Position numbers and translations under genes: made by a program. The notes below the pieces were generated by a model. The model did not search any database. It was not told the DNA's origin and saw only the letters and a program-made list of their open reading frames with translations. 49,629 nt of DNA from IMG/VR virus record IMGVR_UViG_3300008114_000084, positions 1 to 49,629 of that record; one strand, given 5' to 3'. Of the stretch, positions 1 through 49,629 are shown one piece after another. Origin of the DNA: a virus. How positions within the stretch are numbered: position 1 is the stretch's first letter; each line of letters opens with the position of its first letter.

Positions 1-1357
1 CGAAATCGTCAAAATAATATCTACCGTAACTTCCTTCAAAAATTATAGATGTAGTATCTATATCTGTAGAATTAAGAGCCATTAACTGATCGTACATATC
101 CTGAGTTAAATCAGAAGTTAAAGCTTGACCTGATTGACCTGATAAATATCCCCATACTATATTTACTACTGCTGCAGTACCTTTACCGTATATTTTATCT
201 TGACCTCCAAATTTTGCTAAATATGTATTTGCTGAAGGAATTAATTCCATTAATTTTTTCTGAAGATCCCCTATTTGTGTACATTTGTTATTAAGTTTAA
301 CAGGGAATGTACAATCTTTAACTGGTAGAGGTGTAGGTGTAACTTTCTTTTTCTTCTTAACAACTTCTTCTTCACCTGTTGCAACGTCTACACATTTTCC
401 TAATGATTTGTCGTAAACCTGTCCTGGAGGACAAACAGGATCTGCAGTTACTGGTTGTTCTATATTAGTAAGAGATGCTTTTAATCTTTCGTATTCTTTT
501 TTCTGTCTAATAATTTCATTTACTAGATCGTCTTGCTTTCTCTTATATTCGCCAGCTTTAAATTCTCCTGAAGGAGTAACAATTTTTCCTCCTAAAGCAC
601 CTGCTCTGTCTACCATTTGTAGTTCTTGTGCTTTTTTATAAAGAGAATCTGCAATTTCTTTGTATCTTTTTATATCTGAATTATCCTTTAAATTTGGTAA
701 GTATTTGTCTCTGTCTACCATACCAACAAAAGAATTTGCTGCATCTAATGATTCCTTAGATTTGTTAAAAGCTTGTCCTCTAAATTCACCCTCTGTAGCA
801 TCAGATTCGTCTCCAGTTTTTCTTTTTTCAGATAAACCTTCTTTAACTACCAATCCCTTTTTAATTACTTCTCCAAAAAGTTTAGGATTAGTTTTTCTCA
901 TCTGATTTTCTCTGTCTTTTAAATCGTTAGAGAAGTTTTCAAGAACTTTAGCTATAGTATCGTTTTTAATACTCTTATACATTTTAGGATCTCCTAGAAC
1001 AGCTTCTACTTCACCGCTTAGTATACTAGTAATCATTTTTAGGTTTGAATCGTAAGCTTGTTTTTGACCTGGATCCAATACTGCTAATGATTCTATAAAA
1101 GAAATAAGATACTGTCTAAAAGATCCAAAATTATCTGTTGACAGAATTTTATTTTTTATAGATTCAAATCCTCTAACAGTTTTAGCATCCTCCATTTTGG
1201 AAGATAGTATTAAACTAAAAAGAGTATTTAAAGCAGTAACAACAGCTGTCATTGTGTCGATAGCTTTTGTTTTTCTTGATGTTCTTTCTCCTTCGTTAAG
1301 TGAGCTTCTTAAACTCTCGAAAACTGGGTTAATTCCGCCGTAGATGTCTTTTTTCAT
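1..1357 (-). CDS. Unknown phage protein with C-terminal peptidoglycan-binding-like segment; C-terminus cut off by window edge
   Basis: An open minus-strand frame starts at ATG 1357 and runs without a stop to base 1, so 452 residues are visible and the C-terminus is missing. The first 290 residues are hydrophilic and mostly helical in character. Around residues 308-330 a two-cysteine segment reads CPPGQVYDKSLGKCVDV, followed by a Lys/Pro linker. From about residue 350, IGDLQKKLMELIP and then DKIYGKGTAAVV resemble the repeat of peptidoglycan-binding (PG_binding_1) domains. The family match is by eye and weak. An AAATATATA element lies 18 nt upstream of the start (1375-1383). It follows the nucleotidyltransferase gene by 7 bases. 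A cell-wall-associated or virion role is only an inference. Confidence 0.7.
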   Translation of the reverse strand, partial: MKKDIYGGINPVFESLRSSLNEGERTSRKTKAIDTMTAVVTALNTLFSLILSSKMEDAKTVRGFESIKNKILSTDNFGSFRQYLISFIESLAVLDPGQKQAYDSNLKMITSILSGEVEAVLGDPKMYKSIKNDTIAKVLENFSNDLKDRENQMRKTNPKLFGEVIKKGLVVKEGLSEKRKTGDESDATEGEFRGQAFNKSKESLDAANSFVGMVDRDKYLPNLKDNSDIKRYKEIADSLYKKAQELQMVDRAGALGGKIVTPSGEFKAGEYKRKQDDLVNEIIRQKKEYERLKASLTNIEQPVTADPVCPPGQVYDKSLGKCVDVATGEEEVVKKKKKVTPTPLPVKDCTFPVKLNNKCTQIGDLQKKLMELIPSANTYLAKFGGQDKIYGKGTAAVVNIVWGYLSGQSGQALTSDLTQDMYDQLMALNSTDIDTTSIIFEGSYGRYYFDDF

Positions 1358-1364
1358 ATTATTA

Positions 1365-2159
1365 TTATTCATTGTATATATTTGAATATGCTTTAGAGAT
1401 TAACTCTATTATCTTTTCTATATATCCTTCATTTCTTAATTTTTTAAATGCTAGATTTTCGACGGAAAATTCCCCTTCCCTCTCCAATCCTTCCTTTCGC
1501 ATTTTCATTATTTTTTTCTTTATTTCTAAAGCATGATTATAGAGTTCAACCTCAGTAGCGGTTGAAAAATCGGATGCTGCCATTAGATTTTCCATCTTTA
1601 GTATATCTGAAACGATACCTTGAAATTTTAAATCTACGTCTTTGTAGTCAATCTCTGGTGGATTATACTTAGGAACTCTGATCCATTCGTTATTTAATAA
1701 AGAATATAAACCAGATGCAGTATGTGGCTCGTTGATGTCTTGTACGTATAATTCTACGTCGAATCCTCTTATTTTTATTTTGTGTCTAAGATTCCATATA
1801 AATCTTACGCCATCAACTGCTTTTTTAACAAGAGTAAAATTATCATCAATCTCATTGAAGTCTATTAGAACATGTACGTCTAAATCAGATTTGTCTGTCC
1901 AGTTATAGTTGGCTAAAGAACCAGTTAGTTGGATATCTCTTATTTCTGGATCGAATCCTAGTGATGAATAAAAATCGTTAGCTAACTCAATAAGTTTTTT
2001 TCTTAGTGTCTGGTCAAATTCATAATTTTCTGCTCCAGCACTTTCGGGAAGATCTTCACTAATTTTTTTCCAGAATGACGGATTTAGTTCTTTTTTATAA
2101 AAATCACTCCTTTCCTCGTTTTCTAGAACCCAAGAATAAAAATTTAAAATGTTTTTCAA
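1365..2159 (-). CDS. Nucleotidyltransferase-fold protein
   Basis: 264 residues. The segment IQLTGSLANYNWTDKSDLDV (about residues 76-95) carries the hallmark of the NTP-transferase (pol beta) superfamily: a Gly-Ser followed by Asp-X-Asp (D92, D94). A third acidic strand is likely at GFDVELYV (D134 or E136). The enzyme should transfer a nucleotide to a protein, RNA or small molecule, but the substrate cannot be read from sequence. The C-terminal third is helical with many charged residues. The gene has its own GGATATATA element 20 nt upstream, so it may start a transcription unit that continues into the following gene. Fold confidence is good; function is open. Confidence 0.75.
   Translation of the reverse strand: MKNILNFYSWVLENEERSDFYKKELNPSFWKKISEDLPESAGAENYEFDQTLRKKLIELANDFYSSLGFDPEIRDIQLTGSLANYNWTDKSDLDVHVLIDFNEIDDNFTLVKKAVDGVRFIWNLRHKIKIRGFDVELYVQDINEPHTASGLYSLLNNEWIRVPKYNPPEIDYKDVDLKFQGIVSDILKMENLMAASDFSTATEVELYNHALEIKKKIMKMRKEGLEREGEFSVENLAFKKLRNEGYIEKIIELISKAYSNIYNE
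1375..1383 (-). promoter_or_regulatory. Degenerate late-promoter-like element AAATATATA
   Basis: Read on the minus strand, AAATATATAC lies 17 nt before the ATG at 1357, at nearly the same spacing as the GGATATATA elements at 2180, 9165, 17849 and 30213. It overlaps the 3' end of the upstream gene. It is a weaker match to the consensus than those copies. Confidence 0.35.
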
Positions 2160-2160
2160 A

Positions 2161-2191
2161 TCTGGATATTACTTTAACGTATATATCCAGA
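2161..2191 (-). promoter_or_regulatory. GGATATATA late-promoter-like element within an inverted repeat
   Basis: GGATATATAC on the minus strand (2180-2188) sits 20 nt before the ATG at 2159. The element is one arm of an inverted repeat: TCTGGATAT at 2161-2169 mirrors ATATCCAGA at 2183-2191, around a 13-nt loop. The repeat could be a hairpin in the leader, an operator, or chance in AT-rich DNA. Confidence 0.5.
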
Positions 2192-2201
2192 CCTAGAATC
2201 T

Positions 2202-2897
2202 TTATGCTGTCATTCTCTTAAAACAATTCATTGTACAAACAACATCTTGTTCACAGTATGATTTTATCTCTTCTGATTTTCCACTCCAGTAAAATTCATG
2301 TACCTGAGATCCTTCCATATTATCTTTAGATGTAGGTACTCCTAAAACATGTGATATTAGATCCAGTGAAGAAAAAGTTTGTCCCCATGCACCAAATGCA
2401 AATATTTCAGCAAGATCTAAAAAAGAAGTCTCCCAGGGTTTTTTATTCCATGTTTGTATAATAGGATCAGGGGTTATATTGTTTATTAACATTCTTTTAC
2501 CCATGTACGGAACATCGAAATTTTTTATATTTTGTCCAGCTAATTTATATGATTTGGATCTTGAATTAGCCAATACTTTATTTGTTTTTTCTAGTATGTC
2601 TTTTTCATCCTCACCGTAAAAGCTTGTTAATCTCTCAACTCCTTCAGGAGTAAAGACTCCAAATGTAACACATACTATTCTACCAAATTCTGGGTGTAGC
2701 GATGATCTGTTTATCCATAAATCACTAGGATCTGTAGATTCTCCAGGCTCTACTTGCTTTTGTAGCCATTTACATCTTTTAACCCATAGTTCTGCCAAAT
2801 GGGGGTCATTGGATTTTAGTTCTTCTAGTGTTGGATATAATCCTGCGGTTTCAATATCGAAAAAAATTGAACCATCTATTATTCCTTGGTGTAGCAT
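2202..2897 (-). CDS. DnaQ/PolB-type 3'-5' exonuclease (DEDDy)
   Basis: 231 residues, the size of a stand-alone proofreading-type exonuclease. Exo I is FFDIET (D14, E16). Exo II is GQNIKNFDVPYM in the middle of the protein. Exo III is SYCEQDVVCTM near the C-terminus (Y214, D218), the Tyr form of the DEDD family. This matches the family of predicted exonucleases related to the PolB exonuclease domain. It should remove nucleotides from DNA 3' ends in replication or repair. The start at 2897 is only 14 bp from the oppositely oriented start at 2912, so its promoter must overlap that short interval or the plus-strand gene. Confidence 0.85.
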   Translation of the reverse strand: MLHQGIIDGSIFFDIETAGLYPTLEELKSNDPHLAELWVKRCKWLQKQVEPGESTDPSDLWINRSSLHPEFGRIVCVTFGVFTPEGVERLTSFYGEDEKDILEKTNKVLANSRSKSYKLAGQNIKNFDVPYMGKRMLINNITPDPIIQTWNKKPWETSFLDLAEIFAFGAWGQTFSSLDLISHVLGVPTSKDNMEGSQVHEFYWSGKSEEIKSYCEQDVVCTMNCFKRMTA

Positions 2898-2911
2898 GAT
2901 ATATAGTTTAT

Positions 2912-3178
2912 ATGGAAAAATACGGGTATAAAAACATAAGCTCTAGAAACGAATTCGAAAAAGCATCTAAGAGAGACGGACGTGTTGATCATGGACCTGT
3001 AGTAGGAGACGAGCTTACCACATACGACTTCGTAGATCTTAAGAAAAAGGGAGACTGGGGAATGCCAGGACAGACTAGATATTATGTAAAAACTATCGAA
3101 GATCTTATAAAGGCCAACGACAAGATGAGTAAGTCTATTACAAATGAAAGAAAGCCTAAAGGATACGTTGCCTGGTAA
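2912..3178 (+). CDS. Small hydrophilic protein, the only convincing plus-strand gene
   Basis: 88 residues, charged, with a composition typical of a soluble protein (for example KKKGDWGMPGQTRYYVKTIE). The minus-strand frame over the same bases gives an implausible Cys/Phe-rich sequence, so the plus frame is preferred. Third codon positions carry more G and C (GAC, AAG, CTT, TAC, GCC) than those of the neighbours, which suggests a different origin or stronger expression. TGATATATA at 2897-2905 precedes the ATG. It ends 10 bases before the stop of the convergent gene at 3189. No family was recognised. Confidence 0.7.
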   Translation: MEKYGYKNISSRNEFEKASKRDGRVDHGPVVGDELTTYDFVDLKKKGDWGMPGQTRYYVKTIEDLIKANDKMSKSITNERKPKGYVAW

Positions 3179-3188
3179 AAATCCTTTC

Positions 3189-3986
3189 CTAGTTAGGCTC
3201 TGGTAAATTATTATCAAAAGCAACATCTATTATTAAATTATAAGGATTTAAATCTTGTATTGTTATTGTTTCCTCTTGACTAGAAGGACAATAGAACATT
3301 ATAGGATTAGATCTTTCTGCCCAAGTGGAAGCAGCCAAAAATAAACTTTCTTTATAGGTTAGTCCTCCTTGGTTGGTTCTGTGTGACCCTGTTCTAAATA
3401 TTATTGGTATTTTTTTCTCTATGTAGGTTACAGATAATAGATCTTTTACAGAAAATAAACTAGGCTTTTCGTCGTTTATTATTGCTATCTGCTTTTGTAC
3501 TCTCCAAGGAAGTGTATCAAAGAACTTACAAAAGTCCATCATACTTTTTCTTCTGTTCCCATTAGCTCCTCCGATATGACATATTAATGGTATATCAAAT
3601 CTTCCAGCATCTATTTCATTTATAAAATTACCTATCTTTAATATTTCTGATTTAGATTTTTTCTTTGAATCCGCATCTGTTGATATGACATGGTTTTTAC
3701 TTTTTATATAAAAAGCTATTCTTATTTCTAAATCATCAAGATAATGAAAAAATCTTTCCTTCTCAAATTCTGTAACGTCTGTTGATAAATCTATATCTTT
3801 TTCAGATAACTCAACTATAAACAATTTATATCCTATAGACAAATATATTTTTATCTGGTCACAAACTATACGGGACAAAGAATTGTCCCTGTGTTTTCCC
3901 TCTGGAATTCTTATTACAATACCATTTCTTATTGATTCCATAACTTTTTTAGTGTGAAAAGAAAATAAGTTTCTATAGAGAATCAA
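3189..3986 (-). CDS. UV-damage-endonuclease-like TIM-barrel protein, possibly degenerate
   Basis: 265 residues. The C-terminal half resembles UvdE (UVDE): a HIGGANGN loop at the place of the family's HPG metal loop, FFDTLPWRVQKQIAIINDEK in place of the L-P-x-x-v...ENDD strand, then IPIIFRTGSH in place of PlvfDxHH, and a Trp-containing helix before a late strand. UVDE cuts DNA 5' to UV photoproducts. Several metal ligands expected in the family appear replaced (Ile for the Glu of ENDD, Arg for the Asp of the DxHH strand), so activity is doubtful. The first ~120 residues match poorly. It overlaps the upstream gene by 14 bases; ATG 3941 is an alternative start. Confidence 0.45.
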   Translation of the reverse strand: MILYRNLFSFHTKKVMESIRNGIVIRIPEGKHRDNSLSRIVCDQIKIYLSIGYKLFIVELSEKDIDLSTDVTEFEKERFFHYLDDLEIRIAFYIKSKNHVISTDADSKKKSKSEILKIGNFINEIDAGRFDIPLICHIGGANGNRRKSMMDFCKFFDTLPWRVQKQIAIINDEKPSLFSVKDLLSVTYIEKKIPIIFRTGSHRTNQGGLTYKESLFLAASTWAERSNPIMFYCPSSQEETITIQDLNPYNLIIDVAFDNNLPEPN

Positions 3987-4767
3987 ATTGATTCAAATCC
4001 ATTTTGGGCCAGGATTCTAGTAAACTTATGGGCGAAAGGTTAGCAACCTTTACTCCTCTTTTTTCTAAATTATTTCTTAATACTGAATATTCTAAATCTA
4101 TATTCCTTATGTGCTTAGATAATTTGTGAGATCCTGTATTTGAAAAGAAGTGATCGTTGGTAAAATCAACTCCAACCATTCCTATTTTTTTAGCTCCTAA
4201 TTGATAAGCTATTATTATAGCCATATAAGGAGAGTTCATTGTATAATCTACTAGGCTTAAATTATCTAAATTTGGATTGTTCCTTGAGCCTATTTTAATT
4301 TTAGATATATTGGAAGATCTTGTTATAGGTCCAGGATTTTCTAGATGAGTAAATATTACTGGACTTAATGTTTCTCTTACATACTCCCATCTTCCTCTCA
4401 TGAAAGTACGATGGTCGTTTACAACAACTAAAAAATCGGGGGTTAATATTCTATCAATATCATTTACCCCTATAACATAGTATTTACTAAAATCACTATA
4501 ATAGTTTAGAGATGTACCGCATCCAGCAACTATAAAAGTCTCACCGTCGAATTTATTTATATAATTAGGATATAGAGTGTTTCCTAGATGACTGCTTTTT
4601 ACAGATGTTTTTATTCTGCTTATTTGAGTATCCGTATTTGGATCCTTTTTAATCTCTATTTCTTTTTCGTAGTTCTTAGGAAGCTCCGATGGTATGTTAA
4701 TTTTATTATTGTTTATAGATTTTTCTCTACTTATTCTTAGTAAGCTTCTTTTTCTTTCTATTGACAT
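3973..4767 (-). CDS. Glycosyltransferase-like protein (DUF115/sialyltransferase-type Rossmann fold)
   Basis: 264 residues. A nucleotide-binding-like turn FIVAGCGTSLNYY lies at about residues 78-90 and is followed by YYVIGVNDIDRI, a T/P-DFLVVVNDH strand, and MNSPYMAIIIAYQLGAKKIG leading into a VGVDF strand. This order (G-x-G-x-S-L, then a N-D element, then P-D-hydrophobic-D) is seen in DUF115 and GT42-like transferases in phages and bacterial surface-sugar loci. A role in glycosylating virion protein, DNA or host glycan is inference. The first 65 residues are Lys/Asn-rich and probably flexible. It overlaps the UVDE-like gene by 14 nt, so the two are translationally coupled. Confidence 0.5.
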   Translation of the reverse strand: MSIERKRSLLRISREKSINNNKINIPSELPKNYEKEIEIKKDPNTDTQISRIKTSVKSSHLGNTLYPNYINKFDGETFIVAGCGTSLNYYSDFSKYYVIGVNDIDRILTPDFLVVVNDHRTFMRGRWEYVRETLSPVIFTHLENPGPITRSSNISKIKIGSRNNPNLDNLSLVDYTMNSPYMAIIIAYQLGAKKIGMVGVDFTNDHFFSNTGSHKLSKHIRNIDLEYSVLRNNLEKRGVKVANLSPISLLESWPKMDLNQFDSL

Positions 4768-5639
4768 TACATAAATCGATTTATAATATTATTAGCTTTT
4801 TCTGTATGATCATCCTTAGATTCACCGTAAGATCTTTTACATATATCAGGAAAGTGTTGAATCATTTGTTTTTTTGACTCCATTTCATTTTTAATCTCTA
4901 AAAACAATATAGCAAGAATAGCTTTTAAATCTATTGGCTCTTCTAATAAATCTGGATGATAACAGAAATAACAAAATGCCTCAGCTGCTTTTAAAATGTC
5001 CTTAAATGAACCATTAATAGATTTCCTTGAAAATGATATAAGGTTGTCGCTAGGATCAGCTAAAACTGAATTAAATATAAGATTGTCGGATGGTATATCA
5101 TCAACAAATTTTATTTTCCATCCAGTTCCCATAGGGCCTTCAACTGAGTTTCCTTCGGTATCAATATAAGGATGATCTAGAATTTTATTTTCCAAAGATC
5201 CCCATACAATATTACCTCCGTTATATTTTAGATTTTGTGCGTTCTTCTCTCTTGAATCTATTCCCATACCCATAACATTTTTTGAATTACCTCTATCCTC
5301 GTAAAATTCTATTGATCCGGGGATTAAGGTATATGTTTTTTTATCTTGTAAGGATTGTATCTTTACGATATATGATTTACCGTCAGTTGATTTTGACGTT
5401 TCTATTATCTCACCTTTTATTTTTTTAGATTTTCCTTTTACTTTTCCTTTTACTATGTCACCAACCTGAAAAACTGAATCCTTTACTAATAAACTAGGAT
5501 CTGCATCTCTACCTACAGCAATAGAAAGATCTGAATATGCTTTATAGTTAACTTTAAAAACCCCATTAGAGCTATTAAATCCATCGCCGTTTATCGATTG
5601 AGCAAACTGTTCGTTTATTAATTTAATCCTTCTTTTCAT
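4767..5639 (-). CDS. Unknown protein with SH3/KOW-like segment
   Basis: 290 residues, no family recognised. Residues ~52-110 (VFQVGDIVKGKVKGKSKKIK and the following beta-rich stretch ending in YTLIPGSIEFYED) look like a small beta-barrel of SH3 or KOW type. The central part contains the Gly-rich VEGPMGTGWKIKFVDD, and the C-terminus is helical with a cluster of aromatic and Cys residues (AFCYFCYHP). The start overlaps the upstream stop by 4 bases and its stop touches the next start codon, so it lies in a tightly coupled operon with the UVR-motif and glycosyltransferase-like genes. Confidence 0.65.
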   Translation of the reverse strand: MKRRIKLINEQFAQSINGDGFNSSNGVFKVNYKAYSDLSIAVGRDADPSLLVKDSVFQVGDIVKGKVKGKSKKIKGEIIETSKSTDGKSYIVKIQSLQDKKTYTLIPGSIEFYEDRGNSKNVMGMGIDSREKNAQNLKYNGGNIVWGSLENKILDHPYIDTEGNSVEGPMGTGWKIKFVDDIPSDNLIFNSVLADPSDNLISFSRKSINGSFKDILKAAEAFCYFCYHPDLLEEPIDLKAILAILFLEIKNEMESKKQMIQHFPDICKRSYGESKDDHTEKANNIINRFM

Positions 5640-6178
5640 TTTTGTTTTTTATATACTTCAATTAGATCTCTAAGTTTAGAAGCCAACTCGTAGTTTTCGT
5701 CGTTTAAAGCTTTATCTAATTGTTTTTGTAGGTCAGCAGTTTCTGGTTTTTCATCTATTTCTTCGTCAGTTAAAACAGTTTCTCTAGAAACAACAACCAT
5801 TGGTGAAAAATACACCTCTAACATAGATTCCATGATAGGTATAAATGTGCTTTCACCATTTTCTATTTCCTTACCATTATCATCTGTTTCTGGTATCTCC
5901 ATTTCCCATTCTCCATTAACCCATATTACATTCCATGGTCCATACATATATTGTGATATATCGTTTTCAACCACATGATTTATAACATGAAGAACCTCCT
6001 CTTTTATGTGTTCATCTGTTAATTTAGTTTTCTTATCAAGCTTTTTTATACCTGGTATCTGTGTAGTTTCAGTACCTATTGTCCTCCCCACCAATTTATA
6101 AAACTTATGGATTAAAGGCCAATCAATGGTATCAATTACTCTGCTTATTAGTGTTTTATTTTTTTCTGATATTACCAT
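5636..6178 (-). CDS. Protein with C-terminal UVR (UvrB/UvrC-like) motif
   Basis: 180 residues. The last ~30 residues (LQKQLDKALNDENYELASKL then RDLIEVYKK) fit the UVR motif found in UvrB, UvrC, McsA and Clp chaperone subunits, a helical hairpin that mediates protein-protein contacts. The rest is acidic, with a W/Y-rich middle (MYGPWNVIWVNGEWEMEIPE) of unknown fold. It may act as an adapter to a host or phage DNA-repair or protease partner; this is inference from the motif only. It begins the operon running down to 3189, with a 4-base overlap to the next gene. Its leader is A-rich without Shine-Dalgarno. Confidence 0.6.
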   Translation of the reverse strand: MVISEKNKTLISRVIDTIDWPLIHKFYKLVGRTIGTETTQIPGIKKLDKKTKLTDEHIKEEVLHVINHVVENDISQYMYGPWNVIWVNGEWEMEIPETDDNGKEIENGESTFIPIMESMLEVYFSPMVVVSRETVLTDEEIDEKPETADLQKQLDKALNDENYELASKLRDLIEVYKKQK

Positions 6179-6236
6179 TGCCCTTTATTATTTTTACTCA
6201 AATCCTATAATTGTGTTCCAAAAAATAAAAATAAAA

Positions 6237-6860
6237 TTATGAAGTTGTTATACTTCTTATTTTATACCATATTCTAAAGGTAACTAAATGATCTCCCACT
6301 GTAGCGTCATTTAATGGATTATCCCCATTATCTATTGCTACATTAAGAGGCTTATTAGTATTTATCGGTAAATTATATATTGATAAAGGGACGGAGATAG
6401 CATATGACTCATCATTGCCTGTCCATAATGCACCAACAGAAAGAGAAATTGCAGATATATAATTAGTTGAAAATCCCGAAGTTTCTTGAGAAAAATAAAT
6501 TCCTTTATATGAAGAATAATTGTAAGGAGTAGTTGCAGGTGAATCACCAGGATAAGATTCCGATATTATTCTAAATACGTCTATGTATTTTCCTACTCCG
6601 GGTGCTGGTATTAACTCGTAATATTGACTTGTTAGTACTCTAATATCAGATGGAGCTGGTTGAACTTCTATATAATTATAATCCCCTTGGAAAACACCAC
6701 TTATATTTCCATCGAGGTCTTTATAAAATATTTGGTTTAGATCTAATGAAAGAAAAACCGTATCGTTTGGTATAGATACTGAATCGGTGGAAAAATCTGT
6801 AATAGTATATTGGTATTCTATACCAAATGAAGATTTTCTAGATAAAATTGATATTGCCAT
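6237..6860 (-). CDS. Probable virion or fibre-associated protein, family unknown
   Basis: 207 residues, beta-rich with few charged residues (many S, T, Y, I), as expected of a virion beta-sandwich. It starts 2 bases after the stop of the beta-helix fibre gene, so the two are co-transcribed. No motif, signal peptide or membrane segment is visible. The position at the 3' end of the fibre cluster suggests a fibre tip, chaperone or baseplate-attached role, but that is inference. An overlapping 61-codon reading frame is a shadow. Confidence 0.6.
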   Translation of the reverse strand: MAISILSRKSSFGIEYQYTITDFSTDSVSIPNDTVFLSLDLNQIFYKDLDGNISGVFQGDYNYIEVQPAPSDIRVLTSQYYELIPAPGVGKYIDVFRIISESYPGDSPATTPYNYSSYKGIYFSQETSGFSTNYISAISLSVGALWTGNDESYAISVPLSIYNLPINTNKPLNVAIDNGDNPLNDATVGDHLVTFRIWYKIRSITTS

Positions 6861-6862
6861 AA

Positions 6863-9145
6863 TTATATTAATAAGTTACCTTGGTTATCCTCGGTAGGTG
6901 TTGTTATAGACTGCGTTATATTAGCATTTATATTTGTTGTTGCCCCTGTAAATAAATTCTGAACATATCCAACATTTATAGGTGAAGAAGCATATAAAAC
7001 ATTAGCTGAAGAATTCCTAACTATACCTGTGCATTTTATAACATTACATAAGTTTTGTAATTCAAAAGCATGAGCAGTGGAAAGATTTCTTTTAGCCTGT
7101 GCAACCCCCATAATAAAATTAGTTCCAGTTATTGATGAATCGCAAACTATAGCTGATGTATTTTCAGATAAAGAATTAAATCCCCATATGCTTATATCAT
7201 CTCCTCCTATTCTTATCCCTGGACCTCCACCATCTCCTCTAGTGTTAACTGCTTTAATATCCCTATATCTAGTCGAGGTATTTAAAAAATAAGCTGCAGC
7301 ACTTGCAGAAAATGCTTTAGCAGTAACATTAATTAAATAACAATCGGATCCCGTTGGTCCATTATAAATTCCTATTCCCCCAACTGATTCACCAACAGAA
7401 TTTGATATTTCTATAGAATCAGAATTATCTATGTAGATTCCGTATGCTTCTCTTTCTCCGTATCCTATACAGTTATCTATTATATAATTTCCTGCTGATA
7501 CATTATCTATAATAGATATACCAGATTCGCCACTCCCGCTTCCTCTACCGTAACAATTTATTATATTTTTTGGGGAAGACTTTCCTGAAAAATTATTTAA
7601 TATTATTCCTGATCCTGTGCCAGATAAAACTATTCCTTGTGTGTTTATTAAATTACATTCTGTTGCAGAAATAGAATATGTATCGTTAGAAATGATCTTT
7701 GAATCTATAACATTTGATGTTTCTAAAACAGCATATCCGGATAATGTAATATTGCTTATACTTGATCCCCTAGTAAAAATATCGCCAGTACCACTTATGT
7801 TATCTAAACTAGATTCAGTAGAAACAACTGTTCCTAATACCCTAATATCTTTTATTAAGGAGCTAGTAATAGGACTTCCTGTGTTTTCCGCTCCGTATAC
7901 TGCAACTGTTGAGCTTTCAGCTACACTGTTACCACCTTGTACTTCTCCACCTAACGAATATAAAGTTGCTCCCCTTCCTACATTATCGCTATATAAATAT
8001 ATTCCGCTTAAGAAAATATAGCTTTCGTTGAATATAGCTGAAGCACCTATAGTTGAGTTTAATCTAATTACCCTACCATTAAATAAATAAGATTCCCCAG
8101 TAACTAATATTGCTGGTTTTGTCGATGTTTCATCGAGAGTATAAGAATGTCCATTAAGGTTTACCCCTTTGAAAGTTCCGTCGAAATCTAATGAAATGGA
8201 TGTTGTCTCAGTCACGTTACAGAACATGTGTATAATGTCTTCCGTTGATGTTACTGCTGCCTTTGCTAGAGCAAAAGTGGAATAAGTTGTTAAATTTCCC
8301 GATGTGTCAAATATCCCCCATGGATCACCATAAATACTTCCGGGTGATCCTGTCGGTCCAGTATCACCTGTTGGTCCTGTTGGTCCAGTATCACCAGTTG
8401 GCCCAGTAGCTCCTGTTGCCCCAGTAGCTGCTGCTAGTTGTCCTACTGATGTTATAACATATGAGTAATTTGCACTACCTTCAGTGTAAAAAATAACACT
8501 ACGTGATGTCGTATCCAGATTATTAAGATAGAGTCTAACAATGATTCTATTAGTTGGTGATATAGATGTTGTAGATAATACTACATCTACATTAAGTTCA
8601 GCGGGATTAATTGCGTCAACATAGGGTAGCACAGCCACATTTGATGTTATAGTACTTCCTATTGGAGTACCCGTAGAATCAGCTAATTGGAGTTCAATAT
8701 ATCCTTCTAAATCAGCATTTGAAGATGGTAATAAGTAATGTATCTGGAATCTTTGAACTCCTGAAGGGATTATAGAGAATCCTAATTGTGGAGTTATAAA
8801 ATCTTGGACCATAACACCAGTTTGCAAACTAGTTAAATTTGTTGTTAATGTTACTTGCCCTGTTGTTGTTGGAATTAAACTTAATTCTTTATATCCACTA
8901 ACATCCGAATTTACACTTTGATTAAAATAATATATTTGACCAGAAGAAATTCCATCTGCTCCAGTAGCACCAGTAGCACCAGTATCACCAGTAGCACCAG
9001 TACCTCCAGTTGGACCTGTTGGACCTATTGAATATCCAGGACTTACGAAATCCCAAGCATAACCGTTCCATCTCCACCTATCTAAATTTGGACTTATATA
9101 AATTTGATTAAGTACGGGATTTGCTGGCCAATCTATTTGAGACAT
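6863..9145 (-). CDS. Tail fibre/tailspike: WNGYAWD module, collagen-like repeats and a beta-helix
   Basis: 760 residues. The N-terminus (residues 5-31) has WPANPVLNQIYI followed by WRWNGYAWD, shared with the protein at 12271. Two short Gly-X-Y collagen-like stretches follow (about residues 41-65 and 239-272) on either side of a beta-rich domain. From about residue 280 to 730 the sequence is a regular run of short Asn/Ser/Gly/Ile-rich strands (for example GISIIDNVSAGNYIIDNCIG) typical of right-handed parallel beta-helices of the pectate-lyase type found in phage tailspikes. Such proteins bind or cut surface polysaccharide. The gene has a GGATATATA element 20 nt upstream and a terminator before that, so it starts a transcription unit. 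Confidence 0.75.
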   Translation of the reverse strand: MSQIDWPANPVLNQIYISPNLDRWRWNGYAWDFVSPGYSIGPTGPTGGTGATGDTGATGATGADGISSGQIYYFNQSVNSDVSGYKELSLIPTTTGQVTLTTNLTSLQTGVMVQDFITPQLGFSIIPSGVQRFQIHYLLPSSNADLEGYIELQLADSTGTPIGSTITSNVAVLPYVDAINPAELNVDVVLSTTSISPTNRIIVRLYLNNLDTTSRSVIFYTEGSANYSYVITSVGQLAAATGATGATGPTGDTGPTGPTGDTGPTGSPGSIYGDPWGIFDTSGNLTTYSTFALAKAAVTSTEDIIHMFCNVTETTSISLDFDGTFKGVNLNGHSYTLDETSTKPAILVTGESYLFNGRVIRLNSTIGASAIFNESYIFLSGIYLYSDNVGRGATLYSLGGEVQGGNSVAESSTVAVYGAENTGSPITSSLIKDIRVLGTVVSTESSLDNISGTGDIFTRGSSISNITLSGYAVLETSNVIDSKIISNDTYSISATECNLINTQGIVLSGTGSGIILNNFSGKSSPKNIINCYGRGSGSGESGISIIDNVSAGNYIIDNCIGYGEREAYGIYIDNSDSIEISNSVGESVGGIGIYNGPTGSDCYLINVTAKAFSASAAAYFLNTSTRYRDIKAVNTRGDGGGPGIRIGGDDISIWGFNSLSENTSAIVCDSSITGTNFIMGVAQAKRNLSTAHAFELQNLCNVIKCTGIVRNSSANVLYASSPINVGYVQNLFTGATTNINANITQSITTPTEDNQGNLLI

Positions 9146-9164
9146 GCTAATATTTTTATTTACT

Positions 9165-9173
9165 TATATATCC
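9165..9173 (-). promoter_or_regulatory. GGATATATA late-promoter-like element
   Basis: The minus strand reads GGATATATAAG 20 nt before the ATG at 9145 and about 36 nt after a strong terminator. Spacing and sequence repeat those at 2180, 17849 and 30213. It is the best candidate for recognition by the gp55-type sigma encoded at 27253, by analogy with T4 late promoters (TATAAATA). The assignment is inferred from position. Confidence 0.55.
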
Positions 9174-9209
9174 GATTTTTTTATTATTAAGAACTAGATA
9201 GCACAAATA

Positions 9210-9237
9210 AAAAAAGGATCCCTTTCGAGATCCTTTT
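9210..9237 (-). terminator. Rho-independent terminator
   Basis: AAAAGGATC at 9212-9220 pairs with GATCCTTTT at 9229-9237 around an 8-nt loop. On the minus strand the stem is followed by a run of seven T residues. It lies 25 bases after the stop of the adhesin gene (9263) and before the promoter-like element of the next gene. The A-rich outer stem also permits function in the plus direction. Confidence 0.85.
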
Positions 9238-9262
9238 AGAATTATGAATATTTATTATTAAA

Positions 9263-11653
9263 TTATGATTGAACCGTTTCCACTAGATTAAAATATTCAG
9301 TAGCTGTACTTGTAATATTTATTGTTCTAGTTGAATCCTCCCACCCATCTTGAACTGAAAGTACCTCTATCACATATTCATTATTATATGATGATGGAAG
9401 ATCGTAGAAAGTAATACTTCTAAATCCATTAGTTATAGATCCGCTTCCTATTGAAACTTGCTGAATATTATCAGGACCAAATTCAAAAAGTCTATAGAGA
9501 TTAATATTAGAATCTATAATTGTATCTGTTCCGCCAACAACGTCTACATTTAAATTAATAACTCTATCTAGATTTATATCTACAGAAACATCCGAAGCTC
9601 CATCATATGATCCTGAAGCTCCCCTTTCTGGATAATCTGGAGATAATGCTGCATATACGTTGATCATCTGTGAATCGTTATTAGGTATAGTGAATTCATA
9701 ATATCCATTGCTATCAGTGTTACCTGTATAACTCCAAGTATCTCCATCAACAGATACTTCCGCTTTCGCTAGTGGATTATCGTTTTCGTCTCTAACATAT
9801 CCATAAACGATATTATCTCCTGGATTTACATAATTTAGTTCGAAATTAATTTCTACTGAAGGAACCTCTTTTTCAACAACAATATTTGAATATTCGTATT
9901 CTCCATATCCTCCTGCTTCTACTGTTATTCTATCCAATCTTCCAAAAGGAACATCTAAGAAAATATAATTCCCGTTTTCGTCTGTTGAAACCGATCTATT
10001 AAGGGGAGATAATCCAACTTTAGCCTTGCTTATTCCAACACCATTATCATCTGTAACTTTACCCCATACTCTACCGTCTATTTCACTTATAGGAGTAACT
10101 TCGCAAAGATCATTAAATGAAAGGGTCAATTGTACATTGGAAATAGAATCACAGAATATTCTATTCGCAAAATCTGAAGATTCTCTTTGGTCAGCTTGAA
10201 TAGCTTTAAGGTTATCGTTACAATCTACATAAACTGAAATTTTATCAGCATTGAAAAGAACTCTAGATCCTATTAGATGAAGTAATTTAATGAAATCGTC
10301 ATAAAACTTAACTCCAGTGGAGAATAAATCATTAAGCTCCTCTCTTCTTATATCACCATCTTCTAATATACTTAATTCTTGATCAACTCTATCATGTAAA
10401 TCCCTAGATATTCTAGTATCTATTGTATATTTTGGAGCTACGTTATGTAATTTTGCCCAATTTTCTTCCCCATTTGCACCTTCTAAATAAACCCCCAAAA
10501 TACATCCTCCGTAAAGAAGTTCTTGATAAGTCTTATCTTTAGTTTCGTTCCATTTTTGATAAAACTCATAAAGCTTATACCAAAGATCTGATCTTCCTTC
10601 AAAGAATTCTACAACATTTAATGGACTTGGGTTGCAAAGATCTAAATACCTTCCTTGCCAATCTCCACCAGGAAGGGGAATATAAAAACGTCTTTCTCCG
10701 TTACCCTCTATCCATAATCTATACGGTGAATATATTTCAGCATCTTTTGCAGCTGTTGCTCTTCCGTCTTTTATAGATGCTGATTGATAAGAAAGAGTTA
10801 ATCCGCAAGCAGATTGAGCTCCTGTCACTAAGTATGGAGATATATTAGAAGAAACTCCAAAGTTATTATACAGATAAGTGTCACAAGCATCTGGAACGTT
10901 TGTACCAAAAACTATATTAGTTTTTTTACAATCATCCATACAAACATTTTTAAGGGATTTGCGGATATAGCATATCTCTCCTTTTTTAAAATCAACATCT
11001 TTTATTTTAAAAATGTAATATTTCTCTGTTTTTCTGTCCAACATATAAAGAATAAGAGATTCAGGTCTAACTGGACCCACTGCTTCTAAAGCATTAGCTC
11101 TTTGTTGAAGATCTGAAATACCTCCCCATCTTAAATATTTTAAATAGTTTATTGATGGATTATAAAGATCTACACCATCATATTCCTCAGGATATGCAAA
11201 CCAAACTCCTTTTGGTGTATCTTCGGAAGGTTCTTTTTCTTGGAATACGTTATATAATAAGGATCCTTCATATTTTTCAGGATCTGCTAATTTAAGTCCA
11301 ACATAGTCAGATATAGTATCTGTTAAGCATCCTGAAAGGCAAACGATTGCGATATCTTGAGATTCCTCAGTTCCGCTTTCTGTTAGATTTGTTTCCACGT
11401 CACAAGGGTCCCATCCACCTATTTGATTTCCTTTAGTGTCCCAAGCCCATACGTCTCCGTTCCAGATTTGTTCTGCTAGTGCTCTAGATTTTTTAATTTG
11501 CTCGACATCGAATTTTTTTCCTAGGTCGATGGTGGAATTTGCTTTCAATCTAATTCCACCAAGATCTGAAATAATAAGATCTCTTGAAAGTAGGTTAGTA
11601 ACTTTAAAGATGTAATTCTCATTATCAGATTTTGTTGATGCGGCTGCGTTCAT
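9263..11653 (-). CDS. Large structural/adhesin protein with two carboxypeptidase-regulatory-like domains
   Basis: 796 residues. The N-terminus (YIFKVTNLLSRDLIISDLGG then IRLKANSTIDLG) looks like a phage baseplate or fibre attachment segment. The middle (residues ~90-510) is aromatic- and Cys-rich and unassigned. The C-terminal part holds two copies of a CarboxypepD_reg-like fold: GRVWGKVTDDNGVGISKAKV...STDENGNYIF and YGYVRDENDNPLAKAEVSV...TDSNGYYEFTI. Such domains are common in outer-membrane and adhesion proteins of Bacteroidota, consistent with a host-recognition role. A GAATATATAC element lies 15 nt upstream of the start and a strong terminator follows the stop, so it may be a single-gene unit. 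Confidence 0.65.
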   Translation of the reverse strand: MNAAASTKSDNENYIFKVTNLLSRDLIISDLGGIRLKANSTIDLGKKFDVEQIKKSRALAEQIWNGDVWAWDTKGNQIGGWDPCDVETNLTESGTEESQDIAIVCLSGCLTDTISDYVGLKLADPEKYEGSLLYNVFQEKEPSEDTPKGVWFAYPEEYDGVDLYNPSINYLKYLRWGGISDLQQRANALEAVGPVRPESLILYMLDRKTEKYYIFKIKDVDFKKGEICYIRKSLKNVCMDDCKKTNIVFGTNVPDACDTYLYNNFGVSSNISPYLVTGAQSACGLTLSYQSASIKDGRATAAKDAEIYSPYRLWIEGNGERRFYIPLPGGDWQGRYLDLCNPSPLNVVEFFEGRSDLWYKLYEFYQKWNETKDKTYQELLYGGCILGVYLEGANGEENWAKLHNVAPKYTIDTRISRDLHDRVDQELSILEDGDIRREELNDLFSTGVKFYDDFIKLLHLIGSRVLFNADKISVYVDCNDNLKAIQADQRESSDFANRIFCDSISNVQLTLSFNDLCEVTPISEIDGRVWGKVTDDNGVGISKAKVGLSPLNRSVSTDENGNYIFLDVPFGRLDRITVEAGGYGEYEYSNIVVEKEVPSVEINFELNYVNPGDNIVYGYVRDENDNPLAKAEVSVDGDTWSYTGNTDSNGYYEFTIPNNDSQMINVYAALSPDYPERGASGSYDGASDVSVDINLDRVINLNVDVVGGTDTIIDSNINLYRLFEFGPDNIQQVSIGSGSITNGFRSITFYDLPSSYNNEYVIEVLSVQDGWEDSTRTINITSTATEYFNLVETVQS

Positions 11654-11668
11654 AGTAGTTTTTATTTG

Positions 11669-11677
11669 TATATATTC
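11669..11677 (-). promoter_or_regulatory. Late-promoter-like element GAATATATA
   Basis: The minus strand reads GAATATATAC 15 nt before the ATG at 11653. It differs from the GGATATATA consensus at one base. Position and spacing support a promoter for the large adhesin gene. Confidence 0.45.
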
Positions 11678-11732
11678 TAAAATTCCAATAAAATACTACT
11701 ATACATGGAGTATCGACTAAAAAAATAATTAT

Positions 11733-12278
11733 TTATTTATTTGGGGAAAGTATAGATGTAAATATAAGCTGCACGCCAGGATTTTGAACATTTTCTCCTT
11801 TTACAAATATTGAAATCTCAGATCCTCCTAAGATTTTATATTCGGATCTACCACAAGCTATCTTATTACCTTCTGATTTTAAAGATGCTATTATTTCATC
11901 ATTAACATAAATTATAGCCTCCCATTCTTTTTCTTCTCTTGATGATAGAGATATACCCACAAGAACACAATCGTTCCAAGAAATAAATGGTGTTATATTT
12001 GTATAATTTCCTCCTGCTCTCTTTATAAATCTATCTGTTACTCCCTCACATCCGTTCCAATCCTCAGAAGCATCAAATGTAAAAGTCATTTGATTTACAA
12101 TTTCTGCTGGATTCTTGTGATCTACATAATCAACAGGTATCGGTTTATCGTCATATTGTTCTCTGGTAATCTCTATACCGCTATTGTCTAGGTATATTAT
12201 TTTTTTCCTTGTAACAACATCCCCATTGGGTAGAGTTATCTGGTATTCCTTTATTTGATATGATCCGATATTAGACAT
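11733..12278 (-). CDS. Unknown virion-associated protein in fibre cluster
   Basis: 181 residues, family not recognised. It starts with a beta-rich region (SYQIKEYQITLPNGDVVTRK) and contains four scattered Cys residues and several Trp. Its N-terminus overlaps the stop of the preceding fibre-like gene by 8 bases, a sign of coupled translation. No signal peptide or membrane segment is visible. Its place between two fibre-type proteins suggests a small virion decoration or fibre-adaptor protein, which is inference. Confidence 0.6.
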   Translation of the reverse strand: MSNIGSYQIKEYQITLPNGDVVTRKKIIYLDNSGIEITREQYDDKPIPVDYVDHKNPAEIVNQMTFTFDASEDWNGCEGVTDRFIKRAGGNYTNITPFISWNDCVLVGISLSSREEKEWEAIIYVNDEIIASLKSEGNKIACGRSEYKILGGSEISIFVKGENVQNPGVQLIFTSILSPNK

Positions 12279-12813
12279 TGGTTAGTTTAATTTTTATTTC
12301 TATTCTAGATCTAAGATTAGTAGGATTAGTTGACCATGTAGGTGTAGTCCATTTTATGTATAACTTATCCCCTCTAGATATAGATACAGGTGTATCTAGG
12401 TTTATACTTAAAGCTTCCACTGTATCTGTTGGGATATTAGTATCAAATACGTTTAACCCTTTAGTTTCATTGTATAGTAAATAATTAGATAACTCTGAGG
12501 ATCCTGTTACCATTCCTGGATATAAAAGAATAGAATATCCTGTTATCTCGCCATCAAAGAGAGATAAAACCTTAGAAGCATCAGATAATGTTGTTAGTGG
12601 TAATTGGTCATTAAAATCCCCGAAGAAATATAACTGATTGTCTATGGGAGATATTGATGAGTGTCTAAATATAATAGAGCTATATGGCTGAACTGGTATA
12701 GCACCAGCTGAATCCCAAGCATATCCGTTCCATATCCATGTTTTTCCGTTATCTGTATAGATGTATCCTATATCTAATCCCATTCTGGGTGGATTTGTTG
12801 GCCAGTTTGACAT
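12271..12813 (-). CDS. Short fibre-like protein with N-terminal WNGYAWD module
   Basis: 180 residues. Residues 3-34 (WPTNPPRMGLDIGYIYTDNG then KTWIWNGYAWD) match the N-terminal module of the beta-helix fibre at 6863. The pattern W-P-x-N-P...W-x-W-N-G-Y-A-W-D resembles small carbohydrate-binding or fibre-anchoring modules in phage structural proteins. The remaining ~140 residues are beta-rich, with DKLYIKWTTPTW near the end. The shared N-terminus suggests both proteins dock on the same virion site and carry different distal domains. It sits between an unknown 407-residue protein and the 181-residue protein, with an 8-base overlap to the latter. Confidence 0.65.
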   Translation of the reverse strand: MSNWPTNPPRMGLDIGYIYTDNGKTWIWNGYAWDSAGAIPVQPYSSIIFRHSSISPIDNQLYFFGDFNDQLPLTTLSDASKVLSLFDGEITGYSILLYPGMVTGSSELSNYLLYNETKGLNVFDTNIPTDTVEALSINLDTPVSISRGDKLYIKWTTPTWSTNPTNLRSRIEIKIKLTNV

Positions 12814-12821
12814 AATTTATT

Positions 12822-14045
12822 CTATTTAATTATATTTTTTTTATACTTACCCTTCAATAAAATATCTAATATTTCATCACTATGGTCTTTTTTCCAGTAT
12901 GATTTAATTAGGTAATTATCTGACCTTGTTAAAGATCCCGATGGAAATGTATTACTTTCTCTTTCGTTATATATTAATCTATATCTTTCGTTTATATCTG
13001 ATCTTATAGCTCCAGCTAAATCGTTTTTTGTAGCATCTTGTTCTACATTATCTAATGGTAATTTACTTTCGTTTATTAACGGAAATAGCGAATCAATAAT
13101 ATTTCCATCTACGTCTAATAATTCCACAATGTATCCAATCTCAGGATCTTTATCTAACTCAATAGATTCTTCAGGGTCTAAATATTTAGGTAAGTATTTA
13201 CAAGTAAAATCTAAAGATGTTTCAAATTCCTCAGGACTAGCTCCATTTAGATCTGAGGTAAATTTAGATATCGAATATCCATTAGGATCTATTTTTGATT
13301 CCAATACTTCAGTTTTTAATAGCTGATTTCCTTTGTTAATATATTGATAGATTTTGTAACTATCTGTTTGTATAGGTCCTGTCTTTGTAATAGAGTATGT
13401 CCTTATGTTTATATAAGAAAAATCCCCATTTATCCAATCAACTATTCCGTCTATTTTATCCTTATTATAGCTTTGAATGCCGTGATTTTTATAAAAGTCA
13501 AATAGAGATTGTGTACTTACTATAAAATCCTTAAAATTAAAGTCATCTACATTTCTTCTTAAATATCTAAAAACAGCTTCTTGTCTATCATCCCTACATT
13601 TTTTTATGTTGTTATTGAATTCGTCCCAATTGATTAGGATATCGTCCTCACTAAGTATTTTTTTTATTATTTCTGAATCAGGTATAAAATGCTTACACAG
13701 GATATTTAATTCAATCTCAGTGAATGAATCAATATCCACTGAATCATTACCATTCTTTTCTTTGTATTTTTTGGAAGAATATATTAGTTCAAGCTCATCT
13801 AAAAAATTTATATAATCCATTCCTGAAAATGCCCATAGATCATTTAGATTTGATATTGATAATATATTTTCATATCCATCTATTTCAGAGTCTGAATATA
13901 TCCAGGGAGCATTTCCTTTTAGGTCTTTTATGTCCCAATTAAAAATATCGACGTTAATTATTTTTCCGTCAATCTTAAAAGCCAGAAGTTTTCCTTGATC
14001 CTTAGAAATTGAATGTCTTCTATATGAATTGTTTTCTCTTATCAT
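12822..14045 (-). CDS. Unknown acidic structural protein
   Basis: 407 residues, rich in Asp, Asn, Ile and Tyr, with no recognised family. No transmembrane segment, signal peptide or catalytic motif can be seen. It begins 6 bases after the stop of the collagen-like fibre and ends 8 bases before the next gene, in the fibre cluster. The N-terminal RRHSISKDQGKLLAFKIDGK is basic; the rest alternates helical and beta-like stretches. A virion role is inferred from context only. Confidence 0.6.
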   Translation of the reverse strand: MIRENNSYRRHSISKDQGKLLAFKIDGKIINVDIFNWDIKDLKGNAPWIYSDSEIDGYENILSISNLNDLWAFSGMDYINFLDELELIYSSKKYKEKNGNDSVDIDSFTEIELNILCKHFIPDSEIIKKILSEDDILINWDEFNNNIKKCRDDRQEAVFRYLRRNVDDFNFKDFIVSTQSLFDFYKNHGIQSYNKDKIDGIVDWINGDFSYINIRTYSITKTGPIQTDSYKIYQYINKGNQLLKTEVLESKIDPNGYSISKFTSDLNGASPEEFETSLDFTCKYLPKYLDPEESIELDKDPEIGYIVELLDVDGNIIDSLFPLINESKLPLDNVEQDATKNDLAGAIRSDINERYRLIYNERESNTFPSGSLTRSDNYLIKSYWKKDHSDEILDILLKGKYKKNIIK

Positions 14046-15399
14046 TTGATATTATCCTATTTTAATTAGATCTAGATGTAGATCCCTAACATTTACACCT
14101 GTAGTACTTGTTAAATTATTTATCAATGGATATACTAAATCCCCGCTATTTAATTCTATTAAATCACTAACTACTACTGACTCTCTAAAGTTAGCTGACA
14201 AGTTAACAACTTGCTCATTCTGATTTCCTGCAGTTATTCCATTAATTGATAATAGGGTACCAAAGTTGGTTATCCCAGCAGTTGCTAATGGAGTTGTTGT
14301 TAATGTTGCCTTGAATTTAGTTCCATTTGTTCCTGAATATAATAGTCCAGGTGCTGGATTAACTATTATTTGTATATCATCTATAGAAGCGGGAGGTTGT
14401 GTACCTATGCTATTATCATTCTCCCATGAAAATACGATTCTTACATTTGATGCAGTAAAAACTGAAGCATTAACAGATACTGCTGACTGAGCTGTGAATC
14501 CTGCTCCTAATAGATTATAATTAACAGCTCCACCTCCTAAAGATACACCTGCTACTGGTGTAGTTGCCGGTGTTGTAATATAAAGACGAAGCCTATCTAA
14601 TCCTGTTTCTCCCTGAACTCTAATATTAAAAGATATAGTTATTGAATAAGCATATTCAGGTACAACGATGTCCCTATAGAAATGAGATATCTGAGCGGTA
14701 GTTATAGTATATGCGTTATTTACACCTAGATCATTAGATATGTATGCTCCGTTTCCTGCTCCATTTGCTCCTGTTGTTCCTACGTACCAAGCATTTGTAG
14801 AATCGTTTACTGATGTCCATCCGTTAGATACAAAAGTGCTTCCGTTTTCGAATCCTCCGTCACCAGTAGAGCTTAAAAGTATATCTGCTGGTAATGACGT
14901 AAATTCCGGGGTATTTAATGTACCTAAAGATTGAGTACCGCTAATTTTTCTCCATGTGTTAGAAACTGCTAGAGATGTTGTATTTGTGTTGTTTGTAAAA
15001 TAAGAAATTCCCCTTTCAGTTCCTAAAGCAGGACCGGTAGGTCCGTCGATACCATTAAATACCCAAGAAAAAGAGTAGGGTTTAGTTAAATCAAAGATAC
15101 CAGATCCGGATAAAAATGTTAATCCAAATGACCAATAGCTACCACCTAAGGTATTAATAAGAGCATTTATACTGTATATTGCAGATACACTAGAATCACC
15201 GACCTCAGTTACTTTTAAATACCCAGTATTTAATGATCCTACGTATGTTAGAGCTTCTTGAAACCATGCTAAATAACTTATATTTTCAAAGTTAAATTTG
15301 TTAAAAAGTAAAGAAGTAACTAATGTTAGATCTGTAGAATCTGAATAGAAATATGTAGCTCCTGGAAGTCCTAGACTTATATCTCCATCATATTGCCAT

Positions 15400-17160
<1,761 letters not shown>

Positions 17161-17245
17161 AGTACCTGAAGCAGAACTTACTGGAATACTACCAGTAACT
17201 GTTACTGTAGCTCCATTTCCGCTTGCTCCTAATCCAGGTAGAGCT

Positions 17246-17827
17246 TTAATGTTTATTGTGTTTAATGAATAATCTGCTAAACAAGGACCAAGTTACACCA
17301 TTATATAAAACTGCTATAGTTTCCCCGTTTATACCAGTAGATCCTATATCAAATGAAAATGATGCCTGTACCTCACCAAAATTTAAAAACGCTTCATAAT
17401 CGCCGCCTATAAATCTTATTTGCCCAGGTACTCCTGGTCTTAATGATTCATTTATATAAGTTCTATCTGTTATTAATCTAAGTCTACCTCCAGAGTTAGA
17501 ATTACCAACTACTGCATCTCTACCTATATAAGCATCATTTAATGTTATTATACCATTTGATGTTATCTCTCCGTTACTTCCTTTTAGTTGGATGGATGAA
17601 TTTCCACTAACAGGAAGTCTTAATATATCAGCAGTTATTGTACCAGTAGTTATCTTACCAGTAGGAAAATTTAAGGTCTTGTCTTGTATTGAAACGCCAA
17701 ATGATCTATTAATAAGAAGTATAGCTTCTTGTAGCTGAGAAAAATTAGCATTTGTTATAGAATTATTGGCCCCTATTGTATTGGAAGACAATAACTGTTT
17801 TATCGTAATCTGATTAAGTTCCTTCAT
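17246..17827 (-). CDS. N-terminal segment of a frame-broken collagen-like tail fibre
   Basis: 193 codons. The N-terminus ([16 protein letters not shown] and on to [14 protein letters not shown]) looks like a helical fibre attachment domain, followed by beta-rich repeats ([22 protein letters not shown]). The last natural residues are [11 protein letters not shown]; then the frame gives [11 protein letters not shown] and a stop, while the +1 frame continues as [18 protein letters not shown] into the collagen-like segment at 17160. A single +1 change at 17276-17287 restores the join. With both changes, 17827-14052 would encode one fibre of about 1,257 residues. It is preceded by a GGATATATA element. 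Confidence 0.6.
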
Positions 17828-17848
17828 CCCGGAATATTATGTTTAGAA

Positions 17849-17857
17849 TATATATCC
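17849..17857 (-). promoter_or_regulatory. GGATATATA late-promoter-like element
   Basis: The minus strand reads CCGGATATATATTC 21 nt before the ATG at 17827. CCGGA (17829-17833) and TCCGG (17855-17859) flank it as a short inverted repeat. It would drive the collagen-like fibre gene and separates the fibre cluster from the replication genes. Confidence 0.55.
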
Positions 17858-17873
17858 GGATTTTAAATCTCAA

Positions 17874-18275
17874 TCAACTTATTAGAGTTTCAATCTCCTT
17901 ATAAAAAGAATTAAATTTAGATGGAAAAAAAATTTTAAGTTCTTCTATCTCCCTATTAGATAGACTATACTTATCTTTTATGAAGTTTATAACTTCTTCT
18001 TTATACTCTTTTTTCTCCTTTTCCTTCTCTTTTTTTGATGTTTTTGTCCATACCCAAGATGGATTATTTTTGTGTTTGTGTGTTATAAATATCTTCCAAA
18101 AGTCTACTACTTTTTCGGGATTTATTTTTATATTATTAAATGAATTAGCTTGAAGGGGATATGCTATAGAACATATACGATTAACCATAAATAGATTTCT
18201 AGCTTTATCTCTATCACTTATCTTATCCCAAGCTTTGGAATAAAATGATTTTATTATATCAAATGGATTATTCAT
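17874..18275 (-). CDS. Possible clamp-loader small subunit (gp62-like)
   Basis: 133 residues. LFMVNRICSIAYPLQANSFN (about residues 28-47) resembles the F-M-I/V-N-R-x-x-S...AN-x-x-N element of T4-like gp62 proteins, followed by a V/I-x-D-F-W and an NPSWVWTK stretch comparable to their F-x-K-W. T4 gp62 is longer (187 residues), so this would be a reduced form. gp62 is the single subunit that completes the gp44 pentamer ring and helps load the sliding clamp. The gene lies three genes downstream of gp44 in the same operon; its ATG overlaps the stop of RNase H. Match by eye only. Confidence 0.4.
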   Translation of the reverse strand: MNNPFDIIKSFYSKAWDKISDRDKARNLFMVNRICSIAYPLQANSFNNIKINPEKVVDFWKIFITHKHKNNPSWVWTKTSKKEKEKEKKEYKEEVINFIKDKYSLSNREIEELKIFFPSKFNSFYKEIETLIS

Positions 18276-19405
18276 TAGTTAAATAGTTCGAATGGATCAA
18301 ATCCCTTAGGAGGTTTAGCTTCGCTAGCCCATGGTGAATTTTCAATCATTTCTTTTTTATCTATATTTAATGTGATTTTTTCTTTGGAATCTAATTCCTG
18401 TACGTGATTCTTTAATCCTTCAACCATATTTTTTGGAAGAGTCCTAGAATTAAGCCAAACCAATCTAGCGTTTTCCTCGTAGAATTTTTTAAATTTATCT
18501 CTATTCTCAGAGTTGTCTGTTTGTGATATTAATCTTAATGAAAGACCAGCTATCCATCCGAGAAAATCTTCATTATCCCATAGATACTCCATCGAATAAT
18601 CTTTCCATTCCGACTCCTGATAAAGCTCCCAAATTTTATTAGATTTTCCTTCCGCTATATTAGAATTCTTTCCGCTTTTAGTTTGGTGCGGAAAAACTCC
18701 AGGAACGTCATCTTTTTTGTCACCCATTAGGATTTTTTTAAAAATGTATTCCTTAGTGTTAATTCTTTCTAAAGTACAAGAAGATAATAGCTTTTCCATC
18801 TTTGATGAATTAGCTCCAGAGATAGGATTAACATCAAATATAGTTGTTTCTGATTCGGATTCTTCTTTCCAATTTTCAGAAACAATTAATTTGTTATTTT
18901 TAGAATTACTGTTCCATATTCCAACCCAAACATCTTCGTTGTATTTTACTAACTGGTGCATGTCCTTATCACCACTTATTACAATAACAGATTCTTTCTT
19001 ATCTGTAAAATATTCAGACCAAGCCCAAATTAAATCGTCTCCTTCCGCTCCTTGATATGAGCTATAAATAAATCCATTAGATTCTAGATATTCCGAAAAC
19101 TCGTCCATTAATCTAAAAAAAGATCCCCAGTCTACACCTTCTCCTTTTACTCTACTTTCCTTATAAACACTTCTTGTTATTTTGTAATCTTTTCTCCAAG
19201 ATCTAGAATCCTTACAAAATATCACTTGTTTTATTTCTGGTATTTGTTTAAGAGAATAGCAAAGATCCGTTATCACCTTTCTTATAAACATATTTCTTTC
19301 AGCCTCTGATGATAATACATCTCCAGGGTTCTTACTTCCAAATCCAGAAAATATACCGAATGTCTTATGGAAGATATAATTACCGTCTACTACTACTGTT
19401 GTCAT
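18275..19405 (-). CDS. rnh: RNase H / 5'-3' exonuclease of FEN type (T4 Rnh-like)
   Basis: 376 residues against about 305 in T4. Acidic active-site motifs appear in the family order: VVVDGNYIFHK at the start, IFCKDSRSWRKDY near residue 65, QGAEGDDLIWAW near 120 and VISGDKDMHQL near 143, followed by a helix-hairpin region. The enzyme removes RNA primers and short flaps behind the replication fork. The C-terminal ~100 residues are longer than in T4 and Lys/Glu-rich. The start overlaps the stop of the guanylate-kinase-like gene and its stop overlaps the next ATG, so it sits within the clamp-loader operon. Confidence 0.85.
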   Translation of the reverse strand: MTTVVVDGNYIFHKTFGIFSGFGSKNPGDVLSSEAERNMFIRKVITDLCYSLKQIPEIKQVIFCKDSRSWRKDYKITRSVYKESRVKGEGVDWGSFFRLMDEFSEYLESNGFIYSSYQGAEGDDLIWAWSEYFTDKKESVIVISGDKDMHQLVKYNEDVWVGIWNSNSKNNKLIVSENWKEESESETTIFDVNPISGANSSKMEKLLSSCTLERINTKEYIFKKILMGDKKDDVPGVFPHQTKSGKNSNIAEGKSNKIWELYQESEWKDYSMEYLWDNEDFLGWIAGLSLRLISQTDNSENRDKFKKFYEENARLVWLNSRTLPKNMVEGLKNHVQELDSKEKITLNIDKKEMIENSPWASEAKPPKGFDPFELFN

Positions 19406-19875
19406 TAAAAATCTTCATTTGTTATCATTATATCATAGTCAAAAAAACCAGAAAAATCCCTTTCGTCAGCTAAAAATCTTCTTCCGACATTATCTGCATC
19501 ATTCCTTTCCTCTAATCTTTTTCTTCTAATTTCTGCTGAAGGATTCAAATAAATAACGAAAGATTCGTCTCTAAATGATTTAGGTAAGCTTCTAAGACCT
19601 GCGGGACTAAGAATGAAAAGATTCTTTATTGAAAATTCCCCCTTGGATATTCCGTATCTCCAGCCATTAAATTCTTGTAGTTCTAGAAATATGTCGTTGT
19701 TGGCTTTAAAAAAATCTTCATCCCTATAATAATAATCTATTCCTTCTTCCTCTCCCTCACGTGGAGGTCTACTAGTAAAAGATACACCATACTCGAATCC
19801 TTTATCTACCATTTTTTTTCTCAGAAAATCTTTTCCTGATCCTCCTGGTCCAACTATTATAATTTTTCCTTTCAT
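19405..19875 (-). CDS. Guanylate-kinase-like nucleotide kinase
   Basis: 156 residues. A P-loop GPGGSGKD lies at residues 9-16. SFTSRPPREGEEEGIDYYY matches the GMP-binding strand and loop of guanylate kinases (S-x-T-(T/S)-R-x-x-R-x-G-E-x-x-G-x-D-Y-x-(Y/F)). The lid region with R-R-K-R-L-E-E-R is present. The protein is shorter than cellular Gmk (about 200 residues) at the C-terminus. It should phosphorylate (d)GMP for phage DNA synthesis. It is placed between clamp loader and RNase H; a stable hairpin is found in its leader at 19900-19928. Confidence 0.8.
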   Translation of the reverse strand: MKGKIIIVGPGGSGKDFLRKKMVDKGFEYGVSFTSRPPREGEEEGIDYYYRDEDFFKANNDIFLELQEFNGWRYGISKGEFSIKNLFILSPAGLRSLPKSFRDESFVIYLNPSAEIRRKRLEERNDADNVGRRFLADERDFSGFFDYDIMITNEDF

Positions 19876-19899
19876 ATTATTATTTGCATATTATAATAA

Positions 19900-19928
19900 G
19901 CATTACTATCTAAAACCTTAGATAATGC
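19900..19928 (-). other. Hairpin in intergenic leader
   Basis: On the minus strand GCATTA and TCTAA pair with TTAGA and TAATGC, with a 3-nt bulge and a 4-nt loop. It lies between the gp44 stop (19941) and the next ATG (19875). No U-tract follows, so it is not a typical terminator. It may stabilise or process the mRNA or modulate downstream translation. Confidence 0.4.
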
Positions 19929-19940
19929 CTAGTATACTGG

Positions 19941-20888
19941 TCATTTATTGAACATTTGTTGTAGTTCAAATATTAAAGCTAATAGGCTAACTATAGGATC
20001 TATTACTTGGCTTCTTTGAGATTGGTATCTCGCCACAGTAATAACTATAGAAGGTATTAAGTTTAATTTTTGCGGATTCTTTTCTTCAATCCATTTAATA
20101 AAGTCAGAACTTAAAGATGCCATAACCTCATCAACTCTTCCTGAATATTGACCAACTATGTATTGGTAGTTTCCAATTGGATCTGGTTTAGATAGAACTA
20201 TATTAAAAACTTCCTCGTGGTCAAATGTTATCTCGTTTATTTTGCTTTCTGTTAGATCTGTTACTCCGTCTATTTGCCATCTCTGTATGGTATTAAGTGC
20301 GGATCTCATATCAGGAAAATACTTCTTTGTAAATAGCTCAAGACTTCTGTCGTCGTGATTTATTTCCATTAGATTAAGTATTTTAGAAACGCGATCTTGC
20401 CATTGGGTCTTTATCTCGTTCTCTTCTTCCTTACTCATAGGATCAAAATCATAAACTTCAAATCTTGACCTAATAGCATCCGGAATTTTACTTAAATAGT
20501 TACACGTAGCAACAAATCTTGTTGTTCTAGCATATTTCTCTATTGTACCTCTTAAAGCTTTGTAGAACTGATCTGATGCACCGTCGAACTCATCTAGAAC
20601 TACAATCTTAATCTGATTCTCCCCGTCTAGTATAGAAACTGTAGAACAGAAATCATGAACTTTAGTTCTAATTGTTTCTACTGAACTTTCATCTGATACA
20701 TTTATAAAAATGTATGGATGATTCTTTATTAGAATTTTAGCCATACTGGTTTTACCAGATCCTGGAGATCCAGCTAATAAAACATTCTGTTGAAGTCCAC
20801 TTTCAAAAGATCCCTTTATTCTTTGTGGAAGGATCATGTGTTTTAGTTCCTTCGGTCTTAATTTTTCTGTTAATAGTTCTTGTATCAT
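19941..20888 (-). CDS. 44: Sliding-clamp loader large subunit (gp44-like AAA+ ATPase)
   Basis: 315 residues, near T4 gp44 (319). Walker A is AGSPGSGKT (about 39-47), Walker B is VVLDEFDGA (about 96-104), sensor 1 is the FVATCNYLSKI strand, and AIRSRFEVYDF carries the SRF/SRC arginine-finger motif (141-144). Four copies would form the ATPase ring that opens and loads the gp45-type clamp. The start overlaps the stop of the Zn-ribbon gene by 4 bases. No clamp gene (gp45) is seen in this window. Confidence 0.92.
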   Translation of the reverse strand: MIQELLTEKLRPKELKHMILPQRIKGSFESGLQQNVLLAGSPGSGKTSMAKILIKNHPYIFINVSDESSVETIRTKVHDFCSTVSILDGENQIKIVVLDEFDGASDQFYKALRGTIEKYARTTRFVATCNYLSKIPDAIRSRFEVYDFDPMSKEEENEIKTQWQDRVSKILNLMEINHDDRSLELFTKKYFPDMRSALNTIQRWQIDGVTDLTESKINEITFDHEEVFNIVLSKPDPIGNYQYIVGQYSGRVDEVMASLSSDFIKWIEEKNPQKLNLIPSIVITVARYQSQRSQVIDPIVSLLALIFELQQMFNK

Positions 20889-21466
20889 TTAATATTTTTT
20901 AATATTCTTTCCATCTCAGCATCAACAACTTTCTTTGCTATTCTTTTATACTCATCTCTTATAATAGATTTCTGCTCTTCTGTTGCAGATCTCATATTAA
21001 GAGACTTAAGATGATTCCATTTAACCATTGTCGAAGCTCTATATGTCTCGTAATTGTTTAATTGTGTTCTTTTAGATTTTATAAGTACTTCAAGTATTTT
21101 ATCCTTAGTAGGATTCTCCATCCCCTTAAATTTTGTACCCCTAGGTATTTTTTTCAAAGAAATTTTAGATGCTATTTCTTCTATATAGTCGCCAAATTTT
21201 TTATAAAATTCGTCGTGCTTTTCTATTCTCTTCCTCCTATCTATTTCCTTATGTCTATCATTTAGCAGTTTTATTTTTTCTGAATTTTTTTTACAATATT
21301 GAATGGAATATTGTTTTTTGTATTTTTTATTTTTTAAACTCCATTCCCTAGATTTCTTCTTAGTACACTCAGCACATTTATGTGCCTCTTCTTTATAAAT
21401 ATAAAAATCGGACTCTCCGTGAATTTTACATACCCCTTTTAAAAATTTTGTTACCTTAACCTCCAT
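20885..21466 (-). CDS. Zinc-ribbon, Lys-rich probable nucleic-acid-binding protein
   Basis: 193 residues. A four-ligand N-terminal finger is likely: CKIHG (residues 13-16) and HKCAECTKKKSREW (about 29-41). This is the finger that precedes the nuclease domain in many phage HNH endonucleases, but no H-N-H catalytic motif follows. The rest is strongly basic and helical. It overlaps the start of gp44 by 4 bases and so is translated with the clamp loader. It may be a DNA-binding partner in replication or a nuclease remnant. Function is unknown. Confidence 0.6.
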   Translation of the reverse strand: MEVKVTKFLKGVCKIHGESDFYIYKEEAHKCAECTKKKSREWSLKNKKYKKQYSIQYCKKNSEKIKLLNDRHKEIDRRKRIEKHDEFYKKFGDYIEEIASKISLKKIPRGTKFKGMENPTKDKILEVLIKSKRTQLNNYETYRASTMVKWNHLKSLNMRSATEEQKSIIRDEYKRIAKKVVDAEMERILKNIK

Positions 21467-21481
21467 ATATTAAAATTTAAA

Positions 21482-22807
21482 TCATTTACATAAACCACTC
21501 ATATTGTCACCTAAATCCTTATCGTTTCTTATTTCTATAAATCTTGGTAAAAACAAAGACCAATTATCATTCTTATCATTTATTATGACGTTGTATTGTA
21601 TAGCACAAACCTTACCTATTTGAGAATCTGGATTTTCACTAAGATCTTTAAGATCCTGATCTGTAAATCCTGCTCCTACTTTTACTTTAACTGTACCTGA
21701 TGAATCTTCACAATAGAAACCTCCAATAAACCCTTCTCTCTTACCTTCTCCTGGATACCATCCAGTAATTATTAGATCACAATCATTAACCTCCTTAAGC
21801 TTAATCCAATTCTTAGATCTCTTGCATTCATATACATGTTCAGGATTTTTAAGAATTACTCCCTCTCCCCCGCGAGCAACAATTTTGTTATAGTAAGCGT
21901 AGATGTCTTCTTTTTCAGTAGTCAAGAAAGAATCTGCAAGAGTGAGTGAAGTTGTCTTATATGTACTAAAAACCCCCTCTAATGTACTTCTTCTGACATC
22001 AAAAGGAATTATACCTTTTCCAGATTTTAACGTGTCTGCATCTTCAAGATCAAAAACATTATAAAGAAGATCGTCACCTATAGAATCTAATGGTTTTCCT
22101 TTTAACATTTGTGTAACTTTACCTGATACACTTTTCCTGTTTAGATCAGTAAGTTCCCCGTCAAAAAACCATTCTCCTTTTAATCCCGAATTTTTAATAA
22201 GTATCAAACATTCATCTGCAATCTTTTTCAAGTATTGATTAGGAATTTCGTTGAAAGCCCTCGTGTAAAATTTTACTTCCCCACCGGAAATAAATGCTAT
22301 TACTCTTACACCATCATATTTTTCCTCACAAACGATTAGATCCCATTTTTTTATTTCGTCTTCGTCGTCTTGTGCAAGCATTAGACTTGGATCGGGTATA
22401 ACTTCCTTATTAAAAGCTTTGTTTATTAACTTAGCTCCAATTCCTATGTTTAATCTTTTTGTTAAAACTTTAGACAAAATCTTTCTTTCATCAATAGAAA
22501 GGGGATAACAGTTAACAACTTCAAATGCTTCCTCTCTTAATTTATCATTTGCTGCAGGTGCAAAAAATAATTTTTCAGTAAGATCCTTAAATCTTTCAAA
22601 TAGATCTCCATCCTCTATGATATAGGGTGATTCTTCTAAAACTGGAAGCTTGTGTAGTTTTGTTGTTAAAAATGGATCTAGAGCAACTTTTAAAAGATAT
22701 TCTAATTCCTTAGAGTAATTATTTTTTATTAGATCCTGTTTAATTTTTTGTGACCCGTTGCCTGTTGAATTTTCAATCTCTAATAAAATTCTAAGTTCTT
22801 TCTGCAT
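21482..22807 (-). CDS. 30: ATP-dependent DNA ligase (T4 gp30-like)
   Basis: 441 residues from ATG 22807; T4 ligase has 487. Motif I is EEKYDGVRV with the adenylated lysine at about residue 163. Motif III (GEWFFDGEL), IV (GGEGVILK) and V (RSKNWIKLKE) follow, and the OB domain ends with W-x-L-F-L-P-R-F. The frame opens 10 codons further upstream at a TTG (22837), but alignment of LRILLEIENSTGNGSQKIKQ with the T4 N-terminus favours ATG 22807. It seals nicks during replication and repair. It follows the second portal gene after a 98-base AT-rich spacer holding a 10-T run. Confidence 0.93.
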   Translation of the reverse strand: MQKELRILLEIENSTGNGSQKIKQDLIKNNYSKELEYLLKVALDPFLTTKLHKLPVLEESPYIIEDGDLFERFKDLTEKLFFAPAANDKLREEAFEVVNCYPLSIDERKILSKVLTKRLNIGIGAKLINKAFNKEVIPDPSLMLAQDDEDEIKKWDLIVCEEKYDGVRVIAFISGGEVKFYTRAFNEIPNQYLKKIADECLILIKNSGLKGEWFFDGELTDLNRKSVSGKVTQMLKGKPLDSIGDDLLYNVFDLEDADTLKSGKGIIPFDVRRSTLEGVFSTYKTTSLTLADSFLTTEKEDIYAYYNKIVARGGEGVILKNPEHVYECKRSKNWIKLKEVNDCDLIITGWYPGEGKREGFIGGFYCEDSSGTVKVKVGAGFTDQDLKDLSENPDSQIGKVCAIQYNVIINDKNDNWSLFLPRFIEIRNDKDLGDNMSGLCK

Positions 22808-22905
22808 GAATTGGTTTTTAGCTAATATAGAAATCAAATCTAAATAATAAAAATGATTTAAATATTATACTAAAAAAAAATAAGTAAGTTTTCGGTTTAT
22901 TGGTT

Positions 22906-24549
22906 TTAAATAGCAGGTTCTGCTCCTGTTGCTTCGCCTCCAGTAGCTCCAGCTTCTGCTCCAGTAGCTCCAGCTTCTGCTCCGGTAGCTCCAGTAGCCC
23001 CGGCTTTACCTTCTTCCTCTGATTTTTTAACGTAGGATTTATTTAACTGTATATCCTCATAGTTAAGATCTAACCATCTCTCTATCATAAAATCTTGATC
23101 AAAAAATTGAACCTCTTCTTCGTTTACTGTTTCTTTTATTTCTCCCATTGCAGTAATGAAATCAATTTTTTTGATCAGTTGTTCTATTTCTCTAGATTCG
23201 CCAAATAAATTATCACTTTCAAATTTAACACCTATTTGACTTCTAAATTCAGCATCGTTTTTAAGATCTGGAAATTCTAAGCACATTTGTATCCATAGAG
23301 GTTTTACTATAATCTCTTGGAATATAGATCTCAATCTTGTTATAAATTTAGCAAATCTAACCTCATCCCTTTCTGCTCCTTCCGCCCCTGTTTTAAAAGT
23401 ATTATTTGAACCCATACCAAATCTTGAAGAGAATCTGTTATAAGGTATTTTGGAATCTTGTCTTAATTTATTATAGAAATAAACAACCGAGTCCATTATA
23501 TTTAAATTAGGACCTTGAGCATTAAGTGTTTCTACTTTTACTGATTCACCTCCTTGCTGTGGGAAAAGATAGTTTTTATAAAATTGAAGATCGGGTCTTC
23601 CGTTTATAGCTAATTCTCCTGAGCTTGTATCTAGTTTAATATCCTCTTTATATACGGACATAAGTTCTCCAAGTGTCTCTTTAGCCTTTTGAGGAGCTTT
23701 ACTTCCAATAGGAACTGTCATTTTAATCCTATACTGAGCATTCATAACATTCCATATTATTCTGGAGTGTTCCATAATCTTTAATAAGTTATAAGACCTT
23801 ATTAATCTTTCAGTGTAAGATACTCTTGAAACAACGTTGGCTTTAGCATACGAGATATAAATAACCTGAGCATCTAATAACTTTCTTTGTCTAACAGTTT
23901 CTCCGTAATACTGCCACCATATAGTTTCTCTTGTTCCGTCAGGCTTTTTTTCGATAGCTGGAGTTAAACTAACAGCATCCAATTCTTTAAAACCAACTAT
24001 TTCTTTACCATCGTTTGAATATATTATCTCGAATGCTAAAAACCCTTCTACAATTAGTTGTCTAAAGTATTGCCATCCGGTTAATCCATTTGCAAAATTG
24101 TGAAGAACATATAGTTTTCTGAAATTCTTCCTCATGGATTTTATAACATCATCCTTTAGATCCATATTCATTAAAGCTGGATGACAGAAAAAATTCTTCT
24201 CATCATATACTACTGCTTCGTCACATATGGTATCTAAAATATATTCTATCTCAGCATTTAAAGCAAAGGTTCTTAGAAAATCCCTTTTGAATGGATAATC
24301 TTTATCAAAATATGCTATGTACTTTCTGTTTGATGTGTCTTGGGCTGCTATACTATAGATAAAGTCTTCGTCGCTATCAGTAAATCCAAATCTTTCTCTC
24401 ATGCTGGCTTCAGATGCACCTATAGCCATGGAGTCTTGAATAACCATATCCTTATACTCCATTCCAAAAGACCCAAGACCACTAATAGTTTTTAATATCC
24501 TAGAGATATTCGGATTTATCTTTCCTAAATTATCTAAAAAGCCCGCCAT
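22906..24549 (-). CDS. 20: Portal protein paralogue 2 (gp20-like)
   Basis: 547 residues (T4 gp20: 524). The body shares about half its residues with the protein encoded just upstream (24553), including YIAYFDKDY, EIEYILDTICDEAVVYDEKN, VGFKELDAVSL, MEHSRIIWNVMNAQYRIKMT, VPIGSKAPQKAKETLGELMS and the RDEVRFAKFITRLRSIF helix typical of T4-type portals. Portals form the 12-mer ring through which DNA enters the head. The C-terminus is a collagen-like tail of GATGAEAGATG repeats, unusual for a portal. It follows its paralogue with 3 bases between. Whether both form one mixed ring is not known. Confidence 0.88.
   Translation of the reverse strand: MAGFLDNLGKINPNISRILKTISGLGSFGMEYKDMVIQDSMAIGASEASMRERFGFTDSDEDFIYSIAAQDTSNRKYIAYFDKDYPFKRDFLRTFALNAEIEYILDTICDEAVVYDEKNFFCHPALMNMDLKDDVIKSMRKNFRKLYVLHNFANGLTGWQYFRQLIVEGFLAFEIIYSNDGKEIVGFKELDAVSLTPAIEKKPDGTRETIWWQYYGETVRQRKLLDAQVIYISYAKANVVSRVSYTERLIRSYNLLKIMEHSRIIWNVMNAQYRIKMTVPIGSKAPQKAKETLGELMSVYKEDIKLDTSSGELAINGRPDLQFYKNYLFPQQGGESVKVETLNAQGPNLNIMDSVVYFYNKLRQDSKIPYNRFSSRFGMGSNNTFKTGAEGAERDEVRFAKFITRLRSIFQEIIVKPLWIQMCLEFPDLKNDAEFRSQIGVKFESDNLFGESREIEQLIKKIDFITAMGEIKETVNEEEVQFFDQDFMIERWLDLNYEDIQLNKSYVKKSEEEGKAGATGATGAEAGATGAEAGATGGEATGAEPAI
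22910..23005 (-). repeat. GATGAEAGATG repeat coding for the portal tail
   Basis: The plus-strand unit GCTCCAGTAGCTCCAGCTTCT is repeated about twice with flanking partial copies and encodes the Gly/Ala/Thr tail of the second portal. The related tail of the first portal is at 24556-24650. Confidence 0.65.
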
Positions 24550-24552
24550 ATT

Positions 24553-26172
24553 TTATATTGTAATTTCTCCTCCTTCAGATCCAGCTTCACCTCCTGTTGC
24601 TCCTTCAGCTCCTGTTGCTCCTGCTTCAGCTGCTGCCGCTTCTTTCTTTTTCTCTGCTGCTTTTTCTTTGAATTTTTTATTTGTAACTAAATCCTGTCCT
24701 TTCACTCCTAAAAATCTATCAACTAAAAAGTCCATATTAAAATATTTTTTACCCTCTGAGTTCATTAGGGCGGATATTTTTATAACCTGGTCTTTTCTAG
24801 CAGCTAATACCTCCATTTCTTTTGCTTCCCTAAATATATTTTCTTTTACATAATCTAAACCAAATTCAGATTTAATTATGTAATCTTTTTTAAGATGTGG
24901 AAAGTCTAAGCAGAATTGTACCCATAGTGGCTTCATTAATATCTCTTGATATATTGACCTTAATCTGTTAATAAATTTAGCAAATCTTATTTCCTCCTGA
25001 TCCAATCCTTCTGCTGTAAAAGTAATTGTTCCTTCAGATCCTGCTTCTTCTCTACCAAATCTAGTTGCTGGTATTTTAGAGTCCATTCTTAATTTATTTG
25101 CAAAATATTTAAGAACTGTTGTATCCGAAAATGCAGTTGCATCTCCTCCACCAGGAAGTGGCTGTATATCTGGAGTTCCATTAGGAGATGATGGCATTAA
25201 GTAATTTTTAAAGAATTGTATCTTCGGTTTTCCGTCGATTGTTAATTCTCCACTGCTATTATCTAATCTTATATCTTCTTTATAGATTGACATTAGCTCA
25301 CCTAATGTTTGTTTTGCTTTTTGTGGTGATCTAGTACCTATAGGAACTGTCATTGCCATCCTATATGAAGAGTTCATTACGTTCCAGATGATTCTTGTGT
25401 GCTCCATTATTCTTAGGAGATTAAATGACCGTATCATTCTTTCACAGTAACTAACTCTTGAGGATGTTCCACCTCCTTTAGCATAACTTATATAAATTAT
25501 CTGGGAGTCATATAGTTTTCTAGTCAAAGATGGGTTATCTGGATATTGTATCCATATATCAATAAAAGATCCATCCGGCTGTGCCTCTACTGTTGGTATT
25601 AGTGACCATGGATCCAATTCTTTAAATCCAACAATGTTCTTACCTTTTTTATCAAATACGATTTCAAAAGCTAGAATACCATCAACTAGAAATTTTCTGA
25701 ATAAATGCCAAGCTGATATATCTTGATTAAATCCAAAAAGATTATATACCTCTTTATACCTCTTTTGTACTTTTTCGTAAGTTTCCTCATTAACATCATC
25801 ATGTTGCATGAAAGAGAAATAAGCCCAAAAGTTTTTGTCATCATATACTATTGATTCGTCGCATATAGTATCAAGAATAAATTCTATTTCTGGATTCTGA
25901 GAAAATCCTTGTAGATAATGTCTTTTGTTTTTATAGTCCTTATCAAAATAAGCTATGTATTGTTTAGTGGTAGTATCTGCTCTTCTTAATCCAAAAAGGA
26001 AAGATTCATCCTTTATCCCTCCCTTTTGTAGAAATTGAGCTTCTGTTATACCTACTGCTTGAGAATTTTTAACTACAAGATCTTCGTAGGCCATACCGAA
26101 ACTACCCACTTTCTTTATACTATCTAAAATAGAACTAAAGAATGATTTTTTATCGTCAGTAAATCCAGCCAT
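24553..26172 (-). CDS. 20: Portal protein paralogue 1 (gp20-like)
   Basis: 539 residues. It shows the same block order as the next gene: YIAYFDKDY, EIEFILDTICDESIVYDDKN, VGFKELDPWSL, SRVSYCERMIRSFNLLRIME, VPIGTRSPQKAKQTLGELMS and EEIRFAKFINRLRSIYQEIL. All are typical of T4-type portal proteins. It also ends in a short Ala/Gly-rich tail with GATGAEGATGGEAG. The pair probably arose by tandem duplication, and both copies look intact. It starts 1 base inside the stop of the preceding gene, so the operon gp55-gp4-unknown-portal-portal is tightly packed. Confidence 0.88.
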   Translation of the reverse strand: MAGFTDDKKSFFSSILDSIKKVGSFGMAYEDLVVKNSQAVGITEAQFLQKGGIKDESFLFGLRRADTTTKQYIAYFDKDYKNKRHYLQGFSQNPEIEFILDTICDESIVYDDKNFWAYFSFMQHDDVNEETYEKVQKRYKEVYNLFGFNQDISAWHLFRKFLVDGILAFEIVFDKKGKNIVGFKELDPWSLIPTVEAQPDGSFIDIWIQYPDNPSLTRKLYDSQIIYISYAKGGGTSSRVSYCERMIRSFNLLRIMEHTRIIWNVMNSSYRMAMTVPIGTRSPQKAKQTLGELMSIYKEDIRLDNSSGELTIDGKPKIQFFKNYLMPSSPNGTPDIQPLPGGGDATAFSDTTVLKYFANKLRMDSKIPATRFGREEAGSEGTITFTAEGLDQEEIRFAKFINRLRSIYQEILMKPLWVQFCLDFPHLKKDYIIKSEFGLDYVKENIFREAKEMEVLAARKDQVIKISALMNSEGKKYFNMDFLVDRFLGVKGQDLVTNKKFKEKAAEKKKEAAAAEAGATGAEGATGGEAGSEGGEITI

Positions 26173-26768
26173 TAGACTTGTGAGTTTTTATTATATATCT
26201 CATTTAACTGGGTCCCTTCAATAGACCTAGTATTTAGATATACTATTCTAGTCCAATCTTCCAAAGGAATTTCCACTACATCACGAACTTTTTTTAAATC
26301 CCAAGCTCTATAAGCATGTTTATAAGGTATTCCTTTTAAAATTATATCCATAGTTTGGTAGTCAGTTTTAAGAGGAGCTTGTCCTCTTCCTTCCCCCATT
26401 TCTATTTTTTTTAAGTTTCCTTCTATCTGATCCTTGAATACGCTTTGTACTCTTTCAAAGAATGCTATTCTAAATAGCGGTGAAATTAAAATTAGATCAA
26501 GACCTTTAAAAAGGTTCTTTTTTTCGTAATTATCGTATTCAGTAAAAAAAATAACAGGTCTTTTGTTTATAAAAGGTTTACCTTTTTCTAATTGATCATT
26601 GTATTGAAAAGAATAAACTTTCCCAGATAAAAAATTTAAAGGGCTAAATTCAGATTTTTTATTCACATAATTATTTGCCCAATACGTAAATGATTCTTCA
26701 GGTAATGAGGTTAGACCTGATACTGAAAGTTTGTAATCATTAAATTGTTGTTTAAAGGAAGAAATCAT
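26172..26768 (-). CDS. Unknown T4-like-cluster protein between gp4 and portals
   Basis: 198 residues. The core GKVYSFQYNDQLEKGKPFIN then KRPVIFFTEY and KNLFKGLDLILISPLFRIAF has the pattern (short strand, Tyr-rich turn, P-hydrophobic strand, G-L/I-N/D...L) of a conserved protein in the structural clusters of T4-like marine phages. Its exact name was not recognised. By position after gp4 it could be compared with T4 gp53 (196 residues, baseplate wedge), but no sequence resemblance to gp53 was found. It overlaps both neighbours by 1-4 bases. Confidence 0.6.
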   Translation of the reverse strand: MISSFKQQFNDYKLSVSGLTSLPEESFTYWANNYVNKKSEFSPLNFLSGKVYSFQYNDQLEKGKPFINKRPVIFFTEYDNYEKKNLFKGLDLILISPLFRIAFFERVQSVFKDQIEGNLKKIEMGEGRGQAPLKTDYQTMDIILKGIPYKHAYRAWDLKKVRDVVEIPLEDWTRIVYLNTRSIEGTQLNEIYNKNSQV

Positions 26769-27250
26769 CTCATTATAAAGCTTTCATTTATAGCACCGAA
26801 TTTATATCCTCTAGATTCAGCAAATCTAGTTGCTGCTTCAAATTTAGCTCTATTGGTTATCCATATTTTAAGTTTCTCGTTATAGGATCTTATCTTTTTT
26901 TCAGTTAAATTTCCTACAGGTTCTTTGGGTCTTTTATTAAGTGCATATTGATCCTCTGGTTTTATTTCTATAAACCAATTTTCAAATACATCCCCCTTTT
27001 GTACTTGTATATAGTAATCTACAAAATACTTATGTTCCTTTTTGTCTATTGGAGACCAATATGGTATATCTGTTGGTTCTGAGCTCCATTTGGTTATATT
27101 GGGATTTATATCACAATATTGACAAAATTTTCTTTCCCAGGAGCTTCGGTATATTATATTGTTAATATCTCCAATGTACTTTAATGGATTAACTGGATTA
27201 TATTTTCCAGATTTCCACTTTCCATTGGGCTTTAACTTTTTTATATCCAC
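26765..27250 (-). CDS. 4: Head-completion nuclease-like protein (gp4)
   Basis: 161 residues (T4 gp4: 150). GKYNPVNPLKYIGDINNIIY and RSSWERKFCQYCD match the T4 gp4 N-terminus (NPxNPxKYxGxxxNIIYRSSWExxFxxYCD), followed by WSSEPTDIPY, the YFVDYYI strand and WFIEIKPEDQ. The D...E-x-K arrangement is that of a PD-(D/E)XK-type nuclease fold. In T4 it completes filled heads and allows tail joining. The C-terminal extension RAKFEAATRFAESRGYKFGA is also seen in the family. It lies directly after gp55. Confidence 0.92.
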   Translation of the reverse strand: MDIKKLKPNGKWKSGKYNPVNPLKYIGDINNIIYRSSWERKFCQYCDINPNITKWSSEPTDIPYWSPIDKKEHKYFVDYYIQVQKGDVFENWFIEIKPEDQYALNKRPKEPVGNLTEKKIRSYNEKLKIWITNRAKFEAATRFAESRGYKFGAINESFIMR

Positions 27251-27252
27251 CT

Positions 27253-27609
27253 TTATACATTATAGTTGGAATTTTCCTCTCTTACTATTCTAGAAAAAGG
27301 AATAGTTTTCGGTGACTTAGGTGGATGTATTTTTTTCCATCCTTTTTTCATTCCATTATGTGCTATCTGGGATATAAAGGCAAAAGGATTATCAGACTTT
27401 GCTGGATCGTATCTATTCCAATACTTAACTAGATCTTCAAGACCAGATGATATGCAATCTTCTTTGTCTTCGTTATCTCTATAAGAATGTGTCTTAGACA
27501 TTCCGTTTACTATAAGAGTAAACATTTTAACGGTCTCATCAGTTAGTTGACCTTTTTCTTTACTTTCGAGGAGAGCTCTTTTTAGCTCTTTGTTTTTTAC
27601 GTATATCAT
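27253..27609 (-). CDS. 55: Late-transcription sigma factor (gp55-like)
   Basis: 118 residues; T4 gp55 has 185. YVKNKELKRALLES aligns with the T4 N-terminus (YVNNKELLQAI), then GMSKTHSYRDNEDKEDCISS with the GLSKRFNFSGY...EMIADG stretch, and NPFAFISQIAHNGMKKGWKK with [20 protein letters not shown], the sigma region-2-like part that reads the late promoter. The T4 C-terminal acidic tail (clamp-binding) is largely missing here. It should direct host RNA polymerase to late promoters, plausibly the GGATATATA elements of this window. Its ATG overlaps the stop of the -1 frame at 27606. Confidence 0.88.
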   Translation of the reverse strand: MIYVKNKELKRALLESKEKGQLTDETVKMFTLIVNGMSKTHSYRDNEDKEDCISSGLEDLVKYWNRYDPAKSDNPFAFISQIAHNGMKKGWKKIHPPKSPKTIPFSRIVREENSNYNV

Positions 27610-27860
27610 TCTTCTTGCGGTGGAATATTATTTTGGAGCTTTTCTATTTGTTTTTCTAAATTAACCCTTAATTCTTCCAAATTTTTCCTCGAATTTCTAA
27701 TTGTGTCTATACCTATCTTACCATTTTCTTCACTAGAAGTTTCTAATTCTTTTATTTTTTCTAGACAATTTTTCAAATCGTCTAAAACAAAATTGAGTCT
27801 GTTACCAATTCCCTCATCCGGGTCATTAGCAACAGACTCATTTATTCCTTTTGTATTTAC
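27606..27860 (-). CDS. -1 frameshift extension: coiled-coil C-terminal domain of the 778-residue protein
   Basis: An 84-codon open frame lies between 27860 and the TGA at 27606-27608. Its product (from VNTKGINESVANDPDEGIGN to the end QNNIPPQEE) is a charged, heptad-rich helical sequence. It has no ATG or GTG; the first usable start would be a TTG 29 codons in. The frame begins exactly at the stop of the upstream gene, after A AAA AAG (the dnaX-type -1 slippery heptamer), and its TGA overlaps the gp55 ATG as ATGA, as real coupled genes do. Read as a -1 frameshift, it extends the upstream protein from 778 to 862 residues. A missing A in the A9 run is the alternative. Confidence 0.75.
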   Translation of the reverse strand, partial: VNTKGINESVANDPDEGIGNRLNFVLDDLKNCLEKIKELETSSEENGKIGIDTIRNSRKNLEELRVNLEKQIEKLQNNIPPQEE

Positions 27861-30193
27861 TTTTTTTTTGTTTTTGGAGCGGAAGAAAAATTAGACACTT
27901 TGTCATTTTCAGCAAATCTTCTTCCATTTTTTTTGCTGTTTCCGTGTGCATCAGCAAAATTAAAATCGTCCTCGTCTTCCATGAATTTTTTAGACTTTTC
28001 AGATTTTCCTTTAGGAGCTTTCTCTACGTGAGAATTTTTTTGACTCTCCTTAAGTGTAGCTAGATTCATGTTTTTAAGATCCTGTATAAATTTAGAAGAT
28101 CCTTTAATAGAAGCGCTAGGAGCTTTAGCTAAATCTAGATTATCTAGACTATCTATAAACTTTTTACCACTTCCGCCTTTTCCTTTGCTAGGAAGATCTG
28201 CCATATTAGCAGATTTTGATTTAACACCTCTACCAGTTAAAGGTGCTGATTTACCACTCTTTGGTAAACCTGCCATAGTTCCTTTTTCGTTGTTTATAAA
28301 CTTAGAAGAAGATCCTGTTTTTTTATCTGGTGCTTGAGCCATGTGTTTTTTAGAAAGATTCTCTATTCTAGAATCTTTGTGTGATCCTCCTCTGTTTCCT
28401 GGAGCATTAGCAAAATTCTGATTTGATTCATTAGCAAAATCCTCAGTATATTCGATATCTAACTGAGGTGCTTTAATATCATATCTGTCTATTTCGTCAT
28501 CCAGATCTTCAACATCAGAGAAGAAGTATTCTCCTGTTTTACCCTCTTTAAAAAGAATAGTATAAGTTTTAGAGCTTCCGTCTACTCCAATAACTCTTCC
28601 TTTAACCCCATTTCTTTTTATTCTAACCTCAGTATCAATAGGATATCCAAGGTCTTCATTCATTGAAGGAAGTTCTTTAGCTTTACTTTCAAATCTAGAA
28701 ATCTCTAGATTAATTTGATTCCATCTATCTTTTAGGGATTCGATCTCGTTTTCGATGCTTTCTTCTAGAGTTACAAGTTCATCAGATTTAGCGATAAGAG
28801 GGTTTTCTTTTTTAGCAACATCCAATTTTCTTAGTTCGCCTTCTAATACATCGATATTTTTGATAATCTCTTTTTTATCATTCTTCATTATACTCAAGAA
28901 TGCTTGTTCTCCTTCTAAAAATTCTGTAAGAGATTCAGTGATATCATATTTAATGAAGTCTTTAACTATATTGATAGCTTGAGTTGCATTAGCTTCGTAG
29001 ATTTTATTTAATCTCATAGCTGGATTAACTGTTTGTACATAAATACCAGCTTCTGTTTTAAATATATTAGCCTCTACGTTTTCAAAAACTCTAGATTTTA
29101 TTTTTTTACCAAAATCAAGATCTATAATTTCCTCAGCATTACTAGCTACAAATACTGCTTTAGCTATTTTGTGGTTTGAACTTTCTAAAAGATTGTTTGT
29201 ACTTACACTAACTGCAAGTGGAAGATCATCTTCGTTAATTCTTTTTCCGTCAAAATAAACCTCCTTAGATTCGTTTGTAAATACTATCTCTACCTTATTA
29301 TTTCCAATATTTAATGATATCTTATTGTTATCTATTTTAACGTCTCTATCGCTTATAATTTGAGCCTGATCAGCTAGTTCTTGTGGAACTTCATCCATGC
29401 TACATTCTTGAATAACTTGTGTGTTCTGATCTATCTTTAAAAATTTACCAGAGGAGTAAAATACTGTCTCTTCATTTTCGTTTAAATAGATAGGTGAATA
29501 AAGATTGCTTATTTCACAAACGTTATTATCAAATCCAACATTGAATTTTCCTGTATTTTCATTTTCGTATATAGATAAGAAACTAACAAGATTTCTAACC
29601 ATTGGATTAAATCCAAATCTTTTAAGGCCATGAACAAGAGATTCAGTTGATTTAGTTTCTGAAACTAACCATCCTTTCATTTGATCTGTAGCATCGGAAA
29701 ATAAATCCCTTCCTGGACTATTTCTCATAGTTTCGTAAGTCTTAATAACCTCAATCTCTCTTTTTCTGTTTTCCAATATTCTATTTAAGTTCTCTAGAAC
29801 TGGAGTTACTGCATTTTCCCAGGAAAACGATTTAAGATCGTTTATAAATCCTTCAATTACAAATGATTCAGATATTCCTTTTCCAACCAATATATGATCA
29901 TATTTTTCTAACATAATCTTACCAGCTGGTATCTCATTTAAAGTTGAATTTTTTAAAGCCGAAACTGTATTTATTAGACCAAAGCTAAAAGAAATACCTT
30001 TATTAGAAGGTCTAGATGAAGAACCATGTGATTGTGATTCCTTAAGCATTTGAGCAGTTGAGCCTCCAAGGAAAGTAGAAGCAACAGGTTTTTTTGTTGC
30101 CCCTAAACCTGCCCAATCTCTTAATGAATCTGCAGCATTCTTAGAAGTCTCCATATTTAATCTGTTGATTTCTGGATTAATATTTTTTTCCAT
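27857..30193 (-). CDS. Large structural protein with repeated A-x-A-P/K-F motifs, ends at slippery site
   Basis: 778 residues, family not recognised. After a Ser/Gly-rich N-terminus, residues ~70-420 form a mixed domain, ~430-510 a coiled coil, and ~515-570 an SH3/KOW-like barrel (DTEVRIKRNGVKGRVIGVDG, YTILFKEGKTGEYFF). Residues 593-778 are a low-complexity basic tail holding about nine copies of a short motif (NFANAP, HMAQAP, TMAGLP, NMADLP, DLAKAP, NFADAH, NFSSAP), alternating with SKFI/KKFI/RRFA elements. The tail stops at TAA directly after the A9-G run. A GGATATATA element lies 20 nt upstream. A virion or prohead-core role is inferred from the late-type promoter and position. Confidence 0.7.
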   Translation of the reverse strand: MEKNINPEINRLNMETSKNAADSLRDWAGLGATKKPVASTFLGGSTAQMLKESQSHGSSSRPSNKGISFSFGLINTVSALKNSTLNEIPAGKIMLEKYDHILVGKGISESFVIEGFINDLKSFSWENAVTPVLENLNRILENRKREIEVIKTYETMRNSPGRDLFSDATDQMKGWLVSETKSTESLVHGLKRFGFNPMVRNLVSFLSIYENENTGKFNVGFDNNVCEISNLYSPIYLNENEETVFYSSGKFLKIDQNTQVIQECSMDEVPQELADQAQIISDRDVKIDNNKISLNIGNNKVEIVFTNESKEVYFDGKRINEDDLPLAVSVSTNNLLESSNHKIAKAVFVASNAEEIIDLDFGKKIKSRVFENVEANIFKTEAGIYVQTVNPAMRLNKIYEANATQAINIVKDFIKYDITESLTEFLEGEQAFLSIMKNDKKEIIKNIDVLEGELRKLDVAKKENPLIAKSDELVTLEESIENEIESLKDRWNQINLEISRFESKAKELPSMNEDLGYPIDTEVRIKRNGVKGRVIGVDGSSKTYTILFKEGKTGEYFFSDVEDLDDEIDRYDIKAPQLDIEYTEDFANESNQNFANAPGNRGGSHKDSRIENLSKKHMAQAPDKKTGSSSKFINNEKGTMAGLPKSGKSAPLTGRGVKSKSANMADLPSKGKGGSGKKFIDSLDNLDLAKAPSASIKGSSKFIQDLKNMNLATLKESQKNSHVEKAPKGKSEKSKKFMEDEDDFNFADAHGNSKKNGRRFAENDKVSNFSSAPKTKKK

Positions 30194-30212
30194 TTGTTAT
30201 TTGCTTTTTTAG

Positions 30213-30221
30213 TATATATCC
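30213..30221 (-). promoter_or_regulatory. GGATATATA late-promoter-like element
   Basis: The minus strand reads GGATATATACT 19 nt before the ATG at 30193, identical over 11 bases to the copy at 35593. It would drive the 778-residue protein, gp55, gp4 and the portals; gp55 may thus enhance its own late expression. Confidence 0.55.
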
Positions 30222-30249
30222 ATTCTTTTTTTAGAATCCTTTGTAATTA

Positions 30250-33180
<2,931 letters not shown>

Positions 33181-33193
33181 TTAATTTGTTTAT

Positions 33194-33748
33194 TTAAAAA
33201 GTTATAAAATCTCCGTTTTGGTCGACTAAAATAGTTCCGTTTTGGTCAGTCAGATAATTGGTAATAGCATCTGTAACTAGACCTTCACCTATAACAACTT
33301 CCACATTAACTCTTACTGAATGTGGATTGTATAGTAACATTCCTCCTTGCTCAAAATAAGGAGATTCTATATCACTTCCGTTAGGATCTAGATCCCATCC
33401 ACCAAATATGTAATTGCTATTTCCAGTTAGAATAGTTAAATTAGCCATAGGTAGATAATTACCATTGTATAGAATATTTATAAATCTATTAGATACAGGT
33501 AATGTGTTTGGATATGTTGCTTTTATCATTACGAAATCAACATTGTTCAGTCCAGCTGCACTAAGTAAAAGAGAAGAGTTACCATAAACACATCCACTAA
33601 ACGAGGAGTAATTATTGAGAACTATATCTGTGTCACAAAGGCTTATGTCTCTTAAAACCGTTGTTCCTCTAACAACCTGAAGGTTACATCTTTGAAATAT
33701 AGCTCCTTCAAATTGTATTGTATTACATACTATAGGTGGTGTAGCCAT
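33194..33748 (-). CDS. Structural protein, paralogue of its upstream neighbour (copy 2)
   Basis: 184 residues. FQRCNLQVVRGTTVLRDISL-CD, NLTILTG and GGWDLDPNG correspond to FQSCNLDVKEGANILSSVSL-CD, SLMILTG and QGWDLSYY in the protein at 33748, so the two are tandem paralogues. It is beta-rich with few charges and has a C-terminal DQNGTILVDQNGDFI tail. Start and stop overlap by 1 base with the copy upstream. A pair of small virion proteins (head or tail decoration) is plausible; the family was not recognised. Confidence 0.65.
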   Translation of the reverse strand: MATPPIVCNTIQFEGAIFQRCNLQVVRGTTVLRDISLCDTDIVLNNYSSFSGCVYGNSSLLLSAAGLNNVDFVMIKATYPNTLPVSNRFINILYNGNYLPMANLTILTGNSNYIFGGWDLDPNGSDIESPYFEQGGMLLYNPHSVRVNVEVVIGEGLVTDAITNYLTDQNGTILVDQNGDFITF

Positions 33749-34332
33749 TAGTTAAAAACAAATATTTCTAATTCCATACTATATGTATCGTTAATGTTAC
33801 TAAACATAATACCACCAAACGAGAGATTCGGAGAGGCGGGAGTTGGATATATGTGTGGACTAAAACCAGGATTCGGAGGATTATTGGAATAATAGCTAAG
33901 ATCCCATCCCTGCCAAGGTATTTCTGGTTCAGTTCTACCTGTTAAAATCATCAGGCTCCTTATTGGATATGTTTGTCCTTTATATTCCCATGTTAGAAAT
34001 CTTTGTTCCTCCGGACAATTCTTTTCATATTTAACCTTAACAACTATCATCTGAACTTCTCCTTGAGCTTGTCCAATTTCTGGAGCATTAAGTGTATAGC
34101 TAATATTTGGTCCTAGTGTTATGCTTTTTTTAAGAGATCCTCCACATCCTCCCATCTCAGAGCTTCCTAAAGATTCCAATTTAAAATCACAGAGAGATAC
34201 ACTAGAAAGTATATTTGCACCCTCTTTTACATCCAAATTACACGACTGAAAATATACCCTCTTATAAACACCAGGATTACAATCCAAGTTTTCTATATAC
34301 TTTGGATCTGTTGTATAAACTTTTTTGATCAT
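33748..34332 (-). CDS. Structural protein, paralogue of its downstream neighbour (copy 1)
   Basis: 194 residues. It has the same block order as the next gene (C-N-L-x-V near residue 31, S-L-C-D, I-L-T-G, G-W-D-L), with a longer Pro/Asn-rich loop after GWDL. Two additional Cys residues (GGCGGS) may form a disulphide or be free. It overlaps the stop of the membrane/coiled-coil gene by 4 bases, so the three genes are coupled. Function unknown; virion role inferred. Confidence 0.65.
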   Translation of the reverse strand: MIKKVYTTDPKYIENLDCNPGVYKRVYFQSCNLDVKEGANILSSVSLCDFKLESLGSSEMGGCGGSLKKSITLGPNISYTLNAPEIGQAQGEVQMIVVKVKYEKNCPEEQRFLTWEYKGQTYPIRSLMILTGRTEPEIPWQGWDLSYYSNNPPNPGFSPHIYPTPASPNLSFGGIMFSNINDTYSMELEIFVFN

Positions 34333-35585
34333 TTTAAATTTAAAGGGTTATCGTCACCCCCTGGATTATTTCTAAAATTTTTTCTAGATTCAGAATAATC
34401 GGGATTGCTTCTAAATCTTTCCCTTTCGATTCTTTTTTTTCCTAGCATTATCTCATCATTATATTTATCAGAATTTTCTTCTTTATTCTCATCTTTTTCT
34501 GTATCTTTTTCTACATTTTCGTTATGAGTATCCGGATCTTCTGAAATTTTTAAATCCTCTACATTTTCTATAGGATCTAGCTCTGGCAATTCTTCCGTCT
34601 TTTCATTATCTAATTCAGCTATATGGTCAATCACTGGCTCTTCAATAATATCTTCTTGATAAGGCTCTTCAATAATTTTTTTGGAATTATCTTCGTTATT
34701 TTTAACTCTTATTTTTTTTATTCTATTCCATATATTTTTTATAGAATTTTCTTTATTTTCATTTTTCATTTCTTCCTCATCTTCTTTTTTTTCACTCATT
34801 TCAAATGCAAAATTTGCAGCTATAACTAAAGCAATAGCCAAAGGATCGAAAACTAACATCAAAATTATTATGTACCAGTTAACTACACTGTCTATATCAC
34901 TTCCAGTTAGTTTTGCAATATATTTTAAAGGTCCTACCTCTTTTGCAAGATCTGCATTAGAGGAAACACCAAACTTTTCTTGTTCTATTGATGATATCCT
35001 AGTATTTTTAGATGATATTGAATCATTTAATATTGATATTTCAGAATCCATTCTTTTTATTTCTCCGTCGACATCTTTTATCTGTTGGCGTACTGCATTT
35101 GTTGATTTTGATTTCTCTATAAGGACATCCTGTGTTGATTGTAGATTTGTCCTTATAGTAGTTAATTGACCTAGACGATCATTCTTTTGTTTTATCTGAG
35201 ATTCATAATTGACGATCTCTGTTTTTATTATCGAGATATTTTTATCAAGAATCTGAATATTTTTATCTTGATTCTGAACTTTAAAGGATGTTTCTTGATA
35301 AGCAGATGATAAGAATCCATATATTCCTGCAGATGTTATAATTATTAATATAAGTGTTGCTATTGATAGGTATATTTTCAAACCTAGATTAAGCTTTTTC
35401 CAATATTGATATAACAAAGAAGCAGTAACAAGTTTAGCAAATTCTAAGCTTCCTGCTAAAACCATTACTTGTAATGATGCACCAGCAAACATTTTACCAA
35501 GTCCTGTAACCGAATAAAAAGCAGCTGATCCTGAAACGGATAATGCAGATAAGGCTATTATCCACGGTAATAATTTCTTTTTCAT
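34329..35585 (-). CDS. Membrane protein with long coiled coil and acidic tail
   Basis: 418 residues from ATG 35585. Residues 1-90 hold three hydrophobic segments (LLPWIIALSALSVSGSAAFY, then LQVMVLAGSLEFAKLVTASL, then IYLSIATLILIIITSAGIYG). A coiled coil of about 110 residues follows, and a fourth membrane segment (WYIIILMLVFDPLAIALVIA) near 240-260. The C-terminal 150 residues are Glu/Asp/Lys/Asn-rich. Similar membrane-coil proteins occur in other T4-like phages without known function. The frame extends 6 codons upstream to a GTG (35603), but that codon lies inside the GGATATATA element, so ATG 35585 is preferred. Confidence 0.7.
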   Translation of the reverse strand: MKKKLLPWIIALSALSVSGSAAFYSVTGLGKMFAGASLQVMVLAGSLEFAKLVTASLLYQYWKKLNLGLKIYLSIATLILIIITSAGIYGFLSSAYQETSFKVQNQDKNIQILDKNISIIKTEIVNYESQIKQKNDRLGQLTTIRTNLQSTQDVLIEKSKSTNAVRQQIKDVDGEIKRMDSEISILNDSISSKNTRISSIEQEKFGVSSNADLAKEVGPLKYIAKLTGSDIDSVVNWYIIILMLVFDPLAIALVIAANFAFEMSEKKEDEEEMKNENKENSIKNIWNRIKKIRVKNNEDNSKKIIEEPYQEDIIEEPVIDHIAELDNEKTEELPELDPIENVEDLKISEDPDTHNENVEKDTEKDENKEENSDKYNDEIMLGKKRIERERFRSNPDYSESRKNFRNNPGGDDNPLNLK

Positions 35586-35592
35586 ACTTAAG

Positions 35593-35601
35593 TATATATC
35601 C
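35593..35601 (-). promoter_or_regulatory. GGATATATA late-promoter-like element
   Basis: The minus strand reads GTGGATATATACTTAAG between a strong terminator (35604-35634) and the ATG at 35585. The distance to the ATG is only 8 nt, against 15-21 nt at the other copies, so the transcript would be almost leaderless if the transcription start lies ~10 nt downstream of the element. Confidence 0.55.
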
Positions 35602-35603
35602 AC

Positions 35604-35634
35604 AAAAAAAGACTGGCATTAATACCAGTCTTTT
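35604..35634 (-). terminator. Rho-independent terminator, adjacent to a promoter-like element
   Basis: AAAAGACTGG (35607-35616) pairs with CCAGTCTTTT (35625-35634) around an 8-nt loop, and the minus-strand transcript ends in seven U residues. It follows the 167-residue coiled-coil gene and is immediately followed by GGATATATAC. Confidence 0.88.
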
Positions 35635-35658
35635 GCATTATAATTTATGTAATAACTA

Positions 35659-36159
35659 TTATTCTAGTTCTATTCCTTGTTCAGCAGCTGCAAGCTGTTG
35701 TTCAAGATCTTTAACTACCATATTGTCTTGTTGAATTAACATCAAGGTTTCTTCTAATGTTTTCCAAAGAGTTACAAAAGATTCAATTTCTTTTTCTCCT
35801 TTCCCTTCCATTCTTAGAACGAAATAATGCGAAGCCTCAACCTCTAGATTTGTAAAATAAACTACTCCGTCTTTAATTCCTTCAGATTTTACCTCTTCAA
35901 TTCTTTTTAGAATTTCTTTAACGCCAAGAGCTTCTTTAGATCTCCATTGAACTTCTTCTCTCATATAGATTTCAAATCTATGTAAAAGTGAATCCGACAT
36001 TGATACTGCATACTCTTTGTCTTTAAGACTTGCCTTATAATTTTCTAAATCTTTCTTAATTGATTCTACCTTTTCAGTATCAACTTTACTGATGTATTTT
36101 TCAAGTTTAGCTTCATTTTGAGCTACTAACTCTTCCTCTAATTGTGGTTTATTTGCCAT
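35659..36159 (-). CDS. Unknown coiled-coil protein
   Basis: 167 residues from ATG 36159 (MANKPQLEEELVAQNEAK). The frame extends 11 codons further up to 36192, but the leader GATATAAAAATAAAAAACAAA directly before ATG 36159 is the one used by other structural genes here, so the shorter start is preferred. The protein is nearly all charged helix, with a short aromatic stretch DGVVYFTNLEVEASHYFVLR in the middle, and ends in an acidic tail. No family was recognised. It is the last gene before a strong terminator. Confidence 0.65.
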   Translation of the reverse strand: MANKPQLEEELVAQNEAKLEKYISKVDTEKVESIKKDLENYKASLKDKEYAVSMSDSLLHRFEIYMREEVQWRSKEALGVKEILKRIEEVKSEGIKDGVVYFTNLEVEASHYFVLRMEGKGEKEIESFVTLWKTLEETLMLIQQDNMVVKDLEQQLAAAEQGIELE

Positions 36160-36201
36160 TTTGTTTTTTATTTTTATATCGGTTATTGTCACAGAAGTTT
36201 C

Positions 36202-36957
36202 TTATATTCCGTGTATTTCTCTGAATTTTTTAGCAAGATCTATAAATTGTTCCAAATAATATTTCAATTCGTAGTCATGAACTATAAAAGTTTGTATATC
36301 TGATGTTTGTTCGTTTGCTATTCTTATTCTTCCACATTTAGGTACTTCCTGATATTTTTCAGCACACATAAACATATAAGCGGCTATCTGTAATTTATAG
36401 CTTAAGATATCCTCCTCGTCTTTTAAAGATGTTGAAGATTTAAAGTCATCAACTATTAAATATTGTTCTTTGTTTCTATAAACAAAGTCACAAGCTCCTG
36501 CCCATCCCCCTTTAAAGGTAGTATATAAGAATGCTTCGTTATCTACTACTTCTTCTATATCTTCCCAAAAATTAGTGTGATAAAAATTCCAAAATAGATC
36601 CCTTCCTTTATTTACATACTTAGCATATTTTCCTTCGTCCCTACTAGATTCCTCTATTGCAAAGATCTGTGCTTTTTTTAATGATCTATCTACATCTTTT
36701 TCTTTTGCCCATTCTAATAAGAAGAGTTCAAGCATCCTGTGCATAACAGTTCCTCTTTCTGCAGCATCGTGTAATATTTTATCCCATCGAGCTTCTCCAA
36801 ATTGAATTTTTAAAGCTTCATATTTTTCATTCTTTACTAGCTTTAATATAGTAGTAACAGAAGGCAAAATTAAAGGAGCTTCACCAGCTCCTTCTACTAC
36901 GTAAGCTCTTCCCCAAGGAAATGCTTGTCTATTTATTTGTATGTCAGAAGATAACAT
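36202..36957 (-). CDS. RecB/Cas4-like PD-(D/E)XK exonuclease
   Basis: 251 residues from ATG 36957. RGTVMHRMLELFL carries the early His of RecB-type nucleases. GGWAGACDFVYRNKEQYLIV then DDFKSSTSLKDEE gives the G-x-x-D...D-x-K active-site core, and a helix with Q-I-A-A-Y-M follows, as in the family (Q-x-x-x-Y motif). It probably degrades or processes DNA ends in recombination or host-DNA breakdown. Reading from ATG 37002 adds 15 residues that overlap the end of the preceding membrane-protein gene by 59 bases; ATG 36957 leaves a 14-base overlap. Confidence 0.75.
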   Translation of the reverse strand: MLSSDIQINRQAFPWGRAYVVEGAGEAPLILPSVTTILKLVKNEKYEALKIQFGEARWDKILHDAAERGTVMHRMLELFLLEWAKEKDVDRSLKKAQIFAIEESSRDEGKYAKYVNKGRDLFWNFYHTNFWEDIEEVVDNEAFLYTTFKGGWAGACDFVYRNKEQYLIVDDFKSSTSLKDEEDILSYKLQIAAYMFMCAEKYQEVPKCGRIRIANEQTSDIQTFIVHDYELKYYLEQFIDLAKKFREIHGI

Positions 36958-37405
36958 TCCACAGGTATTTAATTCCTCCCAAAATCCATGATATAAATCC
37001 AAACTTATATTGAAGCCACGTCAGAAGTAAAATTAATATTATTCTGTAGATGATCCATCTTATAGATAATCTCTGGAAGTATGGTGTATAAACTATAAGA
37101 TAAGAAATCGAACTATCTATAGGAGATATTTTAGGAATTATAACCTCTTGAAGATTTAATCTAGTTAAATATTCATTAAGGGGTCTAGACTCTTCTAAAA
37201 CATAAGCAGGTCTTATCTCATCAGGAGAATCTGGGGAATAAATAACCTCAGGTGGTAAATTTACTACGGTGTATATTCTACCTATCCAATCTACCCTGAG
37301 CTTAAATTTTTCCCACTCGATTGTTCCTTTATTTTTCTTTATCGTTTTCTTTATAAAGAAATAGTTATTAATGTCAGTTATAACTCTTTTAAAGGGATAA
37401 TTCAT
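36944..37405 (-). CDS. Unknown protein with C-terminal membrane segments
   Basis: 153 residues. The N-terminal ~110 residues are soluble and basic to mixed. The last 45 hold two hydrophobic stretches (IIYRIILILLLTWLQYKF and ISWILGGIKYLWNVIF), predicted to be one or two membrane helices. No signal peptide or known family. It lies 34 bases after the ECF sigma factor gene and overlaps the next gene. A link to the sigma factor (for example a membrane anti-sigma) is conceivable from order alone but has no sequence support. Confidence 0.55.
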   Translation of the reverse strand: MNYPFKRVITDINNYFFIKKTIKKNKGTIEWEKFKLRVDWIGRIYTVVNLPPEVIYSPDSPDEIRPAYVLEESRPLNEYLTRLNLQEVIIPKISPIDSSISYLIVYTPYFQRLSIRWIIYRIILILLLTWLQYKFGFISWILGGIKYLWNVIF

Positions 37406-37439
37406 ATCAATTATATCTATCTATTAGAAAAAGTTACGA

Positions 37440-38063
37440 TCAATCATTAAAAGTCAAATTAACACCAGGAAACATATCCCTAACTTTTAATCTCGCTCTT
37501 CTAATTCTTGTAGCAATGGCTCTTTTCTTCATACCATACTTATCTGCTATTTCCTGATATTTCATTCTAAGGATCTCCCTATCAAATAATATATCTTTGT
37601 ATATTTCTGGGAGATCATTCATTCTTTCTATAACATTGTCGTATAAATCCTCCATTTCGTCATTTTCTACAGAAATAAAATCGAAATCAGATTCGAATGT
37701 TACCGAGGATCTTCTTATTGATGCTGTATTATATTCTTCAGAGTCATCATTATTTTTTACTACCTCTTGTATAATAGGCATGTATCTGTCCTCGTTCTTT
37801 TTTATAACTAATGATTCGTTTTTAGCTATATTATAGATCCACGTGGAAAAGTTCCCTCTTGCTGAATCATATTGGGATATCTTTGTCCATATTTTAGCCA
37901 TTGTATTAGACACTGCATCTTCTGCCGATTCTTGCTCTATTAATATAGATCTACAATGTTTTAATAACCCCGGTTTAATTCTTTTATATAATTCAACAAA
38001 ATCTTTCTCTGATGATGTTCTCATAAAACTTTCTGCCAATTCCTGAATATTCTTTGCCGCCAT
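37440..38063 (-). CDS. ECF-type sigma-70 family factor
   Basis: 207 residues, typical ECF size. Region 2 is FVELYKRIKPGLLKHCRSIL, then AEDAVSNTMAKIWTKISQYD and GNFSTWIYNIAKNE, with the F-x-T-W-l-x-x-I-A-x-N signature. A ~60-residue acidic linker follows. Region 4 is LPEIYKDILFDREILRMKYQ then EIADKYGMKKRAIATRIRRARLKV, an HTH for -35 reading. It would steer host RNA polymerase to a second class of promoters, distinct from gp55 late promoters. ECF sigmas are not part of the T4 set, so it was probably acquired from a bacterium; ECF factors are abundant in Bacteroidota. Confidence 0.88.
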   Translation of the reverse strand: MAAKNIQELAESFMRTSSEKDFVELYKRIKPGLLKHCRSILIEQESAEDAVSNTMAKIWTKISQYDSARGNFSTWIYNIAKNESLVIKKNEDRYMPIIQEVVKNNDDSEEYNTASIRRSSVTFESDFDFISVENDEMEDLYDNVIERMNDLPEIYKDILFDREILRMKYQEIADKYGMKKRAIATRIRRARLKVRDMFPGVNLTFND

Positions 38064-38092
38064 AATTTTTTAATTTTTTCTAGTTTTTTAGT

Positions 38093-38530
38093 TTATAGGT
38101 TTACTTTTTTTATTTCTATTCCTGCCTCCTCGAAAAGTTTAAAAGAATCCGTATTTCTATAGACTTCTAAGTAAACTATTCTTTTTATTCCTGCTTGTAT
38201 GATAATCTTAGCACAATCAAAGCAGGGGGAAAGAGTAACGTAAAGTGTAGCTCCTTCCGCGCTGTTGGTACTTTTAGCTATTTTAGTAATGGCATTTGCT
38301 TCAGCATGTAAAACTGTAGGCAATGTATTATTATCACAGTCCTCACACTCGTTTGGAAATCCTGATGGTGTTCCATTATATCCGTCAGATATTATTTGTC
38401 TATCTTTTACTATTAGACAACCTACCTGGCTTCTTTTACAGTGAGAGTTCTCTGACCAAACTTTGGCCATTCTTAAATAGAGTACGTCTAGCTTATTCTG
38501 CTTGTTCTGTGGTAGGCTCTGATTGTTCAT
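38093..38530 (-). CDS. cd: Deoxycytidylate (dCMP) deaminase
   Basis: 145 residues (T4 Cd: 193). The zinc and catalytic motif is HAEANAI (H75, E77) with SPCFDC (C103, C106). RSQVGCLIVKDRQIISDGYN then GTPSG is the substrate loop of dCMP deaminases. An extra Cys pair ECEDC (62-65) is like that of the T4 and human enzymes' accessory site. It makes dUMP for dTTP synthesis. The start lies inside the preceding gene (38-base overlap); ATG 38470 would lose conserved YLRMA, so 38530 is preferred. Confidence 0.92.
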   Translation of the reverse strand: MNNQSLPQNKQNKLDVLYLRMAKVWSENSHCKRSQVGCLIVKDRQIISDGYNGTPSGFPNECEDCDNNTLPTVLHAEANAITKIAKSTNSAEGATLYVTLSPCFDCAKIIIQAGIKRIVYLEVYRNTDSFKLFEEAGIEIKKVNL

Positions 38531-38768
38531 CAGATTGGGCTGTTTTTAAAGGTGTAACTTCTATTTTGAATCTTTCAACCATATGGAAAGTTTCCATAAG
38601 TCTAAAAACGCCCAGGAGATTTAGGACTTGATTAATTTCGTCCTCAGTAAATTCAATTTTTTCTTCATTTTCCAAAAGTTCCAAACATTCCTTGTAGCCT
38701 GCATAGTTTTTTAAAAACTCAAGAACTGTTTCTCTTAGCTCTTTCGTAATTTCATAGTTTTTACTCAT
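38493..38768 (-). CDS. Small acidic helical protein of unknown function
   Basis: 91 residues, Glu/Leu-rich, predicted helical, with a C-terminal Ser/Thr/Glu/Gln tail (AQSDEQSEPTTEQAE) that is probably disordered. It overlaps the start of dCMP deaminase by 38 bases. Its leader is A/T-rich with no Shine-Dalgarno. No family was recognised. Confidence 0.6.
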   Translation of the reverse strand: MSKNYEITKELRETVLEFLKNYAGYKECLELLENEEKIEFTEDEINQVLNLLGVFRLMETFHMVERFKIEVTPLKTAQSDEQSEPTTEQAE

Positions 38769-38828
38769 AATTTATTATTTAGGTTTATTTTTTACAAATA
38801 TATTAATTCTTACTTAAAAAGTAAACCC

Positions 38829-40634
38829 CTAATTGAAATTTTTCTTATTAGGGATAACAATAAGAGGATTCTGTAATGTAGTATTTAATTGAGATAATAA
38901 TCTCACCATACTTTTTATATCATCAGACATATCTTTGCTCATCTTATCAGATTCCTCTTTATTTTTAGTTTCTTCCGCTTTTTTACTGTCTTCTTTTTGT
39001 TTATCTGCACTCGTAGATGCGGTATTCATATCGGAGCTAGATGTGCTTGTAGCCGTACTAGTACTTGTGTTTGTATTAGCAGTTGAACCAGTTGTTGTTG
39101 TATTCGATTGTGTTGTGTTGGTTTCAGTCTTAGCAGGTTCACTAACACTATTTAAATTTTGTACTTGTGTTTCTTTTATAGGAGTACTACTTGAAGAAGT
39201 TTCAGGTTTTGTCTGATTTGTTTCTGGTTTTTTGTCTTCTATTTTGGTTTCCTTGGTTTCTTTCTTTGCTTTTTCTGTTGTTCCTTTAGAATCTCCATCT
39301 TTTTTATCCTCAGCTTTTTTCGAGAGTCCTAAATCTTGTAATATTTTATCCTGTGCAGCTTCTACCTCAGCATTTCCTTTTCCTTTTTTAGATTTAGATT
39401 TATCCTCCTCTCCACCTCCTTCACCCTCTTTTTTATCCCCTCCTATTTTTATCCCTAGAGATTCTAAAATTGCATCTTGTGCTTTCTCTGTATTTGATTT
39501 CTCACCCTTTTTAGTCTTCTCATTACCTTTTTTTGTATCCTCAACTTTTGTTGCTCCTGTTGCTCCTGTTCCTCCAGTTGTACTCTTATTTGTTAAATTT
39601 TCTACTGACGTCGAAGAAGCGGGACCTGTAGGACCAGTGGATGATTTTTCAACATTGGATGTAGTGGAAGATCCCTCAACAGGTTTTACGTCCCCTGTTG
39701 TTCCTGTTGTTCCTGTGGTGGTATTTGTAGAAGCAGGTCCAGTAGGTCCAGTAGCAGATGGAGATTTCTTCTCCTCAATTTTTGTCTCATCCGTTTTTGT
39801 CTTCGGTTCTTCCTTTTTAGCCTCCTGTGAAGCCTCTTTTATTACATCTTCAGCTTTTTTTCCCTCTTTACTTTCTATTAATTTTTTTATATTATCGCCA
39901 TATTCTTTTGACATTTTTGTAATACTTTCATTAGAAAACCCTTCAGCTTCTAGAACTTTGGCTAAAGCTGAAATTATAGCATTATTTTCGGGGCTATACA
40001 AGAGAGAAGCATATTTACTAGAAGTAACAGGGGCATCGTCATTAAAATATGTTAACAACTCTTGGAATTTTTCTAACAGCGGATCAAATTTAATTTTTTC
40101 GTCCTTTATTTTAGTATCAAAATCATTCTTAACATCTTCATATGCCTCAAAATCTTTTACCGCAGCAAGACCTAAATTATCTACTATCTCCGTTACTTTC
40201 CCTGTTTTTAATTGGTTTATGTTACCTATTTTATTTTTAGCAGCATCCTTAGACATTTCGAAGATCTCTTTCCCATCTAATGCTTCACCTTTTTCTATTC
40301 TCCTTTTTATTGTTGATTTATCTGATTGAATTCCTGAGTAAGCATTATCGTAATAAACTCCTGATCTCATTATAGCAGGATCTATCTCTTTTAAATTTCT
40401 ATCATATGAATCGTCGTAAAATTTATTAGCTTTCTTAGTTGCATCTTCGGCAGATACTTTTTTCTTTTTTAGATCATCATCTATTTCTTTTCCTGTTAAA
40501 CTGACATTTACTCCGTCGGATACTATTCTTGCTTTATCCTGCTCATTGTACTTTGCTCTATCGAAAGAACCCTCCGATGATTTAAAAACTGGAAATTCTG
40601 CCGATCCCCCTGTTAATCCTGTTTCTCCTGCCAA
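38829..40634 (-). CDS. Large low-complexity structural protein with TTG start
   Basis: 601 residues. The start is TTG 40634: the leader TATATAAAATAAAAATAATT and the following GCAGG match those of the tail-tube genes, which read ATGGCAGG. Residues 1-265 are helical and charged. Residues ~265-550 are low complexity (Lys, Glu, Ser, Thr) with collagen-like fragments (GPTGPAS, GGTGATGAT) and two copies of a short helix, AQDAILESLGIKIGG and AQDKILQDLGLSKKA. The last ~40 residues return to a helix. Antisense frames over this gene are shadows. A terminator and AGGTATATA element precede it, so it begins a transcription unit. Function unknown; virion protein inferred. Confidence 0.65.
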   Translation of the reverse strand: MAGETGLTGGSAEFPVFKSSEGSFDRAKYNEQDKARIVSDGVNVSLTGKEIDDDLKKKKVSAEDATKKANKFYDDSYDRNLKEIDPAIMRSGVYYDNAYSGIQSDKSTIKRRIEKGEALDGKEIFEMSKDAAKNKIGNINQLKTGKVTEIVDNLGLAAVKDFEAYEDVKNDFDTKIKDEKIKFDPLLEKFQELLTYFNDDAPVTSSKYASLLYSPENNAIISALAKVLEAEGFSNESITKMSKEYGDNIKKLIESKEGKKAEDVIKEASQEAKKEEPKTKTDETKIEEKKSPSATGPTGPASTNTTTGTTGTTGDVKPVEGSSTTSNVEKSSTGPTGPASSTSVENLTNKSTTGGTGATGATKVEDTKKGNEKTKKGEKSNTEKAQDAILESLGIKIGGDKKEGEGGGEEDKSKSKKGKGNAEVEAAQDKILQDLGLSKKAEDKKDGDSKGTTEKAKKETKETKIEDKKPETNQTKPETSSSSTPIKETQVQNLNSVSEPAKTETNTTQSNTTTTGSTANTNTSTSTATSTSSSDMNTASTSADKQKEDSKKAEETKNKEESDKMSKDMSDDIKSMVRLLSQLNTTLQNPLIVIPNKKNFN

Positions 40635-40647
40635 AATTATTTTTATT

Positions 40648-40656
40648 TTATATACC
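40648..40656 (-). promoter_or_regulatory. Late-promoter-like element / A-rich leader AGGTATATAAAATAAAAAT
   Basis: Directly after the terminator at 40660-40688 the minus strand reads AGGTATATAAAATAAAAAT before the TTG start. The same TATAAAATAAAA core precedes the sheath and first tail-tube genes. It could be part promoter and part ribosome-binding leader. Confidence 0.4.
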
Positions 40657-40659
40657 TAA

Positions 40660-40688
40660 AAAGCCAAAAAGTTTAACTTTTTGGCTTT
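40660..40688 (-). terminator. Rho-independent terminator overlapping a stop codon
   Basis: AAAGCCAAAAAGTT (40660-40673) is mirrored by AACTTTTTGGCTTT (40675-40688), effectively an 11-bp stem. Minus-strand transcripts end in a U run. The TAA of the small gene at 40673 lies in the loop. Confidence 0.85.
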
Positions 40689-40978
40689 GAAAATGAAAAT
40701 GCTTCTACTAAGTCGCCTTGCTCGTTTTTCTTATTTTCTCTTTCTATTTTTTGGTTTAGCTTATCTATAAACAATTGATATTCATAGAAGGGAAGATTCT
40801 CTAAGTGATCTATAGATAACTTAAATTCGTCCCAAAGTCTAAACTTAATATCAAAGTAATTGGCTAAAGATATCTGAAATAACGAAAAGAGATCTGTATC
40901 CTCCGGGAAATGATATATCTGCTGTGACCTCCCCCTCACAGCTTTCACATTTACTATAGATTCTTGATTTTGTTGCAA
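40673..40978 (-). CDS. Small gp51-like baseplate-hub assembly protein, or frameshifted tail of gp26-like gene
   Basis: 101 codons from ATG 40978, overlapping the preceding gene by 128 bases in another frame. The convincing part starts at FPEDTDLFSLFQISLANYFD and continues FRLWDEFKLSIDHLENLPFY, a pattern (aromatic helix, then h-x-x-L-x-x-L-P-x-x-E) seen in small hub-assembly and chaperone proteins next to gp26 in T4-like phages. The first ~20 residues look unnatural. A +1 shift at TTT CCC G (40904-40910) would join it smoothly to the gp26-like protein (SFP-EDTDLF), giving 409 residues. Overlapping independent genes are equally possible. Confidence 0.55.
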   Translation of the reverse strand: MQQNQESIVNVKAVRGRSQQIYHFPEDTDLFSLFQISLANYFDIKFRLWDEFKLSIDHLENLPFYEYQLFIDKLNQKIERENKKNEQGDLVEAFSFSKPKS

Positions 40979-41903
40979 AATTTATTTTTTCAGTGATCTG
41001 ATCTGCAATAGAGAATTGGAGAGGCGACCAATCAACTGAAGATCTTTCGTATTGGTCATATAACCTTTCATCTAGCCCTCTCCAGTCTGGAATTATAAAA
41101 GAAGCTACCTTAGCAAAACTCTCATCGAATGTTTTACCTTTTCTTTTTTTGTCTGCTAATATTTTTCTACATATTGTAGTTACACCTATTGTAGGGATAT
41201 AAAGATTCATTTCTTCAGATCCATCCTTTGGTACAAACTTAAATGAATAGCTATCTCTGCTATATCTTTTTAATATTTCATCATCAACAACAAAGCTATC
41301 TAATATGTTGGATCTTAGCTCTATCATATCGGGTATATTGCAATCTTCTTTTTTACAATTTTTAGTTACCGGTAGAAGTATTTTATTTTCACCTCTAATA
41401 AAAGTAAAATCCCTAATTGCCATTATAATATAAAATCTATCCTCATACCATAAATCATAAGATTCTAGAATACCTCCATTCCATCTTATCTTCATACATT
41501 TAGAAATTATGGTATTTAATTTATCATCTAGATCTAATCTGTCGTCTTCATCTACCGTTGAGTAGTGTCTTATTTCTTTTACACCTGCTGCTCTTATAGC
41601 AATCTCAAATCCGTCAGGATATCCAAATCCTTTAGAAGGAAGATTGGAAACTGGAATATTTTTCCATTCTGATTCCATTCCTAAAGGATTCCTATTCATA
41701 TTTACTTTTCCTAAATTATTACTTTGGGGCGTAATTGATTGGTTCCCAATGGGTTGAGTATTTTTTATTGTGTCTGATTCTTTATCTATCCAATTGGGTA
41801 TTTCATATGATCCTACGTCCGGATCATTGTCATATTGGAATTTAGATTGCGCTTCTCTTTTATTGAGCTCATTAAGCAATTCGTCATTTATATTATCTAC
41901 CAT
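40851..41903 (-). CDS. 26: Baseplate protein gp26-like (T4_baseplate family)
   Basis: 350 residues. PVSNLPSKGFGYPDGFEIAI begins the conserved region, as in the T4 baseplate protein family (L-P-S-x-G-x-x-Y/F). IISKCMKIRWNGGILESYDL, FYIIMAIRDFTF and a zinc-finger-like pair (CKKEDC in the middle, CESCEGEVTADISFP at the end) fit the family layout. T4 gp26 is 208 residues, so this one is enlarged in the N-terminus and middle. The last residues (GGYRSLFVISDIFSQLL) may be genuine or an out-of-frame end; see the small gene overlapping it. Role: assembly of the baseplate hub. Confidence 0.65.
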   Translation of the reverse strand: MVDNINDELLNELNKREAQSKFQYDNDPDVGSYEIPNWIDKESDTIKNTQPIGNQSITPQSNNLGKVNMNRNPLGMESEWKNIPVSNLPSKGFGYPDGFEIAIRAAGVKEIRHYSTVDEDDRLDLDDKLNTIISKCMKIRWNGGILESYDLWYEDRFYIIMAIRDFTFIRGENKILLPVTKNCKKEDCNIPDMIELRSNILDSFVVDDEILKRYSRDSYSFKFVPKDGSEEMNLYIPTIGVTTICRKILADKKRKGKTFDESFAKVASFIIPDWRGLDERLYDQYERSSVDWSPLQFSIADQITEKINFATKSRIYSKCESCEGEVTADISFPGGYRSLFVISDIFSQLL

Positions 41904-41918
41904 AACTTATCTTATATC

Positions 41919-42140
41919 TTATTCTACTTTTTTTCCAGGTTTTAGTTTCTTATTTGATGACAAAAAGAAATAAAATCCAAAGAAAAGAGCCGAAAGGAAG
42001 TAAAAAATCGCTACTGTATGCCAGTAGGAATTTGTCCATTTCATTATCGTTGCAAAAAGGATATCGAATCCGAAGGGATTGAAGAAAGTTGCTAAGACCA
42101 AACATACTGATGATATTCTTGTTCTGTTTTTCTGATTCAC
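41919..42140 (-). CDS. Small two-helix membrane protein, GTG start
   Basis: 73 residues from GTG 42140. Two hydrophobic stretches, SVCLVLATFFNPFGFDILFA and WHTVAIFYFLSALFFGFYFF, flank the short loop TIMKWTNSYW, and a Lys-rich tail follows. Proteins with the FFNPFGFD pattern occur in marine T4-like phages. An overlapping 67-codon frame that starts at ATG 42153 is less protein-like. Insertion in the host inner membrane is predicted; function unknown. It follows the terminator behind the tail-tube genes. Confidence 0.6.
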   Translation of the reverse strand: MNQKNRTRISSVCLVLATFFNPFGFDILFATIMKWTNSYWHTVAIFYFLSALFFGFYFFLSSNKKLKPGKKVE

Positions 42141-42194
42141 AATCGTCGTCCATATTATTTTAATATCTACATTTTTTGATTTCTACGAAAACAA

Positions 42195-42223
42195 AAAATG
42201 GAGACTTTGTAGAGCCTCCATTT
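42195..42223 (-). terminator. Rho-independent terminator after the tail-tube genes
   Basis: AAATGGAG (42197-42204) pairs with CTCCATTT (42215-42222), with one mismatch further up the stem and an 8-nt loop. The minus-strand transcript ends in six U residues. It closes the sheath/tube unit 21 bases after the second tube gene. Confidence 0.85.
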
Positions 42224-42243
42224 ATATATTTGTTTTATTTTTA

Positions 42244-42822
42244 TTAGTTAAAAATGTCCTCGAAATAGTCAGCTCTAAAAGATAAAGCTATCTTATAAGG
42301 TGTTGTACCGTTAGTGTAATCAAGATCTAAAGCTTTTATTTGATCTACTGGGAAGCAATTAATTAGTTTAACTCTTCTAAATACGTCACCTTGCTTATTA
42401 AATACAGATATTAAAATATAAGTTCCTCCTGCATAAGTAGATTTTATACCAGTAGCACCAGTTAAAGGATTGTAAATAAGATCCGACCACTGTCTAAGTG
42501 TTTTAAACACATAGTTACTGTTATTATCATTAAGGTTAGTCTCAAATTCAATTCTTACTTTAACCCCTGTATCATCAACTGCACCTGCAGCATATCTTCT
42601 TTTAGAGAACTTATATCTTTGTTCTGCTATACCTGGGTTTTTATCAACTGCTAAACCAGCAACAGATAAAACGTTTTCAACCAACAAGCTTCTTCCGTTG
42701 TTCCCTTGCTCTAGTGCAACTCCAGCGGGTGGTTGAATAATAACCTCAAACTGATTAAGGTATACCGGTTCGTATAATTGTACCGCTGCTTTTGACGATG
42801 TAAAATGTGGTAATCCTGCCAT
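42244..42822 (-). CDS. 19: Tail tube protein paralogue 2 (gp19-like)
   Basis: 192 residues (T4 gp19: 163). It begins MAGLPHFTSSKAAVQLYEPV and YLNQFEVIIQPP, nearly the same as the gene upstream, and shares QWSDLIYNPLTGA, NKQGDVFRR and the C-terminal A-DYF-D-D/E-IFN. The N/QFEV strand, IYNPLTG loop and final FRADYFEDIF fit T4-type tail tube proteins, which stack as hexamer rings inside the sheath. TATAAATA, the exact T4 late-promoter sequence, lies 8 nt before the ATG but may be just part of an AT-rich leader. Confidence 0.9.
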   Translation of the reverse strand: MAGLPHFTSSKAAVQLYEPVYLNQFEVIIQPPAGVALEQGNNGRSLLVENVLSVAGLAVDKNPGIAEQRYKFSKRRYAAGAVDDTGVKVRIEFETNLNDNNSNYVFKTLRQWSDLIYNPLTGATGIKSTYAGGTYILISVFNKQGDVFRRVKLINCFPVDQIKALDLDYTNGTTPYKIALSFRADYFEDIFN

Positions 42823-42833
42823 TTTTTAATTAT

Positions 42834-43406
42834 TTATATAAATATATCATCGAAATAGTCAACTGCCCATTGCATAGTCAATTTGTAAATTGATGTTTGT
42901 GTATAGTTTAGACCCATTTCAGTGATAGGAGACATAGGGAAACAATCTCTAAGATTAATTTTTCTGAAAATATCACCTTGCTTGTTAAAAACATTTATTA
43001 ATATATTTCCTGTGTAATCCTTTTTAAGACCCATTGCACCCGTTAAAGGATTATAAATAAGATCAGACCATTGACGAAGAACTTTAAATACGTACATAGA
43101 ATTGCTGTCATTAAGGTTAACCTCAAATTCTATATCAACATCTAAACCAGTTCTTTGAGGAGCTGCACCAGCGTAATATCTTTTAGCAAATTTATATTGC
43201 TGTGTGATTTCCGTTGGTGTCTGATCTACCTGTAATCCAGAAACTCTAGTTACTTGCTCAAGCAATATATTAGAACTCTGAGGGTTTCCCTGTGGAGTAG
43301 ATATACCTGTTGGCGGAGTAATCTGTACTTCGAATTGGTTAAGAAAAACCGGTTCGTATTTATTAACTGACGCCTTGGAGCTTGTATAATGTGGTAATCC
43401 TGCCAT
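42834..43406 (-). CDS. 19: Tail tube protein paralogue 1 (gp19-like)
   Basis: 190 residues. MAGLPHYTSSKASVNKYEPV and FLNQFEVQITPP open the protein; YVFKVLRQWSDLIYNPLTGA, NVFNKQGDIFRKINL and WAVDYFDDIFI follow. It is about 55-60% identical to the next gene by eye, with conserved length, so both are likely functional. The leader GATAAATATATAAAATAAAAAT lacks Shine-Dalgarno. Each could form part of the main tube, or one could be a distal or initiator ring protein (as T4 gp54 or gp48 are); sequence does not decide. Confidence 0.9.
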   Translation of the reverse strand: MAGLPHYTSSKASVNKYEPVFLNQFEVQITPPTGISTPQGNPQSSNILLEQVTRVSGLQVDQTPTEITQQYKFAKRYYAGAAPQRTGLDVDIEFEVNLNDSNSMYVFKVLRQWSDLIYNPLTGAMGLKKDYTGNILINVFNKQGDIFRKINLRDCFPMSPITEMGLNYTQTSIYKLTMQWAVDYFDDIFI

Positions 43407-43450
43407 ATTTTTATTTTATATATTTATCTTAGAGAATTCTATACAAATTA

Positions 43451-46400
43451 TTAACTAAATTGGATGAATCCTCCAGAAGCTATACCTCCTGTTCTAGTAA
43501 CCGTCATTCTATTAATGAATTTATGAATACCTCTTGCTGGTTCGATTATAACATCGATGATTCCGATGTTCTGATCTATAATAGCAGGTGTATTATTAGA
43601 AGAATCCATAATAGTTAAGAAGTTATAAATACCGCCTACTGATCTTACTCCTGATAAGTAGTTATCAACTAGAGTTTTAATCTCAAGTCTTACGTTATCT
43701 TCGTTGAAATCAAATACGTAGTTTGATAGTATATCCTCTACTGCACTTTCTACAGTAATTAATAAGTCTCTTACGTGTAGGTTATTAAATGCAGAGTTTG
43801 TTCTTTGGTAGCTTGTTTGGTTACCGTATATTACTATACCAACGCCTCTTTTACGAATAATAGGGTTAATTCCGAAAGGCTCTAAGAATTCTCTATCTTG
43901 AATATCAAAATCATATTCAAGACCAACTAGATTACCAGCTGATATAATACCTCTCTTAAGACCTGCCACGATAGAATAAGGTTCTCCAGTAATGAACTTA
44001 CGTATAAAGTTGTTAGAAACGTAAGGAGATGGCGGAACGTTTAGATTCTTATTGTTTTCTCTGATTGTTAAGAAAGGAGCAAAGAATCCTGAGAATTTAG
44101 CACCTAGATCTTCATCAGGTAAAGAGAAAGTAAATGAAGGATTTAAACTTAAATTACCTCCATCTGCAATATATCTAGCTTGTAAAAGTGGAGCTGGATC
44201 TGTTGCAGTAGGTGCAGAAGTAAATCTAGGATCAATAGATTCAGAGAACTTCTTCATTGAAGGTAAGTTACAGATTGCTAAACATTTTTGTCTGTTTTTA
44301 GCAAGTTTAGTAAGTTGGTATTTACAGTTTGGCTGTATACCTCCGTCAAATGTATCTACGATGTATCTGAATGTTATTACGTCAGTATCAGCTAATGTTC
44401 TAGCAAGATTTGTATTGTATAAAACATCTAGAATCTCATTCATTCTTGTATCTGTTCCGTTAGGCATAGAAGCAGCTTTAATATCAGAACCAGGAAGATA
44501 AGTAAAGTTGAACGTTTTAACAAATTCTTGGATATTCTTAAACTTCCAAACTCTTGTTGTAGTACCAGGATAAAGTTTAATAGGTCTTTCAGTTTTAACC
44601 TGTACTGTGTAAAGTCCAGGAGAAGACGCAGAAGCTACGGTTTTAACCTCCAATACTCTTGTTAATCTTGATTGTAGATTTTCAGTCAAAGGATTATCGT
44701 ATATCTGAACATCCGTTGATACTAATAGATCTCCAACTTTTATCTTAGAAGCTGTTGCTTCAGCAGTACTCAATTCTATAATATTAGGTTGTAACTGTGT
44801 TATGATATCTACGAAATCACTAATATTACCAGCAGTTGAAACTATGTTAAAGCTTTCTCCTGATGCTTGGTTAGCTCCTATAGGTAAAGAACTAATATAA
44901 GTAGAATCCCAAGTAGCAATAGATTCAGGTGTTGAGAATGTATCGTCAGCATAAGCTCTACAAACTAGGATATTGTACCCGTCTCTATCTACATTTACCT
45001 CAAATTTTAAATATTGTAATAAAGTACCTGTATCATCTTTCCAGTCAATGTCGCCATCGCCTATATTCCCTTTAACCCAGTCTCTATACATAGCAGAGTT
45101 CTCGTAAGCTAAATAGCTATCCAATCCTACTGGAATATCTGGTGAGAAGTATACGTCATCATTATCAAAGTAATCAGGATTACCTATTTGGTAAGCTGAA
45201 ACTGAACTCTTATTTGTTATATCATAAGGTTCAACATATGTTGTAGATGCAGTAGAACCAATTAGTGGGTGGTTAAGTCTTAATCTCAACTGCTGCTTAA
45301 GTCCAACAGGTAAAGTGTTATTTGTTATAAATTTATTCTCTACTACTCTTAATTTAACAAGATCACCCTCATAGAATCCTAAATATCCAGGAGTTGGGAG
45401 ATTAGAAGTAACCTTACCAACTACCCATTTTACTGCTGGTGCATTGCTAGAAGTATCTAGGAAACTTTCTAGTGTTGTTATTTGATCGTCATGTAATGTT
45501 GGAGACGTAAATAATGTATCTAGATAAATTGCTCCGCCATCTCTAGCAGTAGGATTATAAGTGTCCCATAATGTTGTAGGGATACCTGCATCACCAGTTG
45601 TATTGTATAAAATATCCTCTATAAGAGTACCAGTTTCAGGAAGAATATCCATACCAGGACCAGGAGAAACAGCATCCTGTAACTCAGTTCCTCCAGTAGA
45701 ACCTGCTAAATTCTTATAGTAAGTATAATCAGCAAATAAATTTTGGCTATAAGATAAGAAATTAAGGTTCTTAGGAATAGCTGTGATATCTGCATCAGGA
45801 CCTATTTCGTCTACTATATGGTGACCAACTAAGTCAAAAACTGATGAGTTATCTAATAGATCGTCTAAAGCTTCCTCATTAACAGCACAGAATATACCAG
45901 TTGTAGCTGTTTGATTATTAATTAGAGTCTGGATGTATCTTAATGTACCGTTTTGGTCTGTAAAGTTAGGTATAATTGTACCAGTAGTAGTTAGAACTAT
46001 ATTAACTCCATTAAGAGATAAGAAATTATCTATTTGAGATTTAATAAACCCTTTAGATGTAAAATATTGACTGTAAACTGGGTCGTTAGCTAAAGCTTGA
46101 TAATCCGTCCAGTTTCCACTTACAACTATAACATCTACAAACCAATCTGAAAGATAATCATATTGATTCATGTAAGATGGAACGTTATCCGATCCAAAAT
46201 ATTCTCTAGCTGTAATATCAAATCCTTTTAAAGGGAATTTAGAATCTAGAGATTTTCTTACTATGATACTTACAGGATTTTGCCCAAGATTAACTAAGCT
46301 AAATAATTTTCTAGAATCTGGTTGAGATCCAGAATTATCCTCAGTTGCTAAGAAATATGTCGTATCTGGGAACCAAAATTTCTCCTTATTGTAGTATGAA

Positions 46401-46849
46401 GATAATAATTTATCCTGTTTTGTTAGTGGATCTGAGTACCCTCCTGTCGCATTAGCTCCGTTTTGCTCCTCAGTGTCCATAGAGAAAGCTCTATATCTAG
46501 CTACATCAGCTCCTGCAGAATATTCAGGATCCCCATTTTCATCAACAGAATTATTTAATAATCTTAGATTTAGTGCAAAGATAGGTCCGCTCTGAAGACA
46601 TACTAAAGAAGATCTGTGGAAAAATGATCCTTTTTTCTCTAAAGCCTTATCTATACCGCCAAATACAGATTGGAATGTCGTGATATCTGGACAATAAACC
46701 GGGGTATTGAAGTTACCAATATTAGAATAACCAACTACCAATCTAATCGTAGAAGGATTTATAATAATGTTTTCACTAGCATCAAATTCTAAAGTATAAA
46801 CCCCAGATGCTTTAAATTGGGATAAATCAAGTTTGACTTGTCTTGCCAT
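43451..46849 (-). CDS. 18: Contractile tail sheath protein (gp18-like), greatly enlarged
   Basis: 1132 residues against 659 in T4. The N-terminus (VYTLEFDASENIIINPSTIR, LVVGYSNIGNFNTPVYCPD) is that of the family, and the C-terminal ~150 residues (GINPIIRKRGVGIVIYGNQT, LHVRDLLITVESAVEDILSN, then DVIIEPARGIHKFINRMTVT) form the conserved sheath core with the interlocking C-terminal arm. The ~450 additional residues lie between, so extra surface domains are expected. The sheath contracts to drive the tube into the cell. Leader GAATATAAAATAAAATTTAAAA, no Shine-Dalgarno. Confidence 0.93.
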   Translation of the reverse strand: MARQVKLDLSQFKASGVYTLEFDASENIIINPSTIRLVVGYSNIGNFNTPVYCPDITTFQSVFGGIDKALEKKGSFFHRSSLVCLQSGPIFALNLRLLNNSVDENGDPEYSAGADVARYRAFSMDTEEQNGANATGGYSDPLTKQDKLLSSYYNKEKFWFPDTTYFLATEDNSGSQPDSRKLFSLVNLGQNPVSIIVRKSLDSKFPLKGFDITAREYFGSDNVPSYMNQYDYLSDWFVDVIVVSGNWTDYQALANDPVYSQYFTSKGFIKSQIDNFLSLNGVNIVLTTTGTIIPNFTDQNGTLRYIQTLINNQTATTGIFCAVNEEALDDLLDNSSVFDLVGHHIVDEIGPDADITAIPKNLNFLSYSQNLFADYTYYKNLAGSTGGTELQDAVSPGPGMDILPETGTLIEDILYNTTGDAGIPTTLWDTYNPTARDGGAIYLDTLFTSPTLHDDQITTLESFLDTSSNAPAVKWVVGKVTSNLPTPGYLGFYEGDLVKLRVVENKFITNNTLPVGLKQQLRLRLNHPLIGSTASTTYVEPYDITNKSSVSAYQIGNPDYFDNDDVYFSPDIPVGLDSYLAYENSAMYRDWVKGNIGDGDIDWKDDTGTLLQYLKFEVNVDRDGYNILVCRAYADDTFSTPESIATWDSTYISSLPIGANQASGESFNIVSTAGNISDFVDIITQLQPNIIELSTAEATASKIKVGDLLVSTDVQIYDNPLTENLQSRLTRVLEVKTVASASSPGLYTVQVKTERPIKLYPGTTTRVWKFKNIQEFVKTFNFTYLPGSDIKAASMPNGTDTRMNEILDVLYNTNLARTLADTDVITFRYIVDTFDGGIQPNCKYQLTKLAKNRQKCLAICNLPSMKKFSESIDPRFTSAPTATDPAPLLQARYIADGGNLSLNPSFTFSLPDEDLGAKFSGFFAPFLTIRENNKNLNVPPSPYVSNNFIRKFITGEPYSIVAGLKRGIISAGNLVGLEYDFDIQDREFLEPFGINPIIRKRGVGIVIYGNQTSYQRTNSAFNNLHVRDLLITVESAVEDILSNYVFDFNEDNVRLEIKTLVDNYLSGVRSVGGIYNFLTIMDSSNNTPAIIDQNIGIIDVIIEPARGIHKFINRMTVTRTGGIASGGFIQFS

Positions 46850-46901
46850 TTTTAAATTTTATTTTATATTCTAAGAAGTTCTGTATACTTCTTTTTCTAT
46901 G

Positions 46902-46910
46902 TATATATCA
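46902..46910 (-). promoter_or_regulatory. Late-promoter-like element TGATATATA
   Basis: The minus strand reads AATGATATATACATAG between terminase and sheath genes, 52 nt before the sheath ATG. The spacing is larger than at the other copies. An AAGAAGT/ACTTCTT hairpin (46873-46893) would lie in the sheath leader downstream of it. Confidence 0.4.
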
Positions 46911-46918
46911 TTCTTCCT

Positions 46919-48724
46919 TCAAGAATCAAGGAGACCGTTTAAGAAAGTATAATTTGAAATGTCGCTATTTTTGTTTTGAGCGGATTCATTAGCTTCTGAT
47001 AGCCTTTCTTCTATCATTTTTTTGAATTTTTCTGGGATAATATCGTAAATATCCATCACAGTCTCTTGAAAATCGCCATTATCGAATACACAATTTATGT
47101 TTACGAGGGTCATAGCTTCGTCATCTTTACCTATTTGACTGGAGAAACTACCATTCGGATTTATACCAAAATTTGCCAATTCGTGTATACCGTTTTTATT
47201 AGAAGGGATTATTTTATACGATCTTGTGTTTATTTTTAGATCATAACAAAATTTTTCCTTGTTTTTTACAGTTAGTTTAACACCAGGTTTTAATTTACTG
47301 CTTGCTTCAGAGTGTTTAGTATAAACAAACATTTCATCAAAGAAATCTTCTGAATCTAGTAGCTTGTCCATTAACATTTCACCCTTATGATCTAATTCTA
47401 ATACTACTCTTGTATTATCTACTCCTAGTATATCTAATATTAAAATCTCGAGAAAAACTTTAAACTCTTCTATCTCTATAATATTAGATCTAAATATTCC
47501 AACCTGAAGCAAGCAGAAAAAATCACTTTCATCCTCAAAAAATCTCTTGCTTTTTATCACACTGCTAGGCATGGGTGCTACTTTGAAAATATTAGCTACC
47601 GAATAGTCTCCGCCACCACCACTAGCTGTATCTATAGAAATATAAAATTTTTGACCATCCTTTTCAAATATTGAAGTTGGATCGAATTTTGGGTGCCATA
47701 AAAGATTAGAATAATCTATGGTACTCCTTTCAAATGATGATAGTTCGTGGTATCTAAATTGCTCCTCTGATGTTTTTAATCTTTTTAACGTATTAGAATC
47801 CAATAGCAATCTAGATGAAGAAAGAAATTGACATCCATACTCCTGGTTAAAATCCTCTTCAGATCCTAAAGCAGCTATTTCTTTTCTTTTCCATTCTTCA
47901 TCTCTTCCAGGGACCTGCCACCATTCAACCCTTATTGGGTTAAATTCATTTTCACCTTCAACCGCTCCTTTATAAATTTCAAAAAATTTATTCATACCGT
48001 TAGGAGTAGAAGTTATAATAACCCTTGCAATTTGTGATGATGATATGGTAGGATAAACTGATTTAAAGAATTGGTTTATGAAGTTAGGGTTAATGTGAGC
48101 AAACTCATCCATGTATAACATATGGATTGTATAACCGATAGAAGATGTTTTAGTTGTTGTTTTAGCCATTATACGACATCCATTATCAAACTTCATAGTC
48201 ATTACGTTATAAACAACTAAACCTGGCTTTAAAAAGAAAGGTAATCCTTTCATAATTACCTTGATCTTATCCATTAACTCTGCTGCAGTATCCCCGATAT
48301 TCGCCATAATCATGGCATTTTTTTCAAAATTAAATAGAAGATACCATAATAAAAATATAGATGATGTAATGGTTTTACCAGATTGTCTGGGAGATACGAA
48401 GACGTTTTTTCTGTGGTGCTGGTATTGATTTAATATTTGTATCTGGTAATCTCTCAGTAATATCTGTCTAATACCCTCGTCGGTCATTACGTGACAATAT
48501 TTATTAGCAAAATAAACTACATCCTCCGCACATTTTTTAATCTCCTCTAACTCGAATTCAGTATATTCAAAAAGAATATTTCCTTTTCTTAACTCTGGAT
48601 CGTTCTCATGGAAGGGATTATCCACATCTTTGTAGTCTACCCCATTTTCCTCTGCATCGTATACTAGTTTGTCAACTTTTGCAGTAGACCAGAAATTACT
48701 GGATTTTTCTTCCTTCATAAGCAT
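46919..48724 (-). CDS. 17: Large terminase subunit, ATPase and nuclease (gp17-like)
   Basis: 601 residues (T4 gp17: 610). Walker A is SPRQSGKT (111-118), Walker B is HMLYMDEFAH (D206, E207) and the coupling motif is IITSTPNG near 237-243. The RNase H-fold nuclease follows with FYISIDTASGGGGDYSV (D365), VVLELDHKGE (E443, D445) and GKDDEAMTL (D534/D535). It packages DNA into the head and cuts the concatemer. It follows the small terminase genes with a 3-base gap. ATG 48718 is an alternative start two codons in. Confidence 0.96.
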   Translation of the reverse strand: MLMKEEKSSNFWSTAKVDKLVYDAEENGVDYKDVDNPFHENDPELRKGNILFEYTEFELEEIKKCAEDVVYFANKYCHVMTDEGIRQILLRDYQIQILNQYQHHRKNVFVSPRQSGKTITSSIFLLWYLLFNFEKNAMIMANIGDTAAELMDKIKVIMKGLPFFLKPGLVVYNVMTMKFDNGCRIMAKTTTKTSSIGYTIHMLYMDEFAHINPNFINQFFKSVYPTISSSQIARVIITSTPNGMNKFFEIYKGAVEGENEFNPIRVEWWQVPGRDEEWKRKEIAALGSEEDFNQEYGCQFLSSSRLLLDSNTLKRLKTSEEQFRYHELSSFERSTIDYSNLLWHPKFDPTSIFEKDGQKFYISIDTASGGGGDYSVANIFKVAPMPSSVIKSKRFFEDESDFFCLLQVGIFRSNIIEIEEFKVFLEILILDILGVDNTRVVLELDHKGEMLMDKLLDSEDFFDEMFVYTKHSEASSKLKPGVKLTVKNKEKFCYDLKINTRSYKIIPSNKNGIHELANFGINPNGSFSSQIGKDDEAMTLVNINCVFDNGDFQETVMDIYDIIPEKFKKMIEERLSEANESAQNKNSDISNYTFLNGLLDS

Positions 48725-48727
48725 ATA

Positions 48728-48931
48728 TTAAAATATATCGTCGTCTAGTTCAAAATCAATATCGTCATCCCCCCCTAAAAGATCAGTTGTTCCTCCAAAT
48801 TTTGTCCTAGGGTTTATAAGGCTATCATCAGGTGGATCATTGTTTACTATTTCAGCATCTTTTACGATACTACCATTTTTCATAGCATTCTGAAGATTTT
48901 CCATAAGACTTCTAGTTCCTCTTGCTTTCAA
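48728..48931 (-). CDS. C-terminal part of small terminase read in another frame (or separate small protein)
   Basis: 67 codons from TTG 48931. The frame is open for about 40 codons upstream of that TTG with clearly protein-like sequence (GGDIQFDENGNIIQSKENED then LLKARGTRSLMENL), overlapping the end of the gene at 48928 in the -1 frame. It ends in an acidic tail (GGDDDIDFELDDDIF). The best reading is that it belongs to the small terminase, giving a 228-residue fusion, either by a frame change near 48986-49010 or by initiation at a rare codon behind the perfect Shine-Dalgarno there. A separate TTG-started protein is less likely. Confidence 0.5.
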   Translation of the reverse strand: MKARGTRSLMENLQNAMKNGSIVKDAEIVNNDPPDDSLINPRTKFGGTTDLLGGDDDIDFELDDDIF

Positions 48932-49413
48932 TAAATCTTCATTTTCTTTAGATTGTATAATATTTCCGTTTTCATCAAATTGTATATCACCTCCTTTGTT
49001 AATCTCCTCTGAAGCTGTGCTAAAACCTCGAATAATCTTGGTTCTACTCTTCCTGAATCAATTTCTTCTATAAGTTTAGCTATAGCATGCTGTGCAGTTC
49101 TTATCTGAAATGCCATAGTAGATATACTCATGGCATCTATTTTTTGCTTGTGCTTTATGTATGAATCCTCAGAAAGATTATCCATATCATTATAAAATTT
49201 TGAAAGAGAATCTAATATAGCTCTTGCTTCTATTTCAACCTCGGTTTTTACCCCATCGATATTAAGCTCTCTGTGTTGCTTAATTGGAGGTATATCTGGT
49301 GTGCTTAATCCTGATAGCATTTCATCTGCTAAAATTATACTATCAAGCTTATCTTTAAGATTAAGCTCTTGTTCTTTAGAAAGATTCTGCGTTTTCGGTT
49401 TTCTTCTTGGCAT
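48928..49413 (-). CDS. 16: Small terminase subunit (gp16-like)
   Basis: 161 codons from ATG 49413 (T4 gp16: 164). The central region (MAFQIRTAQHAIAKLIEEID, then SGRVEPRLFEVLAQLQRRLT) resembles T4 gp16 ([20 protein letters not shown]) in the S/P-R-x-x-E-V-x-A-x-L pattern and helical character. The gene is directly upstream of gp17, as in T4. After LTKE the frame gives the unnatural end VIYNLMKTEILYNLKKMKIY, while the -1 frame looks coding; hence the last ~20 residues may not be real. gp16 rings recognise DNA and stimulate the gp17 ATPase. Confidence 0.7.
   Translation of the reverse strand: MPRRKPKTQNLSKEQELNLKDKLDSIILADEMLSGLSTPDIPPIKQHRELNIDGVKTEVEIEARAILDSLSKFYNDMDNLSEDSYIKHKQKIDAMSISTMAFQIRTAQHAIAKLIEEIDSGRVEPRLFEVLAQLQRRLTKEVIYNLMKTEILYNLKKMKIY
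48986..48997 (-). promoter_or_regulatory. Perfect Shine-Dalgarno sequence inside the small terminase gene
   Basis: The minus strand reads AAAGGAGGTGAT, a full complement of the 16S rRNA 3' end, in a genome where start codons otherwise lack Shine-Dalgarno sequences. It lies exactly where the coding signal moves from one frame to the -1 frame. Confidence 0.5.
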
Positions 49414-49416
49414 AAA

Positions 49417-49629
49417 TTATCTGTTTCTGGCAACTTTTGGAAGTTTCAAGATAGGCTTAGCATTATCTATTATTATAGCTAATTGAGCATCTCCGACTAT
49501 ATTTTGATTTAATAAAGTCGATTGTTTTTCCTCTTCTACCATTTGTTTAAAAAATCTATAATTAGTTACCCACAATGGGCAAGATCTTGTTTTATAGGAG
49601 TAATTATTTGTTCCGTAAAAAGGACTATC
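49417..49629 (-). CDS. C-terminal end of an unknown gene, N-terminus outside the window
   Basis: The last 70 codons of a minus-strand gene enter from the right edge and end at TAA 49417-49419, 3 bases before the small terminase ATG. The visible sequence (YKTRSCPLWVTNYRFFKQMV, then IVGDAQLAIIIDNAKPILKL) has no recognised motif. In T4 this position is occupied by gp15 (tail-sheath stabiliser), but no sequence resemblance could be shown. Confidence 0.7.
   Translation of the reverse strand, partial: DSPFYGTNNYSYKTRSCPLWVTNYRFFKQMVEEEKQSTLLNQNIVGDAQLAIIIDNAKPILKLPKVARNR

Follow-up and report, generated by a model that had tools for sequence, protein, structure and literature searches.

Bacterial RNA polymerase slips efficiently on runs of nine A or T residues, as described in PMC5009743, and in many bacteria the avoidance of such runs becomes evident from a length of nine (PMC1088944). 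In Shigella spa13, according to PMC5009743, transcriptional slippage adds a 112-aa C-terminal extension whose coding sequence overlaps the start of the next gene, and the expression of that gene is affected by the slippage. For the ribosome, frame-specific avoidance of A_AAA_AAG has been reported in E. coli (PMC4066793), where the sole tRNA-Lys is held responsible for this heptamer being shift-prone (PMC5009743). In tailed phages, slippage has been suggested for the poly-adenosine tract of CPt10_0091 of a Campylobacter phage (PMC2853527), and this was the only suggestion of programmed RNA-polymerase slippage in such phages among the literature matches listed, which lay mostly outside subscription papers. 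We analyzed an A-run at the end of a gene in a viral DNA stretch of 49,629 nucleotides (IMG/VR record IMGVR_UViG_3300008114_000084), hereafter the window.

The gene comprises 778 codons on the minus strand (27857..30193) and ends with ACA AAA AAA AAG TAA. Nine As, in the phase A AAA AAA AA(G), read from 27869 down to 27861 (27861..27869, minus strand) and are followed by G at 27860, so that the run holds both the A_AAA_AAA and the A_AAA_AAG heptamers; the 0-frame stop TAA (27857..27859, minus strand) lies directly 3' of this site. An extension of 84 codons plus TGA is open in the -1 frame (27606..27860, minus strand), with sense codons from GTA at 27860 through GAA ending at 27609 and a TGA overlapping the ATG of gp55 (27609) as ATGA. 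This frame possesses neither ATG nor GTG, its first TTG coming 83 nt after the 0-frame stop begins, and the shifted product would have 778+84 = 862 residues. The gene end with its in-phase A AAA AAG, the start-less 84-codon frame, the ATGA overlap and the length of the product had all been claimed in an earlier note on this DNA, and the minus-strand sequence and coordinates bear them out.

Relatives of the gene were collected from uncultured T4-like phages in IMG/VR down to 37% protein identity; in GenBank 16 phage records matched, three of which were examined. The middle part of the gene was found in 256 loci, of which 250 show its end. Many loci were the same contig fetched repeatedly, and rows were collapsed before counting, which left 54 distinct loci when 290 nt were compared. 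The slip site is present in 47 of them, including the window's own (L002), and absent from seven (L049, L050, L051, L070, L145, L147 and L193). Three of the 118 matches in the extension search were cut off by a contig end. The run is A9 in 46 of the 47 distinct junctions and A10 in one, where the following base is changed and the frame is kept; in all 47 a stop follows directly (TAA in 45, TAG in two) and the extension lies in the -1 frame. Long A-runs are error-prone in sequencing, and the earlier note had raised the case of a true A10 run that would fuse the two frames outright. A fusing run length was present in 0/47 distinct junctions, all of which carry A9 or the frame-keeping A10, and this leaves a negligible likelihood for a sequencing or assembly error that hides a gene of one frame.

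All nine As of the site are present in 47/47 junctions, and the base preceding the Lys codons is A whatever the residue encoded (ACA 32, TCA 10, GCA 4, AGA 1). The G that follows the run is replaced in three junctions (by C in two and by A in one). In-phase A_AAA_AAA is thus found in 47/47 junctions and in-phase A_AAA_AAG in 44/47. None of the seven distinct relatives lacking the A-run has an intact extension (0/7). One of them, L070, retains a clear extension relic with an alignment score of 97 (the highest score was 60 among 60 mononucleotide shuffles and 56 among other segments of its locus), and a weaker relic was found in L147 (score 58, against maxima of 49 for shuffles and 54 for other segments); the scores of 35 and 37 in L145 and L193 fall within the shuffle range and support no relic there. 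The phylogenetic tree requires three changes of state and places L070 within the extension-bearing clade with a support of 94; this is a quick tree with long end branches (L051, L147 and L061), and L070 covers 34% of its columns. As judged from these alignments, the run, the stop and the extension are retained or lost as a unit. Conservation of this arrangement, combined with the absence of the run in extension-less relatives, makes the A9 junction very probably a site of programmed recoding. The part of the earlier claim that concerned a second protein form made by a programmed shift is therefore supported by the comparison, whereas its ribosomal, heptamer-based mechanism is not established.

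The extension could instead be a separate small gene with an unusual start of its own or with reinitiation after the TAA. ATG (L010 and L142) or TTG (L055 and L062) occurs shortly after the stop in four junctions, and the stretch examined contains near-cognate codons (ATA or ATT, for instance) in all 47. However, the four start codons are at differing places, and 43/47 junctions lack ATG, GTG and TTG from the in-frame stop upstream as far as +36 nt, ahead of the conserved part; moreover, a separate gene would leave the fixation of A9 and the co-loss without a reason. We consider this explanation improbable, and no relative with a separate, conserved start was found. Translational bypassing of the kind known from T4 gene 60 was also rejected, as the spacers examined share no matching landing codon.

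The extension model is a two-helix hairpin predicted with moderate confidence (pLDDT 73), and its frame is conserved in 47/47 junctions. Its length varies only between 78 and 85 codons among the relatives, and a LETSS/LETTS stretch is conserved within it. Could the -1 frame be kept only for an RNA hairpin and other DNA signals, with no protein made? Several codons of the hairpin and of the adjoining T-tract (both described below) are fixed at synonymous sites, which is only suggestive, as distant columns such as Gly 52 are equally fixed. Across the 47 sequences, third codon positions of the extension vary most, with a weak signal just after the slip (6169, 5363 and 5278 differences at positions 3, 1 and 2). 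Beyond the hairpin, invariant Leu, Ser and Gly residues (columns 44, 48 and 55) show synonymous variation. Together with the steady length, these patterns make a purely non-coding role very improbable. A fold search with the extension model gave a best E of 0.33, its best match in a sequence search of solved structures, part of ClpB, had an E of 0.005 and so failed the default cut-off, and a pattern scan of genome contigs produced 26 matches, none of them a relative.

The predicted structure of the 778-aa protein (pLDDT 67, pTM 0.40, with pLDDT below 50 for 253 residues) consists of a helical N-terminal part, a mixed alpha/beta middle, a long coiled coil at about 419-503, an SH3/Tudor-like barrel at about 514-570 and a tail predicted with low confidence (618-778 and most of 568-617). 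The earlier note assumed a structural role for the protein and a minor share for the long form. No PHROGs family was found above threshold for the protein or for the extension, and Pfam gave only one spectrin-like match, which is sub-threshold (E 0.005); comparing the protein's sequence with solved structures likewise gave no match above threshold. The model had no PDB match at E 0.001 in a fold search; its fold matches are uncharacterized phage proteins, including one from Tenacibaculum phage PTm1 (E 1e-15, TM-scores under 0.5). For the barrel, alignments with Tudor/KOW-type domains reach Z 8.6 at best, over 55 residues; this arrangement is so common that no function can be deduced from it. 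Seven copies of a short motif, [LFM][ASE]x[AL][PHQ], are found in the tail; in its strict form the motif is absent from all other open stretches of at least 80 aa in the related record G004. Interpretation of these repeats as prohead-protease sites was not supported by this limited comparison, in which no capsid protein was identified. The surrounding genes are a fibre-like gene, gp55, head closure, DNA end protector and portal.

An RNA hairpin is located inside the extension frame (27794..27840, minus strand; arms 27840-27825 and 27809-27794, loop of 15 nt in L002) and is followed on its 3' side by the T-rich tract ATTTTGTTTT (27784..27793, minus strand); together they resemble an intrinsic terminator. 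Downstream lies the late sigma factor gene, a gp55 homologue (27253..27609, minus strand; phrog_234, E 1.9e-16). Among the 47 members, 45 have a significant stem with T-tract (p<=0.01 against 200 dinucleotide shuffles), and the two misses are L018, whose 31-nt loop exceeds the script limit and was found otherwise, and L004, which has the same arms by eye. Pairs -1, 6 and 7 are formed in 45, 47 and 39 of the 47; the motifs by which the arms were located favor pairs 0-5, which lean to pairing by construction. Many members have long loops, up to 31 nt, and three tails have only 4 Ts in 10. The hairpin is not listed by a standard terminator scan with loops of 3-8, and Rfam gave nothing at the gathering score. 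Structures that stimulate frameshifting usually lie a few nucleotides downstream of the slip site. In the present case 16-28 nt separate the slip codon from the hairpin across members, and the stem and T-tract occur at the same place, by the same test, in all four extension-less relatives of the group. On these two grounds a classical dnaX-type stimulator was set aside, and the hairpin probably does not serve to stimulate frameshifting. Its presence in relatives without the extension suggests that it is the gene's putative intrinsic terminator ahead of gp55, overprinted by the extension. A candidate promoter word near gp55, TTGGAAACTT, was not supported (three matches in pieces of three related records).

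Which machinery slips was approached through the avoidance of runs in other genes. Among the 44 minus-strand ORFs of the window tested, the slip site is the only sense-strand run of at least nine As, with 6.3 expected from synonymous-codon shuffles, so that it is conspicuous in a gene set that otherwise shuns them. Three related records contributed 507 other ORFs, in which A-runs of at least nine number 4 versus 45.1 expected, being low in all three phases, and T-runs of at least nine number 0 versus 7.5. Runs of exactly 5, 6 or 7 As and G/C runs of at least five are not depleted. Avoidance of long A-runs in all frames, taken with the fixation of nine As at the junction, favors slippage by RNA polymerase that adds one A. 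This argument is weakened by replication slippage, which may also cause run avoidance (PMC1088944), and by the four other ORFs (L281, L297, L301 and L302) in which runs of at least nine are tolerated.

Programmed -1 ribosomal frameshifting on A_AAA_AAA or A_AAA_AAG, immediately ahead of the stop and possibly stimulated from a distance by the hairpin, is a real rival, since in the same 507 ORFs A6G is avoided in the phase A_AAA_AAG (36 versus 56.1 expected), as in E. coli (PMC4066793), and not in the other two phases (129 versus 99.7 and 38 versus 31.0). When longer runs are included, each of the three records has fewer A_AAA_AAG and fewer A_AAA_AAA sites than expected. Judging by these counts, host ribosomes probably slip on A_AAA_AAG. 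Frameshifting also fits the in-phase heptamers of the junctions, the well-paired downstream hairpin and the tRNA-Lys(UUU) on record G004, which has a copy of the gene at 99% identity, and tandem A_AAA_AAA / A_AAA_AAG sites would likewise require all nine As. On the other hand, the run's first A is fixed while the heptamer G is replaced in 3/47 junctions, and the position of the hairpin and its counterparts in relatives lacking the slip site speak against a stimulator. Shine-Dalgarno (SD)-like words in the 23 nt upstream of the slip site are at background (9/47 versus 20%), and the gene starts of the window themselves avoid SD (1/36 versus 20%). We regard ribosomal frameshifting as a substantial though tentative alternative.

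We favor, with a probability of roughly 0.55, slippage at a programmed A9 site mainly by RNA polymerase, with the ribosome as a possible contributor and with the terminator overprinted. Unslipped expression would end at the TAA just past A9 and give the 778-aa protein, whereas slipped expression, read one frame back, would gain the 84-residue helical hairpin and give 862 aa. RNA polymerase would mainly add one A on the run, and the extension in a message with ten As would be read by ordinary translation; -1 slippage of the ribosome on the same run may contribute. The extended frame would run over the gene's intrinsic terminator, hairpin and T-tract included. From its predicted shape, the extension may let part of the protein self-associate or dock via a coiled coil that ends the flexible tail. 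It can be speculated further, as a rather unlikely addition, that slippage is coupled to antitermination: the extension would be translated only by ribosomes on slipped or shifted messages, which would thereby unfold the embedded terminator, and a set fraction of transcription would reach gp55, in which case the doses of the extended protein and of the late sigma factor would both be governed by one A9 site. Because the extension overlaps a terminator-like hairpin before the late sigma gene, such regulatory coupling is open to direct testing. The recoding site is deeply conserved in an uncharacterized gene of uncultured T4-like phages, even among sequences of about 40% protein identity, with natural losses that serve as controls; if the polymerase route is true, it would provide a tailed-phage example of programmed RNA-polymerase slippage with good support.

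Among the known systems, the gene of the lambda-type tail-assembly chaperone G/GT lies between the tail tube and tape measure genes. The protein described here falls outside that class, having no PHROG family and gp55 and head genes as neighbors, and would share with G/GT a -1 shift that extends a small part of the product C-terminally (PMC5009743). The E. coli dnaX and IS-element -1 sites have the same A_AAA_AAG heptamer (PMC4066793); unlike them, the phage site conserves A9, shows no SD excess, and has a hairpin that is farther away and has counterparts in site-less relatives. CPt10_0091 is a methyltransferase gene with a frameshift mutation, for which PMC2853527, in the part that describes it, offers no comparative evidence of a programmed second product. 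Thermus thermophilus dnaX resembles the phage gene in its nine sense-strand As, stops close by and two product lengths (PMC5009743, PMC1088944). However, in Thermus the long form comes from the run length encoded by the template, whereas here slipping would produce it, and dnaX is a replication gene for which no protein relationship to the phage gene is suggested. Shigella spa13 is a bacterial secretion gene that slips after 58 codons, whereas the phage site lies at the last sense codon, and the spa13 account in PMC5009743 mentions no terminator inside the extension; in its layout, spa13 is the closest parallel to the phage junction.

The 778-codon gene (positions 30193-27857, minus strand) ends in ACA AAA AAA AAG TAA, and the -1 frame of the same strand stays open for a further 84 codons, up to a TGA overlapping the start codon (ATG) of the gp55 homologue, a late sigma factor. 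Re-reading of the window sequence agreed with the earlier note on the description, coordinates and lengths of this feature. Relatives were gathered from IMG/VR by scans with the protein, protein profiles and extension profiles. We obtained 256 loci with the middle part of the gene, whose end is visible in 250, and collapsed the latter into 54 distinct junctions. The extension is present in 47 of these, including the window's own, and lies in the -1 frame in all 47, as had been read from the window. Within a set of 26, extension-bearing relatives reach as low as 37% identity to the window protein. The run before the extension has nine As in 46 junctions and ten in one, which has A as the base following the run and retains the same frame; the stop directly behind it is TAA (45/47) or TAG (2/47). 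The suggestion that a sequence error conceals a longer A run fusing both frames is contradicted, as the frames are fused in DNA in none of the 54 distinct junctions.

The remaining seven junctions lack such a run: four come from members of the same group (loci L070, L145, L147 and L193) and the other three from far relatives whose phage records are in GenBank (two Lak phages and LR756500). A degraded extension persists in L070 (score 97, against at most 60 for shuffles and 56 for other segments of its locus) and a weaker relic in L147 (58, against maxima of 49 and 54, respectively), while the same score-versus-shuffle test gave no relic in L145 and L193. A quick tree of gp55 and the gene minus its tail, which has long branches and in which L070 fills 34% of columns, requires three changes of state for the extension; L070 falls within the clade of extension bearers (support 94), to which L147 is sister. 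Since 47 junctions have both elements and run-less ones have a decayed copy or none, and given this placement, the A run and the extension are retained jointly and lost jointly.

The extension is 78-85 codons long in the 47 sequences. Its pairwise differences are most frequent at third codon positions (36708, versus 29527 at first and 19595 at second), and its invariant residues show synonymous changes; directly after the slip this signal is weak (6169 versus 5363 and 5278). An AlphaFold model contains two helices, 20-48 and 53-79 (pLDDT 73). No ATG, GTG or TTG able to start the extension precedes its conserved part in 43 of 47 sequences; the other four have a possible start at differing positions, and a near-cognate start of some sort occurs in the stretch examined in all 47. 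This comparison supports selection for two products, and we put the probability that recoding of either kind takes place at about 0.9.

The earlier note proposed ribosomal frameshifting on a dnaX-type heptamer, A_AAA_AAG. The recoding part is supported by comparison, with run, stop and -1 extension conserved; the heptamer does not hold as the conserved unit, which on sequence evidence is A9 rather than A6G alone. The first two lysine codons are AAA in all 47 junctions and the preceding codon (ACA 32, TCA 10, GCA 4, AGA 1) ends in A regardless of residue, whereas the last sense codon varies (AAG 44, AAC 2, AAA 1). A9 fixation by itself is indecisive on mechanism, because a tandem A_AAA_AAA / A_AAA_AAG site needs the identical nine As. 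We counted runs in 507 ORFs of three related phage records, the gene itself excluded, against synonymous shuffles. Runs of exactly 5, 6 or 7 As are as frequent as predicted, A8 runs are about halved (45 observed, 84 expected), and runs of at least nine As are depleted in each of three phases (4 versus 45; 2-3 versus 14-18 per record taken singly, and 1 versus 6.3 in the window alone). T runs of at least nine are absent (7.5 expected), and these ORFs show no avoidance of G or C runs. According to PMC1088944, long-run avoidance was looked for and found as a signature of transcriptional slippage in bacterial genomes, although run hypermutability would yield the same pattern; efficient slippage of bacterial RNA polymerase on nine A or T is described in PMC5009743. 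We lean towards RNA polymerase as the agent. Slippage by the ribosome instead is a less favoured but real possibility: A6G is avoided in phase A_AAA_AAG (36 versus 56.1 in the 507 ORFs) and not in the other two, and the related record G004, whose gene copy is 99% identical, carries a tRNA-Lys(UUU). Because this avoidance is confined to that phase, ribosomes probably also slip on A_AAA_AAG. In the related record G003, another CAAAAAAAAAG starts about 20 nt ahead of the end of a 531-codon ORF (L297:9893-11485, minus strand) and may represent another slip site; additional occurrences in G003 and the related record G001 lie outside the ORFs listed.

A hairpin follows the stop. In a motif-free search, the best stem starts 13-25 nt behind the stop (16-28 nt past the slip codon) in 46 of 47 sequences; in L004 a different stem scores higher, yet the common arms are present. 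A search for stem plus T-tract gave p<=0.01 in 45 of 47, missing L018 (31-nt loop, over the script's limit) and L004 (another stem chosen). Across nine pairs, 413 of 423 cells pair in register versus 152-161 when slid, with six of the nine favoured by the arm-finding motifs; pair 6, not so favoured, pairs in 47/47 (G-C 35, A-U 9, G-U 3), and pair -1 in 45/47 (U-A 29, A-U 16). The stem reads TGAGTCTG/CAGACTCA in one main clade and AGAGTTCG/CGAACTCT in the other. We read hairpin and T-tract as a putative intrinsic terminator of the gene, overrun by the extension, because the four extension-less group members also have a stem and T-tract, different in sequence, 18-21 nt behind the gene. Against this reading, loops reach 31 nt, three tails have just 4 Ts per 10, and the hairpin is not among the terminators listed by a standard scan. 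No stem plus T-tract was found in the three far relatives. The terminator-like hairpin kept between the gene and gp55 in the four extension-less group members is strong, and L145 and L193 show by eye an additional inverted repeat ahead of gp55. The hairpin is probably no frameshift stimulator, being rather distant from the slip site and too independent of it.

Above threshold, the 778-aa protein matches none of the known families. Its model combines an SH3/Tudor-like barrel with a long coiled coil and has a tail of low confidence (27860-28492, minus strand), in which a short [LFM][ASE]x[AL][PHQ] motif occurs seven times; aligned relatives show similar motifs. The genes around it are T4-like (gp55, head closure, DNA end protector, portal). 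Two differing portal (gp20) genes stand in tandem on the minus strand (22906-24549, 547 aa; 24553-26172, 539 aa; both PF07230 and phrog_213, E about 1e-58 to 1e-60); such a pair would be unusual. Also on the minus strand are a tandem pair of tail-tube-like genes (42244-42822 and 42834-43406, both phrog_32623), adjoined by a 1132-aa tail sheath gene (43451-46849), and a second sigma-factor-like gene beside gp55 (37440-38063, 207 aa, phrog_1740). Shine-Dalgarno words are avoided at window gene starts (1/36 versus a 20% background). Among named phages, the nearest by terminase or gp55 include those of Tenacibaculum, Flavobacterium, Prevotella and Chryseobacterium, all Bacteroidota, as well as cyanophages and others; the host is likely a member of the Bacteroidota. 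In G001, a tmRNA gene encoding its own tag peptide (L283:42-466) shares its piece with 13 tRNA genes.

With slippage by RNA polymerase, a fraction of messages would gain one A and be translated into the extension, and the extended protein would bear an additional helical hairpin, possibly used in self-association or docking, at the end of its flexible tail. A bolder reading, that translating the extension opens the terminator and feeds transcription into gp55, seems unlikely; gp55 cannot generally depend on it because the four extension-less relatives have a terminator-like hairpin with gp55 behind. No published report of this system appeared among the matches listed in our literature search. 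New are the gene itself, how deeply the site is conserved, its natural losses, and the overprinting of a terminator-like hairpin by the extension frame ahead of a late sigma gene. Extensions made through slippage are a known kind: in Shigella spa13, an extension of this type overlaps the following gene and affects it (PMC5009743).
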